Positions 1 through 64,000 of a stretch of 64,000 nt of DNA are shown one piece after another (position 1 is the stretch's first letter; each line of letters opens with the position of its first letter). A model generated the notes under the pieces. That model searched no databases. It saw only the letters and a program-made list of their open reading frames with translations, and was not told the origin of the DNA. Origin of the DNA: Rhizobium sp. 007 (GTDB lineage: Bacteria > Pseudomonadota > Alphaproteobacteria > Rhizobiales > Rhizobiaceae); contig NZ_CP064187.1 of assembly GCF_015353075.1 (NCBI RefSeq), positions 2,232,001 through 2,296,000 on the forward strand, read 5' to 3'. Position numbers and translations under genes: made by a program.

Positions 1-1157
1 TTCTGGCAGATGGAACCGTGATCGAAGGCAAGGGGATCGGCGCCACCGGCAAGGTCCAGGCCGAAGTGGTCTTCAACACGGCGCTGACCGGCTACGAGGA
101 AATCCTGACCGACCCCTCCTATCTCGGCCAGATCGTCACCTTCACCTTCCCGCATATCGGCAATATCGGCACAAACGACGAAGACATCGAAGACCTGACG
201 CCGGCAGCGCGCCACGGCGCGGTCGGCGTCATCTTCAAGGCCGACATCACCGAGCCCTCCAACTACCGAGCCGCAAAGCATCTCGATGCCTGGCTGAAGT
301 CCCGCGGCGTCATCGGCCTCTGCGGCATCGACACCCGCGCGCTCACCGCCTGGATCCGCGAGAACGGCGCACCGAATGCGGTGATTGCTCATGACCCGAA
401 CGGCGTCTTCGACCTTGAAACCCTAAAGGCGGAAGCCAAGGCCTGGAGTGGCCTCGAGGGCCTCGATCTCGCCAAGATCGCCTCCTCCGGCCAGTCGTCG
501 CAATGGGCGCAGACGCCTTGGATCTGGAACGAAGGCTACGCAGAACTCGGCGCCGACAAGGCGAAATACCATGTCGTCTGCCTCGATTACGGCGTGAAGC
601 GCAACATCCTGCGCCTCTTTGCAGGCCTCGACTGCAAGGTCACGGTCGTTCCGGCAACGACCAGCGCCGAGGACGTGCTTGCCATGCAGCCGGACGGCAT
701 CTTTTTGTCGAACGGCCCGGGCGATCCGGCGGCAACCGGCGAATATGCCGTGCCGGTGATCCGGAAGCTGATCAAGACGGACATCCCGGTCTTCGGCATC
801 TGCCTCGGCCACCAGATGCTGGGCCTCGCGCTCGGCGCAAAGACCGAAAAGATGCACCAGGGCCATCATGGCGCCAACCATCCAGTGAAAGACCATACGA
901 CCGGCAAGGTCGAGATCGTCTCGATGAACCACGGCTTTGCGGTCGACACGAAGTCGCTACCGGAAGGCGTTGAGGAGACTCACGTTTCCCTCTTCGACGG
1001 CACCAATTGCGGCCTGCGCGTCGCCGGCAAGCAGATCTTCTCCGTCCAGCACCATCCGGAAGCCTCTCCCGGCCCGCAGGACAGCCATTACCTCTTCCGC
1101 CGCTTCATCAACATGGTGCGCGGGAAGAAAGGCGAAGCAGCGCTCGCCGAGCGTTGA
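1..1157 (+). CDS. carA: Carbamoyl-phosphate synthase small subunit, 5' end cut by window edge
   Basis: Glutaminase subunit of carbamoyl-phosphate synthase. It hydrolyses glutamine and passes ammonia to CarB for arginine and pyrimidine synthesis in the cytosol. The frame is open from the first bases (residues L-A-D-G-T precede the GTG at 18), so the true start lies upstream; 384 residues are visible of roughly 400 expected. The N-terminal small-subunit domain is followed by a class I glutamine amidotransferase domain. Its nucleophile is Cys267 in G-I-C-L-G-H, and its His/Glu pair lies in H-H-P-E at 350-353 (visible numbering). A terminator follows immediately, so carB, 7.8 kb downstream, must be transcribed separately. 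Confidence 0.97.
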   Translation, partial: LADGTVIEGKGIGATGKVQAEVVFNTALTGYEEILTDPSYLGQIVTFTFPHIGNIGTNDEDIEDLTPAARHGAVGVIFKADITEPSNYRAAKHLDAWLKSRGVIGLCGIDTRALTAWIRENGAPNAVIAHDPNGVFDLETLKAEAKAWSGLEGLDLAKIASSGQSSQWAQTPWIWNEGYAELGADKAKYHVVCLDYGVKRNILRLFAGLDCKVTVVPATTSAEDVLAMQPDGIFLSNGPGDPAATGEYAVPVIRKLIKTDIPVFGICLGHQMLGLALGAKTEKMHQGHHGANHPVKDHTTGKVEIVSMNHGFAVDTKSLPEGVEETHVSLFDGTNCGLRVAGKQIFSVQHHPEASPGPQDSHYLFRRFINMVRGKKGEAALAER

Positions 1158-1178
1158 GACGCAGTGGTCAGCCGAACG

Positions 1179-1207
1179 AAAGCCCGCCTGCCGCGGGCTT
1201 TTTCTTT
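1179..1207 (+). terminator. Intrinsic terminator after carA
   Basis: A perfect 9-bp stem (AAAGCCCGC at 1179-1187 with GCGGGCTTT at 1193-1201), a 5-nt loop and a T-rich tail. It begins about 20 bp after the carA stop codon. Confidence 0.9.
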
Positions 1208-1282
1208 TACCTGGCGCTTGACCTCAACTTAACTTGAGGAACTAGACCGGTTGCCGTGACATCGACAACCAAGGAGATGGTG

Positions 1283-1603
1283 ATGAACGGCGCTTTTTAT
1301 CGCGTGGACAAGTTTGCTGTGCCGGAGGAGGCACGCGAGGAGTTTCTGATCAATGTGTTGAAGACGCACGAGGTACTGCAGGCCCAGGAAGGCTTCATCC
1401 GGCACACGGTACTGGAGCAGGTTTCGGGGCCGGGCGAATTCAATTTCGTGACGATTGCCGAATGGGAAAGCGCCGAGATCGTCGAGCGGGTAAAGGCCGC
1501 CGTCCAGGCGGCGCACCGGGCGCGAAACTTCGATCCGCAGGCGCTTTTCACGCGGCTCGGCATTCGCGCCGACATCGCCAATTACAAGCCGGTTGCAGCT
1601 TGA
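1283..1603 (+). CDS. Antibiotic biosynthesis monooxygenase (ABM)-domain protein
   Basis: Small 106-residue protein of the dimeric alpha-beta barrel ABM fold, a family that includes quinone and haem-degrading monooxygenases. The pattern fits: an N-terminal strand with Y-R-V-D-K-F, a helix of charged residues, then H-T-V-L-E-Q, F-N-F-V-T-I-A-E-W-E and a second helix. The substrate cannot be predicted. The start at 1283 is preferred over the ATG at 1277 and the GTG at 1256 because AAGGAG lies 6 nt before it. It stands alone between the carA terminator and a convergent MATE gene, with which it shares a hairpin. Confidence 0.8.
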   Translation: MNGAFYRVDKFAVPEEAREEFLINVLKTHEVLQAQEGFIRHTVLEQVSGPGEFNFVTIAEWESAEIVERVKAAVQAAHRARNFDPQALFTRLGIRADIANYKPVAA

Positions 1604-1609
1604 CGATTA

Positions 1610-1638
1610 AATGGCCGGTTCAGGCGCCGGCCATTTTC
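1610..1638. terminator. Hairpin between convergent ABM and MATE genes
   Basis: AATGGCCGG (1610-1618) pairs with CCGGCCATT (1627-1635) around an 8-nt loop and is followed by T residues on the plus strand. On the minus strand it overlaps the last codons of the MATE gene, so it may terminate in one or both directions. Confidence 0.7.
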
Positions 1639-3032
1639 CCCTCGTGACGCACGAGAATGTAGAAACGTGCGCAGAGCATGACCGCGGCAGCCGCAAGGCC
1701 GACGAGAAAACCGAACCAGATGCCGACGCCGCCGAAGCCCATTGGGAAAGCGAAGAACCAGGCAAGGAAGAATCCGATCGGCCAGTAGGCAATCAGCGCC
1801 ATGATCATCGGCACACGCGCATCCTTGAGGCCGCGCAGCAAACCATTGGCAACCGCCTGCATGCCGTCGACGAGCTGGAAGAGACCGGCAACGACGATGA
1901 GCGGACCGGCGTAAGCCAGCACCTGCGGCGCTTCCGGCGAACTGACGTCCAGGAACAAGCTGCCGAGGAATTCGGGCATGATGGCAAAAAGCACGCCACC
2001 GATACCGGAGATCGCCGCCGCGATGATCAGTACCGCGATCGAGGCGCGAACCAGAGCGGAATGGTCCCCCTGCCCGTGCGCAATGCCGACGCGGACAGTT
2101 GCGGCCTGCGAGAGGCCGAGTGGGATCATGAAGGCAATCGACGCCCATTGGAGCGCAATGCCATGTGCCGCAAGCTCGATCGTGCCGATGTAACCCATCA
2201 GCAGCGAGGCAACTGTAAAGAGGCTGACTTCCGCAAGAATAGTCACGCTGATCGGCAGACCGAGACGAACGACGTCCCAAAGCGCGTGCCAATCAGGCCG
2301 CCAGAAACGCACCAGGATCTCGTAACGCCGCGTCTCCTCCCTCATCTGCACATAGGCGAGGATGAAGAAAAAGCCCGCAGTCTGCACTGCGACCGAGACG
2401 ATCGCAGCGCCCTGAAGGCCCATTGCCGGAAAGCCGAAATGACCGAGGACGAGGGCGTAGGCGAAGATCGCGTTCATCACCAGCATGGCGATGGTGACAT
2501 TGAGGACGACGGCAGCCTTGCCGATCGCGCTGACGAGCGCGCGCACAACATTGTAAAGCAGCCCCGGCAGCACGCCGAAATGGCCGATCAGGATATAGCC
2601 GTGCGCAAGCTTTGCCACTTCCGGCTTCTGGCCAGCGGCGAGCAATATCTCCTCGGCATAGAAGAAGGCCGGCTGCATGACGAGCCAATAGACGGTGACC
2701 ATCCAAAGGCCCATGCGCATCGAGCGACGAACGGTGACGACATCGCCCCGGCCGTAAGCCTGCGCGACCATCGGGATAACCGCGATGGCAAAGCCCGAAC
2801 CGAAAATCAGGATCGTGAACAGAAACTGCGCCGACAGCACCATGGCAGCCAGGTTCTCGGCGCCGAGGCGGCCGACGATCATCACGTCCGTCGTGTTGAT
2901 GCCAAGCTGGGCAAGCTGGGCGCCGATGAACGGAATGCCGAGCGCTAGCGTAGCGCGGAAATGCGCACCCCAGTGATTGTCGGTTTGCGGCGCAAGCCTG
3001 TGCACGTCGATCGGCGCGTCCATCAGAGCCAT
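1620..3032 (-). CDS. MATE family multidrug/Na+ antiporter (NorM-like)
   Basis: Inner-membrane exporter of 470 residues, the usual MATE length, that would expel cationic or planar compounds using a Na+ or H+ gradient. The translation shows about twelve hydrophobic segments in two related halves. The first half has an A-Q-L-A-Q-L-G-I-N-T-T-D segment typical of TM1-TM2, and the second has matching P-I-S-V-T and G-L-S-Q-A-A-T-V-R-V-G stretches. The first ATG is used; a second in-frame ATG at 3023 has a better-spaced AGGA and may be the real start. Monocistronic; the substrate is not predictable. Confidence 0.88.
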   Translation of the reverse strand: MALMDAPIDVHRLAPQTDNHWGAHFRATLALGIPFIGAQLAQLGINTTDVMIVGRLGAENLAAMVLSAQFLFTILIFGSGFAIAVIPMVAQAYGRGDVVTVRRSMRMGLWMVTVYWLVMQPAFFYAEEILLAAGQKPEVAKLAHGYILIGHFGVLPGLLYNVVRALVSAIGKAAVVLNVTIAMLVMNAIFAYALVLGHFGFPAMGLQGAAIVSVAVQTAGFFFILAYVQMREETRRYEILVRFWRPDWHALWDVVRLGLPISVTILAEVSLFTVASLLMGYIGTIELAAHGIALQWASIAFMIPLGLSQAATVRVGIAHGQGDHSALVRASIAVLIIAAAISGIGGVLFAIMPEFLGSLFLDVSSPEAPQVLAYAGPLIVVAGLFQLVDGMQAVANGLLRGLKDARVPMIMALIAYWPIGFFLAWFFAFPMGFGGVGIWFGFLVGLAAAAVMLCARFYILVRHEGKMAGA

Positions 3033-3168
3033 TCCTGTTTGGTTGAATCACTTCGGGCCGCATTTCGCGGCAAAGTAATACCGGGCCTTAGATCAAAGGC
3101 CCGCAAAGAGCCACCCTAAAAGGGGCAGATGATGAAAAATTCATCACATCATCACGAATTCTGATAGC

Positions 3169-4416
3169 TCATTGCGCCGGCGCCTCCAAGGCTTCCGAAG
3201 GTTTCGGTGTCCGGACCTTCGCGAGGAACACCAGGGCCGCCGACAGAATAAAGAAGGCGGCGAGCAGGTAGGGAGCACCGGCAAAGGTCACCGGAGCATC
3301 CGGCCCGGTGAAATAGCCGAACATCTGCGTGAAGATCAGCGGGCCGGCGATCGTCGTAATGCTGCTGAGGCTGGTCAGCGCTCCCTGCAATTCGCCCTGC
3401 GCGGATGGCGGCACCTTGCCGGCGGCGATGCTGCGAAGCGGCGGATCGGCGACGTTTTCCATCACGGTCAGAATAATGACCGTGTAGACGACCCAGCCCT
3501 CCCAGGCGAAAGCATAACCCGTCAGACCGACGGCAGAGAAACAAAGGCCGACGATGGCGGTCTTCCACTCACCGAGCACCGGCACGATCTTTGGCAGCAC
3601 AAGCCCCATGACGATCGCAGCGCCGATGCCGTAGATGCCGAGCGAAAGGCCGATCTGGCCTTCGCTCCAGCCGTAGCGATAGGTCGAGACGAAGGACCAG
3701 ACGGACGGATAAACGGCGTGTGCCAGCCAGAAGAGGAACATGACGGCGCCGACCCAACCAATGCCGGGATAATTGCGCATCTGCTTCAACGCGCCCAGCG
3801 GATTGGCTCGCTTCCATTCGAAAGTGCGCCGATGCTTGGCGTCCAGCGTTTCCGGCAACAGGAAATAGGCCGCAGCGAAATTGAGGAAGGAAAGCGCCGC
3901 TGCGCCGAAGAATGGAACACGCGGGCCGAATTCGCCGAGTAAACCGCCAATGACCGGACCAATGGTGAAGCCGACGCCGAAGGCGATGCCGATCAGGCCG
4001 AAATTCTTTGCGCGGTTCCCGTCATTGCTGATGTCGGCGATATAGGCAGAACACGTCGCATAGCTGCCGCCGCTGAAGCCTGCGAGCGCCCGGCCGACAA
4101 AAAGCATCCAGAAGCTGGTGGCGACCGCGCAGATCAGATTGTCGATCGCGAAGGTCAACACGGAGAGAAGCAAGATCGGACGGCGGCCGAAACGGTCACT
4201 GAGATTGCCAAGCAGCGGCGAGAACAAAAACAGCATGCCGGCGTAGACGACCAGCAGCCAGCCGCCGTCGAGTGCGGCATCGCTAATGGTTCCGCCGGTA
4301 AGTTCCTCAAGATAGGCGGGCAGCACCGGCATGATGATCGCAATGCCGATCACGTCCAAAAACAGGATCAGGAAAACGAGGAAGAGGCCGCGGCGAACGA
4401 ATTTGGGATCAAGCAT
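3169..4416 (-). CDS. MFS transporter, TCR/Tet-like drug:H+ antiporter
   Basis: Twelve-helix inner-membrane transporter of 415 residues in the DHA1/TetA-like branch. Motif A is clear in the loop between TM2 and TM3 ([11 protein letters not shown], residues 70-80). Further drug-antiporter features are [10 protein letters not shown] in TM4 and [13 protein letters not shown] in TM5 (motif C). The family extrudes tetracyclines or other compounds in exchange for protons, but the substrate here is unknown. No TetR-type regulator lies beside it; the adjacent LysR gene is broken. About 130 bp without a gene separates it from the MATE gene upstream of it on the map. Confidence 0.87.
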
Positions 4417-4589
4417 GGAACATCTCTCAACAGCGGATTGCTTTCTGGAAAGACGATCTCGTCGCCGGGGTTGTTACATAGCTCAACGAGAAAAATGAAA
4501 CAATACGTGAACATTTCAAAGTTTTTGATCAAGCCGCCAGTGAAATTGATCGGCGGGCGGAACAAACGGGGACTCTAAGCGGGCCGCCG

Positions 4590-5126
4590 CTACTCCTTCA
4601 CGAAATCGACGAAGGCGCGCAGTGCAGGCGGCATGTGCCTGTGGCTGGCATAATTGAGGAAGGTCCGGAGAATTCGGTGACTCACTCCTGAAGGATCGGG
4701 CAGATCGGCGCGAGTTCGCTACCTGCAATGGTTGGAGCGAGCCCTTCCTCGAAGGAACCGATGAGACCGGCGAACGCAGAACCACCTCCATCTCGATGAC
4801 GTTGGCCACCAGCGGCCCGGACGGCGAGATCACCAGCGTTTCGCCGTCGCTCTCGAACTCCCAGTCGAGACGTGCGCCGCTTTGACCGAGTGCCGAAACA
4901 ATCGCCAAGCGCCGACACGAGGCGCTCCTGGCCTTTCGCCTGCTTGGGTCGGCGTCATGCTGCGGGTCGTGGCGGTTGAGGAAACGCACGCCGAGCCGCT
5001 GTTCGAGCTACGGAGAGATGCGCTAAGCGAAGATGGCGACACACCGCGTTTGCGGGCTGCCGTGCGAAAGTTCCGTTCCCTTGCAATGGCGGCAAAGGCA
5101 GCCAGATCACTGAGAGGCAAAGTCAT
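4590..5126 (-). pseudogene. Broken LysR-type regulator
   Basis: Remnant of a LysR-family regulator divergent from the aldo/keto reductase. The start at 5126 gives a normal N-terminus (M-T-L-P-L-S-D-L-A-A-F...) and half a helix-turn-helix. The frame is then lost near 5000, and later pieces appear in other frames: R-F-L-N-R, W-E-F-E-S-D-G-E-T-L and a C-terminal R-H-M-P-P-A-L-R-A-F-V-D-F-V-K-E ending at the TAG at 4590. The whole region encodes only about 179 codons against about 300 for an intact protein, so there is an internal deletion as well as frameshifts. Confidence 0.85.
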
Positions 5127-5242
5127 CCATTGTGCGTAGCTCCGTACAGGTTGGTCGATATTATACGGGTTATCGCACAAATTCAGGCCGGGTACAACAC
5201 GTCTGAGGATGCCGCTAGGTTATCGAAAAAAGGGAAAAAGAG

Positions 5243-6238
5243 ATGCACACCTATCGTTTGGCAAAGACCGGGCCCGAAGTTTCCGCCATCGGCCTCGGTT
5301 GCATGGGTATGTCGGGCATGTATGGCCCTTCGGATCGCGAAGAGGGCATCGCCACCATCCATGCCGCGCTGGATGCCGGCGTCAACCTGCTGGATACGGG
5401 AGATTTCTACGGCATGGGCCATAACGAGATGCTGATCGGCGAAGCGCTGAAGGGCCGCAAACGCGAGAATGTCGTGATCAGCGTCAAGACCGGAGCGCTC
5501 CGCGATCCGCAGGGCACGTGGCTCGGCTACGATTGCCGGCCGGCGGCGCTCAAGAACTTCGTCGCCTACTCGCTGCAGCGTCTCGGTGTCGACTACATCG
5601 ACATCTACCGCCCTGCCCGCCTCGACCCGAACGTGCCGATCGAAGAGACCGTCGGCGCGATCGCCGACATGATCAAGGCCGGTTATGTCCGGCATGTCGG
5701 CCTTTCCGAAGTCGGCGCCGACACGATCCGCAGGGCGGCGGCCGTTCATCCGATCGTCGATGTTCAGATCGAATATTCACTGATTTCCCGCGGCATCGAA
5801 GATGCAATTCTGCCCACCTGCCGCGAACTCGGCATCTCGATCACCGCTTACGGCGTGCTCTCGCGCGGCTTGATCAGCGGCCACTGGCAGAAGGGCCAGG
5901 AATCGGGCAAAGGCGATTTTCGCGGCTACAGCCCCCGTTTCCAGGAAGGTAATGTCGACCAGAATCTGGCGCTCGTCGAAGAACTCCGCAAGATCGCCGA
6001 GGCAAAGCGGGTTTCAGTCGCCCAGATCGCAATCGCCTGGGTTGCCGCACAGGGCAAGGACATTATCCCGCTCGTCGGCGCCCGCCGCCGCGACCGGCTG
6101 ACGGAAGCGCTCGGCTCAAGAGCCGTCGAGCTTTCTGCAGATGATATGGGCACCATCGAACGCGCCGTGCCGAAGGATGCGGCGGCAGGTGCGCGCTACC
6201 CGGATGCGCAATTGCAGCATATGGACAGCGAAAAATAG
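5243..6238 (+). CDS. Aldo/keto reductase family protein with altered catalytic tetrad
   Basis: NADPH-dependent reductase fold (TIM barrel) of 331 residues, close to the AKR11/AKR13-type enzymes that reduce aldehydes and ketones. Asp51 and Tyr56 (L-L-D-T-G-D-F-Y-G) and Lys82 (I-S-V-K-T-G) of the tetrad are present. The segment that normally reads Y-Y-Q-H-R-V-D-P is I-Y-R-P-A-R-L-D-P, so the catalytic His position is Ala125. Activity may be reduced or different. AAAGAG lies just before the ATG. The broken LysR gene upstream in divergent orientation was probably its regulator. Confidence 0.9.
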   Translation: MHTYRLAKTGPEVSAIGLGCMGMSGMYGPSDREEGIATIHAALDAGVNLLDTGDFYGMGHNEMLIGEALKGRKRENVVISVKTGALRDPQGTWLGYDCRPAALKNFVAYSLQRLGVDYIDIYRPARLDPNVPIEETVGAIADMIKAGYVRHVGLSEVGADTIRRAAAVHPIVDVQIEYSLISRGIEDAILPTCRELGISITAYGVLSRGLISGHWQKGQESGKGDFRGYSPRFQEGNVDQNLALVEELRKIAEAKRVSVAQIAIAWVAAQGKDIIPLVGARRRDRLTEALGSRAVELSADDMGTIERAVPKDAAAGARYPDAQLQHMDSEK

Positions 6239-6318
6239 GGCCATAAGCTCCTGCTGGCAGCGCCCTCCCCAGCCCCCTCCCTGTCAAAATGAGGAGAGGG
6301 TGAGCAAAAGATGCTTGC

Positions 6319-7251
6319 TCAAACCGGGCCGGAGAACGTATCGCAGGCGGCGAGCTGGCCGCTGTCGAAGCCTCGCTTGAACCAGCGCATGCGCTGGTCC
6401 GACGTGCCGTGATTGAAGCTTTCCGGCACGACATAGCCCTGGCTGCGCTTCTGCAGCGTGTCGTCGCCGATCTGCTGAGCGGCGTTCAGCGCCTCTTCAA
6501 GGTCTCCGGCATCGAGCATGCCTTTCTGCTCGGTATATTTCCCCCAGATGCCTGCAAAGCAATCGGCCTGCAGCTCGACACGCACCGACATCTTGTTGGC
6601 CTCGGCTTCGCTCATGCGCTGGCGCGCCTCGTTGAACTTCGGCAGGATGCCGAGCAGGTTCTGGACGTGGTGGCCGACTTCATGGGCGACGACGTAGGCT
6701 TCGGCGAAGTCGCCGGAGGCGCCAAATTTTCTCTCGAGCTCCTGGAAGAACGCGGTGTCGAGATAGACCTTGTGATCGCCGGGGCAATAGAACGGTCCGC
6801 TGGCGGCGGATGCGAAACCGCAGGCCGATCGCGTAGCCTCCGCAAAGAGCACCAGTGTTGGCTCCTCATAATCCCTGCCCTGAGCCTGGAAGATGCCCTG
6901 CCAGGTGTCCTCGGTTTCGGCCAGCACGGTACGCATGAATGCGGTCATCTCGTCATCGGCGGGCGTGCTAGTGCCTTCCGATTGGCTCTGCTCGTAGCCG
7001 GAGCCGCCCGTCATGCCGCCATCCAACACCTGCATCAGGTCGATGCCCATCGCCTTGAAGATCAGATAGATGACAACGAGGAAGATGATCGTGCCGATCG
7101 AAAGCCCGCCGCCCCTGCGTCCCACACCGCCGCCGGTTGGAAAGCTGAAGCCGCCGTTGCGGCCGAACGGATTACGGCCGAACCCGCCACCTGTCGCATC
7201 ACCGCGGCGATCCTCGACATTGTCCGACTGGCGGCGCCCCTTCCATTCCAT
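6319..7251 (-). CDS. Neutral zinc metallopeptidase, YpfJ family, membrane anchored
   Basis: Predicted zinc metalloprotease of 310 residues. A Gly/Arg-rich N-terminus is followed by one hydrophobic segment at about 50-68 that would anchor it in the inner membrane with the catalytic domain outside. The zinc site is H-E-V-G-H at 190-194, inside A-Y-V-V-A-H-E-V-G-H-H. Y-C-P-G-D and a C-terminal W-F-K-R-G-F-D-S-G segment are also typical of the family. The start at 7251 has GGGGAG 7 nt upstream and removes a non-conserved 36-residue extension. The physiological substrate is unknown. Confidence 0.9.
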   Translation of the reverse strand: MEWKGRRQSDNVEDRRGDATGGGFGRNPFGRNGGFSFPTGGGVGRRGGGLSIGTIIFLVVIYLIFKAMGIDLMQVLDGGMTGGSGYEQSQSEGTSTPADDEMTAFMRTVLAETEDTWQGIFQAQGRDYEEPTLVLFAEATRSACGFASAASGPFYCPGDHKVYLDTAFFQELERKFGASGDFAEAYVVAHEVGHHVQNLLGILPKFNEARQRMSEAEANKMSVRVELQADCFAGIWGKYTEQKGMLDAGDLEEALNAAQQIGDDTLQKRSQGYVVPESFNHGTSDQRMRWFKRGFDSGQLAACDTFSGPV

Positions 7252-7762
7252 CTGAACTCTCCCCTGGCGATGCGCAGGCATGCGCTCTAAGGCAATTATA
7301 TATCCGGCGAGGGCGTGAAGGCCAGCAGGTTTCAGGCAAAGGGCTTTAGACGCGGACAAAGCGCAAGAATGGCACCGATCGTCGCGAGCACAATGCCGGC
7401 CATGGCAAAAGCCGTATCGTTCCGGCTGAAGATCATTTCATTCATGATCCGCCCCGGCACCAGAGTGAACAGACCGGTGCAAGATCGCTACGCCGAAGAC
7501 GTGGCGCCTCGGCCGCGAACTCGTGTTCCTTGCGCTTTACCGATGCGCTGAAGGAGACGGATGCCACGGCCGATGCCCCTTGTCGAGCGCTTGAAGCGGG
7601 ACAACGGAAGCTCCTTATCCTGACGCGCGAGGCCTTCGAAATCAGATCAGCCGTGGCTATGCGGCTGAGGTGCGGCGTCGCTTCGGATGAAGAAAATGCA
7701 CCAAATGCTTGACGTGACTCCCGCTTTCGCCCTCACTGAAGGAGAGGATGCGGGAGGACATG
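7252..7762. other. 510 bp without an intact gene; membrane-protein tail remnant
   Basis: No intact gene is seen. On the minus strand, 7477 down to the TGA at 7332 encodes a tail reading L-F-T-L-V-P-G-R-I-M-N-E-M, then F-A-M-A-G-I-V-L-A-T-I-G-A-I-L-A-L, with a stop codon shortly upstream in the same frame. It resembles the last transmembrane helix of a transporter, so it is probably a deletion remnant. The stretch 7480-7740 shows no recognisable coding signal. Confidence 0.5.
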
Positions 7763-8788
7763 ATGAAAGCTGTACGCCTGGAAGCGACGGGGCGGCTTGC
7801 CGTGAGCCGAATGGAAAAGCCGGTGCCAGGCCCTGGCGAAATGCTGGTGAAGGTCGAAGCGTGCGGCATCTGCGGCACTGACCGCCATCTCTTCTTGGGT
7901 GAATTTCCGTCGAAGCCACCGGTGATACTCGGGCACGAATTTGTCGGCATCATCGAAACCGTTGGGCAAGGCGTGACCGCCTTTCGCCCCGGCATGCGGG
8001 TGACCGGCGACCCGAACATCGCCTGCGGACGCTGCCCGGAGTGCCAGCGCGGACGTGTCAATCTCTGCCGGAACCTGCAGGCGATCGGCATTCATCGGGA
8101 TGGCGGTTTTGCCGAATATGTCTGCATGCCGGAGCAACAGGCGTTCGAACTGCCTCAGTCGCTGGCGCCGCTGCATGGCGCCTTTTGTGAACCCCTCGCC
8201 TGCTGTCTGCACGGCGTCGATCTGGCAAAGATCAGGGCCGGCGCATCCGTGGCCGTGCTCGGCGGTGGCGTGATCGGACTGCTGGTCGTGCAGCTTGCGC
8301 GGCTCGCCGGTGCAACGCGCGTCGTGCTGGTGACGCGCAACGCCGATAAACGGCGGCTTGCCGAAGACCTTGGCGCGACGGCAACGGCCGACCCCTCATC
8401 AGGCGACGTCGCCGATCTGGTGACGGCTGACCACGGCCTTCTGCCGGGCGGTGCCGATGTGGTGATCGAATGCGCCGGCGTTGCGGAGACCATGGAACAG
8501 GCTCCTCTCCTCGCCCGCCGCGGCGGCACCGTCGTGATCCTCGGTGTCATGCCGCAAGGCGCCAGGATTTCCATGCAGCCCTTCGATCTGCTGTTTCGCG
8601 AGATCAAGCTGGTGAACTCGTTTCTGAACCCCTTCACCCACGGCCGCGCTGCGGACCTGATCGCCTCGGGCGTCATCAAGGTCGAGCCTCTCATCTCCCG
8701 CCGGATCGGGCTTGATGACGCGCCGGAAGCGATCGCCAATCCGGCACGCAACGGCGAGATACGCGTCATTGTGGTACCCGGCCCGTAA
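7763..8788 (+). CDS. Zinc-dependent alcohol/polyol dehydrogenase (MDR superfamily)
   Basis: Medium-chain dehydrogenase of 341 residues, similar to sorbitol, threonine and butanediol dehydrogenases, oxidising a secondary alcohol with NAD(P)+. Catalytic zinc ligands are Cys37 (C-G-I-C-G-T-D) and His58/Glu59 (G-H-E-F). Structural zinc Cys88, 91, 94 and 102 are all present. The Rossmann motif is V-A-V-L-G-G-G-V-I-G. Two adjacent ATGs follow GGGAGG at 7752; the second (7763) has the better 5-nt spacing. A polyol or sugar alcohol is a likely substrate, by family only. Confidence 0.88.
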   Translation: MKAVRLEATGRLAVSRMEKPVPGPGEMLVKVEACGICGTDRHLFLGEFPSKPPVILGHEFVGIIETVGQGVTAFRPGMRVTGDPNIACGRCPECQRGRVNLCRNLQAIGIHRDGGFAEYVCMPEQQAFELPQSLAPLHGAFCEPLACCLHGVDLAKIRAGASVAVLGGGVIGLLVVQLARLAGATRVVLVTRNADKRRLAEDLGATATADPSSGDVADLVTADHGLLPGGADVVIECAGVAETMEQAPLLARRGGTVVILGVMPQGARISMQPFDLLFREIKLVNSFLNPFTHGRAADLIASGVIKVEPLISRRIGLDDAPEAIANPARNGEIRVIVVPGP

Positions 8789-8860
8789 ACGGCATTTCAG
8801 GAGTTTTCGGATTCCTGTCGATTCCGCGATTTATGGGGTTCCGTTTGCAAATACATTTGC

Positions 8861-8935
8861 CTATAAGCCGCTTCTAGCCTGAAAAGACCCCTCGTGCGCG
8901 ACCGACCCGGTGCCTCCCACCCTGGCCGGCTTTTT
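8861..8935 (+). promoter_or_regulatory. carB leader with possible -10 box and terminator-like hairpin
   Basis: CTATAA at 8861 resembles a rhizobial -10 box; the -35 is poor. Downstream, CCGG/CC (8907-8910, 8913-8914) can pair with GGCCGG (8924-8929) with a 2-nt bulge. A C and TTTTT (8931-8935) follow, 25 nt before the carB ATG. This looks like an attenuator, but the pairing was judged by eye. Confidence 0.4.
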
Positions 8936-8960
8936 GCGCAGCTAGAAACGGATATCGTCC

Positions 8961-11900
8961 ATGCCGAAGCGCCAAGACATCAAATCGATCCTCATCATCG
9001 GCGCGGGACCGATCGTCATTGGCCAGGCTTGCGAATTCGACTATTCCGGCACCCAGGCCTGCAAGGCGCTGAAGGAGGAAGGCTACAGGGTCATCCTTGT
9101 CAACTCCAACCCGGCGACAATCATGACCGACCCGGGTCTTGCGGACGCGACCTATGTCGAGCCGATCACCCCGGAAGTCGTCGCCAAGATCATCGCCAAG
9201 GAGCGGCCGGATGCGCTGCTGCCGACCATGGGCGGCCAGACGGCGCTGAACACGGCTCTTTCGCTAAAGCGCATGGGTGTGCTCGACCGATACAATGTCG
9301 AGATGATCGGCGCCAAGCCGGCGGCGATCGACATGGCGGAAGACCGCGCCCTCTTCCGTGAAGCCATGGCCCGCATCGGGCTGGAAACGCCGCGCTCGAT
9401 GCTGGCGAACGCCACAGACATCAAGGACGCCGACCGCAAGATGCACGAGGCCGAGCGCACAAAGCTGCGCGAAAGCCTCTCCGGCGCCGCGCTCGACACT
9501 GCGCTGGACGATCTGGAAAACCAGTGGAACCTGGGCGAGAGCGACCGCAAGCAGCGCTATTTGAACCACGCAATGGCGATCGCCGCTCAGGCACTCGATG
9601 ACGTCGGCCTGCCGGCCATCATCCGCCCGTCCTTCACCCTCGGCGGCACCGGCGGCGGCATTGCCTACAACCGTTCGGAATTTTTCGACATCGTCGGCGG
9701 CGGCCTCGATGCTTCGCCCACGACCGAAGTGCTGATCGAGGAGTCGGTCCTCGGCTGGAAGGAATATGAAATGGAAGTCGTCCGCGACAAGGCGGACAAT
9801 TGCATCATCATCTGCTCGATCGAAAACATTGATCCGATGGGCGTCCACACCGGCGACTCGATCACCGTCGCTCCGGCGCTGACGCTGACCGACAAGGAAT
9901 ATCAGATCATGCGCAACGCCTCGATTGCGGTGCTGCGCGAGATCGGCGTCGAGACTGGCGGCTCAAACGTCCAGTTCGCCGTCAATCCGAAGGACGGCCG
10001 CCTCGTGGTCATCGAGATGAACCCGCGCGTTTCGCGCTCTTCGGCGCTCGCCTCCAAGGCAACCGGTTTCCCGATCGCCAAGGTCGCGGCGAAACTCGCG
10101 ATCGGCTACACGCTGGACGAACTGGAAAACGACATCACCGGTGGCGCCACACCCGCCTCCTTCGAACCGTCGATCGATTATGTCGTCACCAAGATTCCGC
10201 GCTTTGCCTTCGAGAAGTTCCCGGGCGCCTCGCCGATCTTGACGACGGCGATGAAGTCCGTCGGCGAAGTCATGGCGATCGGCCGTACCTTCGCCGAATC
10301 GCTGCAGAAGGCGCTCCGCGGCCTCGAAACGGGCCTGACTGGCCTTGATGAAATCGAAATTCCAGACGTCGAGGAAGGCGAGTCCAGCCAGAACGCCATC
10401 CGTGCCGCGATCGGCACGCCGACGCCCGATCGCCTGCGTATGGTTGCCCAGGCGCTGCGCCAGGGCATGAGCGAGGCCGAGGTTCACGAGGGCTCCAAGA
10501 TCGACCCGTGGTTCATCGCCCAGTTCAAGGCAATCGTCGACATGGAGGCCCGTATCCGCGAGCATGGCCTACCGAGCGACGCCGTAAACCTGCGCATGCT
10601 GAAGGCCATGGGCTTTTCGGACGCGCGCCTCGCGACGCTGACGAACAAGCGTCCGAAAGAAGTGGCGGAACTTCGCAACAGCCTGAATGTCCGCCCGGTT
10701 TTCAAGCGCATCGACACCTGCGCGGCCGAATTCGCCTCGCCGACTGCCTATATGTATTCGACTTACGAAACGCCCTTCGTCGGCGCCGCCCGCTCCGAGG
10801 CGCAGGTCTCCGACCGCAAGAAGGTCGTCATCCTCGGCGGCGGTCCGAACCGAATCGGCCAGGGTATCGAGTTCGATTACTGTTGCTGCCACGCCGCCTT
10901 CGCATTGAAGGATGCCGGCTACGAAGCGATCATGATCAACTGCAACCCGGAAACGGTCTCGACCGACTACGACACCTCCGACCGCCTCTATTTCGAGCCC
11001 CTAACGGCCGAAGACGTGATCGAAATCCTGCGCGCCGAGCAGGAAAAGGGTGAGGTCGTCGGCGTCATCGTCCAGTTCGGCGGTCAGACGCCGCTGAAGC
11101 TTGCCGAAGCGCTGGAAAAGAACGGCATCCCGATCCTCGGCACCGCGCCGGATGCGATCGACCTTGCCGAAGACCGCGACCGCTTCCAGAAGCTCCTGAT
11201 GAAGCTCGACCTCAACCAGCCGAACAACGGCATTGCCTATTCCGTCGAGCAGGCCCGCCTCGTCGCCGCCGAAATCGGCTTCCCGCTGGTGGTACGCCCC
11301 TCCTACGTTCTCGGCGGCCGCGCCATGCAGATCATCCACTCGGAATCGATGCTGCAGACCTATCTGCTCGACACCGTTCCGGAACTGGTTCCGGAAGACA
11401 TCAAGCAGCGCTATCCGAACGACAAGACCGGCCAGATCAACACGCTGCTCGGCAAGAACCCGCTGCTTTTCGACAGCTACCTGACGAACGCCATCGAGGT
11501 CGACGTCGACTGCCTCTCCGACGGCGATGACGTCTACGTCGCGGGCATCATGGAGCACATCGAAGAGGCCGGCATCCATTCCGGCGACTCGGCCTGCTCG
11601 TTGCCGCCGCGCTCGCTGTCGGGGGACTTGCTCGACGAGCTCGAGCGCCAGGCAAAGGCCATGGCCAAGGCGCTGAATGTCGGCGGTCTGATGAACGTGC
11701 AGTTCGCTATCAAGGACAGCACCGTCTACGTACTCGAAGTCAATCCGCGCGCCTCGCGCACCGTGCCATTCGTGGCAAAGACCATCGGCGCGCCGATTGC
11801 CAAGATCGCCGCCCGCGTCATGGCCGGCGAGAAGCTGGATGCGGCCTTCGCCGCCTACGGCCAAAAGCCCGATCCGCGCGCCCTGAAGCACATCGCCGTC

Positions 11901-12446
11901 AAGGAGGCCGTCTTCCCCTTCGCGCGCTTCCCGGGCGTCGATACGCTGCTTGGGCCTGAAATGCGCTCGACCGGGGAGGTCATCGGCCTCGACACCGATT
12001 TCGCCCTTGCCTTCGCCAAGTCGCAGCTCGGCGCCGGCGTTGAACTGCCGCGTGACGGGACGGTCTTCGTCTCTGTTCGCGACCACGACAAGCCGCGCGT
12101 GCTGCCTGCGATCCGTGTTCTTGTAGGCGAAGGTTTCAAGGTACTCGCCACCGGCGGCACGCAACGCTTCTTGGCTGAAAACGGCATCCAAGCGACGAAG
12201 ATCAACAAGGTGCTCGAAGGCCGTCCGCACATCGAGGATGCGATCCGCAACCGCCAGGTCCAACTTGTCATCAACACGACGGACGGCAACAAGGCGATCT
12301 CCGATTCGAAGTCGCTCCGCCGCGCGACACTGATGCAGAAGGTGCCGTATTACACGACCATGGCCGGGGCCGAAGCAGCCGCCCAGGCGATCAAGGCGCT
12401 GAAGGCCGGCAACCTCGAGGTTCGCCCGCTGCAGAGCTATTTCTGA
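8961..12446 (+). CDS. carB: Carbamoyl-phosphate synthase large subunit
   Basis: Synthesises carbamoyl phosphate from bicarbonate, ammonia (from CarA) and two ATP for arginine and pyrimidine synthesis. Two homologous ATP-grasp halves are visible. The first starts with [13 protein letters not shown] and the second with [13 protein letters not shown] at about residue 620. A C-terminal MGS allosteric domain ends the protein. Each half has its P-R-x-S-R-S/T motif. At 1161 residues it is about 90 longer than E. coli CarB; a charged insertion lies at about residues 150-200 of the first ATP-grasp domain, as in other alphaproteobacteria. It is separate from carA and has its own leader. Confidence 0.98.
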
Positions 12447-12519
12447 GCATTAGACGACCGGAAGTTGCCGTAAAACCTCCCGGATGTTACCGTTGCGGCG
12501 GTACATCCGGAGCGGTTGA

Positions 12520-13737
12520 TTGGCAAAGAACATCGTCATTCTGTTCGATGGCACATCGAACGAGATTTCGGCCGACCGGACCAATATTGTCAGACTGTTC
12601 GGCACCTTGAAACGCTCGGATGAGCAGATCGTCTACTACGATCCAGGCGTCGGCACGTTCGGCGCGGCCAATGCCTGGTCGAGACTGCTTCGCAAATCCT
12701 ATGAGGTTTTCGGGCTCGCGACGGGCTGGGGCCTCGACCAGAACGTCAAGGAAGCCTACCGCTTCCTGGTCGAAAACTACGATCGCGGCCCGCCCGACGC
12801 CGCTCGGCGGCATTCCGACCGCGACCGCATCTACATCTTCGGCTTCAGCCGTGGCGCCTATTCGGCGCGGGTGCTAGCGGGTTTCATCCATGCCTTCGGT
12901 CTTACAAGCCGGCATCATCTCAACCTGCTCGATTATGCCTACAGGACCTACAAGGGAATTTCCGCGCACGAAGAGAAAGCCGGCGGCGCTGCAGAGAATG
13001 GTGGCGAGGATCCGTCCTCTGCTTTCGCCGCCATGCGTCTCTACGAACGCATGCTCAGAAACGACCGCCCGCCGATCAAGCTGCTTGGTCTTTTCGATAC
13101 GGTGACCTCAGTGATCGAAACGGGGAAATGGTTTCCGCAGTTCAAGACCCATCCTTTCACCCGCAAGAACCCGAGCGTCGAATGGGTACGGCACGCAGTC
13201 GCCATAGATGAACGGCGGACCATGTTCCAGCCAGAGCTCTGGGAGCGGGACCAGGAATATTGGGGCCGCCCGTTCCGGCCGAGGGCACCGGTGGCGAAGC
13301 AGAATTTCCGGGAAGTATGGTTCACCGGCGTCCACGGCGATATCGGCGGCGGCTATCCGGAAGCGCAAAGCGGGGCAGTCAAGATTCCCCTCGCCTGGAT
13401 GATCCAGGAAACGCAGCCGGCCGGGCTCCTCTACCGCACCCGCATCGTCAACGACATCGTGCTCGGAAAAGGCGGGAAGAGGTATGTGCCGCTGGACGCC
13501 ACTGCTCCATTCCATGATTCCATGACCGCCGGATGGAAAATCCTCGAATACATTCCGCGGCGCGTGCCGGAAAATTCCTGGCGCAAGCACGGCAACCGCA
13601 ATGCGATCTATTTCCCGTTGAGCGACCTGCGCTTCATTCGGGACGATGCGCTGATCCATATCTCGGTCAAGGAACGGATGAATGCCAGCCCCTACAATCC
13701 GCCGAATCTGCCTGCAGATCCTGACTTCGTTTCTTAA
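12520..13737 (+). CDS. DUF2235 alpha/beta-hydrolase domain protein
   Basis: Protein of 405 residues of the DUF2235 family, which has an alpha/beta-hydrolase fold and includes type VI secretion phospholipase effectors (Tle1-like) as well as uncharacterised housekeeping proteins. The N-terminus N-I-V-I-L-F-D-G-T-S-N is the family signature. The nucleophile elbow is Ser110 in F-G-F-S-R-G-A-Y-S-A-R, and later H-G-D-I-G-G-G-Y supplies the conserved Asp. The start is TTG, with GGAG 7 nt upstream. No signal peptide, immunity gene or type VI gene is seen nearby, so an effector role is not supported here. Substrate unknown. Confidence 0.85.
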   Translation: MAKNIVILFDGTSNEISADRTNIVRLFGTLKRSDEQIVYYDPGVGTFGAANAWSRLLRKSYEVFGLATGWGLDQNVKEAYRFLVENYDRGPPDAARRHSDRDRIYIFGFSRGAYSARVLAGFIHAFGLTSRHHLNLLDYAYRTYKGISAHEEKAGGAAENGGEDPSSAFAAMRLYERMLRNDRPPIKLLGLFDTVTSVIETGKWFPQFKTHPFTRKNPSVEWVRHAVAIDERRTMFQPELWERDQEYWGRPFRPRAPVAKQNFREVWFTGVHGDIGGGYPEAQSGAVKIPLAWMIQETQPAGLLYRTRIVNDIVLGKGGKRYVPLDATAPFHDSMTAGWKILEYIPRRVPENSWRKHGNRNAIYFPLSDLRFIRDDALIHISVKERMNASPYNPPNLPADPDFVS

Positions 13738-13913
13738 CGGCTTGAATCACTCTCTGCGATCAGTTGTCCAAGCGCTTGATCCGACTCACATCTTCACCAA
13801 CGCGATCGGCGTGCTGCAAGGAGACAGTTAGCCGGGCGCGCCACATTACGAATTTTATGGAAATCGGCGGCAACGATCTGCTATAAGCGGGCGATTAGGA
13901 TTATTGCACGGTT

Positions 13914-13944
13914 CCGAAGTCCCCTTCGGGACCTGTTTTCTTTT
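13914..13944 (+). promoter_or_regulatory. greA leader: two exclusive hairpins followed by a T tract
   Basis: CCGAAG (13914-13919) can pair with CTTCGG (13924-13929). Alternatively GTCCC (13919-13923) can pair with GGGAC (13928-13932). The second form sits just before TTTTCTTTT (13936-13944) and so resembles an intrinsic terminator; the first would disrupt it. A possible -10 box, CTATAA, lies near 13881. The greA start is 46 nt further on. Confidence 0.5.
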
Positions 13945-13989
13945 GTGTCGCTGCCTGACTATAGGACACGAAGATCAAAGGACAGGAAA

Positions 13990-14466
13990 ATGGTTGATAA
14001 GGTTCCGATGACACAGGGTGGTTTCGTCAAGCTGCAGGAAGAGCTGCGCTGGCGTCAGCAGGAGGAGCGCCCGCGCATCATCGAAGCGATCGCCGAAGCC
14101 CGTTCCCATGGCGATCTTTCCGAAAACGCCGAATATCACGCAGCCAAGGAAGCGCAGAGCCACAACGAGGGCCGCATCAGCGAGCTCGAAGACCTGACGG
14201 CGCGCGCCGAAGTGATCGACCTTGCGAAGATGTCCGGCGACAAGATCAAGTTCGGCGCCAAGGTCAAACTCGTCGACGAGGACACCGAGGAAGAAAAGAC
14301 CTACCAGATCGTCGGCGATCAGGAAGCCGACGTAAAAGCCGGCCGCATTTCCATCTCCTCCCCGATCGCCCGCGCGCTGATCGGCAAGGTAGTCGGCGAT
14401 TCCATCGAGGTCATCGCACCGGGCGGCTCGAAAGCCTACGAAGTCCTGTCGATCTCCTGGGGTTGA
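13990..14466 (+). CDS. greA: Transcription elongation factor GreA
   Basis: Binds the RNA polymerase secondary channel and stimulates cleavage of backtracked RNA. The 158-residue length is exactly that of the family. The N-terminal coiled coil carries the catalytic tip D-L-S-E-N-A-E-Y, with the acidic residues that coordinate Mg2+. The C-terminal FKBP-like domain ends in I-G-K-V-V-G-D and S-K-A-Y-E-V-L-S-I. The ATG at 13990 has AGGA upstream; the longer frame from 13945 adds non-conserved residues. lpsB begins directly after the stop, the order also known in Sinorhizobium. Confidence 0.97.
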
Positions 14467-15546
14467 TTGCCTGTGGCGGAAACGGTCGAGCCGGCCGCGA
14501 TCGATATTGCTGACGTCGAAATCATCGCACCGAACTTCAAACAGCGCCTGTCCGGCGTCACGTCGACGATCGTTCAGCTGATCCCCCTCCAGGTCAGACT
14601 CGGCATCAAGATTGCGACGCTCGGCCCCGGCTTACCGAAAGACCTACCGAAGCTGACGTGGAGACAGCTTCTTGGCGCATGGCGTCCGTCAGCCGGACGC
14701 CGGCAGCGCGTATGGCATGCACGCCGCAACAACGAGATGGCCGCTGGTATCGTGCTGCGGCACGTGTTGCGCATGCCGCTGAAGCTGCTTTTTACGTCGG
14801 CCGCCCAGCGCCGCCATACCGCCTACACGCGCTGGCTTATCCGCCGGATGGACGCGGTCGTCGCGACCAATGCCCGATCCGGTTCTTTCCTCCAGGTGCC
14901 GCATACTGTGATCCGCCACGGCGTCGATCTGGAACTTTTCCATCCACCCCAGACCGCCGAGGACACCATAGAGGCCACCGGCCTGCCCGGCAGGTATCTC
15001 GTCGGCTGCTTCGGCCGCATCCGGCATCAGAAAGGCACCGACCTTTTCGTTCGGTCGATGATCGATCTGCTGCCGCAACATCCGGATTGGACGGCGGTGA
15101 TCTCCGGCCGGGTAACGGCAGAGCATGGAGCTTTCGCCGACAAGCTGAAGGCCGATATCGCCGCCGCCGGCCTTGCCGATCGGATCGTCTTTCTGGGCGA
15201 AGTGCCAGACATCAAGGTCTGGTATCGCCGCCTAACCCTATATGTTGCCCCTTCCCGAAATGAAGGTTTCGGGCTGACGCCTCTCGAAGCTATGGCCTCG
15301 AAGACTGCGGTTGTGGCATCGGACGCCGGAGCCTATGCCGAAATGATCGAGGACGGGACGAACGGAAGCGTCGTTCCGGCCGGCGATGGCGAAGCTCTCA
15401 CGAAGGCAATCGCCCCCTATCTCGCCGATCCACAAAGGACGCTCGCCCGTGGCGAGATTGCGCTCGCGCATGTGCGGGCGAATTTTGCGCTGGAAGGCGA
15501 AGCGAGGGCGTTGAAGGCCGTCTATGAGGATCTTCTACGGCAGTAG
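14467..15546 (+). CDS. lpsB: Lipopolysaccharide core mannosyltransferase (LpsB/LpcC type, GT4)
   Basis: Cytoplasmic GT4 glycosyltransferase of 359 residues that adds mannose to the inner core of rhizobial LPS. The N-terminal half starts with A-P-N-F-K-Q-R-L-S-G-V-T-S-T. The C-terminal GT4 domain has C-F-G-R-I-R-H-Q-K-G-T-D and the donor-binding E-x7-E motif (Glu266 and Glu274 in N-E-G-F-G-L-T-P-L-E-A). The greA-lpsB order matches the S. meliloti lps core locus. The start is uncertain: TTG at 14467 follows the greA TGA without a gap, and GTG at 14473 is equally possible. Confidence 0.9.
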   Translation: MPVAETVEPAAIDIADVEIIAPNFKQRLSGVTSTIVQLIPLQVRLGIKIATLGPGLPKDLPKLTWRQLLGAWRPSAGRRQRVWHARRNNEMAAGIVLRHVLRMPLKLLFTSAAQRRHTAYTRWLIRRMDAVVATNARSGSFLQVPHTVIRHGVDLELFHPPQTAEDTIEATGLPGRYLVGCFGRIRHQKGTDLFVRSMIDLLPQHPDWTAVISGRVTAEHGAFADKLKADIAAAGLADRIVFLGEVPDIKVWYRRLTLYVAPSRNEGFGLTPLEAMASKTAVVASDAGAYAEMIEDGTNGSVVPAGDGEALTKAIAPYLADPQRTLARGEIALAHVRANFALEGEARALKAVYEDLLRQ

Positions 15547-15562
15547 CGGTCAATTCTATCGA

Positions 15563-16190
15563 TTACGGCTTGCGCTTGAAACGTTCGAGATAGGCACTGG
15601 CGACCGCATCTTCCGAGAACCGCTTATCAGCGTCGCGTTGCCGCCCGCCGCCAGCTTGGCGGCGAGGACAGGATCATTGAATCAGCCGCTCGATCGCCTT
15701 CGCGAAACCATCGACATCGCCGATTTCGGCAAAGAGACCGTTCGCGCAGCTCGGCCCCTCCGATCGGCTCGAGACCACCGGCTGTGCTGCGCCCAGCTTC
15801 GAGGATAGCCTTGCCGAGCAGCTCATGGTTCGACAGGCATCACGAAGATGTCGACGTCGGCCGCGAAAGCCGCGCATCCTTCTGCCAGCCAAGGAAGCGG
15901 ACACGATCGACAATGCCGAGATCGGCCGCAACCTTCTCGACATTCTTTCGCTCCTCGCCGTCCACGCCCGGCAGCTTGGCAATGGCAGGCGTCAGCAAAG
16001 CGAACTCCTTGCGCGGAACAAAGCGACCCATGGACATGACGACAGGTGCATCTTCCGGTGTCTTCAGCGCGGGCCCGATCGACCGGCGCGAGGCGCTCCC
16101 GTATTCGTGAAATTGGAAGTGACCTCGACGCCGCGCGTCCAGCCCAGTTCCTCTCTCGACAATCGGAGATACCGCGCGCCAGTATGTCTA
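15563..16190 (-). pseudogene. Frameshifted glycosyltransferase, probably LpsE-like
   Basis: Remnant of a GT4 glycosyltransferase convergent with lpsB. Pieces in order on the minus strand are G-V-E-V-T-S-N-F-T-N-T-G near 16130, then V-V-M-S-M-G-R-F-V-P-R-K-E-F with R-V-R-F-L-G-W-Q-K-D-A near 15880-16045. After these come A-Q-P-V-V-S-S-R-S-E-G-P and D-V-D-G-F-A-K-A-I-E-R-L, and finally A-Y-L-E-R-F-K-R-K-P with TAA at 15563. At least three frame changes separate them, and the N-terminal half is missing. In Sinorhizobium lpsE neighbours lpsB, so loss of an LPS-core transferase is the likely meaning. Confidence 0.8.
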
Positions 16191-16658
16191 AATATCTACC
16201 AGAGAGACATCCTTTACCTGTCGGATGGTCAACATCGTCCGCACGGTATCCACATTCTCCGTGGCCGTGAGCTCTTCGATCACGAAATCCTGAAAGCCCG
16301 CGAGGTTCTCAGCGACGCACTGCAAGAGAAAATCGGATTCGCCCGACACCATCCAGGCCTCTCGCACGAGCGGCCAATTGGCTGTCTGCTTCGCAAATGC
16401 CTTCAGATTGGCATCCGACTGGTGTTTCAGGCCGACCATACAGAAGGCCACCAGATCATAACCGAGCGCCGGCGCATTCAAAAGCGCCCGATAGCCACGG
16501 ATGAAGCCGGATTCTTCCAGCTTACGCACCCGCCTGAGACACGGCGGCGCCGATATACCGACCCGCTCGGCAAGTTCGACATTCGTCATCCGGCCATCAT
16601 TCTGGAGCTCGCGCAGAATCTTCATATCTATTGCATCAAGTTCGACGCGCATCACCAT
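16188..16658 (-). CDS. Lrp/AsnC family transcriptional regulator
   Basis: DNA-binding regulator of 156 residues. The N-terminal winged helix-turn-helix reads L-D-A-I-D-M-K-I-L-R-E-L-Q-N-D-G-R-M-T and then R-V-G-I-S-A-P-P-C-L-R-R-V. It is followed by an RAM ligand-binding domain containing G-E-S-D-F-L-L-Q-C-V. Such proteins sense amino acids and form octamers. The ATG at 16658 follows AGGAAG with 7 nt spacing. An lrp-like gene beside trxB is a conserved rhizobial arrangement. Targets cannot be told from the sequence. Confidence 0.92.
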   Translation of the reverse strand: MVMRVELDAIDMKILRELQNDGRMTNVELAERVGISAPPCLRRVRKLEESGFIRGYRALLNAPALGYDLVAFCMVGLKHQSDANLKAFAKQTANWPLVREAWMVSGESDFLLQCVAENLAGFQDFVIEELTATENVDTVRTMLTIRQVKDVSLVDI

Positions 16659-17438
16659 GGTAGAGCTTCCTGTTTCTTTTCGATCGGCCGTTTGCAGGCC
16701 GCTTCCTATTATTGCCCGCGACAACTTCAAACGCCGCGCTTCGCTGCCAAAGTATATTCAGTTGAGGTTCGAACTTGCCCTTGACGAGGGCATGCACGCC
16801 TGTGATGAAGCCTTGGATAGGTGCAAACCACACAGTATCTTAGCACCCGCGCCAATCCATACATCGTCCTAGTTAAGCGTCTACCGAACCGCCTTGCTTT
16901 ATAATCGTGTTGCTGCCGAGATGCAGTGACCTCGGCAACAGCAAGCCTCTAGCGAGGCAATAGCGCGAAAGCGGCCCTATATGCACCTCGATCCTTAAGG
17001 CTTCTTCATCTGATCCGATGCCCAAATCTGGGATGTTGAGCCGCGCTCGACTGATTGGCCGGGAGAAGAATAGGTCAGAGATCCATCGTAGACAAAATCG
17101 ATACCGCCTTTCGTCAGACACTGTTTTCAATATCTCTTGGTACTCGCTCGCGGATCCTTCAACGGAAATGGTGATCGGCGCTTGCCCATTGCTGGCTCTC
17201 TGTTGTAGCGGTGTCGATGAAATGGTCGATAACAGCATCAGCCAGCGAAAACGAGGGCGTCGGGGTCGAACCAACAAAAACATCTGCGGATAGCCCATGA
17301 TAATAACGCAAGCACTTGTGCGTATTCCATGCTGTCCCCTTGAAAGGTAGCTTGGTTCATCCCTAGACTATACAAAAGCGTTTATTACGATATCTCGCAC
17401 GGCTTCGACAGGATGCCTGCCACCAAAGGATCCGGACC
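16659..17438. other. 780-bp low-GC stretch between lrp and trxB, with one doubtful ORF
   Basis: Base composition is visibly lower in GC than the flanks. The only sizeable frame is on the minus strand, 17298 to 16873 (141 residues). It starts M-G-Y-P-Q-M-F-L-L-V-R-P and has a weakly hydrophobic N-terminus, with no ribosome binding site and no family I recognise; it may be a lineage-specific gene or chance. CTATAC at 17368 is a possible -10 box for trxB. Nothing else stands out. Confidence 0.4.
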
Positions 17439-18413
17439 ATGACTGCCCGACACACTAAAGTTCTCATCATCGGCTCCGGTCCCGCGGGCTATACGGCCGC
17501 AGTCTATGCGGCACGCGCAATGCTGAAGCCGGTGCTGATCGCCGGGATGGAGCAAGGCGGGCAGTTGATGATCACGACGGACGTCGAGAACTATCCGGGC
17601 TTTGCCGATCCGATCCAGGGCCCGTGGCTGATGGACCAGATGCTGCAGCAGGCCAAGCATGTCGGCGCAGAGATCGTCAGCGACATCGTCACCGAGGTCG
17701 AGATGAACCAGCGGCCCTTCGTAGCCCGCACCGACAGCGGCCAGGTCTGGACCGCCGATACACTGATCATCGCGACCGGCGCCAAGGCAAAATGGCTCGG
17801 CATCGAAAGCGAACAGCATTTCCAGGGCTTTGGCATTTCAGCCTGCGCCACCTGCGATGGCTTCTTCTATCGCAACAAGGACGTCATCGTCGTTGGCGGC
17901 GGCAACAGCGCCGTCGAGGAAGCCCTTTATCTTTCCAACATCGCGAAGTCGGTGACGGTCGTGCATCGCCGCGATGCGTTCCGCGCCGAAAAGATCCTGC
18001 AGGAGCGCCTCTTCTCGAAGGAGAATGTGACGGTTCTCTGGAACACCGAAGTCGCCGAAATCACCGGCACGCCGGCGAAACCGCCGATGCCGCCTTCCGT
18101 TACCGGCGCGCGCTTGCGCGATACCCGCACCGGCGCCATCAGCGACGTTTCGGTCGATGGCGTCTTCGTGGCGATCGGCCATGCGCCGGCAACCGAACTT
18201 TTCAAGGGCAAGCTCAAGCTCAAGGACAACGGCTATCTCTGGACCGCTCCGGATTCGACTGCAACCAGCATAGAGGGTATCTATGCTGCGGGTGACGTGA
18301 CGGACGATACCTTCCGGCAGGCGGTCACCGCCGCCGGCCTGGGATGCATGGCCGCCCTCGAAGCCGAGCGTTATCTCACGGGCCACATGCCCGTCGCCGT
18401 GGCCGCGGAGTAA
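17439..18413 (+). CDS. trxB: Thioredoxin-disulfide reductase
   Basis: FAD enzyme of 324 residues that reduces thioredoxin with NADPH in the cytosol. The FAD-binding motif is G-S-G-P-A-G-Y-T-A-A at about 12-21. The redox disulfide is C136-A-T-C139-D, and the NADPH motif is G-G-G-N-S-A-V-E-E-A. The C-terminal FAD segment A-A-G-D-V-T-D lies near residue 285. A GGATCCGG stretch precedes the ATG. lsrB follows 23 bp later in the same direction, as in Sinorhizobium, and the two may be cotranscribed. Confidence 0.97.
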   Translation: MTARHTKVLIIGSGPAGYTAAVYAARAMLKPVLIAGMEQGGQLMITTDVENYPGFADPIQGPWLMDQMLQQAKHVGAEIVSDIVTEVEMNQRPFVARTDSGQVWTADTLIIATGAKAKWLGIESEQHFQGFGISACATCDGFFYRNKDVIVVGGGNSAVEEALYLSNIAKSVTVVHRRDAFRAEKILQERLFSKENVTVLWNTEVAEITGTPAKPPMPPSVTGARLRDTRTGAISDVSVDGVFVAIGHAPATELFKGKLKLKDNGYLWTAPDSTATSIEGIYAAGDVTDDTFRQAVTAAGLGCMAALEAERYLTGHMPVAVAAE

Positions 18414-18436
18414 GATCGGCTATGAGGGGTGGGGGG

Positions 18437-19333
18437 ATGCCATTGGATTGGGACAAGCTGCGTATTTTTCACGCGGCTGCCGAGGCCGGATCGTTCACGC
18501 ATGCGGCCGACAAGCTGCATCTCTCCCAATCCGCGATCAGCCGCCAGGTGAGCGCGCTGGAGCAGGACGTCGGCACCAAACTCTTCCACCGCCATGCCCG
18601 CGGCCTGATTCTGACGGAACAGGGCGAACTGCTCTATCGCACCGCCCATGATGTGCTGCTGAAGCTCGAGACGGTGAAGATGCAGCTCACGGAAACGACG
18701 GAAACGCCCAGCGGCAAGCTGCGGGTGACCACCACCGTCGGCCTCGGACAGGGCTGGCTGACGGACAAGATCCAGGAGTTCATGCAGCTCTATCCGGACG
18801 TCCAGATCCAGCTCATTCTCGACAACGAGGAACTGGACGTGAACATGCGTCACGCAGATTGCGCCATCCGCCTGCGCCAACCGCAGCAGTCCGATCTCAT
18901 TCAGCGCAAGCTCTTCACCGTGCATATGCACGTCTATGCCGCTCCCTCCTATATTAACCGCTACGGCGAGCCTCAGTCGGTCGAGGATCTGGACAATCAC
19001 CGCATCATCACCTTCGGCGAGCCCGCCCCCAGCTATCTGCTGGACGTAAACTGGCTGGAGATTGCCGGCCGCTCTTCGGACAACAAGCGGATTCCGCATC
19101 TGCAGATCAACAGCCAGACCTCGATCAAGCGCGCCTGCCTGCTTGGCATCGGCGTCGCCTGCATGCCGGATTACATCGTCGGACGCGATCCGGGCCTCAT
19201 CCAGCTAGCGATCAACGCCGACGTGCCCTCGTTCGACACCTATTTCTGCTATCCGGACGAAATCAAGAATGCCGCAAAGCTGAAGGCATTCCGCGATTTT
19301 ATCGTCAGCAAGGCGAGAAACTGGAACTTCTGA
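18437..19333 (+). CDS. lsrB: LysR-type regulator LsrB/VtlR
   Basis: LysR-family activator of 298 residues. The helix-turn-helix is at about residues 5-60 (D-K-L-R-I-F-H-A-A-A-E-A-G-S-F-T-H-A, then L-S-Q-S-A-I-S-R-Q-V-S-A-L-E), followed by a periplasmic-binding-like effector domain. Downstream position after trxB and upstream of tandem AbcR-type sRNAs identifies it with LsrB of Sinorhizobium and VtlR of Brucella/Agrobacterium, which are needed for host interaction. VtlR is known to activate an AbcR sRNA. The ATG at 18437 follows GGGGGG and is chosen over an upstream frame that overlaps trxB. Confidence 0.9.
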   Translation: MPLDWDKLRIFHAAAEAGSFTHAADKLHLSQSAISRQVSALEQDVGTKLFHRHARGLILTEQGELLYRTAHDVLLKLETVKMQLTETTETPSGKLRVTTTVGLGQGWLTDKIQEFMQLYPDVQIQLILDNEELDVNMRHADCAIRLRQPQQSDLIQRKLFTVHMHVYAAPSYINRYGEPQSVEDLDNHRIITFGEPAPSYLLDVNWLEIAGRSSDNKRIPHLQINSQTSIKRACLLGIGVACMPDYIVGRDPGLIQLAINADVPSFDTYFCYPDEIKNAAKLKAFRDFIVSKARNWNF

Positions 19334-19374
19334 TTCCCGTTTTTGTTCACTAAAATGCAGACCATGCAACCAAC

Positions 19375-19428
19375 GCATGACTGGCATGCACAAAAGAGGG
19401 TTGCCGTTTGCTCAATTAAACACCATAT
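19375..19428 (+). promoter_or_regulatory. Promoter region of first AbcR-type sRNA with upstream box
   Basis: GTTGCC (19400-19405) and CCATAT (19423-19428) lie 17 bp apart and match the rhizobial housekeeping promoter pattern CTTGAC-N17-CTATAT. Upstream sits GCATGACTGGCATGCA (19375-19390). An almost identical box lies at the same distance before the second sRNA, about -45 to -60 from the predicted start, where LysR activators usually bind. Confidence 0.7.
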
Positions 19429-19435
19429 CGCACTC

Positions 19436-19551
19436 AGCTGATGCACACGGTGGCTTTTCCTCCCAGTTCCACCGCATTAGCTGTTCCCCTCTGGAGGTTT
19501 TTGACCTTCACACCTTAAAGGGCCCCGAACTTTCGGCGGCCCTCTTTTTTT
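19436..19551 (+). ncRNA. AbcR-type (alpha-r15) trans-acting sRNA, first copy
   Basis: About 116-nt Hfq-type regulatory RNA. It contains the AbcR landmarks: C-C-T-C-C-C-rich anti-Shine-Dalgarno loops at 19459 and the sequence CCCCTCTGGAGG at 19486. It ends in an intrinsic terminator (AGGGCC at 19519 with GGCCCT at 19538, inner CCGA/TCGG, then seven T). AbcR RNAs repress amino-acid and sugar ABC-transporter mRNAs. A second copy follows about 100 bp later, matching the SmrC15/SmrC16 locus between lsrB and an arsR gene in Sinorhizobium. The 5' end is inferred from the promoter. Confidence 0.88.
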
Positions 19552-19588
19552 GCCCAGAATCGCTGCATCGCAACATAATTTGTGCAGC

Positions 19589-19642
19589 GCATGGCAGGCA
19601 TGCATAATAATGCATTGAAAGCTGCCCAAGAAAGCACCATAT
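19589..19642 (+). promoter_or_regulatory. Promoter region of second AbcR-type sRNA with upstream box
   Basis: ATTGAA (19614-19619) and CCATAT (19637-19642), again 17 bp apart, are preceded by GCATGGCAGGCATGCA (19589-19604). This box matches the one before the first sRNA at 14 of 16 positions. Box-to-promoter spacing is identical in the two copies. Confidence 0.7.
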
Positions 19643-19649
19643 CGCACAT

Positions 19650-19764
19650 AGCTGATGCACTTCGGTGGCTTCTCTCCCAGTGCCACCGCATTAGCTGTTC
19701 CCCTCTGGAGGTTTTTTGACCTTCACACCTTAAGGGCCCCGAGCTTTCGGTGGCCCTTTTTTTT
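19650..19764 (+). ncRNA. AbcR-type (alpha-r15) trans-acting sRNA, second copy
   Basis: Tandem copy of the preceding sRNA, about 115 nt. Shared blocks are AGCTGATGCAC, CGGTGGCTT, the CTCCCAG loop, CCACCGCATTAGCTGTTCC, CCCTCTGGAGG and the terminator, which ends in eight T at 19764. Differences fall mostly at the 5' end and in the loops, so the two RNAs may share some targets and differ in others. The numbering as AbcR1 or AbcR2 cannot be assigned from the sequence alone. Confidence 0.88.
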
Positions 19765-19817
19765 GCTTAAAATTTAGGCGTTCATCAAAACCGAACAGCT
19801 CACGTGCTCGTGATTTG

Positions 19818-19850
19818 CATATCGAAAAACGACGATCCATATATCGAAAG
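19818..19850 (+). promoter_or_regulatory. Direct repeats upstream of the ArsR gene
   Basis: TATCGAAA occurs at 19820-19827 and 19842-19849, a 22-bp period (two helical turns), about 30 bp before the chosen arsR start. This is a plausible operator for the adjacent ArsR protein, but unproven. Confidence 0.4.
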
Positions 19851-19878
19851 AATTCGTTTTATAGTTCGGCACGAGACG

Positions 19879-20172
19879 ATGGATAGAGATGAAGTCCTGA
19901 AAGCGCTTTCCCATCCGATGCGGGTGGAAATCCTCAATTGGCTGAAAGATCCGAAGGAGCACTTCTCCTCCCAGGAGCACCCTTTGGAAATGGGTGTCTG
20001 TGCCAGCCAGTTCGAGCGCTGCGGCCTTTCGCAATCGACCGTATCCGCTCATCTCGCAACATTGAGCCGCGCCGGCCTCGTCACGACCAGGCGCGTCGGC
20101 CAATGGGTTTTCTACAAGCGCAACGAAGAAACGATCGCTGCCTTCCTCAAGCAACTAAGCCAGGATCTGTGA
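19879..20172 (+). CDS. ArsR family winged-helix regulator
   Basis: Repressor of 97 residues with an ArsR helix-turn-helix: E-V-L-K-A-L-S-H-P-M-R-V-E-I-L-N-W-L, then G-L-S-Q-S-T-V-S-A-H-L-A-T-L and R-V-G-Q-W-V-F-Y. A Cys-containing insert (G-V-C-A-S-Q-F-E-R-C-G) lies before the recognition helix. The start at M-D-R-D-E is chosen because upstream residues look like operator DNA; no strong ribosome binding site is present. The ene-reductase gene follows in the same direction and is the obvious candidate target. Confidence 0.85.
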   Translation: MDRDEVLKALSHPMRVEILNWLKDPKEHFSSQEHPLEMGVCASQFERCGLSQSTVSAHLATLSRAGLVTTRRVGQWVFYKRNEETIAAFLKQLSQDL

Positions 20173-20277
20173 CAGCCTGATCGGCCTCGTCGCCACCGCA
20201 CTTGCCTATCTCTCCGCCGGGTCGAGTTGCCCCGCCATGGCGGAGTGATCCTCCCGCCAGAACAGGAAAGGACTTCC

Positions 20278-21402
20278 ATGAACAAGCTTCTCGAACCCGC
20301 GCAGATTGGCGACATTGCCGTCAGGAATCGCATCGTCATGGCACCGCTGACCCGCAACCGCTCGCCCGGCGCGATCCCGAACGATCTGAACGTCGAATAT
20401 TATCGCCAGCGTGCCACAGCCGGTCTCATCATCACCGAGGCAACGGCCATCACACACCAGGGCCAAGGTTACGCCGACGTTCCCGGCCTCTACAAGAAGG
20501 AAGCCCTCGATGGCTGGAAGCGCGTGACGGATGCCGTGCATGCAGGCGGCGGCAAAATCGTCGTGCAGATGTGGCATGTCGGTCGCATATCGCACACCAC
20601 GCTGCAGCCGAACGGCGGCAAACCTGTCTCCTCAACCAATAAAGTCGCGACGGCGAAGACCTATCTGGTCAACGCCGATGGCACCGGCAGCTTCGCGGAG
20701 ACCTCCGAGCCGCGTGCGCTCGAGACGTCTGAAATTCCCGGCATCATCGAGGATTATCGCAAGGCAGCGCGCGCTGCGATCGACGCAGGCTTCGACGGCG
20801 TCGAAATCCACGGCGCAAACGGCTACCTGCTCGACCAATTCCTGCGCGATGGTATCAACGACCGCACCGACCAGTATGGCGGCTCGATCGAAAACCGCGC
20901 TCGCTTCACCTTCGAGGTGGTCGATGCCGTGACCCGGGAAATCGGTGCCGGCCGCACGGCGATCCGTATTTCGCCGGTCACACCCTCGGGCGAAAGCTAT
21001 GATTCGGATCCGCAGGCGCTTTTCACCTATGTCGTCGAAGGCCTCGCCAGATATGACCTCGCCTATGTCCACGTTGTCGAGGGCCAGACGGGCGGCGAGC
21101 GCGACTACACGCAAGGGACAAATCCACCCTTCGACTACAAGGATCTGCGCCAGGCTTATGAAAAGGCGGGCGGGCATGCAAACTGGATGGTCAACAACGG
21201 CTACGACCGTCAGATGGCAATCGATGCCGTCGAAAGCGGCCGCGCCGACCTGGTCGCCTTCGGCAAGCCCTTCATCGCCAATCCGGATCTGGTCGAACGC
21301 CTGCAGAAGAACTTGCCGCTGAACACGCCGGACCAGGCCACCTTCTATGGCGGCGGGGCAAAGGGCTACATCGACTATCCACTGCTCGAAAAGGTCGCCT
21401 GA
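20278..21402 (+). CDS. Old yellow enzyme family ene-reductase (NADH:flavin oxidoreductase)
   Basis: FMN enzyme of 374 residues that reduces activated C=C bonds, nitro compounds or quinones with NAD(P)H. Visible features are N-R-I-V-M-A-P-L-T-R, the Q-M-W-H-V-G-R segment, H-G-A-N-G-Y-L-L-D-Q-F with the substrate-binding His/Asn pair, N-x-R-T-D-x-Y-G-G-S-I-E-N-R, and the C-terminal F-G-K-P-F-I-A-N-P. AGGAAAGGA precedes the ATG. Placed after an ArsR gene, it is probably induced by electrophilic stress, by analogy with NemR/NemA systems. Confidence 0.93.
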   Translation: MNKLLEPAQIGDIAVRNRIVMAPLTRNRSPGAIPNDLNVEYYRQRATAGLIITEATAITHQGQGYADVPGLYKKEALDGWKRVTDAVHAGGGKIVVQMWHVGRISHTTLQPNGGKPVSSTNKVATAKTYLVNADGTGSFAETSEPRALETSEIPGIIEDYRKAARAAIDAGFDGVEIHGANGYLLDQFLRDGINDRTDQYGGSIENRARFTFEVVDAVTREIGAGRTAIRISPVTPSGESYDSDPQALFTYVVEGLARYDLAYVHVVEGQTGGERDYTQGTNPPFDYKDLRQAYEKAGGHANWMVNNGYDRQMAIDAVESGRADLVAFGKPFIANPDLVERLQKNLPLNTPDQATFYGGGAKGYIDYPLLEKVA

Positions 21403-21420
21403 CCTTCAGACGTGCCGGAC

Positions 21421-21450
21421 GAAATCCCGCCTTGCGCGGGATTTCTTTTT
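21421..21450 (+). terminator. Intrinsic terminator after the ene-reductase
   Basis: A 10-bp perfect stem, GAAATCCCGC (21421-21430) with GCGGGATTTC (21436-21445), a 5-nt loop and five T. Confidence 0.92.
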
Positions 21451-21475
21451 CAACTCCTGCCGTTAGAATGCGGCC

Positions 21476-22279
21476 ATGTTCGAATCCCATCTCGACCGCT
21501 GGTCGCTGGCGCCCGACGGCGAACCGATCATCACCCATTCCAGTCACCTCCTGCCCGTCCTTTGGAACGGCAAACCGGCAATGCTCAAGAAGTCTCGTGA
21601 CGAGGCCGAAAGGGCCGGCGGTGCGTTGATGCACTGGTGGGACGGCGCCGGTGCCGCCAAGGTCTATGCTCATGATGACGAAGCTGTTCTGCTCGAACGG
21701 GCGACGGGCGGTCGCTCGCTGCTGAAGATGGCGATGGATGGCGAAGACGATGAGGCAAGCCGGATCATCTGCCGCACCGTCGAAAGACTGCACGCACCGC
21801 GGCAAAAGCCCCTGCCCGGCCTCATTCCGCTGCGCCGCTGGTTCCGGGAACTGGCGCCTGCAGCGAGAGCTTATGGCGGCATTCTTCCCGAATGCGGTGC
21901 TATCGCCGAGGCGCTGCTTTGCGATCCGCGCGATCCGGTCGTGCTGCACGGCGACATTCACCACAGCAACATTCTCGATTTCGAAGAAGACGGGTGGCTT
22001 GCGATCGACCCGAAGGGCCTGATCGGCGAACGCGGCTTCGACTATGCCAATACTTTCGCCAATGAAGACCTTCCGGCCATCAGCGTGCCGGGGCGCCTCC
22101 AGCGCCAGCTCCGGATCGTTTGTGCCGAAACCGGCATGGAGCCCAGACGCCTGCTGCAATGGATTGCTGCCTATTCCGGCCTGTCGGCGGCTTGGTTCCT
22201 CGGCGACAATATGAATACGTCGGCAGAGAGCCCGCTTGCCGTCGCGCGCATCGCTCTGGCGGAGTTGCGGCAAGCCTAG
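21476..22279 (+). CDS. Aminoglycoside phosphotransferase family kinase, APH(6)-like
   Basis: Kinase-like protein of 267 residues, most like streptomycin 6-kinases. The catalytic motif is V-L-H-G-D-I-H-H-S-N (Asp160, Asn165) and the metal Asp178 lies in A-I-D-P-K-G-L-I-G. A short N-lobe has A-M-L-K-K-S as a probable ATP lysine. No mobile element is near, so it is more likely a chromosomal small-molecule kinase than an acquired resistance gene. Whether it confers streptomycin resistance cannot be told. It begins 26 bp after the preceding terminator. Confidence 0.85.
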   Translation: MFESHLDRWSLAPDGEPIITHSSHLLPVLWNGKPAMLKKSRDEAERAGGALMHWWDGAGAAKVYAHDDEAVLLERATGGRSLLKMAMDGEDDEASRIICRTVERLHAPRQKPLPGLIPLRRWFRELAPAARAYGGILPECGAIAEALLCDPRDPVVLHGDIHHSNILDFEEDGWLAIDPKGLIGERGFDYANTFANEDLPAISVPGRLQRQLRIVCAETGMEPRRLLQWIAAYSGLSAAWFLGDNMNTSAESPLAVARIALAELRQA

Positions 22280-22406
22280 CGGCTTCCTTCAATAAAGGTC
22301 AGAGGATGGTTTCTTCATGCGGCAGATCGTGCCACGCGCAAGAGCCTGCGCTTGAATGCCGCGGAAAAGCGGCTTCATCAACATGGTCGTCGAACGGGCG
22401 CTCGGC

Positions 22407-22691
22407 TCAGGCACGCGGAGAGACATCGGCGGAACCGCCACCCTTCCATTTGGTATCGACGACTTCCGTCTCCGGCCGGTCGCCGCCTTCGGCATATTCC
22501 TCATGCCATTTGCCTTTCTCGTCCTGCCAGCTGATCTCGGCGGAATCGCCGCCGACCTGCTGTTCGGCCGCGACGATGCGGGCTGCCTCCAGCGCTTCGG
22601 CATGCGACGGGAATGCTTCGGAATAGACTTCTCCCAGCCGGTAGGCCCAGCCGCCGTCATGGGGAACGACCTCGTAAACCACCTTGATCAT
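22407..22691 (-). CDS. Small DUF2188-type protein
   Basis: 94-residue protein starting M-I-K-V-V-Y-E-V-V-P-H-D-G-G-W-A-Y-R-L, with A-F-P-S-H-A-E-A-L-E-A-A-R in the middle. This matches the short DUF2188 family of unknown function. The C-terminus is charged (G-K-W-H-E-E-Y then T-E-V-V-D-T-K-W). GGAGAGG lies 4 nt before the ATG, so the start is well supported; the longer frame from 22730 is not. It is convergent with the kinase gene. Confidence 0.75.
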   Translation of the reverse strand: MIKVVYEVVPHDGGWAYRLGEVYSEAFPSHAEALEAARIVAAEQQVGGDSAEISWQDEKGKWHEEYAEGGDRPETEVVDTKWKGGGSADVSPRA

Positions 22692-23288
22692 GCACCTCTC
22701 CTCTTTTCTCGTTACCCGATCTGTCGGCAATCAGCCGAAGGTCGCCGGACTGCATCCGGTTCCATCGCGCGCGGCAAGGCGAGAATTACGAGGCACGCCG
22801 CGATTGCTTCCGGCTGACCAATATCGGCAGTATTCCATTAAATGCACAAGACTGCAAATTCGCCCCGCAGTCGCACTGCCTGATGGGGAAGATCATCGGC
22901 TGTCGAAGAACCGAATCAGAATTTCAGGGCCGGCGGATAACCTGCCAGAGCGCAGTCGATCGTCACAAGCTGCAGTCCTTCGACTTGCCATTGGGCGAGC
23001 AGAAGGCGGTCGAAGGGATCGCCTCTGGCAGGGGATCATCGAAGTCGTCGGATGAACATCTCCGCCCTCGTCATCCCCCTTGTAGGCTTCGGCCGGATCA
23101 AGGCTCACCGCCGCGCGTCTTATGCGGGACGAGATCGAAGACCGGACGGTCGTTTCGCGTTACGACAATCGTGTTCCCTTCCTCGACCTCACGGGCAAGC
23201 TCAGTCTGGCCGTTCTCGGGATTGCGGATCGAGGTTTGCATCCGTCAAATGCACGCGCAGCCACACCGTCAACGATCGAATGAAAAGG
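22692..23288. other. 600 bp without an intact long gene; contains a decayed toxin-antitoxin locus
   Basis: Apart from the toxin-antitoxin remnant at 22916-23241, listed separately, nothing recognisable is seen in 22692-22915 or between the remnant and the aatA terminator. Confidence 0.6.
22916..23241 (-). pseudogene. Decayed Phd/YefM antitoxin and VapC (PIN) toxin module
   Basis: An open frame from 23241 to 23098 encodes 47 residues starting M-Q-T-S-I-R-N-P-E-N, with V-E-E-G-N-T-I-V-V-T-R-N-D-R-P-V, a Phd/YefM antitoxin N-domain. It stops early. Its C-terminal part continues in other frames (L-D-P-A-E-A-Y-K, then D-D-F-D-D-P-L-P-E-A). That runs straight into the last about 35 residues of a PIN toxin (F-D-R-L-L-L-A-Q-W, then L-Q-L-V-T-I-D), ending at the TGA at 22916. 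Most of the toxin is deleted, so the module cannot be active. Confidence 0.75.
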
Positions 23289-23318
23289 GAAAGGCCCGCC
23301 ATCGCTGACGGGCCTTTC
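23289..23318 (-). terminator. Intrinsic terminator of aatA
   Basis: GAAAGGCCCG (23289-23298) and CGGGCCTTTC (23309-23318) form a perfect 10-bp stem. On the minus strand it starts 19 bp after the aatA stop and is followed by a pyrimidine-rich tail. Confidence 0.8.
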
Positions 23319-23337
23319 TTCAATTCTGCCAACTGCC

Positions 23338-25626
<2,289 letters not shown>

Positions 25627-25688
25627 GGTTGAAGCGCCCTGCCCTCCGCTCCACGTTGAAAGCGGATGAAAGCGACGGGAAACGTCAC

Positions 25689-26837
25689 ATGACTATCGCC
25701 AGAACATTCGCCGCTTCGCTGCTTTTCGGCGCGCCGGTCTTCGCACCCGGCTTTGCCGCGGCGGCAGACAGGGTCGAGACCGAAAAGGTCGCAGTCAGCG
25801 TCGAAACCCTGGCGGAAGGGCTGGAGCATCCCTGGGCTGTGGAAGTGCTGCCTGACGGCGCCTATCTGGTGACCGAACGGCCTGGGCGGATGCGGATCGT
25901 CAGGGACGGCACGCTTTCAGATCCGATCGGAGGCGTGCCGGACGTCCGCGCCCGTGGCCAGGGCGGTTTGATGGACTTGGCACTTGCGCCGGATTTTGCG
26001 ACGAGCCGCACGATCTATTTCACGGCATCGACCGCCAATCGAAGAGGCTCGGGAACCGAAGCCTTCAGCGCCACGCTTGCCACCGACGGCAGCAAACTCG
26101 AGAACGTGAAGACGATCTTCACGATGAAGCAGTTCACCGGCGGCAGTATCCAATACGGATCGCGCATTGCCATCGCGGGCGACGGTAGTCTCTTTATCAG
26201 CATCGGCGACCGCGGCAACCGCAATCGCTCGCAGGACTGGAAGGATGATGCCGGCTCGATCGTGCATATCAATGCCGATGGCAGCATCCCTGCGGACAAC
26301 CCGTTCAAGGACAGCGGAAAGGCGCTGCCGGAAATTTGGTCGAAAGGCCATCGCAACCCGCAGGGCATCACCTTCGACATTGCCGACGGCAAACTCTACA
26401 CCGTCGAGCACGGCGCGCGCGGCGGCGACGAAATCAATGTCATTGAACCCGGCAAGAACTACGGCTGGCCGATCATCAGCTATGGACGCAATTACTCCGG
26501 TTCAAAGATCGGCGAAGGCACGGCCAAGAAAGGACTGGAACAGCCGCTGCATTATTGGGATCCGTCGATCGCGCCAGGCGCGCTCGCGATCTATCGCGGC
26601 AAAATGTTTCCGGAGTGGGACGGCGACTTCCTTGTCGCAGCGCTCAAATTTCAACTGCTCTCCCGCATGCAGCGCGATAAAAACGGTACCTTCGTTGAAG
26701 GGGAGCAGATTTTCGAGGGTGATTACGGCCGCCTGCGGGATGTTATCGTTGCACCGGACGGTGCGCTCTTGATAGTCACGGACGAGGCCGATGGCGCACT
26801 GCTGCGTGTCTCGCGCTCCGACCGCCAGAACGGATAG
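25689..26837 (+). CDS. Periplasmic PQQ-dependent aldose sugar dehydrogenase-like protein
   Basis: Six-bladed beta-propeller of 382 residues, similar to E. coli YliI and soluble glucose dehydrogenase, oxidising sugars with PQQ in the periplasm. A signal peptide covers about residues 1-27 (A-A-S-L-L-F-G-A...A-A-A-A-D). Family motifs are L-E-H-P-W-A-V-E-V-L-P-D-G, G-Q-G-G-L-M-D-L-A-L-A-P-D-F, G-H-R-N-P-Q-G-I-T-F-D, Y-T-V-E-H-G-A-R-G-G-D-E-I-N and N-Y-G-W-P. The ATG at 25689 gives a clean signal sequence. Its 3' end overlaps the tail of the frameshifted DUF3052 gene on the other strand. Confidence 0.9.
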   Translation: MTIARTFAASLLFGAPVFAPGFAAAADRVETEKVAVSVETLAEGLEHPWAVEVLPDGAYLVTERPGRMRIVRDGTLSDPIGGVPDVRARGQGGLMDLALAPDFATSRTIYFTASTANRRGSGTEAFSATLATDGSKLENVKTIFTMKQFTGGSIQYGSRIAIAGDGSLFISIGDRGNRNRSQDWKDDAGSIVHINADGSIPADNPFKDSGKALPEIWSKGHRNPQGITFDIADGKLYTVEHGARGGDEINVIEPGKNYGWPIISYGRNYSGSKIGEGTAKKGLEQPLHYWDPSIAPGALAIYRGKMFPEWDGDFLVAALKFQLLSRMQRDKNGTFVEGEQIFEGDYGRLRDVIVAPDGALLIVTDEADGALLRVSRSDRQNG

Positions 26838-27264
26838 GCACTGCGCAGTTCCTTGCGGATCACGAATTTCAGGCCGGACCAGACGGCATCGACGGAACAG
26901 ACCTTGACGTCCACGAGACCGGTCGGAAGCAGGATTTCCCGCAGCACATCCTCAGTTATCGTCGTCGGCAGGCGTGCTGCCTTCTTCGGCCAGGATATCC
27001 AAAGCATGCCGTCAGGCTTCAAGGCCCTCAAAAGGTGACCCGCCATCCCTTCCAGGACAACTCGCTTGGCTTCGAAGACATGTATGTAGTCAAAACATGT
27101 GCCGTCTTCGGGCAGCGCATCATCAACGCGCGAGAAGCCGGCAAAGCCGCGGATCTCGCCGAACGTGTCGGCACGCCGATCAGCAAGGCCGCCTGCCCGT
27201 CCCTCAGGCCGAGCTTTTTGGCATGCGGAGTTCCGGAGTAACCGGCGGTCATTCTAGCCGCCAT
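26723..27264 (-). pseudogene. DUF3052 family gene with one frameshift
   Basis: The N-terminal part (M-A-A-R-M-T-A-G-Y-S-G-T-P then L-G-L-R-D-G-Q-A-A-L-L-I-G-V-P) starts at 27264. The rest continues in another frame (D-T-F-G-E-I-R-G-F, then F-D-Y-I-H-V-F-E-A-K-R and L-L-R-A-L-K-P-D-G-M-L-W-I-S-W-P-K-K). The break is near 27170 and fits the loss of one base. The normal C-terminal V-I-R-K-E-L-R has no stop there and reads on into the antisense of the sugar dehydrogenase gene. Function of DUF3052 is unknown. A sequencing error remains possible. Confidence 0.75.
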
Positions 27265-27428
27265 CTTCCTCTCCCCCGAAGCGCTCTTCGGCTCGGCAAC
27301 TCGGCGCCCTGCTGCTTGGAGAGACGATGCCGCCGCTCGGCTATGCAGGCTGTGCGCTGATGTTTATCGCTATGCTTGTGGTCGAATTGGTACCGGAAGT
27401 CGGAAAGAGGCGCAGCCAGCCCGCCTGA
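27252..27428 (+). pseudogene. C-terminal remnant of an EamA/DMT transporter
   Basis: The plus strand carries V-I-L-A-A-I-F-L-S-P-E-A-L-F-G, then after a frame change L-G-A-L-L-L-G-E-T-M-P-P-L-G-Y-A-G-C-A-L-M-F. It ends V-E-L-V-P-E-V-G-K-R-R-S-Q-P-A with TGA at 27426. This is the last two helices of an EamA-type permease. Everything upstream of it is missing and the DUF3052 remnant abuts it. Confidence 0.7.
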
Positions 27429-27899
27429 GGTATGGCTTTTTCCGGGTTGGACGGCAATTCTGGAAAAAAATTTAGGACGCGCTATCATTGCATTTTTGGG
27501 AAAAACTGCTCTCAACTTATATTGCAAGCAATACAAAACCTTAATCATACGTGGACTGCGAGCGAAATTTTGCGTTTTGACGCAAATAGGATAGCCGACC
27601 TGAATGTGCTTTCGATAACACGTTAAAAAACTTTTGCTTGCCAATTCCCCTTAATCGCAGCAATCTCACGGCGTTCGGGCATTTTGCGAGCATGGGAAGT
27701 CCTTAAGTATGTGCGCGCCGGAAACGCTAATATTCCGGTCAGCCGGTCTCGCCAAGATGGGGAATAATCCCGTCATGAGACAGGCCGAGGTAGAGGGGAC
27801 CTTTTTCTCGAATTTCAAGAATTGCCTGCCAACGCCCCGCAAGGGACATAGTTGATGCTGCCCGTGTGGATGGCGGGCAGAGAGAAAAGGACCTGACGC
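27429..27899. other. 470-bp AT-rich intergenic region and cspA leader
   Basis: No convincing gene. The stretch 27450-27640 is clearly AT-richer than the surroundings. It contains an inverted repeat TTTGCGT-TTTG-ACGCAAA at 27569-27586. Just before cspA, CTGCCCG (27858-27864) and CGGGCAG (27874-27880) form a 7-bp hairpin, with AAAAGGA and the start codon following within 20 nt. Unannotated small RNA or operator sites are possible. Confidence 0.5.
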
Positions 27900-28115
27900 A
27901 TGGCCGAGACTGGCACTGTAAAATTCTTCAATACCGACAAAGGCTTCGGATTCATCAAGCCGGATAAGGGTGGCGCCGACATCTTTGTTCACATTTCTGC
28001 CGTTCAGGCTTCCGGGCTTGCCGGCCTGACGGAAAATCAGAAGGTCAGCTTCGACACGGAGCCGGATCGTCGCGGCAAGGGCCCCAAGGCCGTCAATCTG
28101 CAGATTGCGGGCTGA
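27900..28115 (+). CDS. cspA: Cold-shock domain protein
   Basis: Single-stranded nucleic-acid-binding beta-barrel of 71 residues. RNP1 is K-G-F-G-F-I and RNP2 is D-I-F-V-H-I; the start is G-T-V-K-F-F-N-T-D-K-G-F-G-F-I. Such proteins act as RNA chaperones; many rhizobial paralogues are not cold-inducible. AAAAGGA precedes the ATG by 7 nt, a hairpin lies in the leader and a terminator follows the gene. Confidence 0.96.
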   Translation: MAETGTVKFFNTDKGFGFIKPDKGGADIFVHISAVQASGLAGLTENQKVSFDTEPDRRGKGPKAVNLQIAG

Positions 28116-28148
28116 GGCCTCCACAAGGCCGTCGAATTCGAGTTGAGG

Positions 28149-28170
28149 CCCGGCAGCTATGCCGGGTTTT
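28149..28170 (+). terminator. Intrinsic terminator after cspA
   Basis: CCCGGCA (28149-28155) pairs with TGCCGGG (28160-28166) around a 4-nt loop and is followed by TTTT. Confidence 0.85.
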
Positions 28171-28260
28171 GTCGTTCAGCGTCCGTTCAGATACCGCCAC
28201 TATGTTGTCATCATCACGGTGCAGGAACCGCTCACGGGGTTCCAAGAACAGGATATGATC

Positions 28261-28674
28261 ATGAACAGGCTCGCCAAGACATTTCTTCTGACCGCTACTG
28301 CCGCAGCCCTCACCCTTTCTGTAATCGGCGAAGCATCCGCCCGTGACCGCTGGCACCGCCATCACAATGGCGACGCAGCGCTTGTCGGCGGCGCCGTCGG
28401 TCTCGCAACCGGCCTGATCGTCGGCTCGGCCATCGCCAATCAGCCGCGCTATTATGAAGAGCCGCGCTATATCGATCCGCCCTATGAGCCGGAATATGAA
28501 GCCGTGCCGGTTTACCGCGCACCGCCGCGTTACTACGCCCCTGTCCGCGCTGATATCGAGCCCTGGACGCCGCAGTGGGAGCGCTACTGCTCTTACCGCT
28601 ACCGCAGCTTCGATCCGAGAAGCGGCACCTTCGTCGGCAACGACGGCCGCGAGCACTTCTGCACCGCAGGCTGA
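28261..28674 (+). CDS. BA14K family protein
   Basis: Exported protein of 137 residues. The signal peptide is at about 1-25 (L-L-T-A-T-A-A-A-L-T-L-S...A-S-A). A glycine-rich hydrophobic segment (V-G-G-A-V-G-L-A-T-G-L-I-V-G-S-A-I-A) follows, then a Tyr/Pro-rich stretch. The C-terminal BA14K motif is Y-C-S-Y-R-Y-R-S-F-D-P-R-S-G-T-F-V-G with a final H-F-C. Brucella BA14K is an immunoreactive protein with lectin-like behaviour. Start 28261 chosen for AGGA spacing; the ATG at 28255 is an alternative. Confidence 0.88.
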   Translation: MNRLAKTFLLTATAAALTLSVIGEASARDRWHRHHNGDAALVGGAVGLATGLIVGSAIANQPRYYEEPRYIDPPYEPEYEAVPVYRAPPRYYAPVRADIEPWTPQWERYCSYRYRSFDPRSGTFVGNDGREHFCTAG

Positions 28675-28695
28675 TCCGCGGACCATTTTAAACGC

Positions 28696-28724
28696 AAAGC
28701 GCCGCTTATCGGGCGGCGCTTTTG
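28696..28724 (+). terminator. Intrinsic terminator after the BA14K gene
   Basis: AAAGCGCCGC (28696-28705) with GCGGCGCTTT (28713-28722), a 7-nt loop and a T-rich tail. It may also serve the convergent hydrolase gene. Confidence 0.88.
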
Positions 28725-28743
28725 TTTTGGTCGTCTGTCGAGA

Positions 28744-29388
28744 TCAGATACCCCTGAGGAACGGGTTGCCGCGTCGCTCGTCGCCGATGCGGCTGCCAGG
28801 GCCATGCCCGCAGATGAAGCCGACATCATCTCCGAGAGGCAGCACCTTGTCGCGGATCGAACCCAGCAGCTGCTGGTGATTGCCACCCGGCAGATCGGTT
28901 CGGCCGATCGAGCCGTTGAAGAGCACGTCGCCGAGATGGGCGAAGTTCTGGGCGCGATTGAAATAGATGACATGGCCGGGCGCGTGGCCGGGCGTGTGAT
29001 AGACTTCAAACTCGTGGCTACCGAAGGAAATCCTGTCGCCATCCTTCAGCCAGCGGTCCGGCACGACGTTTTGAAGACCGGTAATGCCGTATTGTTGCGC
29101 CTGCATCTCGATCCGTTCCAGCAATGGCCGATCGTCCTCGTGCGGACCGACGATTTCAACGCCGAGCGTTTCCTTCAGTTCTTTCGCGCCACCCGCGTGG
29201 TCGAGATGCCCGTGCGTCAGCCAGATCTGCTTGATGGTCAGGCCGTTCTCCTTAAGCGCTTTGAGAATGACCGGCACATCGCCGCCCGGATCGACGACTA
29301 CGCCCTCCTTCGTGTCCGGATCGAAGAGAACCGTGCAGTTCTGCTGGAAGGGTGTCACCGGAATGATGCCGGCCTGGAGCATGCCCAT
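28744..29388 (-). CDS. MBL-fold metallohydrolase (glyoxalase II/YcbL-like)
   Basis: Metallo-beta-lactamase-fold hydrolase of 214 residues. The metal motif is T-H-G-H-L-D-H-A-G-G (His59, His61, Asp63, His64). Other ligands are in H-T-P-G-H-A-P-G-H and G-D-V-L-F, and the C-terminal C-G-H-G-P-G-S-R-I-G-D-E-R segment is typical of YcbL-type type II glyoxalases. It probably hydrolyses thioesters such as S-lactoylglutathione. GAGG lies 7 nt before the first ATG. Confidence 0.9.
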   Translation of the reverse strand: MGMLQAGIIPVTPFQQNCTVLFDPDTKEGVVVDPGGDVPVILKALKENGLTIKQIWLTHGHLDHAGGAKELKETLGVEIVGPHEDDRPLLERIEMQAQQYGITGLQNVVPDRWLKDGDRISFGSHEFEVYHTPGHAPGHVIYFNRAQNFAHLGDVLFNGSIGRTDLPGGNHQQLLGSIRDKVLPLGDDVGFICGHGPGSRIGDERRGNPFLRGI

Positions 29389-29664
29389 GATATGCCTCGC
29401 TTGTCTCTGCCTGCTTCCGATATAGCCGGAAAGGTCATCAAAGCCAGCCGCTTTTTGGCGGGCATCGCCCTTGCCTCACGCCTTCAAGACGCATCGTAAC
29501 AACAGTTCATCGCTTCTGAAATGTCCGGGCGCTGCCCAGCTTTATCATTAAATTTCAATTCGTTGCGATTTTCCGATGAATCCAGATTTCAGCCCGCGCG
29601 GTCAAGCGGCGGAACTAGATGGTGAACGAAGCGTTTCACTCCAGCTAAAGCAAGGAGAAAAAGA

Positions 29665-30282
29665 ATGACCTTCACGAGAAATCTTTTCCTGGCAGGTGCC
29701 GTGCTCGCCGCGAGCGCTGGCTTTGCCCATGCGGAAATGAGCGCGACGGCCATCAACGACCTCAACGTGCGGTCCGGGCCTGGCCCGCAATATCCCTCGG
29801 TCGGCGTCGCAACGCGCGGCTCTGCGGCCATCTTGGATGGCTGCATCCAGGGCAGCCGTTGGTGCCGCGTCGATGTTAACGGCATGCGCGGCTGGGTCTA
29901 TGCTGAATACCTGCAGGTCGAGCACCAAGGCAACGCGATGATCGTCGAAGAGAACGAGGCCGTTCTTGGCGTCCCGTCTGTGACTTATGAGTCGACCGCA
30001 ACCGTCGTGCCCGCCGATCCGCAGCCCGCGCCCGGCGATGAACTGCTTGGCCCTGTCGGCTCCGTGGAAGCGATAACGCCACCGGAGACGGTCCGCACCT
30101 ATATCGAAACCACGCCGACGCAGACGGTTCAGTTGGGCGGCGATGTCGTCGTGGGTGCCGAGGTTCCGGATACCGTGACCTTCCAGGAGATTCCCGACTA
30201 CCAATACCGCTATGTGCGCATCAATGACCGGCCCGTGCTGGTCGATCCCGGCACCCGCCGCATCGTCTATGTCTATCAATAG
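29665..30282 (+). CDS. Exported SH3-domain protein with DUF1236 C-terminus
   Basis: Secreted protein of 205 residues. The signal peptide ends near residue 23 (A-G-F-A-H-A). A bacterial SH3 domain at about 25-85 reads L-N-V-R-S-G-P-G-P-Q-Y-P-S, then W-C-R-V and R-G-W-V-Y-A-E-Y-L. A Pro/Thr-rich linker follows, and the DUF1236-like end has Y-R-Y-V-R-I-N-D-R-P-V-L-V-D-P-G-T-R-R-I-V. Such proteins are thought to bind peptidoglycan. AAGGAG lies upstream of the ATG. Confidence 0.88.
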   Translation: MTFTRNLFLAGAVLAASAGFAHAEMSATAINDLNVRSGPGPQYPSVGVATRGSAAILDGCIQGSRWCRVDVNGMRGWVYAEYLQVEHQGNAMIVEENEAVLGVPSVTYESTATVVPADPQPAPGDELLGPVGSVEAITPPETVRTYIETTPTQTVQLGGDVVVGAEVPDTVTFQEIPDYQYRYVRINDRPVLVDPGTRRIVYVYQ

Positions 30283-30497
30283 GCGTGCGGTGTGAGGCGG
30301 TCGTTGGACCGCCTCATTCCGTTAGAGTTTCCCGCAGCTTTCTGCCGCACCGAACCGCGCGCATGGGTTGCTTTCGGCGCGGTGATCTGATTGCCCCGGG
30401 AGGAAATCATGGAAGAGCGCTTCCATTCATCACGCAACTGATTGCCGGTGCACGATGGCATCCTCGACCGTGGTCGGAATAATGATGGCGCGGGCGC

Positions 30498-30540
30498 GGC
30501 AAAACCAAAGTCCGGTGCGCGGAAGGCGCGACCGGGCTTT
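30498..30540 (-). terminator. Likely terminator of ilvE
   Basis: On the minus strand, AAAGCCCGGTCGCGC (30540-30526) pairs with GCGCACCGGACTTT (30520-30507) with one mismatch and one bulge. GGTTTTG follows. Confidence 0.6.
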
Positions 30541-30554
30541 GTACGATGGAGACC

Positions 30555-31448
30555 TTACTCGGCCGCGATAGACGCCGCCGGATAAACTTCCTTCATGTAG
30601 TCGTTCATCAGCGTCTCGGAGATCGTTGCCGGCGTGAATTTATAAGGTCCGATCTCGGAGACCGGCGTCACTTCCGCAGCAGAGCCCGTCAAGAAGCATT
30701 CGCTGAAGCCCGAAAGCTCTTCTGGCTGGATTGCCCGCTCGACGACCGGATAGCCGCGGCGCTTGGCGAGTTCGATCACCGTCTGGCGCGTAATGCCGTT
30801 AAGGAAGCAGTCGGGAAGCGGCGTATGGATGACGCCGTCCTTGACGAAGAAGATGTTGGCGCCCGTCGCTTCGGCGACCTGGCCGCGGTAATCGAGCATC
30901 ATCGCATCTGCATAGCCCTTGGCCTCCGCGGCATGCTTGGAGATGGTGCAGATCATGTAGAGGCCGGCGGCCTTCGACGAAGACGGCGCCGTCTTCGGGT
31001 CGGGGCGGCGATATTCGGCGATATCGAGGCGGATGCCCTTAAGCTTTTCGGCGGGATTGAAGTAGCTGCCCCACTGCCAGATGGCGATCGCGACATTGAT
31101 GCGGTTCGACTGCGCCGAAATCCCCATCATTTCGCTACCGCGCCAGGCGATCGGGCGCACATAGGCCTCGGAAAAACCTTGGCGCTTCAGCAGTTCGATA
31201 GTTGCCGCATCGAGTTCCTCGACCGAGTAAGGCACCTTGAATCCAAGGATTTCAGCGGAGTTGTGAAGACGCTGATTATGCTCCGTCAGCTTGAAAACGC
31301 GGCCGCCATAGGCGCGCTCGCCTTCGAAGACCGCGCTGGCATAATGCAGACCATGCGTCAGCATATGAACCTTCGCGTCCTTCCACGGCACGAATTCGCC
31401 GTTGAACCAGATTTCGCCATCCAGCTGGTCGAAGGGAACTGAAGCCAT
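30555..31448 (-). CDS. ilvE: Branched-chain amino acid aminotransferase
   Basis: Fold-type IV PLP enzyme of 297 residues for the last step of leucine, isoleucine and valine synthesis, and the first of their breakdown. The PLP lysine is Lys159 in S-S-S-K-A-A-G-L-Y. Other family features are H-G-L-H-Y-A-S-A-V-F-E-G, E-A-T-G-A-N-I-F-F-V and G-I-T-R-Q-T-V-I. The start at 31448 follows GGAGG; an upstream GTG frame lacks conservation. A probable promoter lies about 155 bp upstream, sharing the intergenic region with a divergent MarR gene. Confidence 0.95.
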   Translation of the reverse strand: MASVPFDQLDGEIWFNGEFVPWKDAKVHMLTHGLHYASAVFEGERAYGGRVFKLTEHNQRLHNSAEILGFKVPYSVEELDAATIELLKRQGFSEAYVRPIAWRGSEMMGISAQSNRINVAIAIWQWGSYFNPAEKLKGIRLDIAEYRRPDPKTAPSSSKAAGLYMICTISKHAAEAKGYADAMMLDYRGQVAEATGANIFFVKDGVIHTPLPDCFLNGITRQTVIELAKRRGYPVVERAIQPEELSGFSECFLTGSAAEVTPVSEIGPYKFTPATISETLMNDYMKEVYPAASIAAE

Positions 31449-31599
31449 TCTCTTATCCTCCGGCGCCCGCACGCCATGCCTGTTGATTGTTGCCCATATT
31501 ACGTTTTATCCACTACGCAGTGGGGAAAAATATGCGTTGTATGGGGAGGAAAGACGGGCCGGTTTCGAACGAACGTCCCGCCTCCGCAAAGTCCGGGGA

Positions 31600-31628
31600 A
31601 GCTAACAGCGGCGTAAAATTGTGTCAAC
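31600..31628 (-). promoter_or_regulatory. Candidate ilvE promoter
   Basis: On the minus strand GTTGAC (31628-31623) and TTAGCT (31605-31600) are 17 bp apart. The -35 fits the rhizobial CTTGAC consensus well and the -10 moderately. It overlaps the region upstream of the divergent MarR gene. Confidence 0.5.
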
Positions 31629-31683
31629 AAAGCTGACATATCTTTGCGTTTCCCGGGGCCCGCAGAACGAGAAAGGAAATGAC

Positions 31684-32184
31684 GTGGCGGCACGACAGAC
31701 CAGCTCGAAAGTAGCCAAAGGCGAACCATTGGCCGCACCGATGGAAAACACCGGCATCATCGATTTCGAGATCATCGAGCTCTTCTTTTTCGCCTATCGC
31801 GATTTCGTCTCTGATCCGGATGCGATCCTGGAAAAGAGCGGGTTCGGCCGGGCTCATCATCGGGTAGTGCATTTCGTTAACCGTGAACCGGGCATGACCG
31901 TTGCCGATCTTTTGGATACATTGAAGATTACCAAACAGAGCCTCGCTCGAGTGCTCAAACAACTGATCGATTCGGGGTATATTCGTCAGGTTGCTGGGCC
32001 TGAAGACCGGCGCCAGCGTAAGCTTTATCCGACTAAGACTGGGCGCGAACTCGCGCTCGCTCTGGCGGAGCCGCAATCGCGCCGCATTGAGAGAGCATTC
32101 GACGGTGCCGCTCCGGACGTGCGCGAAAGTGTAAAGGCATTTCTGAGGGGTATGAGGGACAGGCAAACAACGAAAGCGGATTGA
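31684..32184 (+). CDS. petP: MarR family regulator, PetP-like
   Basis: Winged-helix regulator of 166 residues. The MarR DNA-binding region reads V-N-R-E-P-G-M-T-V-A-D-L-L-D-T-L-K-I-T-K-Q-S-L-A-R-V and then the wing D-R-R-Q-R-K-L-Y-P-T. The GTG start follows AAGGA. The next gene, an OmpR-type response regulator, begins on the base after its stop. This MarR-regulator pair matches petP-petR of Rhodobacter capsulatus, where both are needed for growth. The gene name is by arrangement and resemblance only. Confidence 0.75.
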   Translation: MAARQTSSKVAKGEPLAAPMENTGIIDFEIIELFFFAYRDFVSDPDAILEKSGFGRAHHRVVHFVNREPGMTVADLLDTLKITKQSLARVLKQLIDSGYIRQVAGPEDRRQRKLYPTKTGRELALALAEPQSRRIERAFDGAAPDVRESVKAFLRGMRDRQTTKAD

Positions 32185-32883
32185 ATGGCGGGGAAGACAA
32201 TCATTTCTGATGACGCGGCGCATCTGCTGGTGGTCGATGACGACACCCGAATCCGCGCTCTTTTGAACCGTTACCTGACGGAGAACGGCTTCCGGGTGAC
32301 CGTGGCTGCGGATGGTGCCGAGGCGCAACGCAAGCTCGCCGGGCTCGACTTCGATCTCATCATCATGGATGTGATGATGCCGGGAGAATCCGGCATCGAC
32401 GTGACGCGCGGCCTGCGCGCCATTAAGAACGTGCCGATCATCATGCTCACAGCGCTTGCGGAATCCGACAATCGCATTGCGGGCCTTGAAGCCGGCGCCG
32501 ACGATTATCTCTCGAAGCCTTTCGATCCGCGCGAACTGGTGCTGCGCGTCAATAATATCCTGCGCCGCAACGCCTCGGACGCGCCGAAGATCGAGCAGAT
32601 CATGTTCGGCCCATACACTTTCTCGCTCACCCGAAAGGAATTGAAGAAGGCGACGGAGGTGATCCGCCTCACCGACCGCGAGCAGGAAATCATGCTGCTT
32701 TTTGCCAAGCGCGCCGGCGACACCATTCCGCGGCACGAGCTCATCGGCAACGACGTCGACGTCGGCGAGCGCACGATCGACGTGCAGATCAATCGCCTCC
32801 GCCGCAAGATCGAGGACGACCCTGCAAATCCTGTCTGGCTCCAGACGGTTCGTGGTATAGGATACAGGCTGAGCATCGATTGA
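32185..32883 (+). CDS. petR: OmpR-type response regulator, PetR-like
   Basis: 232-residue response regulator. The receiver domain has acidic D18-D19-D20, the phosphoacceptor Asp62 in I-I-M-D-V-M-M-P, the conserved Thr in M-L-T-A, and Lys in L-S-K-P-F-D. The C-terminal winged helix contains L-T-D-R-E-Q-E-I-M-L and R-T-I-D-V-Q-I-N-R-L-R-R-K-I-E-D. It lies directly between the MarR gene and a membrane histidine kinase that is its probable partner. Confidence 0.85.
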   Translation: MAGKTIISDDAAHLLVVDDDTRIRALLNRYLTENGFRVTVAADGAEAQRKLAGLDFDLIIMDVMMPGESGIDVTRGLRAIKNVPIIMLTALAESDNRIAGLEAGADDYLSKPFDPRELVLRVNNILRRNASDAPKIEQIMFGPYTFSLTRKELKKATEVIRLTDREQEIMLLFAKRAGDTIPRHELIGNDVDVGERTIDVQINRLRRKIEDDPANPVWLQTVRGIGYRLSID

Positions 32884-32908
32884 TGGCCTCAACGTCAGGA
32901 TCGCGATA

Positions 32909-34288
32909 GTGATGGTAACTTTCGACTCCCTGCGCCGCGAAGAACGATCGCCAGCCTCTGGATGGAAAGGATTAGGCCGCTGGCTGCGCCGCCACCTGCC
33001 GACCGGTCTCTACGTCCGTTCGCTGCTGATCATCATCATTCCCATGGTGCTGCTGCAGTCCGTCGTCGCCGCGGTCTTCATGGAGCGTCACTGGCAGATG
33101 GTGACGCAACGCCTGTCGATGGCCGTCACCCGCGATATTGCGGCGATCATCCAGATCATCGAAACCTATCCGCAGGATACGGACTACAGCGAGGCCACGC
33201 GCATCGCCCGCGAGCAGTTGAACCTGCAGATTTCGATCGAGCCTGACGGAGATCTGCCGCCGCCGCGCGAAAAGCCGTTCTTCTCCATCCTCGACGGCAT
33301 CCTGAGCGATGAGATCAGCGACCAGATCAAACGACCCTTCTGGATCGACACGGTGGGAGACTCGAGCCTCGTCGAGATCCGTATAAAGCTGGACGACAAG
33401 ATTCTGCGCGTTTTGACCAAGCGCAACCAGACCTATGCGTCGAACACGCACATTTTCATCGTCTGGATGGTCGGCGCTTCTCTCGTGCTCATCGGCGTGT
33501 CGATCATCTTTCTGCGCGGTCAGATTCGGCCGATCCTGACGCTCGCGCAAGCCGCCGAAAGCTTCGGCAAGGGACACAAACACGATGACTTCTATCCGCG
33601 CGGCGCCGACGAGGTCAGGCGCGCGGGTCTTGCCTTCATCCTGATGCGCGAACGCATCGAACGGCAGATCGAACAGCGAACCGCAATGCTGACCGGCGTC
33701 AGTCACGACCTACGCACGGTGCTCACGCGCTTCAAGCTGCAGCTTGCCCTTGCCGGCAATAGCCCGGAACTGCAAGGACTGAATGACGACGTCAACGACA
33801 TGCAGTCGATGCTCGAAGCCTACATGGCCTTTGCGCGCAGCGAGATCGAGGAGGATGTCGGAGAACTAAAGCTTACCGAACTGCTCGGAAAGATCGCAAC
33901 GGACTTTGCTCTGCACGAAAAGCACCTCACCTATTCGATCGAAGGCGAAGACAAGATCTCGGTCCGGCCGAACGCATTTACGCGCCTGGTGACCAACCTC
34001 GCATCCAACGCCCGCCGCTATGCGAATACGCTGAACATCGAAGCGAAGCACGGCGCAAAATGGCTGACGCTGAATTTCGACGACGATGGCCCCGGCATTC
34101 CCGAAAAGAACCGCGAGGATGTCTTCAAGCCCTTCTTCCGTCTGGATGAAGCACGCAATCTGGACGATTCCGGCACCGGGCTCGGCCTTGCGATCGCGCG
34201 CGATATCGCCCGTAGCCATGGCGGCAATGTCACGCTCGGCGACAGCCCGCTCGGCGGTCTCCGCGCCACCATCCGCATCCCCGCGTGA
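32909..34288 (+). CDS. Membrane sensor histidine kinase, EnvZ type
   Basis: Inner-membrane kinase of 459 residues. TM1 is at about 38-58 and TM2 at about 183-203, with a periplasmic domain of about 125 residues between them. A HAMP linker (I-R-P-I-L-T-L-A-Q-A-A-E-S) follows, then the dimerisation domain with His266 in G-V-S-H-D-L-R-T-V-L-T-R. The ATPase domain has N-A-R-R-Y-A, D-D-D-G-P-G-I-P and G-T-G-L-G-L-A-I-A. No obvious ligand-binding family is visible in the periplasmic part. It probably phosphorylates the preceding regulator. Confidence 0.92.
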   Translation: MMVTFDSLRREERSPASGWKGLGRWLRRHLPTGLYVRSLLIIIIPMVLLQSVVAAVFMERHWQMVTQRLSMAVTRDIAAIIQIIETYPQDTDYSEATRIAREQLNLQISIEPDGDLPPPREKPFFSILDGILSDEISDQIKRPFWIDTVGDSSLVEIRIKLDDKILRVLTKRNQTYASNTHIFIVWMVGASLVLIGVSIIFLRGQIRPILTLAQAAESFGKGHKHDDFYPRGADEVRRAGLAFILMRERIERQIEQRTAMLTGVSHDLRTVLTRFKLQLALAGNSPELQGLNDDVNDMQSMLEAYMAFARSEIEEDVGELKLTELLGKIATDFALHEKHLTYSIEGEDKISVRPNAFTRLVTNLASNARRYANTLNIEAKHGAKWLTLNFDDDGPGIPEKNREDVFKPFFRLDEARNLDDSGTGLGLAIARDIARSHGGNVTLGDSPLGGLRATIRIPA

Positions 34289-34316
34289 GTTCCAGATGGC
34301 AATCGACCGGAAAGAA

Positions 34317-34877
34317 ATGACCTGGCTCAATCCTCCGCCCTTGGCGGAGCTTCACGAGGGTGCATTGCACGTCCGATCGGGCGACAAGAAGGACTTCTGG
34401 CAAGGTACCTATTACGGGTTCCACCGTGATGACGGCCATTTTCTCTATCACCGGCGCAAGGGCGACTTCACGGCAGAAGTGACATTTTCCGGACGCTATC
34501 AAGAGCTGTACGACCAGGCCGGCCTGATGGTCCGAGCAGATTCAGCGCACTGGATGAAATGCGGAATCGAATATACCGACGGCGCAAAACACTTCAGCAC
34601 CGTCGTGACCAATAGCAATTCCGACTGGTCGGCCTTTCGCATCGAGCACGAATTCGAGCTGCTCTTCCTTCGCGTGACCCGCAACAGGGACGCTATTTTC
34701 ATTCAGTACCGGACCGACCGGATCAGCGAATGGCGCATGGCGCGCCTCGCCTGGTTCGATCCGTCGATTGAGGAGGTTATGGTCGGCCCGGCATTCTGCT
34801 CGCCGCAGCGCTCTGGCTTCGAAGCCATCTTTCATGATTTCACACTGACCGATCCGGTCTCGCGCGACATTCACTGA
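34317..34877 (+). CDS. DUF1349 family protein
   Basis: Protein of 186 residues of the DUF1349 family (concanavalin-like lectin/glucanase fold, related to yeast YhfN-type proteins). Landmarks are T-W-L-N-P-P, R-S-G-D-K-K-D-F-W-Q-G-T, Y-D-Q-A-G-L-M-V-R-A-D, W-M-K-C-G-I-E-Y-T-D-G and S-V-V-like T-V-V-T-N. The start at 34317 has GGAAAG upstream; 34296 is an in-frame alternative, just 7 bp after the kinase. It ends the MarR-regulator-kinase operon, but no link with signalling is known. Confidence 0.78.
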   Translation: MTWLNPPPLAELHEGALHVRSGDKKDFWQGTYYGFHRDDGHFLYHRRKGDFTAEVTFSGRYQELYDQAGLMVRADSAHWMKCGIEYTDGAKHFSTVVTNSNSDWSAFRIEHEFELLFLRVTRNRDAIFIQYRTDRISEWRMARLAWFDPSIEEVMVGPAFCSPQRSGFEAIFHDFTLTDPVSRDIH

Positions 34878-34899
34878 TCACATCAGCACGGTACGTTTT

Positions 34900-35206
34900 T
34901 TTTAACATCTTCCCGCCCTAAAAAACGGGGATTTTCAGGGGCGGCTCAGGCCGCCCTTTCGCGTTCTCGGGAGACGGGTTTAACCGCCTTCGATGGCCGT
35001 GTTCCGGCTGCTAGGATGTTGACCGCCGCGTTGACGTCGGCATGGTCTGCGTGTCCGCAGGAGAGGCAAAGGACCTTTGGGATGACCGACGCCATCCAAA
35101 AGCCCGCCGTTTTCGATTGCTGCAACGACATCTTCAAAGCATATTCGGCGACCGGGCGAGCCTTCAGCTGATTGTTTTTCTCAACGCTCCAAGTCGCTTT
35201 GATCAT
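34900..35206 (-). mobile_element. IS200/IS605-family remnant: TnpB C-terminus and right-end sequence
   Basis: The frame 35206-34946 (86 residues) ends V-L-C-L-S-C-G-H-A-D-H-A-D-V-N-A-A-V-N-I-L-A-A-G-T-R-P-S, the last zinc-knuckle Cys pair and RuvC-III segment of TnpB. The catalytic body and the first Cys pair are gone, and the N-terminal part does not match TnpB. After the stop, the minus strand reads AATCCCCG, a T run and AGGGCGGG (34933-34909). This is the conserved IS605-type right end, where the guide RNA scaffold of TnpB lies. TnpA is absent; the element is dead. Confidence 0.75.
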
Positions 35207-35257
35207 GCCCGTATTGTATCGATAACGTCTGGCATGCCAATTGAACCGAAACTCGGA

Positions 35258-35599
35258 TTACATCAACTTCCTGCCGTTCGGCACCGGCTTGTCGGTTGCA
35301 GCAAGAACGATCGCACCCGCTTCGTCTTCGAAGCCGAGCGTCAGCACTTCCGAGCGGAACGGTCCGATCTGGCGCGGCGGGAAATTCACCACCCCGAGAA
35401 CCTGGCGGCCGACGAGGTTTTCCAGCGTGTAGTGAACAGTGATCTGCGCCGAGGATTTCTTGACGCCGATTTCCGGGCCGAAATCGATCAGCAGCTTGAC
35501 GGCCGGCTTTCGGGCTTCCGGAAAGGGCTGGGCCTCAATGATCGTACCGGCACGAATGTCCACACGCTCGAAATCGGCGTAGGTGATTTCTTCAGCCAT
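35258..35599 (-). CDS. csaA: CsaA-type tRNA-binding-domain protein
   Basis: OB-fold protein of 113 residues, the usual CsaA length, described as an export-related chaperone with tRNA-binding structure. Signature pieces are F-E-R-V-D-I-R-A-G-T-I, L-L-I-D-F-G-P-E-I-G-V-K-K-S-S-A-Q-I-T, V-G-R-Q-V-L-G-V-V-N-F-P-P-R-Q-I-G and the C-terminal V-P-N-G-R-K-L-M. It lies 9 bp after proC in the same direction, so ybjN-proC-csaA form an operon. Confidence 0.92.
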   Translation of the reverse strand: MAEEITYADFERVDIRAGTIIEAQPFPEARKPAVKLLIDFGPEIGVKKSSAQITVHYTLENLVGRQVLGVVNFPPRQIGPFRSEVLTLGFEDEAGAIVLAATDKPVPNGRKLM

Positions 35600-35608
35600 A
35601 GCGCATCC

Positions 35609-36427
35609 TCAACCGGCAAGCTCTTCGGCACGCGCGCGCGCAGCCGCAAGAGCCTCGTCGAACAACGGCTGCATGCCCTCTTCTGCCATAAGCACTGAAA
35701 GGGCCGCGGCCGTCGTGCCGCCCGGCGAGGTTACGTTCTGGCGAAGCTTCGAGGCGTCGTCGGGGGACTGGTGTAGGAGTTCACCAGCCCCCGCGACAGT
35801 TTCCCGTGCAAGGCGCATGGCAAGGTCCGCCGGCAGGCCAAGTTTACGGCCTGCTTCTGCCATACACTCGACGAGATAGAACACATAGGCCGGGCCGCTG
35901 CCTGACAATGCCGTCACGGCATCGATATCCGATTCGGCCGAAACCCACTCGACCGGACCCGAGACGCGAAGAAGCGAATGAACGCGATCGCGCTGCCCGG
36001 CGCTGACGCGCGGATTGGCGAAGGCGCCGGTGACACCGCGGCCGATCATGGCGGGCGTATTTGGCATGGCGCGGACCATGGCGGCTTCGCCGAGATGCTT
36101 TTCGAGGAACGCCAGCGTCTTGCCGGCAGCCACCGAAACGACCACCGTCTTGGATCCGACGGCGCTTTTCACCGGTGGCAGGACTGTTTCCATCACCTGC
36201 GGCTTCACTGCGAGGAAGATGACATCCGCTTTGAGGCCGGCGGGAACGGTTGAGGCATGCGTCGCGCCCGCATCGCCGATGATCTTCATCATCGCGGGCG
36301 ACGGACCCGGATCGACCACGACAACGGAGGATCCCGGCACTCCGCTCTTCAGCCAGCCGGAGAGCATCGCACCGCCCATATTGCCGGCGCCGACGAGAAC
36401 GACTGTATCGGAAGACGATGGTGACAT
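35609..36427 (-). CDS. proC: Pyrroline-5-carboxylate reductase
   Basis: Catalyses the last step of proline synthesis with NAD(P)H. The 272-residue protein starts with a Rossmann motif (V-V-L-V-G-A-G-N-M-G-G-A-M) and has V-K-P-Q, R-A-M-P-N-T-P and the C-terminal family signature A-x-x-G-S-G-P-A-Y with T-S-P-G-G-T-T-A-A-A-L. The ATG is one base after the TAA of the upstream YbjN gene, so translation is probably coupled. csaA follows after 9 bp. Confidence 0.95.
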   Translation of the reverse strand: MSPSSSDTVVLVGAGNMGGAMLSGWLKSGVPGSSVVVVDPGPSPAMMKIIGDAGATHASTVPAGLKADVIFLAVKPQVMETVLPPVKSAVGSKTVVVSVAAGKTLAFLEKHLGEAAMVRAMPNTPAMIGRGVTGAFANPRVSAGQRDRVHSLLRVSGPVEWVSAESDIDAVTALSGSGPAYVFYLVECMAEAGRKLGLPADLAMRLARETVAGAGELLHQSPDDASKLRQNVTSPGGTTAAALSVLMAEEGMQPLFDEALAAARARAEELAG

Positions 36428-36428
36428 T

Positions 36429-36929
36429 TTACGCTTCGCCGACCGTTTCGAAGAGGACCGCTTCCATGGCCTTGGCAGCATCCAGGCCGGACCAGATGAC
36501 GAACTGGAACGCCTGATAATAAGCTTCGCAGGTATCGAGCGCGCTGGAAAGCAAAACTTCTACCTGACGGTTGGTTGGCTCGGCACCGCCCGCCAGAAGC
36601 AGCGACTGCCGGAAGATGATCACGTCTTCCTGCCGCCACAGATCGAAATGACCCATCAGAACCTGCCCGTTGATCGCCGCCAAAAGCTTGGTGACCTCGT
36701 TGACGCGAGCTTCTGGAACCTTGATATCGAACGCGCAGCCGAGATGCAGCGCCTCGAATTCCTCCATCCAGGAGAAGGAAACGTGGTAATCGGCCCACTT
36801 CCCCTCGACCGTCATTGCGATCTCGTCCTCGCCCGACCGCTCAAACGACCAGTCGTTATTGGCGGCGACGTACTCGATCATGTCGACCGGGTTCGACTGA
36901 CGCCCGAATTCCAATTCCATAAGGCTCAT
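36429..36929 (-). CDS. YbjN domain-containing protein
   Basis: Protein of 166 residues of the YbjN family, a type III secretion chaperone-like fold that in E. coli affects motility, stress tolerance and biofilm. Recognisable are N-P-V-D-M-I-E-Y-V-A-A, the W-A-D-Y-H-V-S-F-S-W core, G-H-F-D-L-W and F-R-Q-S-L-L-L-A-G-G. The function in rhizobia is not established. It is first in the operon with proC and csaA. Confidence 0.85.
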   Translation of the reverse strand: MSLMELEFGRQSNPVDMIEYVAANNDWSFERSGEDEIAMTVEGKWADYHVSFSWMEEFEALHLGCAFDIKVPEARVNEVTKLLAAINGQVLMGHFDLWRQEDVIIFRQSLLLAGGAEPTNRQVEVLLSSALDTCEAYYQAFQFVIWSGLDAAKAMEAVLFETVGEA

Positions 36930-37324
36930 GCAGCACCTTCTTGACCGGAATGAATGCGACTGAACTTGGGTTTACGAACACAAGAAAAGACACACGCAAA
37001 TACCGGAACCACCACTCGGATGTTCGTTGAACCGCTGCCAGACCTAACGCAGTGAACCTGCCCGGAGCTTACCAATGTCCGCTTCGAATCATCATTTAAA
37101 ATCAGTGTATAACGCCCCCGGTGACAAGCCAGCCCCTCTCCGGTCATTTCCGGAAAGGCACTGTGGACAGCCGTTCGGAATTTGATTTCAGAAGGAGGTT
37201 GTAAACGACTCTGCGTATTGGCTTTTTTGGCAGTGTCCACAGGTGGAAAACGACACCTGATTTTTTTGTCGATGAGGCGGCGTGCCGCTTAAGCGCCACA
37301 CCGTACCCTGTGCCTGAATGGGAT
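36930..37324. other. 395 bp without a supported gene
   Basis: A GTG-initiated minus-strand frame (37240-36926, 104 residues) has no ribosome binding site and no family match, so I do not call it. The plus strand carries an orphan terminator-like hairpin at 37240-37267 and a possible GTATAA -10 box at 37107. Confidence 0.5.
37240..37267 (+). terminator. Orphan terminator-like hairpin, possible sRNA 3' end
   Basis: CAGGTG (37240-37245) pairs with CACCTG (37254-37259) around an 8-nt loop and is followed by ATTTTTTT. No plus-strand gene precedes it, and the flanking genes are on the minus strand. Confidence 0.5.
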
Positions 37325-37585
37325 TTACTTCGTTTTTGCGGCTAGCTTTGCTTCGAGCGCGGCGACTCGGGCAAGCAGCGCTTCGTTCTCGTCGCGCGCC
37401 TTGATCGCCATTTCGCGGACGGCCTCGAATTCCTCGCGCTTGACCACATCCATGGTGTTCAGCCAGCGTTCGGCCTGAGCGTTGAAGGCAGTCTCTATTT
37501 CCTTGCGCACACCCTGGGCAGCGCCCGCTGCATCCGTCATCAGCTTGGCGAATTCGTCCATGATGCGGTTTGTTCCACTGGTCAT
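37325..37585 (-). CDS. ubiK: Accessory factor UbiK family protein (BMFP domain)
   Basis: Small 86-residue protein with a helix, F-A-K-L-M-T-D-A-A-G-A-A-Q-G, and a long C-terminal coiled coil (E-E-F-E-A-V-R-E-M-A...L-A-R-V-A-A-L-E-A-K-L). This matches the BMFP/UbiK family. UbiK is an accessory factor for ubiquinone synthesis in Proteobacteria; Brucella BMFP promotes membrane fusion in vitro. The start at 37585 has GGAG 10 nt upstream. It is divergent from lgt. Confidence 0.85.
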   Translation of the reverse strand: MTSGTNRIMDEFAKLMTDAAGAAQGVRKEIETAFNAQAERWLNTMDVVKREEFEAVREMAIKARDENEALLARVAALEAKLAAKTK

Positions 37586-37778
37586 GGCGGTTTTTCTCCT
37601 TCCCACCACATGATTTTGATGGGCCTGAGGCCCTAGGAATGAGGTAGGGCTTTGCTGTTAAGGATGCAAGCGCTTTGCTCTGGATAAGCCGCTTCGGGCA
37701 TTGCTCTGCCTCACAATCGACTTGACCGCTTCGTATCGCAACGCCATGTTCCGCGCACATCAACGGGTGGAAAAAACC

Positions 37779-38627
37779 TTGCCGACTGCAGCCAATCTTG
37801 TTTCGATCATGCCCTTTCCGGATATCGATCCGATCGCCTTTTCGATCGGCCCTCTGGCTGTTCACTGGTACGGTCTCGCCTATGTCGCAGGCATCATGCT
37901 CGGATGGCTCTATGCCCGGCAGATCGCCAGCAATGATGCGCTTTGGCCGGGCAATGCCTCGCCGATCACCAAGGCGCAGATCGACGACTTCATCGTCTGG
38001 GCAGCCCTCGGCATCGTTCTCGGCGGTCGCATCGGCTACATCTTTTTCTACGATCTGCCGGCCGTGATCGAGAGCCCGCTCCGTGCCATCGAGATCTGGA
38101 ATGGCGGCATGTCCTTCCACGGCGGAACCATCGGCACGACGATCGCCATGATCCTCTTTGCGCGCAAGAACGGCATTCCGGTCTGGAGCCTTTTCGACAT
38201 CGTCGCTACCGTGGTGCCGATCGGCCTATTCTTCGGCCGCATTGCAAACTTCGTCAACGGCGAGCTTTGGGGGCGACTTACGGATGTGCCCTGGGCAGTC
38301 GTTTTCCCGACCGGTGGGCCTTTTGCGCGGCATCCGAGCCAGCTCTATGAAGCAGGCCTCGAAGGCATCGTGCTGCTGCTTTCGCTTGCTCTTATCGTCT
38401 ACGGTTTCCGGGCGCTGAAATCACCGGGGCTTGTTACCGGTCTCTTCGTCTGCGGCTACGCGCTGTCACGCATATTTGTCGAGTTGTTCCGCGAGCCGGA
38501 TGCGCAGCTTGGTTACCTGCTCGGCACGAACTGGCTGACCATGGGCATGGTCCTTTCCTTCCCGATGGTCCTGCTCGGCATCTGGGCGATGGCGCGTGCC
38601 CGCCGCCAGGCCGCTTTGCAGCATTGA
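37779..38627 (+). CDS. lgt: Prolipoprotein diacylglyceryl transferase
   Basis: Inner-membrane enzyme that transfers diacylglycerol to the lipobox Cys of prolipoproteins. About seven transmembrane helices are seen in 282 residues. The Lgt signature is [18 protein letters not shown], with H-W-Y-G-L-A-Y near the start and R-H-P-S-Q-L-Y-E later. The TTG at 37779 is preferred because GGGTGGA lies 7 nt upstream and it matches the family N-terminus; the ATG at 37746 would add 11 residues. It starts the lgt-methyltransferase-pgeF cluster. Lipoproteins at 41.9 and 43.9 kb are likely clients. Confidence 0.93.
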
Positions 38628-38648
38628 GCCCGTCAGGACGGTACGATC

Positions 38649-39749
38649 ATGACGACCGCACTCGGTGAAAAGATAAAGTCGATCATTCAGGCGAACGGGC
38701 CGATCAGCGTCACGGATTATTTTTCGCTCTGCCTCGCTGATCCGGAATACGGCTACTATCGCACCCGCGAGCCCTTCGGCCGGTCCGGCGATTTTGTCAC
38801 TGCGCCCGAAGTCAGCCAGCTCTTCGGCGAAATGATCGGGGTCTTCGTCGTGCATGCCTGGCAGCGCCATGGCGCGCCGGCAGGCGTGCGCCTCGTTGAA
38901 ATCGGCCCCGGTCGCGGGACGATGATGGCCGACATGCTGCGCGTCATCGAGCGTCTCGCCGCGCCGCTTCTCGAAAATATAACGGTTCATCTCGTCGAAA
39001 CGAGCGAGCGCCTGCGCGGTATCCAGCAGCAGACGCTTGACGCACATGAGGGCAAGATCAGCTGGCATGCCGATTTCGAGGAAGTGCCGCCGGGCTTCAC
39101 GCTGATTGCGGCAAACGAGCTATTCGACGCCATACCAATCCGCCAATTCATCAAGACGCCGACCGGCTTTCGTGAGCGCATGGTTGGCCTCGATATCGAT
39201 GGCGAGCTGACATTCGCCGCCGGGATCGCCGGCATCGATCCGGCACTGCTGCCTGAAAAACCGCAGGCCGCGCCGGCCGGCACGCTCTTCGAGATTTCGC
39301 CGGCCCGGCAGGCTGTGATGATGACGATCTGCGATCGCCTGAAGGCTTTCGGCGGCACGGCGCTGGCGATCGATTACGGCCATCTCGTCACCGGCTTCGG
39401 CGATACGCTACAGGCCGTGCGCATGCACGAGTTCGATCCGCCGCTTGCCCATCCCGGCGAAGCGGACCTGACGAGCCATGTGGATTTCGAAGACCTTGCG
39501 AAGATCGCTGTCGGCGCCGGGCTGCATCTCAACGGCGCGTTGCACCAGGGGGATTTCCTGATCGGCCTCGGCATTCTCGAGCGCGCCGCCGCTCTCGGCC
39601 GCGATCGTGAACCGCGCACCCAGCAGATCATCCAGAGCGCGGTGGACCGGCTGGCCGGCTCCGGCGAGGGCCGGATGGGCGAGCTTTTCAAGGCGATGGC
39701 CGTCTCCTATCCGGCCGTCGATCTCATGCCGTTCCGCCCGGTGGATTGA
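38649..39749 (+). CDS. MidA/NDUFAF7-like SAM-dependent methyltransferase
   Basis: Class I methyltransferase of 366 residues of the MidA/NDUFAF7 family; the mitochondrial member dimethylates an arginine of complex I subunit NDUFS2. Family features are Y-Y-R-T-R-E-P-F-G-R-S-G-D-F-V-T-A-P-E-V-S-Q, the SAM motif L-V-E-I-G-P-G-R-G-T-M-M and A-N-E-L-F-D-A-I-P-I-R-Q-F. A role in complex I assembly here is inferred. It lies 21 bp after lgt and before pgeF. Confidence 0.88.
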   Translation: MTTALGEKIKSIIQANGPISVTDYFSLCLADPEYGYYRTREPFGRSGDFVTAPEVSQLFGEMIGVFVVHAWQRHGAPAGVRLVEIGPGRGTMMADMLRVIERLAAPLLENITVHLVETSERLRGIQQQTLDAHEGKISWHADFEEVPPGFTLIAANELFDAIPIRQFIKTPTGFRERMVGLDIDGELTFAAGIAGIDPALLPEKPQAAPAGTLFEISPARQAVMMTICDRLKAFGGTALAIDYGHLVTGFGDTLQAVRMHEFDPPLAHPGEADLTSHVDFEDLAKIAVGAGLHLNGALHQGDFLIGLGILERAAALGRDREPRTQQIIQSAVDRLAGSGEGRMGELFKAMAVSYPAVDLMPFRPVD

Positions 39750-39848
39750 CAGGATGCGCGGCCCTGGGCCAACATCCGGCGCAATCAAGAATGCTTCGCC
39801 GGGCGGGCCGGCGGACAATGTCGCCGTTCAAACACCCCGGAATCACTG

Positions 39849-40643
39849 ATGCAAGACGCGGCCTCTCCCGCACCGATCGAAAGCGCGCTGTTGAACGAAG
39901 CGGCCGGCGAAGCGATCCGCCACGGCTATTTCACACGGGCGGGCGGCGTCTCGGAAGGGCTCTATCGCGGCCTGAATGTCGGGCTTGGCTCGAACGACGA
40001 CCGCGCAAAAGTGATGGAGAACCGCCGTCGCGTTGCCGCCTGGTTCAGCCAGCCCTTGGAAAGGCTCGCGACAGTCCATCAGGTTCATTCGCCAGATGCG
40101 GTCACCGTCGACAGCAGCTATGACGGTACGCACCCCGAAGCCGATGCGCTGGTCACGGCAACGCCTGGCATCGTCCTCGGCATTCTTGCTGCGGACTGCG
40201 GCCCGATCCTGTTCGCCGACCCGGAAAACCGGGTGATCGGCGCCGCACATGCCGGATGGAAAGGCGCACTGACCGGCGTCCTGGAAAACACCGTTGCAGC
40301 GATGGAAAGACTTGGAGCGAAGCGCCGGACCATCATCGCCTGCCTCGGCCCCTCGATCAGCCAGAAAAGCTATGAGGTCGGCCCGGAATTCGTCGAGCGC
40401 TTCGTCACACAGGATTCGTCTTACGAGCGCTATTTCATTCCTTCGAAGAAGTCGGGCCATGCGATGTTCGACCTTCCGGCGCTGACCATCGACCGGCTGC
40501 TGAAGGCGGGTGTGCGTGCCGAAAGCCTTGGCATTTGCACCTATCCGGACAGCGAGCGCTTTTTCTCGTACCGGCGCACCACACATAATAAGGAGCCGGA
40601 CTACGGCCGCCAGATTTCAGCGATCAGCATCAGGGAGATTTGA
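39849..40643 (+). CDS. pgeF: Peptidoglycan editing factor PgeF (multicopper-oxidase/laccase-domain family)
   Basis: Protein of 264 residues in the YfiH/PgeF family, which keeps serine instead of alanine out of peptidoglycan precursors and has purine-nucleoside phosphorylase activity in some members. Metal-binding and signature residues are seen in V-H-Q-V-H-S, A-A-D-C-G-P-I-L-F, A-A-H-A-G-W-K-G-A and C-L-G-P-S-I. The lgt-midA-pgeF order is common in Rhizobiales. Confidence 0.92.
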   Translation: MQDAASPAPIESALLNEAAGEAIRHGYFTRAGGVSEGLYRGLNVGLGSNDDRAKVMENRRRVAAWFSQPLERLATVHQVHSPDAVTVDSSYDGTHPEADALVTATPGIVLGILAADCGPILFADPENRVIGAAHAGWKGALTGVLENTVAAMERLGAKRRTIIACLGPSISQKSYEVGPEFVERFVTQDSSYERYFIPSKKSGHAMFDLPALTIDRLLKAGVRAESLGICTYPDSERFFSYRRTTHNKEPDYGRQISAISIREI

Positions 40644-40647
40644 CCGA

Positions 40648-41799
40648 ATGGCACTGCATTTCGAAAGAGCCGAATTCGCAAGCCGCCTCACGCGCCTTAC
40701 CGACCAGATGCGCGCGGAAAAGCTCGATGCCGTCCTGCTCTTCGCGCAGGAAAGCATGTACTGGCTGACGGGCTACGACACGTTCGGCTACTGCTTCTTC
40801 CAGACGCTGGTGGTCAAGGCCGATGGCACGATGTCGCTGATTACCCGCTCTGCGGACCTTCGTCAGGCCAAGCACACGTCGATCCTCGAAGACATCCACA
40901 TCTGGGTCGACCGCGTCAATGCCGATCCGACGCTCGACCTTAGGAACCTGCTGGTCGATATGGACCTGCTGGGCGCGCGCATCGGCGTCGAATACGACAC
41001 CCACGGCATGACCGGGCGAATCGCCCGCCTGCTCGACGCCCAGCTTTCCACCTTCGGCCAGATCGTCGATGCCTCCTATCTCGTCAGCCGCTTGCGCCTC
41101 GTGAAAAGCCCAGCTGAGGTGGTCTATGTCGAGCGTGCCGCAGCCCTTGCAGACGATGCTCTGGATGCCGCAATCGGGCTGACCAAGTCCGGCGCCGACG
41201 AAGCGGACATCCTTGCCGCCATGCAGGGTGCGGTCTTTTCCGGTGGTGGAGACTACCCCGCCAACGAATACATCATCGGTTCCGGCACGGACGCTTTGCT
41301 CTGCCGCTACAAGGCCGGCCGCCGCAAGCTCGATGCAAACGACCAGCTTACGCTCGAATGGGCGGGCACCTATGCCCACTATCACGCAGCCATGATGCGC
41401 ACGATCGTCATCGGCGAGCCGACGCACCGCCACCGCGAACTCTATAACGCCTGCCTGGAAAACCTGCAGGCGATCGAAACCGTGCTGAAACCGGGGCACA
41501 CCTTCGGCGACGTCTTCGACATGCATGCGAAGATCATGGACGAGCGCGGGCTTGCCCGGCATCGGCTGAACGCCTGCGGCTATTCCCTGGGCGCCCGCTT
41601 CTCGCCGTCCTGGATGGAACATCAGATGTTCCATGTCGGCAATCCGCAGCCGATCGAGCCGAACATGTCGCTCTTCGTGCACATGATCATCGCCGATTCC
41701 GACACCGGAACGGCCATGACGCTTGGCCAGACCTACCTGACGACGACGGATGCGCCGCGGACGCTTTCCCGCCACTCGCTCGATTTCATCGGCGCATGA
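40648..41799 (+). CDS. M24 (creatinase/prolidase-fold) protein lacking the usual metal ligands
   Basis: 383-residue protein with an N-terminal creatinase domain (L-F-A-Q-E-S-M-Y-W-L-T-G-Y-D-T-F-G-Y) and a C-terminal pita-bread domain. In metalloaminopeptidases the metal is held by Asp-Asp-His-Glu-Glu. Here the first region reads L-E-W-A-G-T-Y-A-H-Y-H-A-A-M-M-R-T, and the His region N-A-C-G-Y-S-L-G, so the acidic and His ligands are replaced. This resembles creatinase and ectoine hydrolase (DoeA) rather than prolidase. The substrate is probably a small C-N compound. It follows pgeF by 4 bp. Confidence 0.85.
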   Translation: MALHFERAEFASRLTRLTDQMRAEKLDAVLLFAQESMYWLTGYDTFGYCFFQTLVVKADGTMSLITRSADLRQAKHTSILEDIHIWVDRVNADPTLDLRNLLVDMDLLGARIGVEYDTHGMTGRIARLLDAQLSTFGQIVDASYLVSRLRLVKSPAEVVYVERAAALADDALDAAIGLTKSGADEADILAAMQGAVFSGGGDYPANEYIIGSGTDALLCRYKAGRRKLDANDQLTLEWAGTYAHYHAAMMRTIVIGEPTHRHRELYNACLENLQAIETVLKPGHTFGDVFDMHAKIMDERGLARHRLNACGYSLGARFSPSWMEHQMFHVGNPQPIEPNMSLFVHMIIADSDTGTAMTLGQTYLTTTDAPRTLSRHSLDFIGA

Positions 41800-41897
41800 C
41801 GGGCAATCACCGGCAAGAATCCGGAATTGACAGCGGACAGCCCCCGCCCCCATAAATTAGGCGGGCTGATGCGAATGAGGGAAGGACGACGACAGCG

Positions 41898-42719
41898 ATG
41901 ACGCGAGCTCAGACTGCGCCGATGCTCCTTGCCTGCCTGGCCGCGCTTTCCGCTTGCAACACCACCGATGCGCTGACGCCGCAAGTCGATATTGGCGACT
42001 CATCGTTTGGCCGCTCCTCACCCGTCACCCAGCGCGAAGTCGAGCGCATGGCAGGCTCAGAGCCTCCGCGGGCCTTTGCTGGCGAATCCAGGCAGGCCGG
42101 CTATCACCCGGCATACAACAATCAGACTTACAGATCCGGCCCCGGCGCGCCGCCGACGACAATGCAGGAGCAGGCCGACGCGCTTGCCCGGCGCGGACCC
42201 TCGCCCGCAGCTTCGCAGCCTGTCGAAGGCCGGACGCTTGACGAACCGGTTTCCAATGCGCAGGCGGAAGAAGAAGACATGGGCAATCTGGCCCCTGCCC
42301 GCCAGCAGAAACGGGTCGCAGCCATCGATCCTGCCGCCTCCTCCGCAATCGGTGGCAACACCGTTCGCTTCCTGCCGATTATCGGTGCTCCCGTCCAAGC
42401 GGTGACGCCGCTTTCCCGCCAGCTTGGAGCCGAGGCGCGCTCGCACGGTCTCTCGATCAAGAGTTCGAACGACACCAGCAGCGACTATATCCTGAAGGGT
42501 TACCTCTCGGCCTTTACCGACGAAGGCAACGTGACCGTCGTTTACGTCTGGGATATCCTCGACGGCAGCGGCGCCCGCCTGCACCGCATCCAGGGACAGG
42601 AAAAGGTGCCGTCCGCGGCACAGGATCCCTGGGTCGGCGTTCCTGCCTCCGTCATGCAGCAGATCGCCACGAAAACGATCACCGAGTTCAATTCCTGGCG
42701 GCAGACGCGCGACGGTTAG
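41898..42719 (+). CDS. Predicted lipoprotein of unknown function
   Basis: 273-residue protein with a lipoprotein signal (L-L-A-C-L-A-A-L-S-A-C, lipid Cys at about 20). A disordered Pro/Gln-rich region spans about 40-140. A conserved C-terminal domain has R-F-L-P-I-I-G-A-P, then S-D-Y-I-L-K-G-Y-L-S-A-F and V-V-Y-V-W-D-I-L-D-G-S-G-x-R-L-H-R-I. I do not recognise a named family. Localisation to the outer or inner membrane depends on Lgt. It stands between the M24 gene and prs. Confidence 0.8.
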   Translation: MTRAQTAPMLLACLAALSACNTTDALTPQVDIGDSSFGRSSPVTQREVERMAGSEPPRAFAGESRQAGYHPAYNNQTYRSGPGAPPTTMQEQADALARRGPSPAASQPVEGRTLDEPVSNAQAEEEDMGNLAPARQQKRVAAIDPAASSAIGGNTVRFLPIIGAPVQAVTPLSRQLGAEARSHGLSIKSSNDTSSDYILKGYLSAFTDEGNVTVVYVWDILDGSGARLHRIQGQEKVPSAAQDPWVGVPASVMQQIATKTITEFNSWRQTRDG

Positions 42720-42824
42720 CAACAGGCTTTTTACAAATATCAAAGCCTGTGGCGCCTTTGCGCTTGCATTCGGAAGCAAGCTGGCTAAAAAGCGCGGCTA
42801 TCAGCAGACAACAGGCGGGCCAAA

Positions 42825-43757
42825 ATGAAGGTTTTCGCAGGCAATTCGAACCGGCATCTTGCCGAAGCGATCTGCACCTATCTCAATGTGCCCCTGGGCA
42901 AGGCCAGCGTCAGAAGATTTGCCGATCAGGAAATCTTCGTCGAAATCCAGGAAAACGTCCGCGGCGAAGACGTCTTCGTTGTCCAGTCGACCTCCTTTCC
43001 GACCAACGATCATCTGATGGAACTGCTGATCATGATCGATGCGATGCGCCGTTCGTCCGCGCGCCGCATCACGGCAGTTCTTCCCTATTTCGGCTATGCC
43101 CGCCAGGATCGCCGCGCCTCAGGGCGCACGCCGATCTCCGCGAAGCTGGTCGCCAACCTTATCACCGAGGCCGGTGCCGACCGCGTTCTGACGCTCGACC
43201 TGCATGCCGGCCAGATTCAGGGATTCTTCGACATCCCGACGGACAACCTCTACGCCGTTCCGGTTCTGACGCGCGATATCAAGGCCAATTACGACATCAG
43301 CAACGTCATGGTCGTTTCGCCGGACGTCGGCGGCGTCGTCCGCGCCCGTTCGCTTGCCAAACGCCTCGACTGTCTTCTGGCGATCGTGGACAAGCGCCGT
43401 GACCGCCCAGGTGAATCCGAAGTCATGAACATCATCGGCGACGTCGAAGGCAAGGATTGCCTGCTGATTGACGACATCGTCGATTCGGGCGGCACGCTTT
43501 GCAACGCCGCCGATGCGTTGCTGGCCCAAGGTGCGGCAAGCGTCACCGCCTACATCACGCACGGCGTTCTTTCCGGGGGCGCGGTCACCCGCATCACCTC
43601 GTCGAAGCTGCGCGAACTGGTGATCACCGACTCGATCCAGCCGACCACCGCCGTCCAATCGGCCCACAATATCCGCGTCATCACGACCGCAACCCTTATC
43701 GGCGAAGCGATCAACCGCACCAGCCAGGAAGAATCTGTTTCCAGTCTCTTCGACTGA
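42825..43757 (+). CDS. prs: Ribose-phosphate pyrophosphokinase (PRPP synthetase)
   Basis: Makes PRPP from ribose 5-phosphate and ATP for purines, pyrimidines, histidine and tryptophan. It has 310 residues, the standard length. The start M-K-V-F-A-G-N-S-N, the flexible loop region A-R-Q-D-R-R-A, the catalytic V-D-K-R-R-D-R-P and the PRPP-binding [11 protein letters not shown] are all intact. It is monocistronic by spacing. Confidence 0.97.
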
Positions 43758-43861
43758 GAGTTTTCCTCGTCGGCAAAAGATAGGCAAGGTTGTATTTTTC
43801 GTCTTCTTCGGCGGCCCGCTTTCGGCTAGTCTCACGCAAAGTGATTTGCATGGGAAGCCCT

Positions 43862-44353
43862 ATGACGGCAATCAATATGAAATGTTCAGTCGGCTCGAAG
43901 CGCTTTGCGGTTCTCGCGCTTATTCCCCTGCTTTCCGCCTGCACGGTAGAGGTCGATCCCGGTCCATCGCGCCCGCCGCCCCGCCCGTGGCCGCCGCAGC
44001 AGCAAATGTGCACCATGGAATATGCGCCGGTCTGCGGCGAACGCGGCGGCCGGCTTCAAACCTTCGGAAATGCCTGCCAGGCCCGCAACAGCGGCTTCAT
44101 GATCGTCGGCCGCGGCGAATGCCGCCGCGCACCGCCGCCCTTTGCGCGCCCCGAGCCGGATCGTCCCGGGGGCCCCGACTGGCCGGATCGCCAGGACAGA
44201 CCTGACCGTCCAGAACGCCCGGGCGGCATCTGCACGCGCGAATATGCGCCGGTCTGCGGTCAGCGCGGCCGTCAGACACAGACCTTCCCGAACCCCTGCG
44301 AGGCAGGCAATGCAGGCTTCCGGATCATCAGCGGCGGCGAGTGCCGCTTCTGA
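43862..44353 (+). CDS. Lipoprotein with two Kazal-like domains
   Basis: Exported lipoprotein of 163 residues, with signal peptide and lipobox L-L-S-A-C at about 24-28. Two related domains follow, each with four Cys: C-T-M-E-Y-A-P-V-C-G...N-A-C...R-G-E-C and C-T-R-E-Y-A-P-V-C-G...N-P-C...G-G-E-C. They are joined by an Arg/Pro/Asp-rich linker (about 95-120). This resembles a reduced Kazal serine-protease-inhibitor fold. GGGAAG lies 5 nt before the chosen ATG. A role in blocking host or predator proteases is only inference. Confidence 0.82.
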   Translation: MTAINMKCSVGSKRFAVLALIPLLSACTVEVDPGPSRPPPRPWPPQQQMCTMEYAPVCGERGGRLQTFGNACQARNSGFMIVGRGECRRAPPPFARPEPDRPGGPDWPDRQDRPDRPERPGGICTREYAPVCGQRGRQTQTFPNPCEAGNAGFRIISGGECRF

Positions 44354-44446
44354 TCATCGGCCCGATACCGGTGATGATGTTGGCCCAAAGGACCGGCCGC
44401 CTAGCCCGACTGTGCCAAAGCGGTTTGGAAAGGCGACTGCATGCGG

Positions 44447-44965
44447 TCATGGTGTCAACTTGACTTCGCTCAAGACCTCGACTGGCACAAACTGCACAAT
44501 ATCCAACGCATCGAATGTCACGGAGAATTGTGCCTCTGTTTCGGATGCCCACTTGATGGCGGGCTCGAACATGGACCCGGGGATCTTCATTGCGATCGTG
44601 CAATGAGGCACCCAGCGATCGGGTCGATAGTGCTCACGACAGAGCGCTGGGTCTATTTCACGATGGACGGCCGCGTGAAGTTGCAGCAGCCGATCATTCG
44701 ATACAGGACGCGCCCACAACACTAAGAATTCGTGTTGAAAATAGCGAATACCCGAAAAAGTCACGGGTATTGCCGATTGAGCGCCTAAAATTCTGGACAG
44801 CACATCGGTGGGCGCAAAATCCTCATACACCGCTAAGGTCACATGCGCAGGATAGTCTAGGGCCTTCATCGATGGAGCAGGTTCGAACGCCGACGCTTCC
44901 TGCCAAAGCTCGACTATCGGCAATGCGGTCTCGTTTAAGCATTTCAGACTTATCGCATGAGGCAT
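44447..44965 (-). CDS. 2H phosphoesterase (2'-5' RNA ligase-like) protein
   Basis: 172-residue protein with the two H-x-T/S motifs of the 2H family: A-H-V-T-L-A-V near residue 41 and P-H-C-T-I-A-M near residue 120. These enzymes hydrolyse or form 2'-linked phosphodiesters or cyclic phosphates; the substrate is not predictable. The ATG at 44965 is chosen because GGAGG lies 10 nt upstream; the GTG at 44998 has none. It is convergent with the Kazal gene. Confidence 0.82.
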   Translation of the reverse strand: MPHAISLKCLNETALPIVELWQEASAFEPAPSMKALDYPAHVTLAVYEDFAPTDVLSRILGAQSAIPVTFSGIRYFQHEFLVLWARPVSNDRLLQLHAAVHREIDPALCREHYRPDRWVPHCTIAMKIPGSMFEPAIKWASETEAQFSVTFDALDIVQFVPVEVLSEVKLTP

Positions 44966-45052
44966 GCGCGAAACGCCTCCAACGCCATTGTCGGCCACTT
45001 TTAGGCGCCCAGAGGGGCCGTGACAATCATTGTCGCCTGGCGCTCAGCAAAA

Positions 45053-46522
45053 TCATTCCTGCTTATCCGGCCCCTTGAGCTGTTGGCCATTGACGGTCAC
45101 CGTGCCATCGGGGCTGACCGTCACGTCCCAGCGCTGCCGGCCGTCCGGATCTGTCTTGGCGAAACCCTTGACCATCAGCATTCCGAAGGACGCCTGATTG
45201 AGCTCGGGATTGGTCTTGGCAAGCTCCTGAACCGCCGCGATGGTCTTGTCGTAGTCGCGCGCCAGAATGGAGGCCTGCAGCGCATAGTCGTCCTTGCCCG
45301 CATCGATGCGGCTCTCGACCTTTGCGGATATATCGATGTCGTAGACGCCGGACTTGGCGCTGACCTTCGAAAAGTCGATCACAAACCTGCCATCGCGGAA
45401 AAGCCGCTCCACGGCCTTCTTGCCCGCGTCCTCCCCGCCCTCCGGCGGTTTGGTGAGATCAAGTTTCATGAATTCATCACCGAATGCCGCAAAATCCATA
45501 TCCGGAACGGCGAACTGCACATCGACTGCCTGAGGCAGAAAGGCGGAATAGGCGGCCGGAACCATCGGGCTGTCAAATGTGACGTCGGCAGCATTCAATG
45601 CAACGCCAAGCTGCGTTGCATTGCTCGGCCCATTTACAGCCAGGCGGTAGCCGAAGCTCTTGGCGCCGCCTCCGCCCGCAGCACTCGTCACTGCAAGATT
45701 GTTGAGGGTGATGGTTTCCTCGAGCGAAGAGATCAGCGGAAAAGCGTCGCGCAGCATACCCTTCAGCTTTTCCTCGCTCTCCTTGCTCATCTGCTTTTCC
45801 TCGGCATGGTCGACTGCGAAGACGACAATGTCCCTCAATTGCTTTGCCGGCAGGCTGTTGACCTTGGCGTCGAAATCGATGGTATCGGCAGTGATCTGGA
45901 GCGGCGGCATTTCCTTCCCGCTCACCTGCTCGGCAAACGCTGTCAAAGTGCCGTTCGCCGCAAAGTCCGTCCTGTCGGCGGAAGCGCCATCAGCGGAGGT
46001 AAGCTTGTATTTCATGCCGCCGAAGCTGGCATTGACCTGTTCGGTATCGGTCGCGGTCGTGACTTTGATATCCTTGGCGCTGAAATCGCCGGTGCGGAAA
46101 TAGCTGATCGCCGGATCGAAGACCGAGGTATAGACCATTGAGGCGATGGAATAGGTGAAATCGGTGCGCTTCTGGTCCGGTCCCTTGAAATGTCCGGAAA
46201 CGTTCAGGCTGTTGTCGCCTTCGACATTCCAGAGCCCGTTGTCCTGCGGCGTGGCGAACATCGAAATCGGTTTCAGGCCGTTGATCGCAAGATCGGCCGG
46301 GTTGACCTTGGAAAGCAGCTTGGCCAGGTCGTAGATGATCTCGTAGCGCGCACCGGCCGGATTGACGGCGACGACGCCGCTCTTGGCAATGTCTTCGGGC
46401 AGCAGGCTGTTGAGATGGTCGCGAATGGCGTTTGCACCATCGCGGTCGATTTCAGCCGCATGGCCCGCCGTCATCAATCCGAAAACAACGGCGCTCGTCG
46501 CCGTGATCAGCCTGTACCGCAT
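45053..46522 (-). CDS. Large periplasmic protein of unknown function
   Basis: 489-residue exported protein with a signal peptide at about 1-23 (V-V-F-G-L-M-T-A-G-H-A-A). The rest is beta-rich and low in Cys, with repeated F-x-G/T-Y-x-I-A and T-I-D-F-D-A-K-V-N style strands. The end reads V-T-V-S-P-D-G-T-V-T-V-N-G. It reminds me of the DUF945/DUF2125 group of exported proteins found in Rhizobiales, but I cannot assign it firmly. Single gene. Confidence 0.75.
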   Translation of the reverse strand: MRYRLITATSAVVFGLMTAGHAAEIDRDGANAIRDHLNSLLPEDIAKSGVVAVNPAGARYEIIYDLAKLLSKVNPADLAINGLKPISMFATPQDNGLWNVEGDNSLNVSGHFKGPDQKRTDFTYSIASMVYTSVFDPAISYFRTGDFSAKDIKVTTATDTEQVNASFGGMKYKLTSADGASADRTDFAANGTLTAFAEQVSGKEMPPLQITADTIDFDAKVNSLPAKQLRDIVVFAVDHAEEKQMSKESEEKLKGMLRDAFPLISSLEETITLNNLAVTSAAGGGGAKSFGYRLAVNGPSNATQLGVALNAADVTFDSPMVPAAYSAFLPQAVDVQFAVPDMDFAAFGDEFMKLDLTKPPEGGEDAGKKAVERLFRDGRFVIDFSKVSAKSGVYDIDISAKVESRIDAGKDDYALQASILARDYDKTIAAVQELAKTNPELNQASFGMLMVKGFAKTDPDGRQRWDVTVSPDGTVTVNGQQLKGPDKQE

Positions 46523-46741
46523 GTATGTGCTCCTCCGCCTCGTCGATCGGCGGTCATGTGAGAATGTGCGCGGCCGGATGTCAACTCAGGCTTGCCGAAA
46601 AGGCAAGCCCTGGAGCTGCTGAATCGCAACATTTAGAAACCGAATTTGATACCGGTCCTGTCTCTATTGTATTACCGCGTAGGATTTATTTCGCAGTATC
46701 CTGGCACTGACCGGCAACCCGAGATATAGGGGCCGCGTCGC

Positions 46742-46770
46742 CTTGCGTTTCCGCTTCACTTATACTATAG
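46742..46770 (+). promoter_or_regulatory. Promoter of rplY
   Basis: CTTGCG (46742-46747), 17 bp, CTATAG (46765-46770) is a close match to the rhizobial consensus CTTGAC-N17-CTATAT. Transcription should begin near 46777, giving a leader of about 116 nt. Confidence 0.75.
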
Positions 46771-46795
46771 CGCACGCGTCCGCGCAGACACCCTT

Positions 46796-46850
46796 GGAGG
46801 CAACGCGGATGAGGAAGGCCCAAACGCCCCTCCAGTCACCGGAAGGATGA
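46796..46850 (+). promoter_or_regulatory. Short leader ORF in the rplY 5' UTR
   Basis: GGAGG (46796-46800) lies 8 nt before ATG at 46809, which opens a 13-codon frame ending at TGA 46848-46850. This is a better ribosome binding site than most genes here have. CCTCC at 46829-46833, inside the frame, can pair with the GGAGG. The rplY start follows 42 nt after the stop. Confidence 0.5.
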
Positions 46851-46892
46851 TACCGCACGGAGACTCTCCAAATAACCTCGAAAGGAATAGCC

Positions 46893-47507
46893 ATGAGCCA
46901 GGAAACTTACGAGCTCAAGGCCGAGGCGCGCGAACGGGTTGGTAAGGGGTCCGCCCGTGAACTTCGCCGCAACGGTTTGATTCCAGCTGTCATCTATGGT
47001 GACAAGCAGGCCCCCATTTCTATCGCTCTCAGCACCAATGAGGTGACGAAGCGCATTCATGCCGGTAGTTTCATGACCACTGTTGCGACGATCGACGTCG
47101 GCGGCGAGAAGTACAAGGTTCTGCCGAAGGACTATCAGCTCGATCCGGTTCGCGACTTCACGATGCACGTGGATTTCCTCCGCGTCTCCGGCAACACGCA
47201 GGTCACCGTCGAAATCCCGGTTCACTTCATCAACGAAGAGAAGTCGCAGGTGAAGATCGGCGGCGTTTTGAACATCGTTCGCCACACAATCGAAGTTCAT
47301 TGCCCGGCTGATGCGATCCCGGAATTCTTCGATATCGACCTCTCCGGCAGGAAGATCGGCGACAGCATCCATATCTCCGAAGTCACACTGCCGAAGGGCG
47401 TGACAACGGTCATCGACCGCGACTTCACGATCGCAACGATCGTTGCTCCGGCCGCTGGCGTTGAAGAAGAAGCTCCGGCTGAAGGCGAAGGCGAAGCGGA
47501 AGCATAA
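46893..47507 (+). CDS. rplY: 50S ribosomal protein L25, Ctc-type long form
   Basis: Binds 5S rRNA in the large subunit. This 204-residue form has the N-terminal L25 domain ([27 protein letters not shown]) and the additional C-terminal TL5/CTC beta domain. The end is acidic Glu/Ala-rich. AAAGGA precedes the ATG. pth and ychF, its usual neighbours, occur 3.4-5.7 kb downstream after inserted genes. A strong promoter and short leader ORF lie upstream. Confidence 0.96.
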
Positions 47508-47531
47508 TCCGCATACACCAATTCGTAATTA

Positions 47532-47570
47532 TAAGGCCCGCTTTCCCCTGGAAGGCGGGCCTTATCAATT
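47532..47570 (+). terminator. Intrinsic terminator after rplY
   Basis: Perfect 10-bp stem TAAGGCCCGC (47532-47541) with GCGGGCCTTA (47555-47564), a 13-nt loop and a weak T tail. Confidence 0.8.
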
Positions 47571-47692
47571 TTAACGCGAGCCCACTTCAGCAACATTTAA
47601 CACATTCGTGAAAGCATTCCCCAAGCATTTCTACACTTGCCGCTCTTTGCCGCTATGGCCGCGAAGCGAGAGCCCGGGGAGAAAACGGAACC

Positions 47693-50050
47693 ATGAACAA
47701 TTCCGTTGAGAACAGATTTTTTGCGATTGTTTGCGGGGCGCTTCTCATATTTGTCGCTCCGCTTTTTGTATTGTTTCTCTTCCTTTCCTCCGAGCGCGCC
47801 GACAAGGAAATACGCGACCACATCTCCGTTCTTCTGGTTGCCAATTCCCAGGCGCTTGCAAAGCCGCTCTGGGATCTGGACGAAGACAGCGTAACGCAGA
47901 TCAGCGCCACGATGGTTTCGCAGGGCGCGATCGTGAAGGTCGAGGTTCGCGATCAATCCAGTCAGCTCAACGTGACGCAATCGACCATCCCGAAATCCTT
48001 TGATGGCGAGCTCGTTCAGGTTTCCCGCGCAATCATCTACAACACGGTCGACGGTCCGAAGAACCTTGGCAGCATCGCGGTCTATTATCCGAAGCTTGGC
48101 CTCTTCTCCGGCCTGAAGCATGAAGAAGTCGTTTTCATATCGATCTTCATCTTCGCCGTGCTCACCGTCTTCGGCACCGCACTGATCGGCAACCGCCTCT
48201 TCGTCATCCAGCCACTCATGCGGCTTATCGCGGCCATAGAGGCCACCCGTCAGCTTGGATCGCGCCATCACGTCGATTGGCAGTCAAGCGATGAGATCGG
48301 CCGCCTTGCCCGCAGCTTCAACGAGATGCAAACGAAGCTGGAGAGCGAGGAGAAGGAACTGAAGCTCGCCCACCGCCTCGCAACCGATATCTATAACCTC
48401 ACGCCCGCCATGCTCTTCTCGCTGGACAACGAGGATCGCATCATAGCGGTCAGCGACTATTGGCTGGTCGCAACGGGCTACGGCAGGGCGGAGGTGATCG
48501 GACGCAGATTTTCCGAACTCGTGACGTCCGATACCCGCGACGCGTTCCAAAACCGCAAGGAAGGTTTCGAGAACGGCGCGGCACTGGACGTAACCGTGAA
48601 GTTCCTCTGCGCAGGCGGCCGCATCATGGACGTGCTGATCCTGGAATCCAAGACAGCCACCGGACCAAACCAGCTCTCGCTGTCGGTCATGACCGACGTG
48701 ACCGCACTGAAGGCCTCGGAAGACCGCAACCACCGCCAGGCGATCACCGACCATCTCACCGGCCTGCTGAACCGCCAAGGCTTCGAGACCGCCCTCGACG
48801 GCAAGATCGCCGAAGCCGACGCCGCTGGCCAGGAGCTTGCCTGCCTCTTCATCGATCTCGACCGCTTCAAGTGGATCAACGACAATATGGGCCATGCCGA
48901 AGGCGATCGCGCACTGCGCGAGCTCGTCGAGCGGCTCAACAAGCATCTCGCGCCCTCCGATCAGGCAGCGCGCCTTGGCGGTGACGAATTCGCTATTCTG
49001 CTTCCGGCCAAGGACGGCGAGAAGCGCGCCAGGGCGATGTGCGAGCAGATTGCCACCGTCTTCGAGGCGCCTTTCGGCCCCGACCTGCATCTGAGCGCCA
49101 GCATCGGCATCGCCATCTATCCGCGCCATGCGTCGAATGCAGCCGAACTGCTGCAGAAGTCGGATATGGCGATGTATTCGAAGAAGCGTGACGGCAAGAA
49201 TGGCGCGCAGATATTCGACAACAGCATGCTGGACAGTGCAAGGACGCGCGCCGAGATCGAAAGCCACATCGAAAATGGCCTCGCCGAGGATTGGTTCGAC
49301 GCCTATCTGCAGCCGATCGTTGGCCTTGACGATCACCGCATCGCCGGCTTCGAAGCGCTTCTGCGCCTCAATCACCCCCAGAAGGGCCTGATGCCGCCGG
49401 CTGGCATCATCCACGTCGCCGAGGAGACCGCCAAGATCGTCCGCGTCGGCAACGTCATCATGGAAAAGGCGATCGGGCATCTGGCGAATATCTCCCGGAT
49501 CCCGGGCATGCAGGATACCTATCTCGCGATCAATTTCTCGCCGCTGCAGTTCGAAGTCACCCTGCCCTCCCGCCTCGCCGGGCTCGTCGGGCGGCACGGC
49601 ATCCGTCCGGATCGAATTGTCGTCGAAATCACCGAAGCCGTTCTGATGCACGACAATCCGCAAATACGCATGGTGCTGACCGAACTGCGCCGTTTCGGCT
49701 GCCGCATCGCCCTTGACGATTTCGGCACCGGCTACTCGTCGCTGAGCTATCTCAACCGCTTCCCGGTCGACATCATTAAGGTCGACCAATCCTTCACCCG
49801 GTCGATCAACGACACGAATGATGACGTCCGCCACAAGAGCCGGATGCTCATCGAAGGCATCACCACGCTCTCGCACAAGATGGACTGCACCGTCATCGCG
49901 GAAGGCATCGAAACCGAAGAAGAATGCCGCACCCTACACCAGATGGGGCTTGACTACGGTCAGGGCTACCTCTTCCATCGTCCGCAGAATGCCTCGAAAT
50001 TGATCGAGGACCTCACAGCCGTGGTAAACGAGGTCGCCCAAGCCTCGTGA
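47693..50050 (+). CDS. Membrane GGDEF-EAL c-di-GMP enzyme with HAMP and PAS domains
   Basis: 785-residue protein. It has TM1 at about 8-32, a periplasmic domain of about 110 residues, TM2 at about 142-168, a HAMP linker with an S-D-E-I-G-R-L-A-R-S-F-N motif, a PAS-like region at about 240-340, then GGDEF and EAL domains. The cyclase motif G-G-D-E-F is intact at 429-433. The RxxD inhibitory site is absent (A-P-S-D before it). The EAL domain is complete (E554-A-L, I-N-F-S, E-I-T-E, D-D-F-G-T-G-Y-S, K-V-D-Q, A-E-G-I-E-T), so it probably both makes and degrades c-di-GMP. The next gene is a solute-binding protein. Confidence 0.95.
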   Translation: MNNSVENRFFAIVCGALLIFVAPLFVLFLFLSSERADKEIRDHISVLLVANSQALAKPLWDLDEDSVTQISATMVSQGAIVKVEVRDQSSQLNVTQSTIPKSFDGELVQVSRAIIYNTVDGPKNLGSIAVYYPKLGLFSGLKHEEVVFISIFIFAVLTVFGTALIGNRLFVIQPLMRLIAAIEATRQLGSRHHVDWQSSDEIGRLARSFNEMQTKLESEEKELKLAHRLATDIYNLTPAMLFSLDNEDRIIAVSDYWLVATGYGRAEVIGRRFSELVTSDTRDAFQNRKEGFENGAALDVTVKFLCAGGRIMDVLILESKTATGPNQLSLSVMTDVTALKASEDRNHRQAITDHLTGLLNRQGFETALDGKIAEADAAGQELACLFIDLDRFKWINDNMGHAEGDRALRELVERLNKHLAPSDQAARLGGDEFAILLPAKDGEKRARAMCEQIATVFEAPFGPDLHLSASIGIAIYPRHASNAAELLQKSDMAMYSKKRDGKNGAQIFDNSMLDSARTRAEIESHIENGLAEDWFDAYLQPIVGLDDHRIAGFEALLRLNHPQKGLMPPAGIIHVAEETAKIVRVGNVIMEKAIGHLANISRIPGMQDTYLAINFSPLQFEVTLPSRLAGLVGRHGIRPDRIVVEITEAVLMHDNPQIRMVLTELRRFGCRIALDDFGTGYSSLSYLNRFPVDIIKVDQSFTRSINDTNDDVRHKSRMLIEGITTLSHKMDCTVIAEGIETEEECRTLHQMGLDYGQGYLFHRPQNASKLIEDLTAVVNEVAQAS

Positions 50051-50074
50051 TCGGCGCATTGAAGGTGGAAATAG

Positions 50075-50794
50075 ATGAAAAAGCTCCTGCTTCTTGCTTT
50101 TCTGACGCTTCCTTGTGCAGCGCCGGCACAGTCGCAGACCGTCAATTTCACGACTGAAGAATACGCGCCTTTCAACTATCGCGACGGGAAGGTGATCAAG
50201 GGCGCGACCGTCGAACAAGTCGAAAAGGTCATGGCCGATATCGGCGTCGACTATACCATGGAGATGCTGCCCTGGGCGCGAGCCTACAGCCTCGCGCAAT
50301 CACAGCCCATGACCTGCGTTTTTGCCACGGCACACAATGCCCTGCGCGATCCCCTCTTCAAATGGATTGAGCCGCTGCTCGTCGATCGCAATATCTTGAT
50401 CACACGGAAGGGATCGGGCGTCGTTGCGAATGACCTCGAGGCGTCCAAGAAATATACCGTCGGCACGCAGCGCGAAGATTATACTGAGATGGTGTTGAGG
50501 CAAAAGGGCTTTACCAAGCTCGATATCGCCACCGACTTCAATGCCACGCTTCGCAAGCTTCTCGGCGGCCGTATCGACATGATGCCCATTTCAGAGCTTT
50601 ACTTCGAAAAGCTGAAGGCGGATCAGCCGGTGGAGGTGGTCACCATGCTCTCCTCACAGCCGATGGGTATCGCCTGTCACAAGGATTTTCCATCCGATCT
50701 TCAGGTGCGGATGCAGACCGCCCTCGACAAGCTGATCACCGACGGCACCCAGAAAGAGATTTTCCTGAAGTATGGGCTGCATCTCGGCAATTAG
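50075..50794 (+). CDS. Orphan periplasmic solute-binding protein (SBP family 3-like)
   Basis: 239-residue periplasmic protein with a signal peptide ending near residue 19 (C-A-A-P-A-Q-S). The fold resembles polar amino-acid binding proteins: Y-A-P-F-N-Y-R-D-G-K-V-I-K-G, W-A-R-A-Y near 68, and the hinge strands Y-T-V-G-T and L-L-G-G-R-I-D-M. There is no permease or ATPase next to it. It lies 24 bp after the GGDEF-EAL gene and may deliver a ligand signal to that protein's periplasmic domain; this is inference from position. Confidence 0.82.
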   Translation: MKKLLLLAFLTLPCAAPAQSQTVNFTTEEYAPFNYRDGKVIKGATVEQVEKVMADIGVDYTMEMLPWARAYSLAQSQPMTCVFATAHNALRDPLFKWIEPLLVDRNILITRKGSGVVANDLEASKKYTVGTQREDYTEMVLRQKGFTKLDIATDFNATLRKLLGGRIDMMPISELYFEKLKADQPVEVVTMLSSQPMGIACHKDFPSDLQVRMQTALDKLITDGTQKEIFLKYGLHLGN

Positions 50795-50879
50795 CGCCGC
50801 GCCGTGCCTTTGCGCTTGACTTCCTGCCCGTTTCGCGGTGGGGAAGCGGGCAGTAGGCATTCAAGAAACGGACTGGCCA

Positions 50880-51596
50880 ATGCTGATCATCGCGGGTCTC
50901 GGCAATCCCGGGAGCAAATATGCCGGAAACCGTCACAATATCGGCTTCATGGCAGCCGACGCCATCCACCGGCGCCACGGCTTTTCCCCCTGGTCCAAGA
51001 AGTTCAAGGCGGAAATTTCGGAAGGCGAGCTTGGTGGCGAAAAGGTGCTGCTGATCAAGCCGCAAACCTACATGAACCTCTCCGGCGAAGCCGTCGGCGA
51101 AGCCATGCGTTTCTACAAGCTGCAGCCTTCCGATCTCGTCGCCATCTATGACGAGCTCGACCTGCCGCCCGGCAAGGCCCGGCTGAAGATCGGCGGCGGC
51201 AATGGCGGCCATAACGGAATCAGGTCGCTCGACGCCCATTGCGGCAAGGATTACCGGCGCCTGCGCCTCGGCATCGGTCACCCTGGCGTCAAGGAACTTG
51301 TGCAGCACCACGTCCTCGGCGATTTCGCCAAGGCCGACCAGGTCTGGCTGCAGCCGCTCCTGGAAACGCTTGCCGACAATGCCGACATGCTGGTGCGCAA
51401 GGAGGATTCGCAGCTGATGAACAAGCTGGCGCTCGCCGTCGGCGGCAAGGCGGAGGAGGACAAGCCGAAGCCCGAAAAGAAGCCGGCAGCGCAATCCCAC
51501 ATCCATCAGGCGCGAAATCACGCGCAGCCTAAGCTGCCTGCGACCGGCCCTATGGCCGAAATGCTGAAGAAGATGTTCGGCAACAAGGGCGAGTAA
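50880..51596 (+). CDS. pth: Peptidyl-tRNA hydrolase
   Basis: Releases tRNA from peptidyl-tRNA that drops off the ribosome. The 238-residue protein has the family core [18 protein letters not shown], with catalytic His near residue 20, D-E-L-D-L-P-P-G and [11 protein letters not shown]. The C-terminal 45 residues are a Lys/Pro-rich tail absent from E. coli Pth but common in Rhizobiales. The ATG at 50880 is chosen from the conserved M-L-I-I-A-G-L-G start. Confidence 0.96.
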
Positions 51597-51601
51597 GCAA
51601 G

Positions 51602-52057
51602 ATGCCGAAGCGAGATATCATGATCAAGCCCGCCGGGCCCGGCGACTTACAGGCGCTTCTCGAGCTCTATCGCCACCTCAATCCCGATGATCCAGCGATC
51701 GATCCCGCCTGGGCAAGCGACCGCTTCTCAACCATCCTCGCCCAACCGGGCATGACCATATTTGTCGCGCTGGCCGCCGATATGCCTGTTGCATCCGCTA
51801 CGCTGATCATCACACCCAATCTCACGCGAAACGGTGCTTCATACGCTCTGGTCGAGAATGTCATCACGCACGCCGATCACCGCAGGAAGGGTTATGCCGG
51901 CGCGTTGATCCGTCATGCCTGCGCAACGGCCTGGGCGGAGAATTGCTATAAAGTGATGCTCCTTACCGGTTCAAAGAACCCCGCGACGCTGCGTTTCTAC
52001 GAAAACTGCGGCTTCATGCGGGATAAGACCGGCTATCAGATCAGGCGCCCCGGCTGA
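51602..52057 (+). CDS. GNAT family N-acetyltransferase
   Basis: 151-residue acetyltransferase. The acetyl-CoA loop is H-R-R-K-G-Y-A-G-A-L-I, with V-E-N-V-I-T before it. The C-terminal region reads L-L-T-G-S-K-N-P-A-T-L-R-F-Y-E-N-C-G-F. The substrate is unknown. The ATG is 5 nt after the pth stop, so the two are cotranscribed. Confidence 0.9.
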   Translation: MPKRDIMIKPAGPGDLQALLELYRHLNPDDPAIDPAWASDRFSTILAQPGMTIFVALAADMPVASATLIITPNLTRNGASYALVENVITHADHRRKGYAGALIRHACATAWAENCYKVMLLTGSKNPATLRFYENCGFMRDKTGYQIRRPG

Positions 52058-52441
52058 TCAAAGCAATTGCAGCTCTTGAAGGCGGTCGAGGAGGAGTTCC
52101 CAAAGTGCCTTGGCTCCGTCGTCGATCGCCGTTGCCATCAGGATCGAGGCATCCTCTACGAACAGCATCGTGCCAATGCCGGCAACGACGGCAATGGAGC
52201 AGGCAATGCGCAGGTTCTTGAGACTGTCGGGCCGATAGTAGCCGGCATCGTCATATTCCGTTCCGAAGAGCATGTCGGAAAGATCATATCCGTCCGAAAT
52301 GGTCAGATCAATGATCGGCTTGTCCGAAAGCCTGTCCGGATAGACGTTGAACAGCGCACGGACGACATGGCCTATCGCACCGAAGATCGCAAAGAGCGCC
52401 GCGGCGACGAAATAATGCCAAGTAGCTGCCTCAGCATGCAT
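52058..52441 (-). CDS. Small inner-membrane protein of unknown function
   Basis: 127-residue protein with two hydrophobic segments, about residues 8-28 (Y-F-V-A-A-A-L-F-A-I-F-G-A-I-G) and 80-97 (I-A-C-S-I-A-V-V-A-G-I-G-T-M-L-F). A loop rich in Asp, Gly and Tyr separates them (D-G-Y-D-L-S-D-M-L-F-G-T-E-Y). I do not recognise a named family. It is directly convergent with the acetyltransferase; their ends touch. Confidence 0.7.
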   Translation of the reverse strand: MHAEAATWHYFVAAALFAIFGAIGHVVRALFNVYPDRLSDKPIIDLTISDGYDLSDMLFGTEYDDAGYYRPDSLKNLRIACSIAVVAGIGTMLFVEDASILMATAIDDGAKALWELLLDRLQELQLL

Positions 52442-52514
52442 GCGCGCCTCCGTCGTGGGCGCAATCTAGCGGCAATTGACGGATGGCGGCTTAAGAAGAT
52501 TGGTTAAGAAACGC

Positions 52515-52826
52515 CTATTCTTCGGGTTCTGCCGTAAACATCAGCGGGAAGCCTGCCTCCTTGGCATAGTCCATCGCCTCCTTGACCTTGGTCTCGGCAA
52601 TGTCCTTGGCGCAGACGACGACCACGCTGGAGCCCATTTTATGCGCCGTCATCATCACCCGGTATCCCGTCTCCTCGCTCATACGGAAAACGGCTTTGAG
52701 GATCATGACGACGAACTCGCGTGGCGTATAGTCGTCGTTGAAAAGAAGAACCTTGTAGAGCTTGGGCTTATCCAGCTTCAGCTTGACCTTCGTTTTCGGC
52801 TTTATGGCAACGTCGTTGTCACTCAT
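52515..52826 (-). CDS. clpS: ATP-dependent Clp protease adaptor ClpS (ClpS2 type)
   Basis: N-end-rule adaptor of 103 residues that hands proteins with bulky N-terminal residues to ClpA. The Lys-rich N-terminal tail is followed by L-Y-K-V-L-L-F-N-D-D-Y-T-P-R-E-F-V-V-M-I-L, with the substrate pocket Asn-Asp pair, then M-x-x-A-H-K-x-G and the C-terminal F-P-L-M-F-T-A-E-P-E-E. The short tail and lack of a neighbouring clpA fit the second ClpS paralogue (ClpS2) of rhizobia. ATG at 52826 preferred over 52838. Confidence 0.9.
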   Translation of the reverse strand: MSDNDVAIKPKTKVKLKLDKPKLYKVLLFNDDYTPREFVVMILKAVFRMSEETGYRVMMTAHKMGSSVVVVCAKDIAETKVKEAMDYAKEAGFPLMFTAEPEE

Positions 52827-52886
52827 CGGAAAATCCACCCGTTGATGACATGAGAGGTAGTTTCTAAACTAGACAAGCATTGTCGG

Positions 52887-53035
52887 TTAGGGAATTTCGA
52901 CACTCACCTGTCGATTGCGAGCCCGGACTACAGCCTTGCGATCAGGGAAGAGCTCAAGTTCAAGCTCGTCGCCGGGTGTTTGACACCAAGATGGTCTAGG
53001 TCTCCTTGGGTGAAGGTCACCTGCCCTTGGTGAAA
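52887..53035 (-). pseudogene. Remnant of an AbrB/MazE-type antitoxin
   Basis: The minus strand shows V-T-F-T-Q-G-D-L-D-H-L-G-V-K in one frame, then G-D-E-L-E-L-E-L-F-P-D-R-K-A-V-V-R-A in the next, ending at the TAA at 52887. Together they match the swapped-hairpin AbrB fold of VapB/MazE antitoxins. One frameshift lies near 52980 and no start codon or toxin gene is present. Confidence 0.65.
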
Positions 53036-53192
53036 TCCGCAATATTACGTCTCGAAATCTCCGCGTGCAGAAAATAGGCCAGCGTTTCCCGATCGGCAAG
53101 TGAGCAGCGGTAAAAGCGGCGGAAGACTTGACCGCATGGCTCCTTTATCCCATAGGCAAGGCAACGATTTCAGCGAATACGGACATCCAGTC

Positions 53193-54296
<1,104 letters not shown>

Positions 54297-54328
54297 TCGG
54301 CCGCACGGCCGAGGGAGGACGAGGCCAG

Positions 54329-54790
54329 ATGAAGCTAGTTTTTGAAGACTTCGAGCCGGGCCGCAGCTTTGCGCTAGGCCCGATCGCCGTGACGGCGCAG
54401 GAAATCATTGAGTTCGCAACCGAATTCGACCCGCAGCCGATGCATATGGACGAGATGGCCGGACGCGCCAGCATCCTTGGTGGGCTCGCGGCTTCCGGCT
54501 GGCATACTTCCGCGCTCTTCATGCGCATGATGGCCTATGGTTTTCTGCTGAATTCACATTCCCAGGGCGCACCCGGCATCGACGTGATGGAATGGAGGAA
54601 GCCCGTGCTTGCCGGCGACACGCTGTCCGGGCGTTCGACGGTGCTGGAGTCGCGCACCATGCGCTCGCGGCCGGGGATCGGCATCGCCCGCTTCAAGCAT
54701 GAGGTCCAAAATCAGCACGGCGATCTGGTCTGCTATTGCGAAAACTGGATCATGTTCAGCATGCGCTACACAGCGGAGACAAACCCATGA
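54329..54790 (+). CDS. MaoC-like hot-dog-fold hydratase, first copy
   Basis: 153-residue MaoC-type protein. The start F-E-D-F-E-P-G-R-S-F is typical; D-P-Q-P-M-H-M-D-E holds the hydratase Asp/His pair and A-S-G-W-H-T the oxyanion segment. Such proteins hydrate enoyl-CoA thioesters. Its stop overlaps the start of a second MaoC gene (ATGA), so the two probably form a heterodimer. Confidence 0.9.
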   Translation: MKLVFEDFEPGRSFALGPIAVTAQEIIEFATEFDPQPMHMDEMAGRASILGGLAASGWHTSALFMRMMAYGFLLNSHSQGAPGIDVMEWRKPVLAGDTLSGRSTVLESRTMRSRPGIGIARFKHEVQNQHGDLVCYCENWIMFSMRYTAETNP

Positions 54791-55254
54791 GGATGGCGGA
54801 GCTTTATACGATCGGCGAAAAGGCCGCGATCGGCGGCTATACCTTTACCGAGGAGCGGATCATCCATTTCGCCACGCGCTTCGATCCGCAGCGCTTCCAT
54901 GTTGATAAGGAAGCAGCCAGGAAGACGCTCTTCGGCAATCTCTGCGCCTCGGGCTGGCATACATGCGCCGCCTGGATGCGAACTTTCCTGGATTACTGGG
55001 AAAAGGAAACCGCGCGACTTGCCAGGGAGGGCGTCGCCCCGCCGAAGCTCGGCCCTTCGCCCGGCTTCCAGAAGTTGCAATGGCTGCGTCCGGTCTTCGT
55101 CGACGAGACGGTCAGCTATTCGGTGACCTTGCTTGCCAGCCGGCCTCTCACATCGCGGCCGGGCTGGTTCCTCAATTCGACCCTCAACGAAGGCGTCAAC
55201 CAAGACGGCGCGCCTGTCATCCGCTTCGAGGGCAGCGTGCTCGAATTCGAGTAA
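54787..55254 (+). CDS. MaoC-like hot-dog-fold hydratase, second copy
   Basis: 155-residue MaoC-like protein translationally coupled to the previous one. It has F-A-T-R-F-D-P-Q-R-F-H-V-D, where the catalytic Asp and His positions are kept, and A-S-G-W-H-T-C. Compared with its neighbour it carries a longer central insertion (E-K-E-T-A-R-L-A-R-E-G). Paired half-size MaoC subunits are known to form one active site together; that is inferred here. Confidence 0.88.
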   Translation: MRMAELYTIGEKAAIGGYTFTEERIIHFATRFDPQRFHVDKEAARKTLFGNLCASGWHTCAAWMRTFLDYWEKETARLAREGVAPPKLGPSPGFQKLQWLRPVFVDETVSYSVTLLASRPLTSRPGWFLNSTLNEGVNQDGAPVIRFEGSVLEFE

Positions 55255-55263
55255 AGCCGGGCT

Positions 55264-55806
55264 TCAGTGCCCGGCGAATTCGACCAGCGTGTGGACATTC
55301 ACCCCGAGCTCATCGAGCTTCCTGCGGCCGCCGAGATCCGGCAGATCGATGACGAAGCACGCACCGACGACTTCCGCACCCATCTGGCGAAGTAGCTTCG
55401 TCGCGCCGACGGCCGTCCCTCCGGTTGCAATCAGATCGTCCACGAGAATGACCTTCTCGCCCGGCTGAACCGCATCCCGGTGCATCTCCATCTCGTCGAC
55501 GCCATATTCCAGGCTGTAGGCGATCCGCACGGTATCATGCGGCAGCTTGCCCTTCTTGCGGATTGGCACAAAGCCGGCCGAAAGCTGATGCGCCACGGCG
55601 CCGCCGAGAATGAAGCCGCGCGCTTCCATGCCGGCGATCTTGTCGATCTTCAGGCCCGCATAGGGCTGCACCAGTTCATCCACAGCGCGGCGAAACGCCC
55701 GCGGATTGCCGAGCAGCGTCGTGATGTCGCGAAAGATAATGCCGGGCTTTGGATAGTCCGGGATGGAGCGGATGCTAACCGCAAGCTCCGAGGCAATATT
55801 GTTCAT
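55264..55806 (-). CDS. apt: Adenine phosphoribosyltransferase
   Basis: Salvages adenine to AMP with PRPP. 180 residues, the usual length. The PRPP-binding loop is [31 protein letters not shown] and E-A-R-G-F are conserved. The start M-N-N-I-A-S-E-L matches rhizobial Apt. It is convergent with the second MaoC gene, 9 bp apart. Confidence 0.96.
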
Positions 55807-55875
55807 GGAAAGTCCGTCTGTCTGCGAGGGCATTTAGTCGGTTGCACCCTATCAACTGACTGACATGGAACCAAC

Positions 55876-55903
55876 AAAAAAGGCGGCCCGAAAGCCGCCT
55901 TTT
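55876..55903 (-). terminator. Terminator after petC
   Basis: AAAAGGCGGC (55878-55887) with GCCGCCTTTT (55894-55903): 10-bp stem, 6-nt loop. On the minus strand it is followed by a run of T and ends the petABC operon. Confidence 0.88.
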
Positions 55904-55923
55904 GCTGGTTGAGCTAGAACCGC

Positions 55924-56808
55924 TCAGTGCTCCTTGTTGGCATAGACCGAGCGCTTCGTCAGGAAGATGAGACCCGAGAAGATCAGCAGGAACACGATGA
56001 CCATGAAGCCGGTGCTCTTGCGCTCTTCGAGGTGCGGCTCTGCGGCCCACATCAGGAAGGCGGAGACATCCTTGGAGTACTGATCGACGGTCTGCGGCGT
56101 GCCGTCGTCATAGGTCACCTGATCGTCGGAGAGCGGCTTCGGCATCGCGAAGGCCGCGGCAGCGTTGAAGTAAGGGTTGTAATGCGCGCCCTCTGGAACC
56201 TGGAAACCCGCCGGCGGCTCTTCATAGCCGGTCAGCAGCGAGTAGATATAGTCCGGCCCGCCTTCCTGATACTGCGTGAAGATATCGAAGACGAACTGCG
56301 GGAAGCCGCGGGTTATCCCGCGGGCCTTCGCGATCAGCGAAAAGTCCGGCGGCTCCGCGCCATTGTTCGCGGCGGCAGCGGCCTGGGCGTTGGCGTATGG
56401 CGACGGGAAATAATCCGAAGGGATAGCCTTGCGTGTGAACATCTCACCCGCAGAATCCGGGCCATCTTGAACTTCGTAGTTCGCGGCAAAAGCCTTGACC
56501 TGCGCCTCGGAGTAGCCGAGTTCGCCGAGCATGCGGAAGGGAACGAGGCTCATCGAGTGGCAGGCGGAACAGACTTCCGCATAGACCTTCAGGCCGCGCT
56601 GCAGCTGGCCCTTGTCATAATGGCCGAACGGGCCGGCGAAGCTCCAGTCCTGCTCCCGCGGGTGCTTCAGCGGATAGTGCGGCGTGGCGCCTTCCTCGTG
56701 CTCGGCCGGAGCAGCGCCCTCGCCGTGCGTCGCTTCCTGAGCGAATGCAGCAGTTCCGAGGATAGCTGCGACTGCGAGCGGCAGAATGCTTGCAACAAGC
56801 TTTTTCAT
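55924..56808 (-). CDS. petC: Cytochrome c1 of the bc1 complex
   Basis: Membrane-anchored c-type cytochrome of 294 residues that carries electrons from the Rieske protein to cytochrome c. Signal peptide at about 1-23. The haem site is C80-S-A-C83-H84, and the axial Met lies in A-M-P-K-P-L. A C-terminal helix (F-M-V-I-V-F-L-L-I-F-S-G-L-I-F-L) anchors it in the inner membrane. The gene is last in petA-petB-petC; gaps are 14 and 21 bp. It is separate from cytochrome b, unlike the fused fbcH of Bradyrhizobium. Confidence 0.97.
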   Translation of the reverse strand: MKKLVASILPLAVAAILGTAAFAQEATHGEGAAPAEHEEGATPHYPLKHPREQDWSFAGPFGHYDKGQLQRGLKVYAEVCSACHSMSLVPFRMLGELGYSEAQVKAFAANYEVQDGPDSAGEMFTRKAIPSDYFPSPYANAQAAAAANNGAEPPDFSLIAKARGITRGFPQFVFDIFTQYQEGGPDYIYSLLTGYEEPPAGFQVPEGAHYNPYFNAAAAFAMPKPLSDDQVTYDDGTPQTVDQYSKDVSAFLMWAAEPHLEERKSTGFMVIVFLLIFSGLIFLTKRSVYANKEH

Positions 56809-56829
56809 CGTTCTATTCCTTCCGCTCGC

Positions 56830-58101
56830 TTATGCCTTGACCGTAGCTGTTTGTTGATTGCGCTTTTCCAGTACGGCTTCGGTGATCGAGTTTGGAATGC
56901 GGCGCGGCGTCTCGACGAGACCAAGCACTGGCATGGCGACCAGGAAGAAAGCAAAGTAAAGCAGCGTGCAGATCTGCGAGATCAGGACGAAGGCACCTTC
57001 CGCCGGCTGGGAACCGAGCCAGCCGAGGATGATCGCGTCGATCACGAACAGCCAGTAGAACATCTTGTACCAGGGGCGGTAGACCGCAGAGCGGACCTTC
57101 GACGTGTCGAGCCATGGCAGGAAGAACAGCACGATGATCGCGCCGAACATCACAAGGACGCCGCCGAGCTTGGAATCGATCGGACCGATGTTGAAGGTGA
57201 TCGAGCGCAGCATCGCGTAGAACGGCAGGAAGTACCATTCCGGAACGATGTGCGCCGGCGTCTTCAGCGGGTCAGCCGGGATATAATTGTCCGGATGGCC
57301 GAGGAAATTCGGCATGTAGAAGATGAAGTAGGCGTAGACCAGCAGGAAGATCGAAACGCCGAGTGCGTCCTTGAGGGTTGCATAGGGCGTGAAGTGGACG
57401 GTGTCCGTCTTGGTCTTGACCTCGACGCCGGTCGGGTTCGTCTGGCCGGTCACGTGCAGCGCCCAGATATGCAAGACGACAACGCCTGCGATGATGAAGG
57501 GCAGCAGGTAGTGCAGCGAGAAAAAGCGGTTGAGCGTCGGGTTTTCAACGGCAAAACCGCCGAGCAGAAACTGCTGCACCCATTCGCCGACCAGCGGGAA
57601 GGCCGAGAAGAAGCCGGTGATGACGGTCGCGCCCCAGAAGGACATCTGGCCCCAGGGCAGAACGTAGCCCATGAAGCCGGTCGCCATCATCAGCAGATAG
57701 ATGAGAACGCCGAGGATCCAGAGGATTTCGCGCGGCGCCTTGTAGGAGCCGTAGTAAAGGCCGCGGGCAATGTGCAGGTAGACCGCGACGAAGAAGAAGG
57801 AGGCGCCGTTGGCATGCATATAGCGCAGAAGCCAGCCGTGGTTGACGTCGCGCATGATCTTTTCGACGGCATTGAAGGCGACCGAGGTTTCGGCAGCATA
57901 ATGCATGGCAAGCACAACGCCGGTCAGGATCTGCACGACCAGCATGACCGAAAGCATGGCGCCGAAGGTATAGGCATAGTTCAGGTTACGCGGAACCGGA
58001 TATGCAACGAAGCTGTCGTAGACCATGCGCGGCAGCGGCAGGCGCGCATCGATCCACTTCTCGAGGCCGGTTGATGGCTCGTAGCTGGAATGGCCACTCA
58101 T
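56830..58101 (-). CDS. petB: Cytochrome b of the bc1 complex
   Basis: 423-residue integral membrane subunit with two b haems and the Qo and Qi quinone sites. It contains the Qo-site P-E-W-Y motif ([10 protein letters not shown]), paired haem histidines in helices B and D (A-x-H-x and H-I-W-A-L-H-type positions), and [12 protein letters not shown]. Eight transmembrane helices are expected and the length is normal for alphaproteobacteria. Electrons from ubiquinol are bifurcated here. Confidence 0.97.
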
Positions 58102-58115
58102 AAATCAGTCTCCCC

Positions 58116-58694
58116 TCAACCGATCTTGATCACTGTATCGGAAACGAACGAATAGGTCGGAATCGGCAGGTTCGTCGGCGCCGGACCTTTACGGATGCGG
58201 CCGGCCGTGTCGTAGACCGACCCATGGCAGGGACAGAACCAACCGTTGTATTCGCCGGCCTGTCCGAGCGGCACGCAACCGAGATGGGTGCACGAACCGA
58301 TCATGACGATCCAGTTTTCCTTGTCCTTGCCGGCAGAGCGGTCGACACCGGTTGCCTGCGCTTCGGCCGGAAGGTTCTCGTTGCGTGCGATCGGATCCTT
58401 GAGATCCGAAAGCGGAACCTCGTCGGCGGCCTTCACTTCCTCGGGCGTACGGTTGCGGATGAACACCGGCTTGCCGCGCCACTTGGCGGTCAGCGACATG
58501 CCCGGCCCAAGGCTCGATACGTCGACTTCGATGGAAGCAAGAGCGAGCGTGGACGCATCCGGACGCATCTGATCGATGAACGGCCAAGCGACCGCCGCAG
58601 CGCCGACGGCGCCTGCCATACCAGTGGTGAGATAAAGGAAATCACGGCGCGTGGGCTCCCGTGAAGCCTCGCTTGTCGTTTCGTGTTCGCTCAC
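58116..58694 (-). CDS. petA: Rieske iron-sulfur protein of the bc1 complex
   Basis: 192-residue [2Fe-2S] protein. A twin-arginine signal anchor (T-R-R-D-F-L-Y-L then A-G-A-V-G-A-A-A-V-A) is at the N-terminus. Cluster ligands are Cys135/His137 (C-T-H-L-G-C) and Cys154/His157 (C-P-C-H-G-S), with the disulfide Cys140/Cys156. It is first gene of the operon. The 240 bp upstream, to 58935, hold its promoter region but no clear -35/-10 pair. Confidence 0.97.
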   Translation of the reverse strand: MSEHETTSEASREPTRRDFLYLTTGMAGAVGAAAVAWPFIDQMRPDASTLALASIEVDVSSLGPGMSLTAKWRGKPVFIRNRTPEEVKAADEVPLSDLKDPIARNENLPAEAQATGVDRSAGKDKENWIVMIGSCTHLGCVPLGQAGEYNGWFCPCHGSVYDTAGRIRKGPAPTNLPIPTYSFVSDTVIKIG

Positions 58695-58935
58695 GGCTAA
58701 ACCATCCTCTGCGCAATTTTCGCGGAATTCCGCCCTGCCCCTCTAAGCGGCGAATCTACACAGACACAATTCGGCCTTAGATTCCCCGCCAATCCGGCGC
58801 GTTCTATGCTTGATCGCAAATTATGTCCAGCCTTGACAATAGTATGAGGGCACAATGTCGCGGGTATTTTCAGATGATCTTTCTACCGCAATCCCCTGGA
58901 TTCAGCGGATCGGAGCCTTGCTGGCGGACGCATGC

Positions 58936-60828
58936 CTAAACGGCCCTCGCCTCGCGCCCAGGCATATCTTCGTCTGCACCGAGGAAGCCGCCGGACTGGC
59001 GCGCCCATAGCTCGGCATAAAGCCCGCCACTTTCGACCAGGGATTTATGCGTGCCTTCTTCGATGATTCGGCCGCGATCGACAACAATCAGCCGATCGAG
59101 CGCGGCAATCGTCGAAAGGCGGTGAGCGATAGCCAGCACAGTCTTCCCCTCCATGATCCGGCTGAGATTGGACTGGATCACCTCTTCCACCTCGGAATCG
59201 AGCGCCGAGGTCGCCTCGTCGAGCACCAGGATCGGTGCGTCCTTCAGCATGAGGCGCGCGATTGCGATGCGTTGCCGCTGCCCGCCGGAAAGCTTCACGC
59301 CGCGCTCGCCGACATGCGCGTCGAAACCCTTGCGCCCCTGCTGATCGTGCAAGCGCTCGATGAAGCCGAGCGCCTCTGCCCGCCGTGCGGCATCGAGCAG
59401 CCGTTCCTCGTCCGCATCGGGCCGGCCGAAGAGGATGTTGTCCCGGACCGAACGGTGCAGCAGCGACGTATCCTGGCTGACGACACCGATCTGCATGCGC
59501 AGTGACTCCTGGCTGACCGCAGCAATATCCTGGCCATCGACAAGGATGCGCCCGCCTTCAAGGTCGTAGAGGCGCAGCAACAGATTGACCAGCGTCGACT
59601 TGCCGGCGCCGGAGCGCCCGACGATCCCGACCTTCTCGCCGGGTGCGACGGTGAGCGAGAAATTCTCGATGACACCCTTGCCCCGGCCGTAATGGAAGGA
59701 GATGTTTTCGAAGCGGATGCTAGGCTCCCTGACGACGAGATCGGGGGCATTGGGCCGATCGACGAGACCGAGCGGCTGCGAGATCAATTCGGCAGCATTC
59801 TGGATCGTGCCCAGATTGCGCATGATACCGTTGAACTGCGTCATCAGGCGCCCAAGAAGGAAGTTGAGGCGCAGGACGAGGGCCAGCGAAAAAGCCACGG
59901 AACCGGAACTCACCAACCCGCGCAGCCACAGATCGACGCTTAACCCGCCCATCGTCACGATCATCAGGCCGGAAAGCAGCGCCATGGAGGCACGTACACC
60001 GGTAATGAACCGGGTAAAGCGCAGCACGGTATCCTGATAGATATCGAAACCCTGGCGCATGTAGCGGTCGCTCTCCTCGTCACGAGCGAAAAGCTTCAGC
60101 GTCTGGATGTTGCTGTAGGAATCGACCATGCGGCCGTTGAGCATAGAGGCGGCTTCCGCAGTCTCGCGCGAGTGATAGCGGATGCGCGGCACGAAATAGC
60201 GGGCGAGCACGCCGAAGGCAGCGAGCCAGAACAGCACGACGGCCGCAAGCGAAAAATCGAGCTGAGCCACCAGCACCAGTGTCGTCGCCGCGTAGATTCC
60301 GACGAACCAGACGCTCTCCATGAGCGAGGTCACGAGATCGCCCACCGCCTGGCCGGCCGACCAGACCTTCGTCACGATCCGCCCGGAAAAATCGCTCTGG
60401 AAAAAATGCAGCGATTGGCGCGAGACGTGGAGATAGGATTGCCAGCGCGCGAGATTGTAAAAACCCGGCGTGATGACCTGCTGATCGACCAGCGCGATGA
60501 GGAAGACCACAACGAAACGGACAAAGCCGATCAAAGCCAGCATTCCGAAGAGCTCGCTGCCGTGTGCAGCAAGCATCTCGCTCCAGCCAACGCCCGGCCT
60601 GACTGTGCTCAAAATATCGACCAGCCGTCCGACGAACCAGAAAAGCGCCGCCTCGATCGCCGCCGACATCCCGCCGAGGACGAGCATCGCGACGAAGGGC
60701 CATTTCGCCTGGCCGATGTAGAACCAGATGAAGCCGGCCGTCGAACGCGGCGGCTGTATATTGCCGCGCCGGCGGAACGGATCGATCCAGTTTTCAAACA
60801 GATTGAGTATCGGGCGCAGGAGCATCAT
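58936..60828 (-). CDS. ABC exporter half-transporter (permease-ATPase fusion), first paralogue
   Basis: 630-residue MsbA/McjD-like exporter. Six transmembrane helices (about 30-330) precede the ATPase domain with Walker A G-R-S-G-A-G-K-S-T, Q-loop, signature L-S-G-G-Q-R-Q-R, Walker B I-L-V-L-D-E-A-T-S-A-L-D and H-loop A-H-R-L. It is paralogous to the gene at 61382-63238, and the last residues (A-x-W/Y-A-R/T-R-Q-S-G-G-F-L) are nearly the same. The start is uncertain: 60828, 60825 or a GTG at 60879. The two may form a heterodimer or act separately; the substrate is unknown. Confidence 0.9.
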   Translation of the reverse strand: MMLLRPILNLFENWIDPFRRRGNIQPPRSTAGFIWFYIGQAKWPFVAMLVLGGMSAAIEAALFWFVGRLVDILSTVRPGVGWSEMLAAHGSELFGMLALIGFVRFVVVFLIALVDQQVITPGFYNLARWQSYLHVSRQSLHFFQSDFSGRIVTKVWSAGQAVGDLVTSLMESVWFVGIYAATTLVLVAQLDFSLAAVVLFWLAAFGVLARYFVPRIRYHSRETAEAASMLNGRMVDSYSNIQTLKLFARDEESDRYMRQGFDIYQDTVLRFTRFITGVRASMALLSGLMIVTMGGLSVDLWLRGLVSSGSVAFSLALVLRLNFLLGRLMTQFNGIMRNLGTIQNAAELISQPLGLVDRPNAPDLVVREPSIRFENISFHYGRGKGVIENFSLTVAPGEKVGIVGRSGAGKSTLVNLLLRLYDLEGGRILVDGQDIAAVSQESLRMQIGVVSQDTSLLHRSVRDNILFGRPDADEERLLDAARRAEALGFIERLHDQQGRKGFDAHVGERGVKLSGGQRQRIAIARLMLKDAPILVLDEATSALDSEVEEVIQSNLSRIMEGKTVLAIAHRLSTIAALDRLIVVDRGRIIEEGTHKSLVESGGLYAELWARQSGGFLGADEDMPGREARAV

Positions 60829-60988
60829 TGCGTTATAGTCCGAGACAACCCTGCGGCAAAGGCAACGGAGGGCGGACACAACCTTATATTTTGGTAATTT
60901 TCGGTAACATCGGCGGCATCCGTGTTGAATGTCGCTGACCTCGTGACGATCTCGGAGTACAATGGCCGCTTATCGGAGAAATACCGTC

Positions 60989-61213
60989 ATGGAAACGAGG
61001 GTGCTCGCGTCGCATATTCCGCTTCCGCTTGCGGACAGACTCGATGAAACCGCAGCCCAACTCGGCATATCGCGCGACACGATCGTCAGCGAGGCGGTTG
61101 CCGCATGGCTCGACAACGAGGAAGAGCGCCGCGTGACGGCACTCCGCACGATGGCAGGCGCCATCGTCGTGGTCGAGCGTCACAGGGTAAGAGACTGGGC
61201 AGACAGCCTGTAA
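60989..61213 (+). CDS. Orphan ribbon-helix-helix (CopG/ParD-like) antitoxin-type protein
   Basis: 74-residue protein with a ribbon-helix-helix layout: V-L-A-S-H-I-P-L-P-L-A-D-R-L-D-E-T-A-A then L-G-I-S-R-D-T-I-V-S-E-A-V-A-A-W-L. The end W-A-D-S-L is the usual end region of such antitoxins, just before their toxin gene. No ParE/RelE-type toxin follows. GGAG lies 10 nt upstream of the ATG. It lies between the two ABC exporters on the opposite strand, so it may have been kept as a local repressor. Confidence 0.7.
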   Translation: METRVLASHIPLPLADRLDETAAQLGISRDTIVSEAVAAWLDNEEERRVTALRTMAGAIVVVERHRVRDWADSL

Positions 61214-61315
61214 ACCGGCAACGGATCTTTTGGGAATCATTCAGTGCCTGCGGCAGCTCGCGCCGACCGTGCTAAACGCGAAGAATGCCGCGATTTCTCT
61301 CCTGATCAGGATAAC

Positions 61316-61377
61316 AGGGCTTCTTAACTGGTCTCAACAGTTAAGAAGCCCTCCCCGCTTTCGCCGGGAGGGCCTTT
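61316..61377. terminator. Two overlapping hairpins after the second ABC exporter
   Basis: AGGGCTTCTTAACTG (61316-61330) pairs perfectly over 15 bp with 61338-61352. A second stem, 61348-61358 with 61363-61373, has 10 pairs and one mismatch. They share 61348-61352, so only one can form. On the minus strand the second lies directly after the exporter stop and is followed by TTCTT. Confidence 0.75.
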
Positions 61378-61381
61378 CGCT

Positions 61382-63238
61382 TTACTCCGCCGCTTCCTCC
61401 GCTTCTTGCGAACGATCGGCGAGGAAGCCGCCGGACTGGCGGGTCCAGAGATCGGCATATATGCCGCCCTGACTGACGAGATCGGCGTGCGAACCGGCCT
61501 CGATGATCCGGCCCTTGTCGAGCACGATCAGGCGGTCCATCTCCGTCAGCGTCGACAGGCGATGGGCGATCGCGATCACCGTCTTGCCTTCCATCAGCGC
61601 GAAGAGGTTCTCCTGGATCGCCGCTTCCACTTCGGAATCGAGCGCCGAGGTCGCCTCGTCGAGCACCAGGATCGGCGCGTCCTTCAGGAACACCCGGGCG
61701 ATCGCAACGCGCTGACGCTGGCCACCGGAGAGCTTCACGCCGCGCTCGCCGACCTGCGCGTCGAGCCCCTTGCGGCCCTGCATGTCGACAAGCCCTTCGA
61801 TGAACTCCCAGGCATTTGCCCGCTTCCCCGCCTCGATCACATCCGCGTCCGTCGCATCCGGACGGCCGTAGGCGATGTTGTCGCGGATCGAGCGGTGCAG
61901 CAGCGACGTATCCTGCGTCACCACGCCGATCAGCGAGCGGAGGCTTTCCTGCGACACCAGCGAGATATCCTGGCCGTCGATGGTGATGCGGCCGGCTTCC
62001 AGATCGTAGAAGCGCAGCAGCAGGTTCATCAGAGTCGTCTTACCGGCGCCGGAGCGGCCGACAAGGCCAACCTTCTCACCCGCCTTGATGTCGAGCGACA
62101 GGTTGTCGATGACGCCTTTGCCCTTGCCGTAATGGAAGCGGATGCGCTCGTAATGGATCGCACCCTTCTTCGCCTGCATCGGCGGTGCATCGCGCTTGTC
62201 GGTGATGTCGTGGTTCTTCGTCATCATCTCCATGCCGTCATAGACCGTGCCGATGTTTTCAAAGAGCGCCGATACCTCCCACATGATCCATTGCGACATG
62301 CCGTTGACGCGCATCGCAAGGCCGATCGCGATGGCGATCGCGCCGACCGAAATCTGGCCATTCAGCCAGAACCAGATCGATAGGCCCGAGATGGCGAAGA
62401 GCGCCACGCAGTTGTTGATGTAGACGCACACATGGAACAGCGTGACGCGACGCATCTGCTGGTGCACCGTCTGCAGGAATTCGTCCATGCCGGCCTTGGC
62501 ATAGCCTTCCTCCCTGCCCGCATGCGAGAAGAGCTTGACGGTCGCAATGTTCGTGTAGCTGTCGACCACCCGGCCGGTCATCATAGAGCGCGCATCCGCC
62601 TGCTGCGCCGCGATCCTGCGCAGCCGGGGCACGAAATACGATACGATGCTGACATAGATGGAAAGCCAGACCAGGATTGGCACCATCAGCCGCCAGTCTG
62701 CCGCTGCGATCACGATGATCATCGTCAGGAAGTACGTGACGACATAGACGAAGACGTCGAGGATCTTCATCGTTGTTTCACGAACGGCAAGCGAGGTCTG
62801 CATCACCTTGGTCGCAACGCGTCCGGCAAACTCGTTTGCAAAGAAGGTCATGCTGTGGCGCAGCAGGAAGCGGTGCATCTGCCAGCGCGCGATCATCGGG
62901 TAGTTGCCGAGCAGGACCTGATGCATGATAAGTGAATCGAGCCCAGCCGCCAGCGGCAGGCCGACGAGGATCAAAGCCGCCATCCAGGCAAGCTTGTGCC
63001 ATTCGTTCTGCAGGAACGTCGCCTTGTCGGCATTCGTCAGCCAATCGACGATATCGCCGAGGAACTGGAAGAGTGCCACTTCGCCGATCGCAATCAGCGC
63101 CGTCAGCACGGCCATGGCTGCAAGCCAGGGCGCCGCAGGCTTCGTATAGTGCCAGCAGAAGGCAAAAAGACCCTTCGGGGGAACGACAGGCTCCTCACTC
63201 GGAAAGGGGTTCAGTCGCTGTTCGAACCAGCTAAACAT
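61382..63238 (-). CDS. ABC exporter half-transporter (permease-ATPase fusion), second paralogue
   Basis: 618-residue homologue of the exporter at 58936-60828, with the same order: six transmembrane helices, Walker A G-R-S-G-A-G-K-T-T, signature L-S-G-G-Q-R-Q-R, Walker B I-L-V-L-D-E-A-T-S-A-L-D, and an acidic C-terminus (E-A-E-E-A-A-E). The start M-F-S-W-F-E-Q-R-L-N-P-F at 63238 follows CGGAG and aligns with the first paralogue; the longer frame is rejected. A short reading frame with a strong ribosome binding site lies about 140 bp upstream. Substrate unknown; drugs or lipids by family. Confidence 0.92.
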   Translation of the reverse strand: MFSWFEQRLNPFPSEEPVVPPKGLFAFCWHYTKPAAPWLAAMAVLTALIAIGEVALFQFLGDIVDWLTNADKATFLQNEWHKLAWMAALILVGLPLAAGLDSLIMHQVLLGNYPMIARWQMHRFLLRHSMTFFANEFAGRVATKVMQTSLAVRETTMKILDVFVYVVTYFLTMIIVIAAADWRLMVPILVWLSIYVSIVSYFVPRLRRIAAQQADARSMMTGRVVDSYTNIATVKLFSHAGREEGYAKAGMDEFLQTVHQQMRRVTLFHVCVYINNCVALFAISGLSIWFWLNGQISVGAIAIAIGLAMRVNGMSQWIMWEVSALFENIGTVYDGMEMMTKNHDITDKRDAPPMQAKKGAIHYERIRFHYGKGKGVIDNLSLDIKAGEKVGLVGRSGAGKTTLMNLLLRFYDLEAGRITIDGQDISLVSQESLRSLIGVVTQDTSLLHRSIRDNIAYGRPDATDADVIEAGKRANAWEFIEGLVDMQGRKGLDAQVGERGVKLSGGQRQRVAIARVFLKDAPILVLDEATSALDSEVEAAIQENLFALMEGKTVIAIAHRLSTLTEMDRLIVLDKGRIIEAGSHADLVSQGGIYADLWTRQSGGFLADRSQEAEEAAE

Positions 63239-63380
63239 GAAAGTGCTCCGGAACTTCACCGTTCCACCTCCCGGCCTGCGCAAAACGCACTAAGGCACAT
63301 ATGGGAACCGGACGTTCGAGGGGCGAGGCCACGACAGCCGCGCAATGGATCAAAAATGGGGAATTTTAGAAAGCTTGCGC

Positions 63381-63446
63381 TCAGGAGCGCGAGATCGCCA
63401 CGCTTGGTATCGCGGCTGGAAGGCGCGTAAGCATCAGAATATTCAT
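63381..63446 (-). CDS. Possible 21-residue leader peptide before the ABC exporter
   Basis: Frame M-N-I-L-M-L-T-R-L-P-A-A-I-P-S-V-A-I-S-R-S, with GGGAGGG a few bases before its ATG. The stop lies inside a GCGCT/AGCGC hairpin (63373-63386), and an AT-rich stretch follows. It is too short to judge by composition, but the ribosome binding site is strong and nothing else explains it. It may couple translation to exporter expression. Confidence 0.4.
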   Translation of the reverse strand: MNILMLTRLPAAIPSVAISRS

Positions 63447-63619
63447 GTCGGCCCTCCCTAGCTGGCGATTGAAGATGCGCACCAATAACGCGAAAATTGC
63501 GAAATTTCCAGTCCGAAGTCGGAAAAAATTGAACAATTCATGGGCAAAAGGCGCCCTGTTGCGCCGAAATCACAGTTGAACTAGGTCTCTTTGCCTCAAA
63601 CAGCAAGACGGAACTTCGG

Positions 63620-64000
63620 ATGACCAATCTCAGACTGGCGCTCTATCAGCCCGACATCCCCGGCAATACCGGCACGATCCTGCGTCTTGCCGCCTGCCTC
63701 GGAGTTGCCGTAGACATCATCGAGCCCGCCGGCTTCGACATTTCCGACCGCAACCTGAAACGCGCCGGCATGGACTATATCGCAACCGTTGCGCTCACCC
63801 GTCATGTCAGTTGGGATCGCTTCGAGCAATGGCGGGCTCCAACGGGCCGCCGCATCGTGCTCGCCTCCACCAAGGCATCGGTCCGATACACGGATTTCGC
63901 ATTCCGGCCGGACGACATTTTGCTGTTTGGCCGCGAAAGCGCAGGCGTTCCGGATCATGTACATGAAAGAGCCGCCGGGCGTATCCTGATCCCGATGGTC
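63620..64000 (+). CDS. trmL: tRNA (cytidine(34)-2'-O)-methyltransferase, 3' end cut by window edge
   Basis: SPOUT-class methyltransferase that modifies the wobble base of tRNA-Leu. 127 residues are visible, with no stop before the window ends; the family has about 150-155. Landmarks are the start L-R-L-A-L-Y-Q-P-D-I-P-G-N-T-G-T-I-L-R-L, I-I-E-P-A-G-F, and the SAM-knot motif L-L-F-G-R-E-S-A-G-V-P at about 102-112, leading into I-L-I-P-M-V. The upstream 63447-63619 holds its promoter region; no other gene is seen there. Confidence 0.93.
   Translation, partial: MTNLRLALYQPDIPGNTGTILRLAACLGVAVDIIEPAGFDISDRNLKRAGMDYIATVALTRHVSWDRFEQWRAPTGRRIVLASTKASVRYTDFAFRPDDILLFGRESAGVPDHVHERAAGRILIPMV

Follow-up and report, generated by a model that had tools for sequence, protein, structure and literature searches.

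In S. meliloti, the model for rhizobial AbcR control, AbcR1 is placed under LsrB and AbcR2 under RpoH1 (PMC8844928). The S. meliloti abcR1 promoter (PabcR1) carries the motif GCAT-N3-TG-N3-T at -61 to -49, and its DNA is gel-shifted by LsrB. Cutting this promoter to 38 bp, by which the motif region is lost, lowers activity more than 22-fold, and the full promoter without LsrB keeps only about twice the activity of the truncated one, while PabcR2 activity needs RpoH1 and has the published core CTTGAA-N16-CCTATAT (PMC8844928). Reports on the effect of lsrB on AbcR1 in S. meliloti conflict: according to PMC7486931, neither AbcR was altered in an lsrB mutant of strain 1021, contrary to PMC8844928, whose authors could not obtain an lsrB knockout in that strain. 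In A. tumefaciens, the gene order is trxB-vtlR-abcR1-abcR2-arsR and VtlR binds PabcR1 in gel shifts, with the motif GCAT-N3-TG-N3-T; AbcR2 was reported unchanged on vtlR deletion, and excess unlabelled PabcR2 did not compete for VtlR (PMC7486931). An orthologous regulator also controls an AbcR gene in Brucella (VtlR and abcR2), although there the AbcR genes lie on two chromosomes and VtlR controls just one of them (PMC5461406). In addition, the promoter of the S. meliloti sRNA NfeR1, which belongs to another sRNA family (ar14) and is also repressed by NtrC, contains an LsrB motif of the form TGCA-N6-GCAT (PMC10746234).

The locus described here lies in a window (the whole stretch of DNA that was analysed) of 64,000 nucleotides from Rhizobium sp. 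007. It shares with the S. meliloti lsrB-abcR1-abcR2 locus the gene order, the ar15-family sRNAs, the LsrB box of abcR1 at -61, two anti-Shine-Dalgarno (aSD) motifs and separate transcription units (PMC8844928, PMC3712013), and with A. tumefaciens the order from trxB to the arsR-family gene and the motif of PabcR1. S. meliloti abcR2 is reported as LsrB-independent and RpoH1-dependent (PMC8844928) and has no box in the S. meliloti locus compared here, whereas the second copy in the window is boxed; the aSD1 of this second copy is also unlike that of the first, in contrast to the S. meliloti pair. The operator is already known from relatives and, because only abcR1 is LsrB/VtlR-activated in S. 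meliloti and A. tumefaciens, the unusual part is the second box. What is new here is a predicted double operator that is near-fixed in Rhizobium together with a fixed loop difference between the two sRNAs. No published report of an LsrB box on the second AbcR gene in Rhizobium was found in a search of paper listings and text passages; an alignment of these promoters from several species is published as Fig. S1A of PMC8844928.

Taken as a whole, the explanation that we judge probable is that both boxes are LsrB operators, that both sRNAs are LsrB-driven, that the second gene is a duplicate of the abcR1 unit and that a loop change has split the targets. Each sRNA would have a promoter of its own, with the 16-mer some 46-61 bp upstream as LsrB operator. 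LsrB made from the gene just upstream would bind both boxes and bring RNA polymerase to the two promoters, taken to be weak and of sigma-70 type, and both AbcR sRNAs would thus answer to LsrB. The second gene would be a tandem duplicate of operator, core promoter and sRNA, located where Sinorhizobium and its allies have their RpoH1-type abcR2. In the main group of loci, a different first loop would since have become fixed in this gene, and one activator would thereby control two sets of target mRNAs that overlap without being identical. Sequence, spacing, conservation, distribution and the fixed loop difference are direct observations, while binding and activation by LsrB are carried over in this explanation from the relatives described above.

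The tandem abcR locus downstream of lsrB

In the sequence and open reading frames (ORFs) of the window, the order is trxB, lsrB, sRNA 1, sRNA 2 and an arsR-family gene, all on the forward strand, in agreement with the original prediction, which had placed lsrB just upstream of tandem sRNAs. The thioredoxin reductase gene trxB (17439..18413, an ORF of 324 aa) adjoins lsrB upstream, and the homologous block is annotated trxB in the S. meliloti locus (L085) and in an R. leguminosarum record (L088). The lsrB/vtlR gene (18437..19333) encodes by translation a LysR-type regulator of 298 aa, whose counterpart in L088 bears the annotation 'LysR family transcriptional regulator VtlR', and the gene 3' of the tandem (19879..20172) is an ORF for an ArsR-family regulator with annotated homologues in L085 and L088. 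The starts of both regulator genes were picked by comparison, the mechanical ORFs beginning at 18344 and 19804, respectively. The genome measures 7.6 Mb, and its lsrB is 100% identical to that of R. mongolense USDA 1844, the nearest named match; the protein shares 267 of 298 residues with its S. meliloti counterpart, with four differences within residues 1-66. In L088 (R. leguminosarum BIHB 1148 pSK03, 156193-164369), the trxB-lsrB-abcR-abcR-arsR block with both boxes stands on a record labelled as a 408-kb plasmid, and this replicon was possibly mislabelled or misassembled.

Both sRNAs are full-length matches to the ar15 family (Rfam RF02345, model positions 1-112) and score above the gathering threshold of 40, which bears out their earlier description as tandem AbcR-type sRNAs, a class also characterised by Hfq-dependent repression of ABC-transporter mRNAs. 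The first (AbcR1; 19436..19548) scores 121.1 bits with a fold z-score of -4.54, and the second (19650..19762) scores 110 bits with a z-score of -6.60. Each folds into three hairpins, of which the last is its own 3' terminator, at -43.8 kcal/mol for sRNA 1 and -50.5 kcal/mol for sRNA 2. Neither the promoters nor the terminators of the two sRNAs were listed by a plain consensus scan for sigma-70 promoters and terminators; the assignment of -35 and -10 elements therefore rests on comparison, and that of the terminators on comparison, Rfam and folding.

The two 16-mers singled out by the original prediction were both found, as GCATGACTGGCATGCA at 19375-19390 (box 1, the predicted LsrB operator of sRNA 1) and GCATGGCAGGCATGCA at 19589-19604 (box 2, that of sRNA 2), and the spacing observed around them is as regular as had been claimed. 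The block CACCATATCGCAC begins at 19421 and 19635, exactly 30 nt after either box, and the unit repeats with an exact period of 214 bp. The gap from box to -10 (CATAT) is 33 nt for both boxes, and each box begins 61 nt before the Rfam start of its sRNA and so spans -61 to -46. The activator had been placed at about -45 to -60, which was right as to the general place, with the exact span now corrected from the Rfam start. The sequences between box and -10 had also been described as diverged except for the TTG of the -35, a description that does not hold, since 15 of the 30 nt before CACC are identical between the two units. For sRNA 1 the -35 is TTGCCG (19401..19406; TTG invariant, TTGCCG in 50 of 58 main-group first copies) and the -10 is CATATC (19424..19429), while sRNA 2 has TTGAAA (19615..19620; 47 of 57 main-group second copies) and CATATC (19638..19643), both -10 elements being supported by the conservation profile. 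A half-site of the form TGCA-N6-GCAT (19365..19378), which is that of the published NfeR1 LsrB motif (PMC10746234), overlaps the upstream half of box 1, and TATGCA is kept upstream of box 1 in the main group.

Against the consensus GCAT-N3-TG-N3-T, box 1 matches on the forward strand and box 2 on the reverse strand only. The 12-base core GCATNNCNGNCATGCA has three matches in the 7.6-Mb genome, namely both boxes and one in apparent coding sequence, and none in the reversed control. A search of the window alone with three mismatches gave a borderline result (six matches against 2.6 expected, equalled by 5 of 100 shuffles), and two of the six come from reading the boxes in reverse.

Conservation and distribution of the boxes

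The region 3' of lsrB was compared in 80 named loci, five further loci and 60 other loci of the family, the last comprising 43 listed places outside the window's genus with LsrB identity of at least 73% and 17 hand-picked from below that value. Among the 65 loci L085-L149, 58 have a called copy, two (L133, L134) gave no match and five (L135, L141, L142, L143, L146) fail the tail filter; L090 and L041 may be one genome. Box scores, with 12 as the maximum, refer to the best position per upstream region, with ties settled towards the expected place.

The alignment over Rhizobiaceae that had been proposed as a check was run on 53 distinct first-copy promoters with a 33-nt gap from the loci L085 onwards, where the box was found to carry 1.44 bits per column, against 0.36 in the 26 columns upstream and 0.28 in the nine columns between box and -35, with 2.0 for the TTG and 1.85 for the -10. 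In the main group, box 2 is about as conserved as box 1 (1.82 and 1.78 bits per column). For example, the first-copy box of the S. meliloti locus is GCATGGCTGTCATGCA, with the same 33-nt gap as in the window. In dinucleotide-shuffled upstream regions, a score of at least 10 arose anywhere in 2.1% of 4940 trials and one of at least 11 in 0.14%. The reading of the 16-mer as an LsrB operator, as originally proposed, is thus well supported from sequence and by analogy, because this site agrees with the published consensus in sequence and in its place within the promoter, and because it has stayed conserved between drifting flanks. The accompanying premise that LsrB/VtlR regulators activate AbcR sRNAs in relatives agrees with the published text for abcR1 and fails for abcR2 in S. 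meliloti and A. tumefaciens. A chance occurrence of the box was also considered and is ruled out by the strict pattern (below), the spacing and the conservation.

The distribution observed for box 1 is wider than that for box 2. Within the main group, all first copies (58/58) and all second copies (57/57; L042 is single-copy) have a box scoring at least 10 of 12 at a gap of 33 or 34 nt. Tropici-type loci are boxed on 10/10 first and 10/10 second copies (the latter with a gap of 33 in 10/10), and three allied Rhizobium loci on 3/3 of each, as are L041, L059 and L071. In Allorhizobium, A. vitis and Neorhizobium, first copies are boxed in 6/6 and second copies in 0/6. Similarly, across the loci from L085 onwards with a called copy, the first copy is boxed in 58/58 (score 9-12 of 12, gap 33 or 34), while only four of the 30 loci with at least two copies have a boxed second copy (L088, which is the Rhizobium record, L090, L111 and L127), and no box was found on the second copy in S. 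meliloti (L085), Sinorhizobium sp. (L087, L089) or Shinella (L086). One locus, L092 (genome G158), has four tandem ar15 copies 3' of lsrB, with a box on copies 1, 3 and 4 and none on copy 2. As boxed later copies occur in L090, L111, L127, L092, L041, L059 and L071, tandem multiplication of the boxed unit probably occurred more than once. A third match in L047 was discarded as an artefact of the search word.

At the level of whole genomes, 139 of the 148 from the window's genus contain two or more matches of a strict box-spacing-CATA pattern on the same strand (with one reversed-control match in each of four). Among other genera this holds for two of 195 genomes, one of which has its matches on two separate contigs (one control match). 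The strict pattern undercounts the other genera, since it misses degenerate boxes, and as few as 68 of 199 family genomes have any match. Nine of the 148 genus genomes, counted by eye, have fewer than two same-strand matches. G030, G037, G057, G258, G264 and G292 carry two tandem copies with recognisable boxes and deviations in box or -10, G261 has one abcR1-type copy and one copy with a variant box, G044 (1070 contigs) has a single divergent copy, and G003 (82% complete) gave no match in the strict-pattern search or among the ar15 matches listed. Among the matches listed, which cover 63 genomes, a tandem pair about 200-245 bp apart can be read by eye in each, and some genus genomes have an additional same-strand match outside the tandem.

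Origin and promoter of the second copy

A tree of 64 sRNA sequences placed 13 main-group second copies in a supported set (95/88). On the same 64 rows, from which seven of the 21 box-less second copies, mostly long branches, had been left out, the AU test rejected a clade of the 13 Rhizobium and 14 box-less second copies (p = 0.011), and did so again when five tropici-type or allied second copies were added (p = 3.7e-5), while a single clade of all Rhizobium copies was not rejected (p = 0.25); these sRNAs are short and give few columns, and the groups tested were chosen once a first tree, of 103 rows and poor resolution, had been seen. By eye, the spacer of copy 2 (CTGCMCAA type) resembles the abcR1 promoters of other genera and not PabcR2. 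Because the AU test rejects a grouping with the 14 box-less second copies, we infer that the Rhizobium copy 2 is likeliest a tandem duplicate of the abcR1 unit. Its reading as a simple orthologue of the RpoH1-type AbcR2 is rejected by the same test, a rejection that is blurred by gene conversion; moreover, an RpoH1-type AbcR2 is marked by a promoter without an LsrB motif, and copy 2 in the window has box 2. Terminators are, by eye, alike between tandem copies within a lineage and unlike between lineages (L083, L085, L127 and others). This apparent sharing suggests gene conversion, which could give the appearance of duplication.

The promoter of copy 2 could alternatively be composite, with the second gene being an AbcR2 that combines an RpoH1-type core (TTGAAA-N16-CCATAT) with an LsrB box and so answers to redox as well as heat or starvation. 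Its hexamers and their spacing are the same as in S. meliloti PabcR2 (copy 2 of L085), and the -35 begins with TTGAA in 52 of 57 main-group second copies and in none of the 58 first copies. The -35 of copy 2, TTGAAA in 47/57, would suit such a promoter. However, TTGAA also occurs in boxed first-copy promoters, including all ten of the tropici type and those of L090, L095, L096, L109, L111, L115 and L122, and both the abcR1-like spacer and the AU test on the sRNAs speak against descent from a box-less AbcR2, so that we regard a composite promoter as on balance unlikely. Much the same doubt attaches to its extended form, a tentative scheme in which an LsrB operator over an RpoH1-type core would let redox and heat or starvation converge on one sRNA with a fixed seed, LsrB also reaching plasmid-borne AbcR copies and some NfeR-type sRNAs.

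The preferred reading, a duplicated abcR1 unit under LsrB, takes both boxes to be working operators. It is also conceivable, if quite unlikely in our view, that LsrB binds both and activates strongly through box 1 only, with box 2 weak or titrating because of its reversed centre and sRNA 2 driven mainly by other means. The box centre is TG, as in the published consensus, in 56 of 58 main-group first copies read forward, and AG in 51 of 57 second copies, where the consensus lies on the reverse strand; since box 2 matches it on that strand only, its affinity may differ. However, 14 of the 28 single-copy loci have an AG-centred box before their one called copy, so that AG boxes are probably functional, and the conservation of box 2 equals that of box 1 in the main group. 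In the weakest alternative, some other regulator would bind the 16-mer, or the 16-mer would be a structural element of the promoter, and lsrB would be nearby only incidentally. This alternative draws on the one paper in which AbcR expression did not depend on lsrB in S. meliloti 1021 (PMC7486931), but is rendered highly improbable by reporter assays, mutants and gel shifts for the homologous promoter of S. meliloti, by gel shifts in A. tumefaciens and by the same motif class before the LsrB-driven NfeR1 and before two ar14 genes of the window genome.

Target loops and the wider LsrB circuit

The first loops of the two sRNAs differ. That of sRNA 1 (19455..19464) is UUUUCCUCCC and contains the aSD1 motif UUCCUCCC, as seen from sequence, fold and loop comparison, while in that of sRNA 2 (19669..19678), CUUCUCUCCC, aSD1 is altered to UCUCUCCC; both sRNAs have aSD2 (UUCCCCUC) and CUCCCA. 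For comparison, the S. meliloti AbcR motifs are given as aSD1 CUCCUCCC and aSD2 UUCCCCUC (PMC8844928), and those of Brucella as M1 CUCCCA and M2 GUUCCC (PMC5461406). The difference observed is fixed in the main group, where the loop contains CCTCCC in 58/58 first copies and CTCTCCC in 57/57 second copies (0/58 first copies), and CCTCCC is retained in 13/13 tropici-type and allied second copies. The rewriting in copy 2 is confined to the 5' half of aSD1, since CUCCCA and the second motif are retained, and the two copies may have most of their targets in common. Our modest expectation, judging from these motifs, is that the two target sets overlap but are shifted, which would make 'one signal, two outputs' a plausible, inferred consequence of the duplication.

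If the LsrB-driven duplicate is the correct reading, the wiring described for S. meliloti would not be transferable to Rhizobium (R. leguminosarum, R. etli, R. tropici and relatives), where the pair would be united under one activator and split by target specificity instead. The locus would then show, in compact and directly testable form, how regulation is rewired once an sRNA gene has been duplicated, and natural variants would be at hand in the tropici type (unchanged loop), the main group (changed loop) and Sinorhizobium (separate inputs).

LsrB may also act elsewhere in this genome. A genome search with GCATNNCTGNNNTGCA gave seven matches (two in the reversed control), which are abcR1, two sites upstream of ar14 genes and four within open reading frames of 144-366 aa, and a longer genome-wide pattern matched abcR1 alone; no new protein-gene target is claimed from these LsrB pattern searches. 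Five ar14 (NfeR-type) genes score above the cut-off, and two of them lie directly 3' of GCATNNCTGNNNTGCA matches. The three others are weaker, as L174 has a box of score 9 at a comparable place, L175 one of score 10 with odd place and shape, and L177 no box. Boxes of the form GCATNNCTGCNNTGC stand upstream of the ar14 genes L174, L176 and L178. The boxes before ar14 genes fit the published control of NfeR1 by LsrB (PMC10746234), and this suggests that LsrB would also drive several ar14 copies in this genome.

Copies of ar15 outside the tandem were also seen. In another genome of the genus, a weak ar15 match (L200, G292:C56:3704-3813; 46.9 bits) has TTGAAT-N16-CCATAT upstream and could be a relocated RpoH-type AbcR2. 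In the window genome, a divergent ar15-like match (L004, G000:C2:458033-458118; 59.5 bits) is shortened on its 5' side and lacks an evident box, and CCCTATAT may be its -10. Among 20 non-tandem ar15 copies, hand-picked in other genus genomes among the matches listed, five have no strict match and 15 carry a variant box, GCATNN[CG]TGNNNTGCA, 61-63 nt before the sRNA. The window genome likewise has a third ar15 copy on another contig (L002, G000:C5:407560-407669; 118.2 bits), with the variant box GCATAGGTGCATTGCA 33 nt before CATAG.
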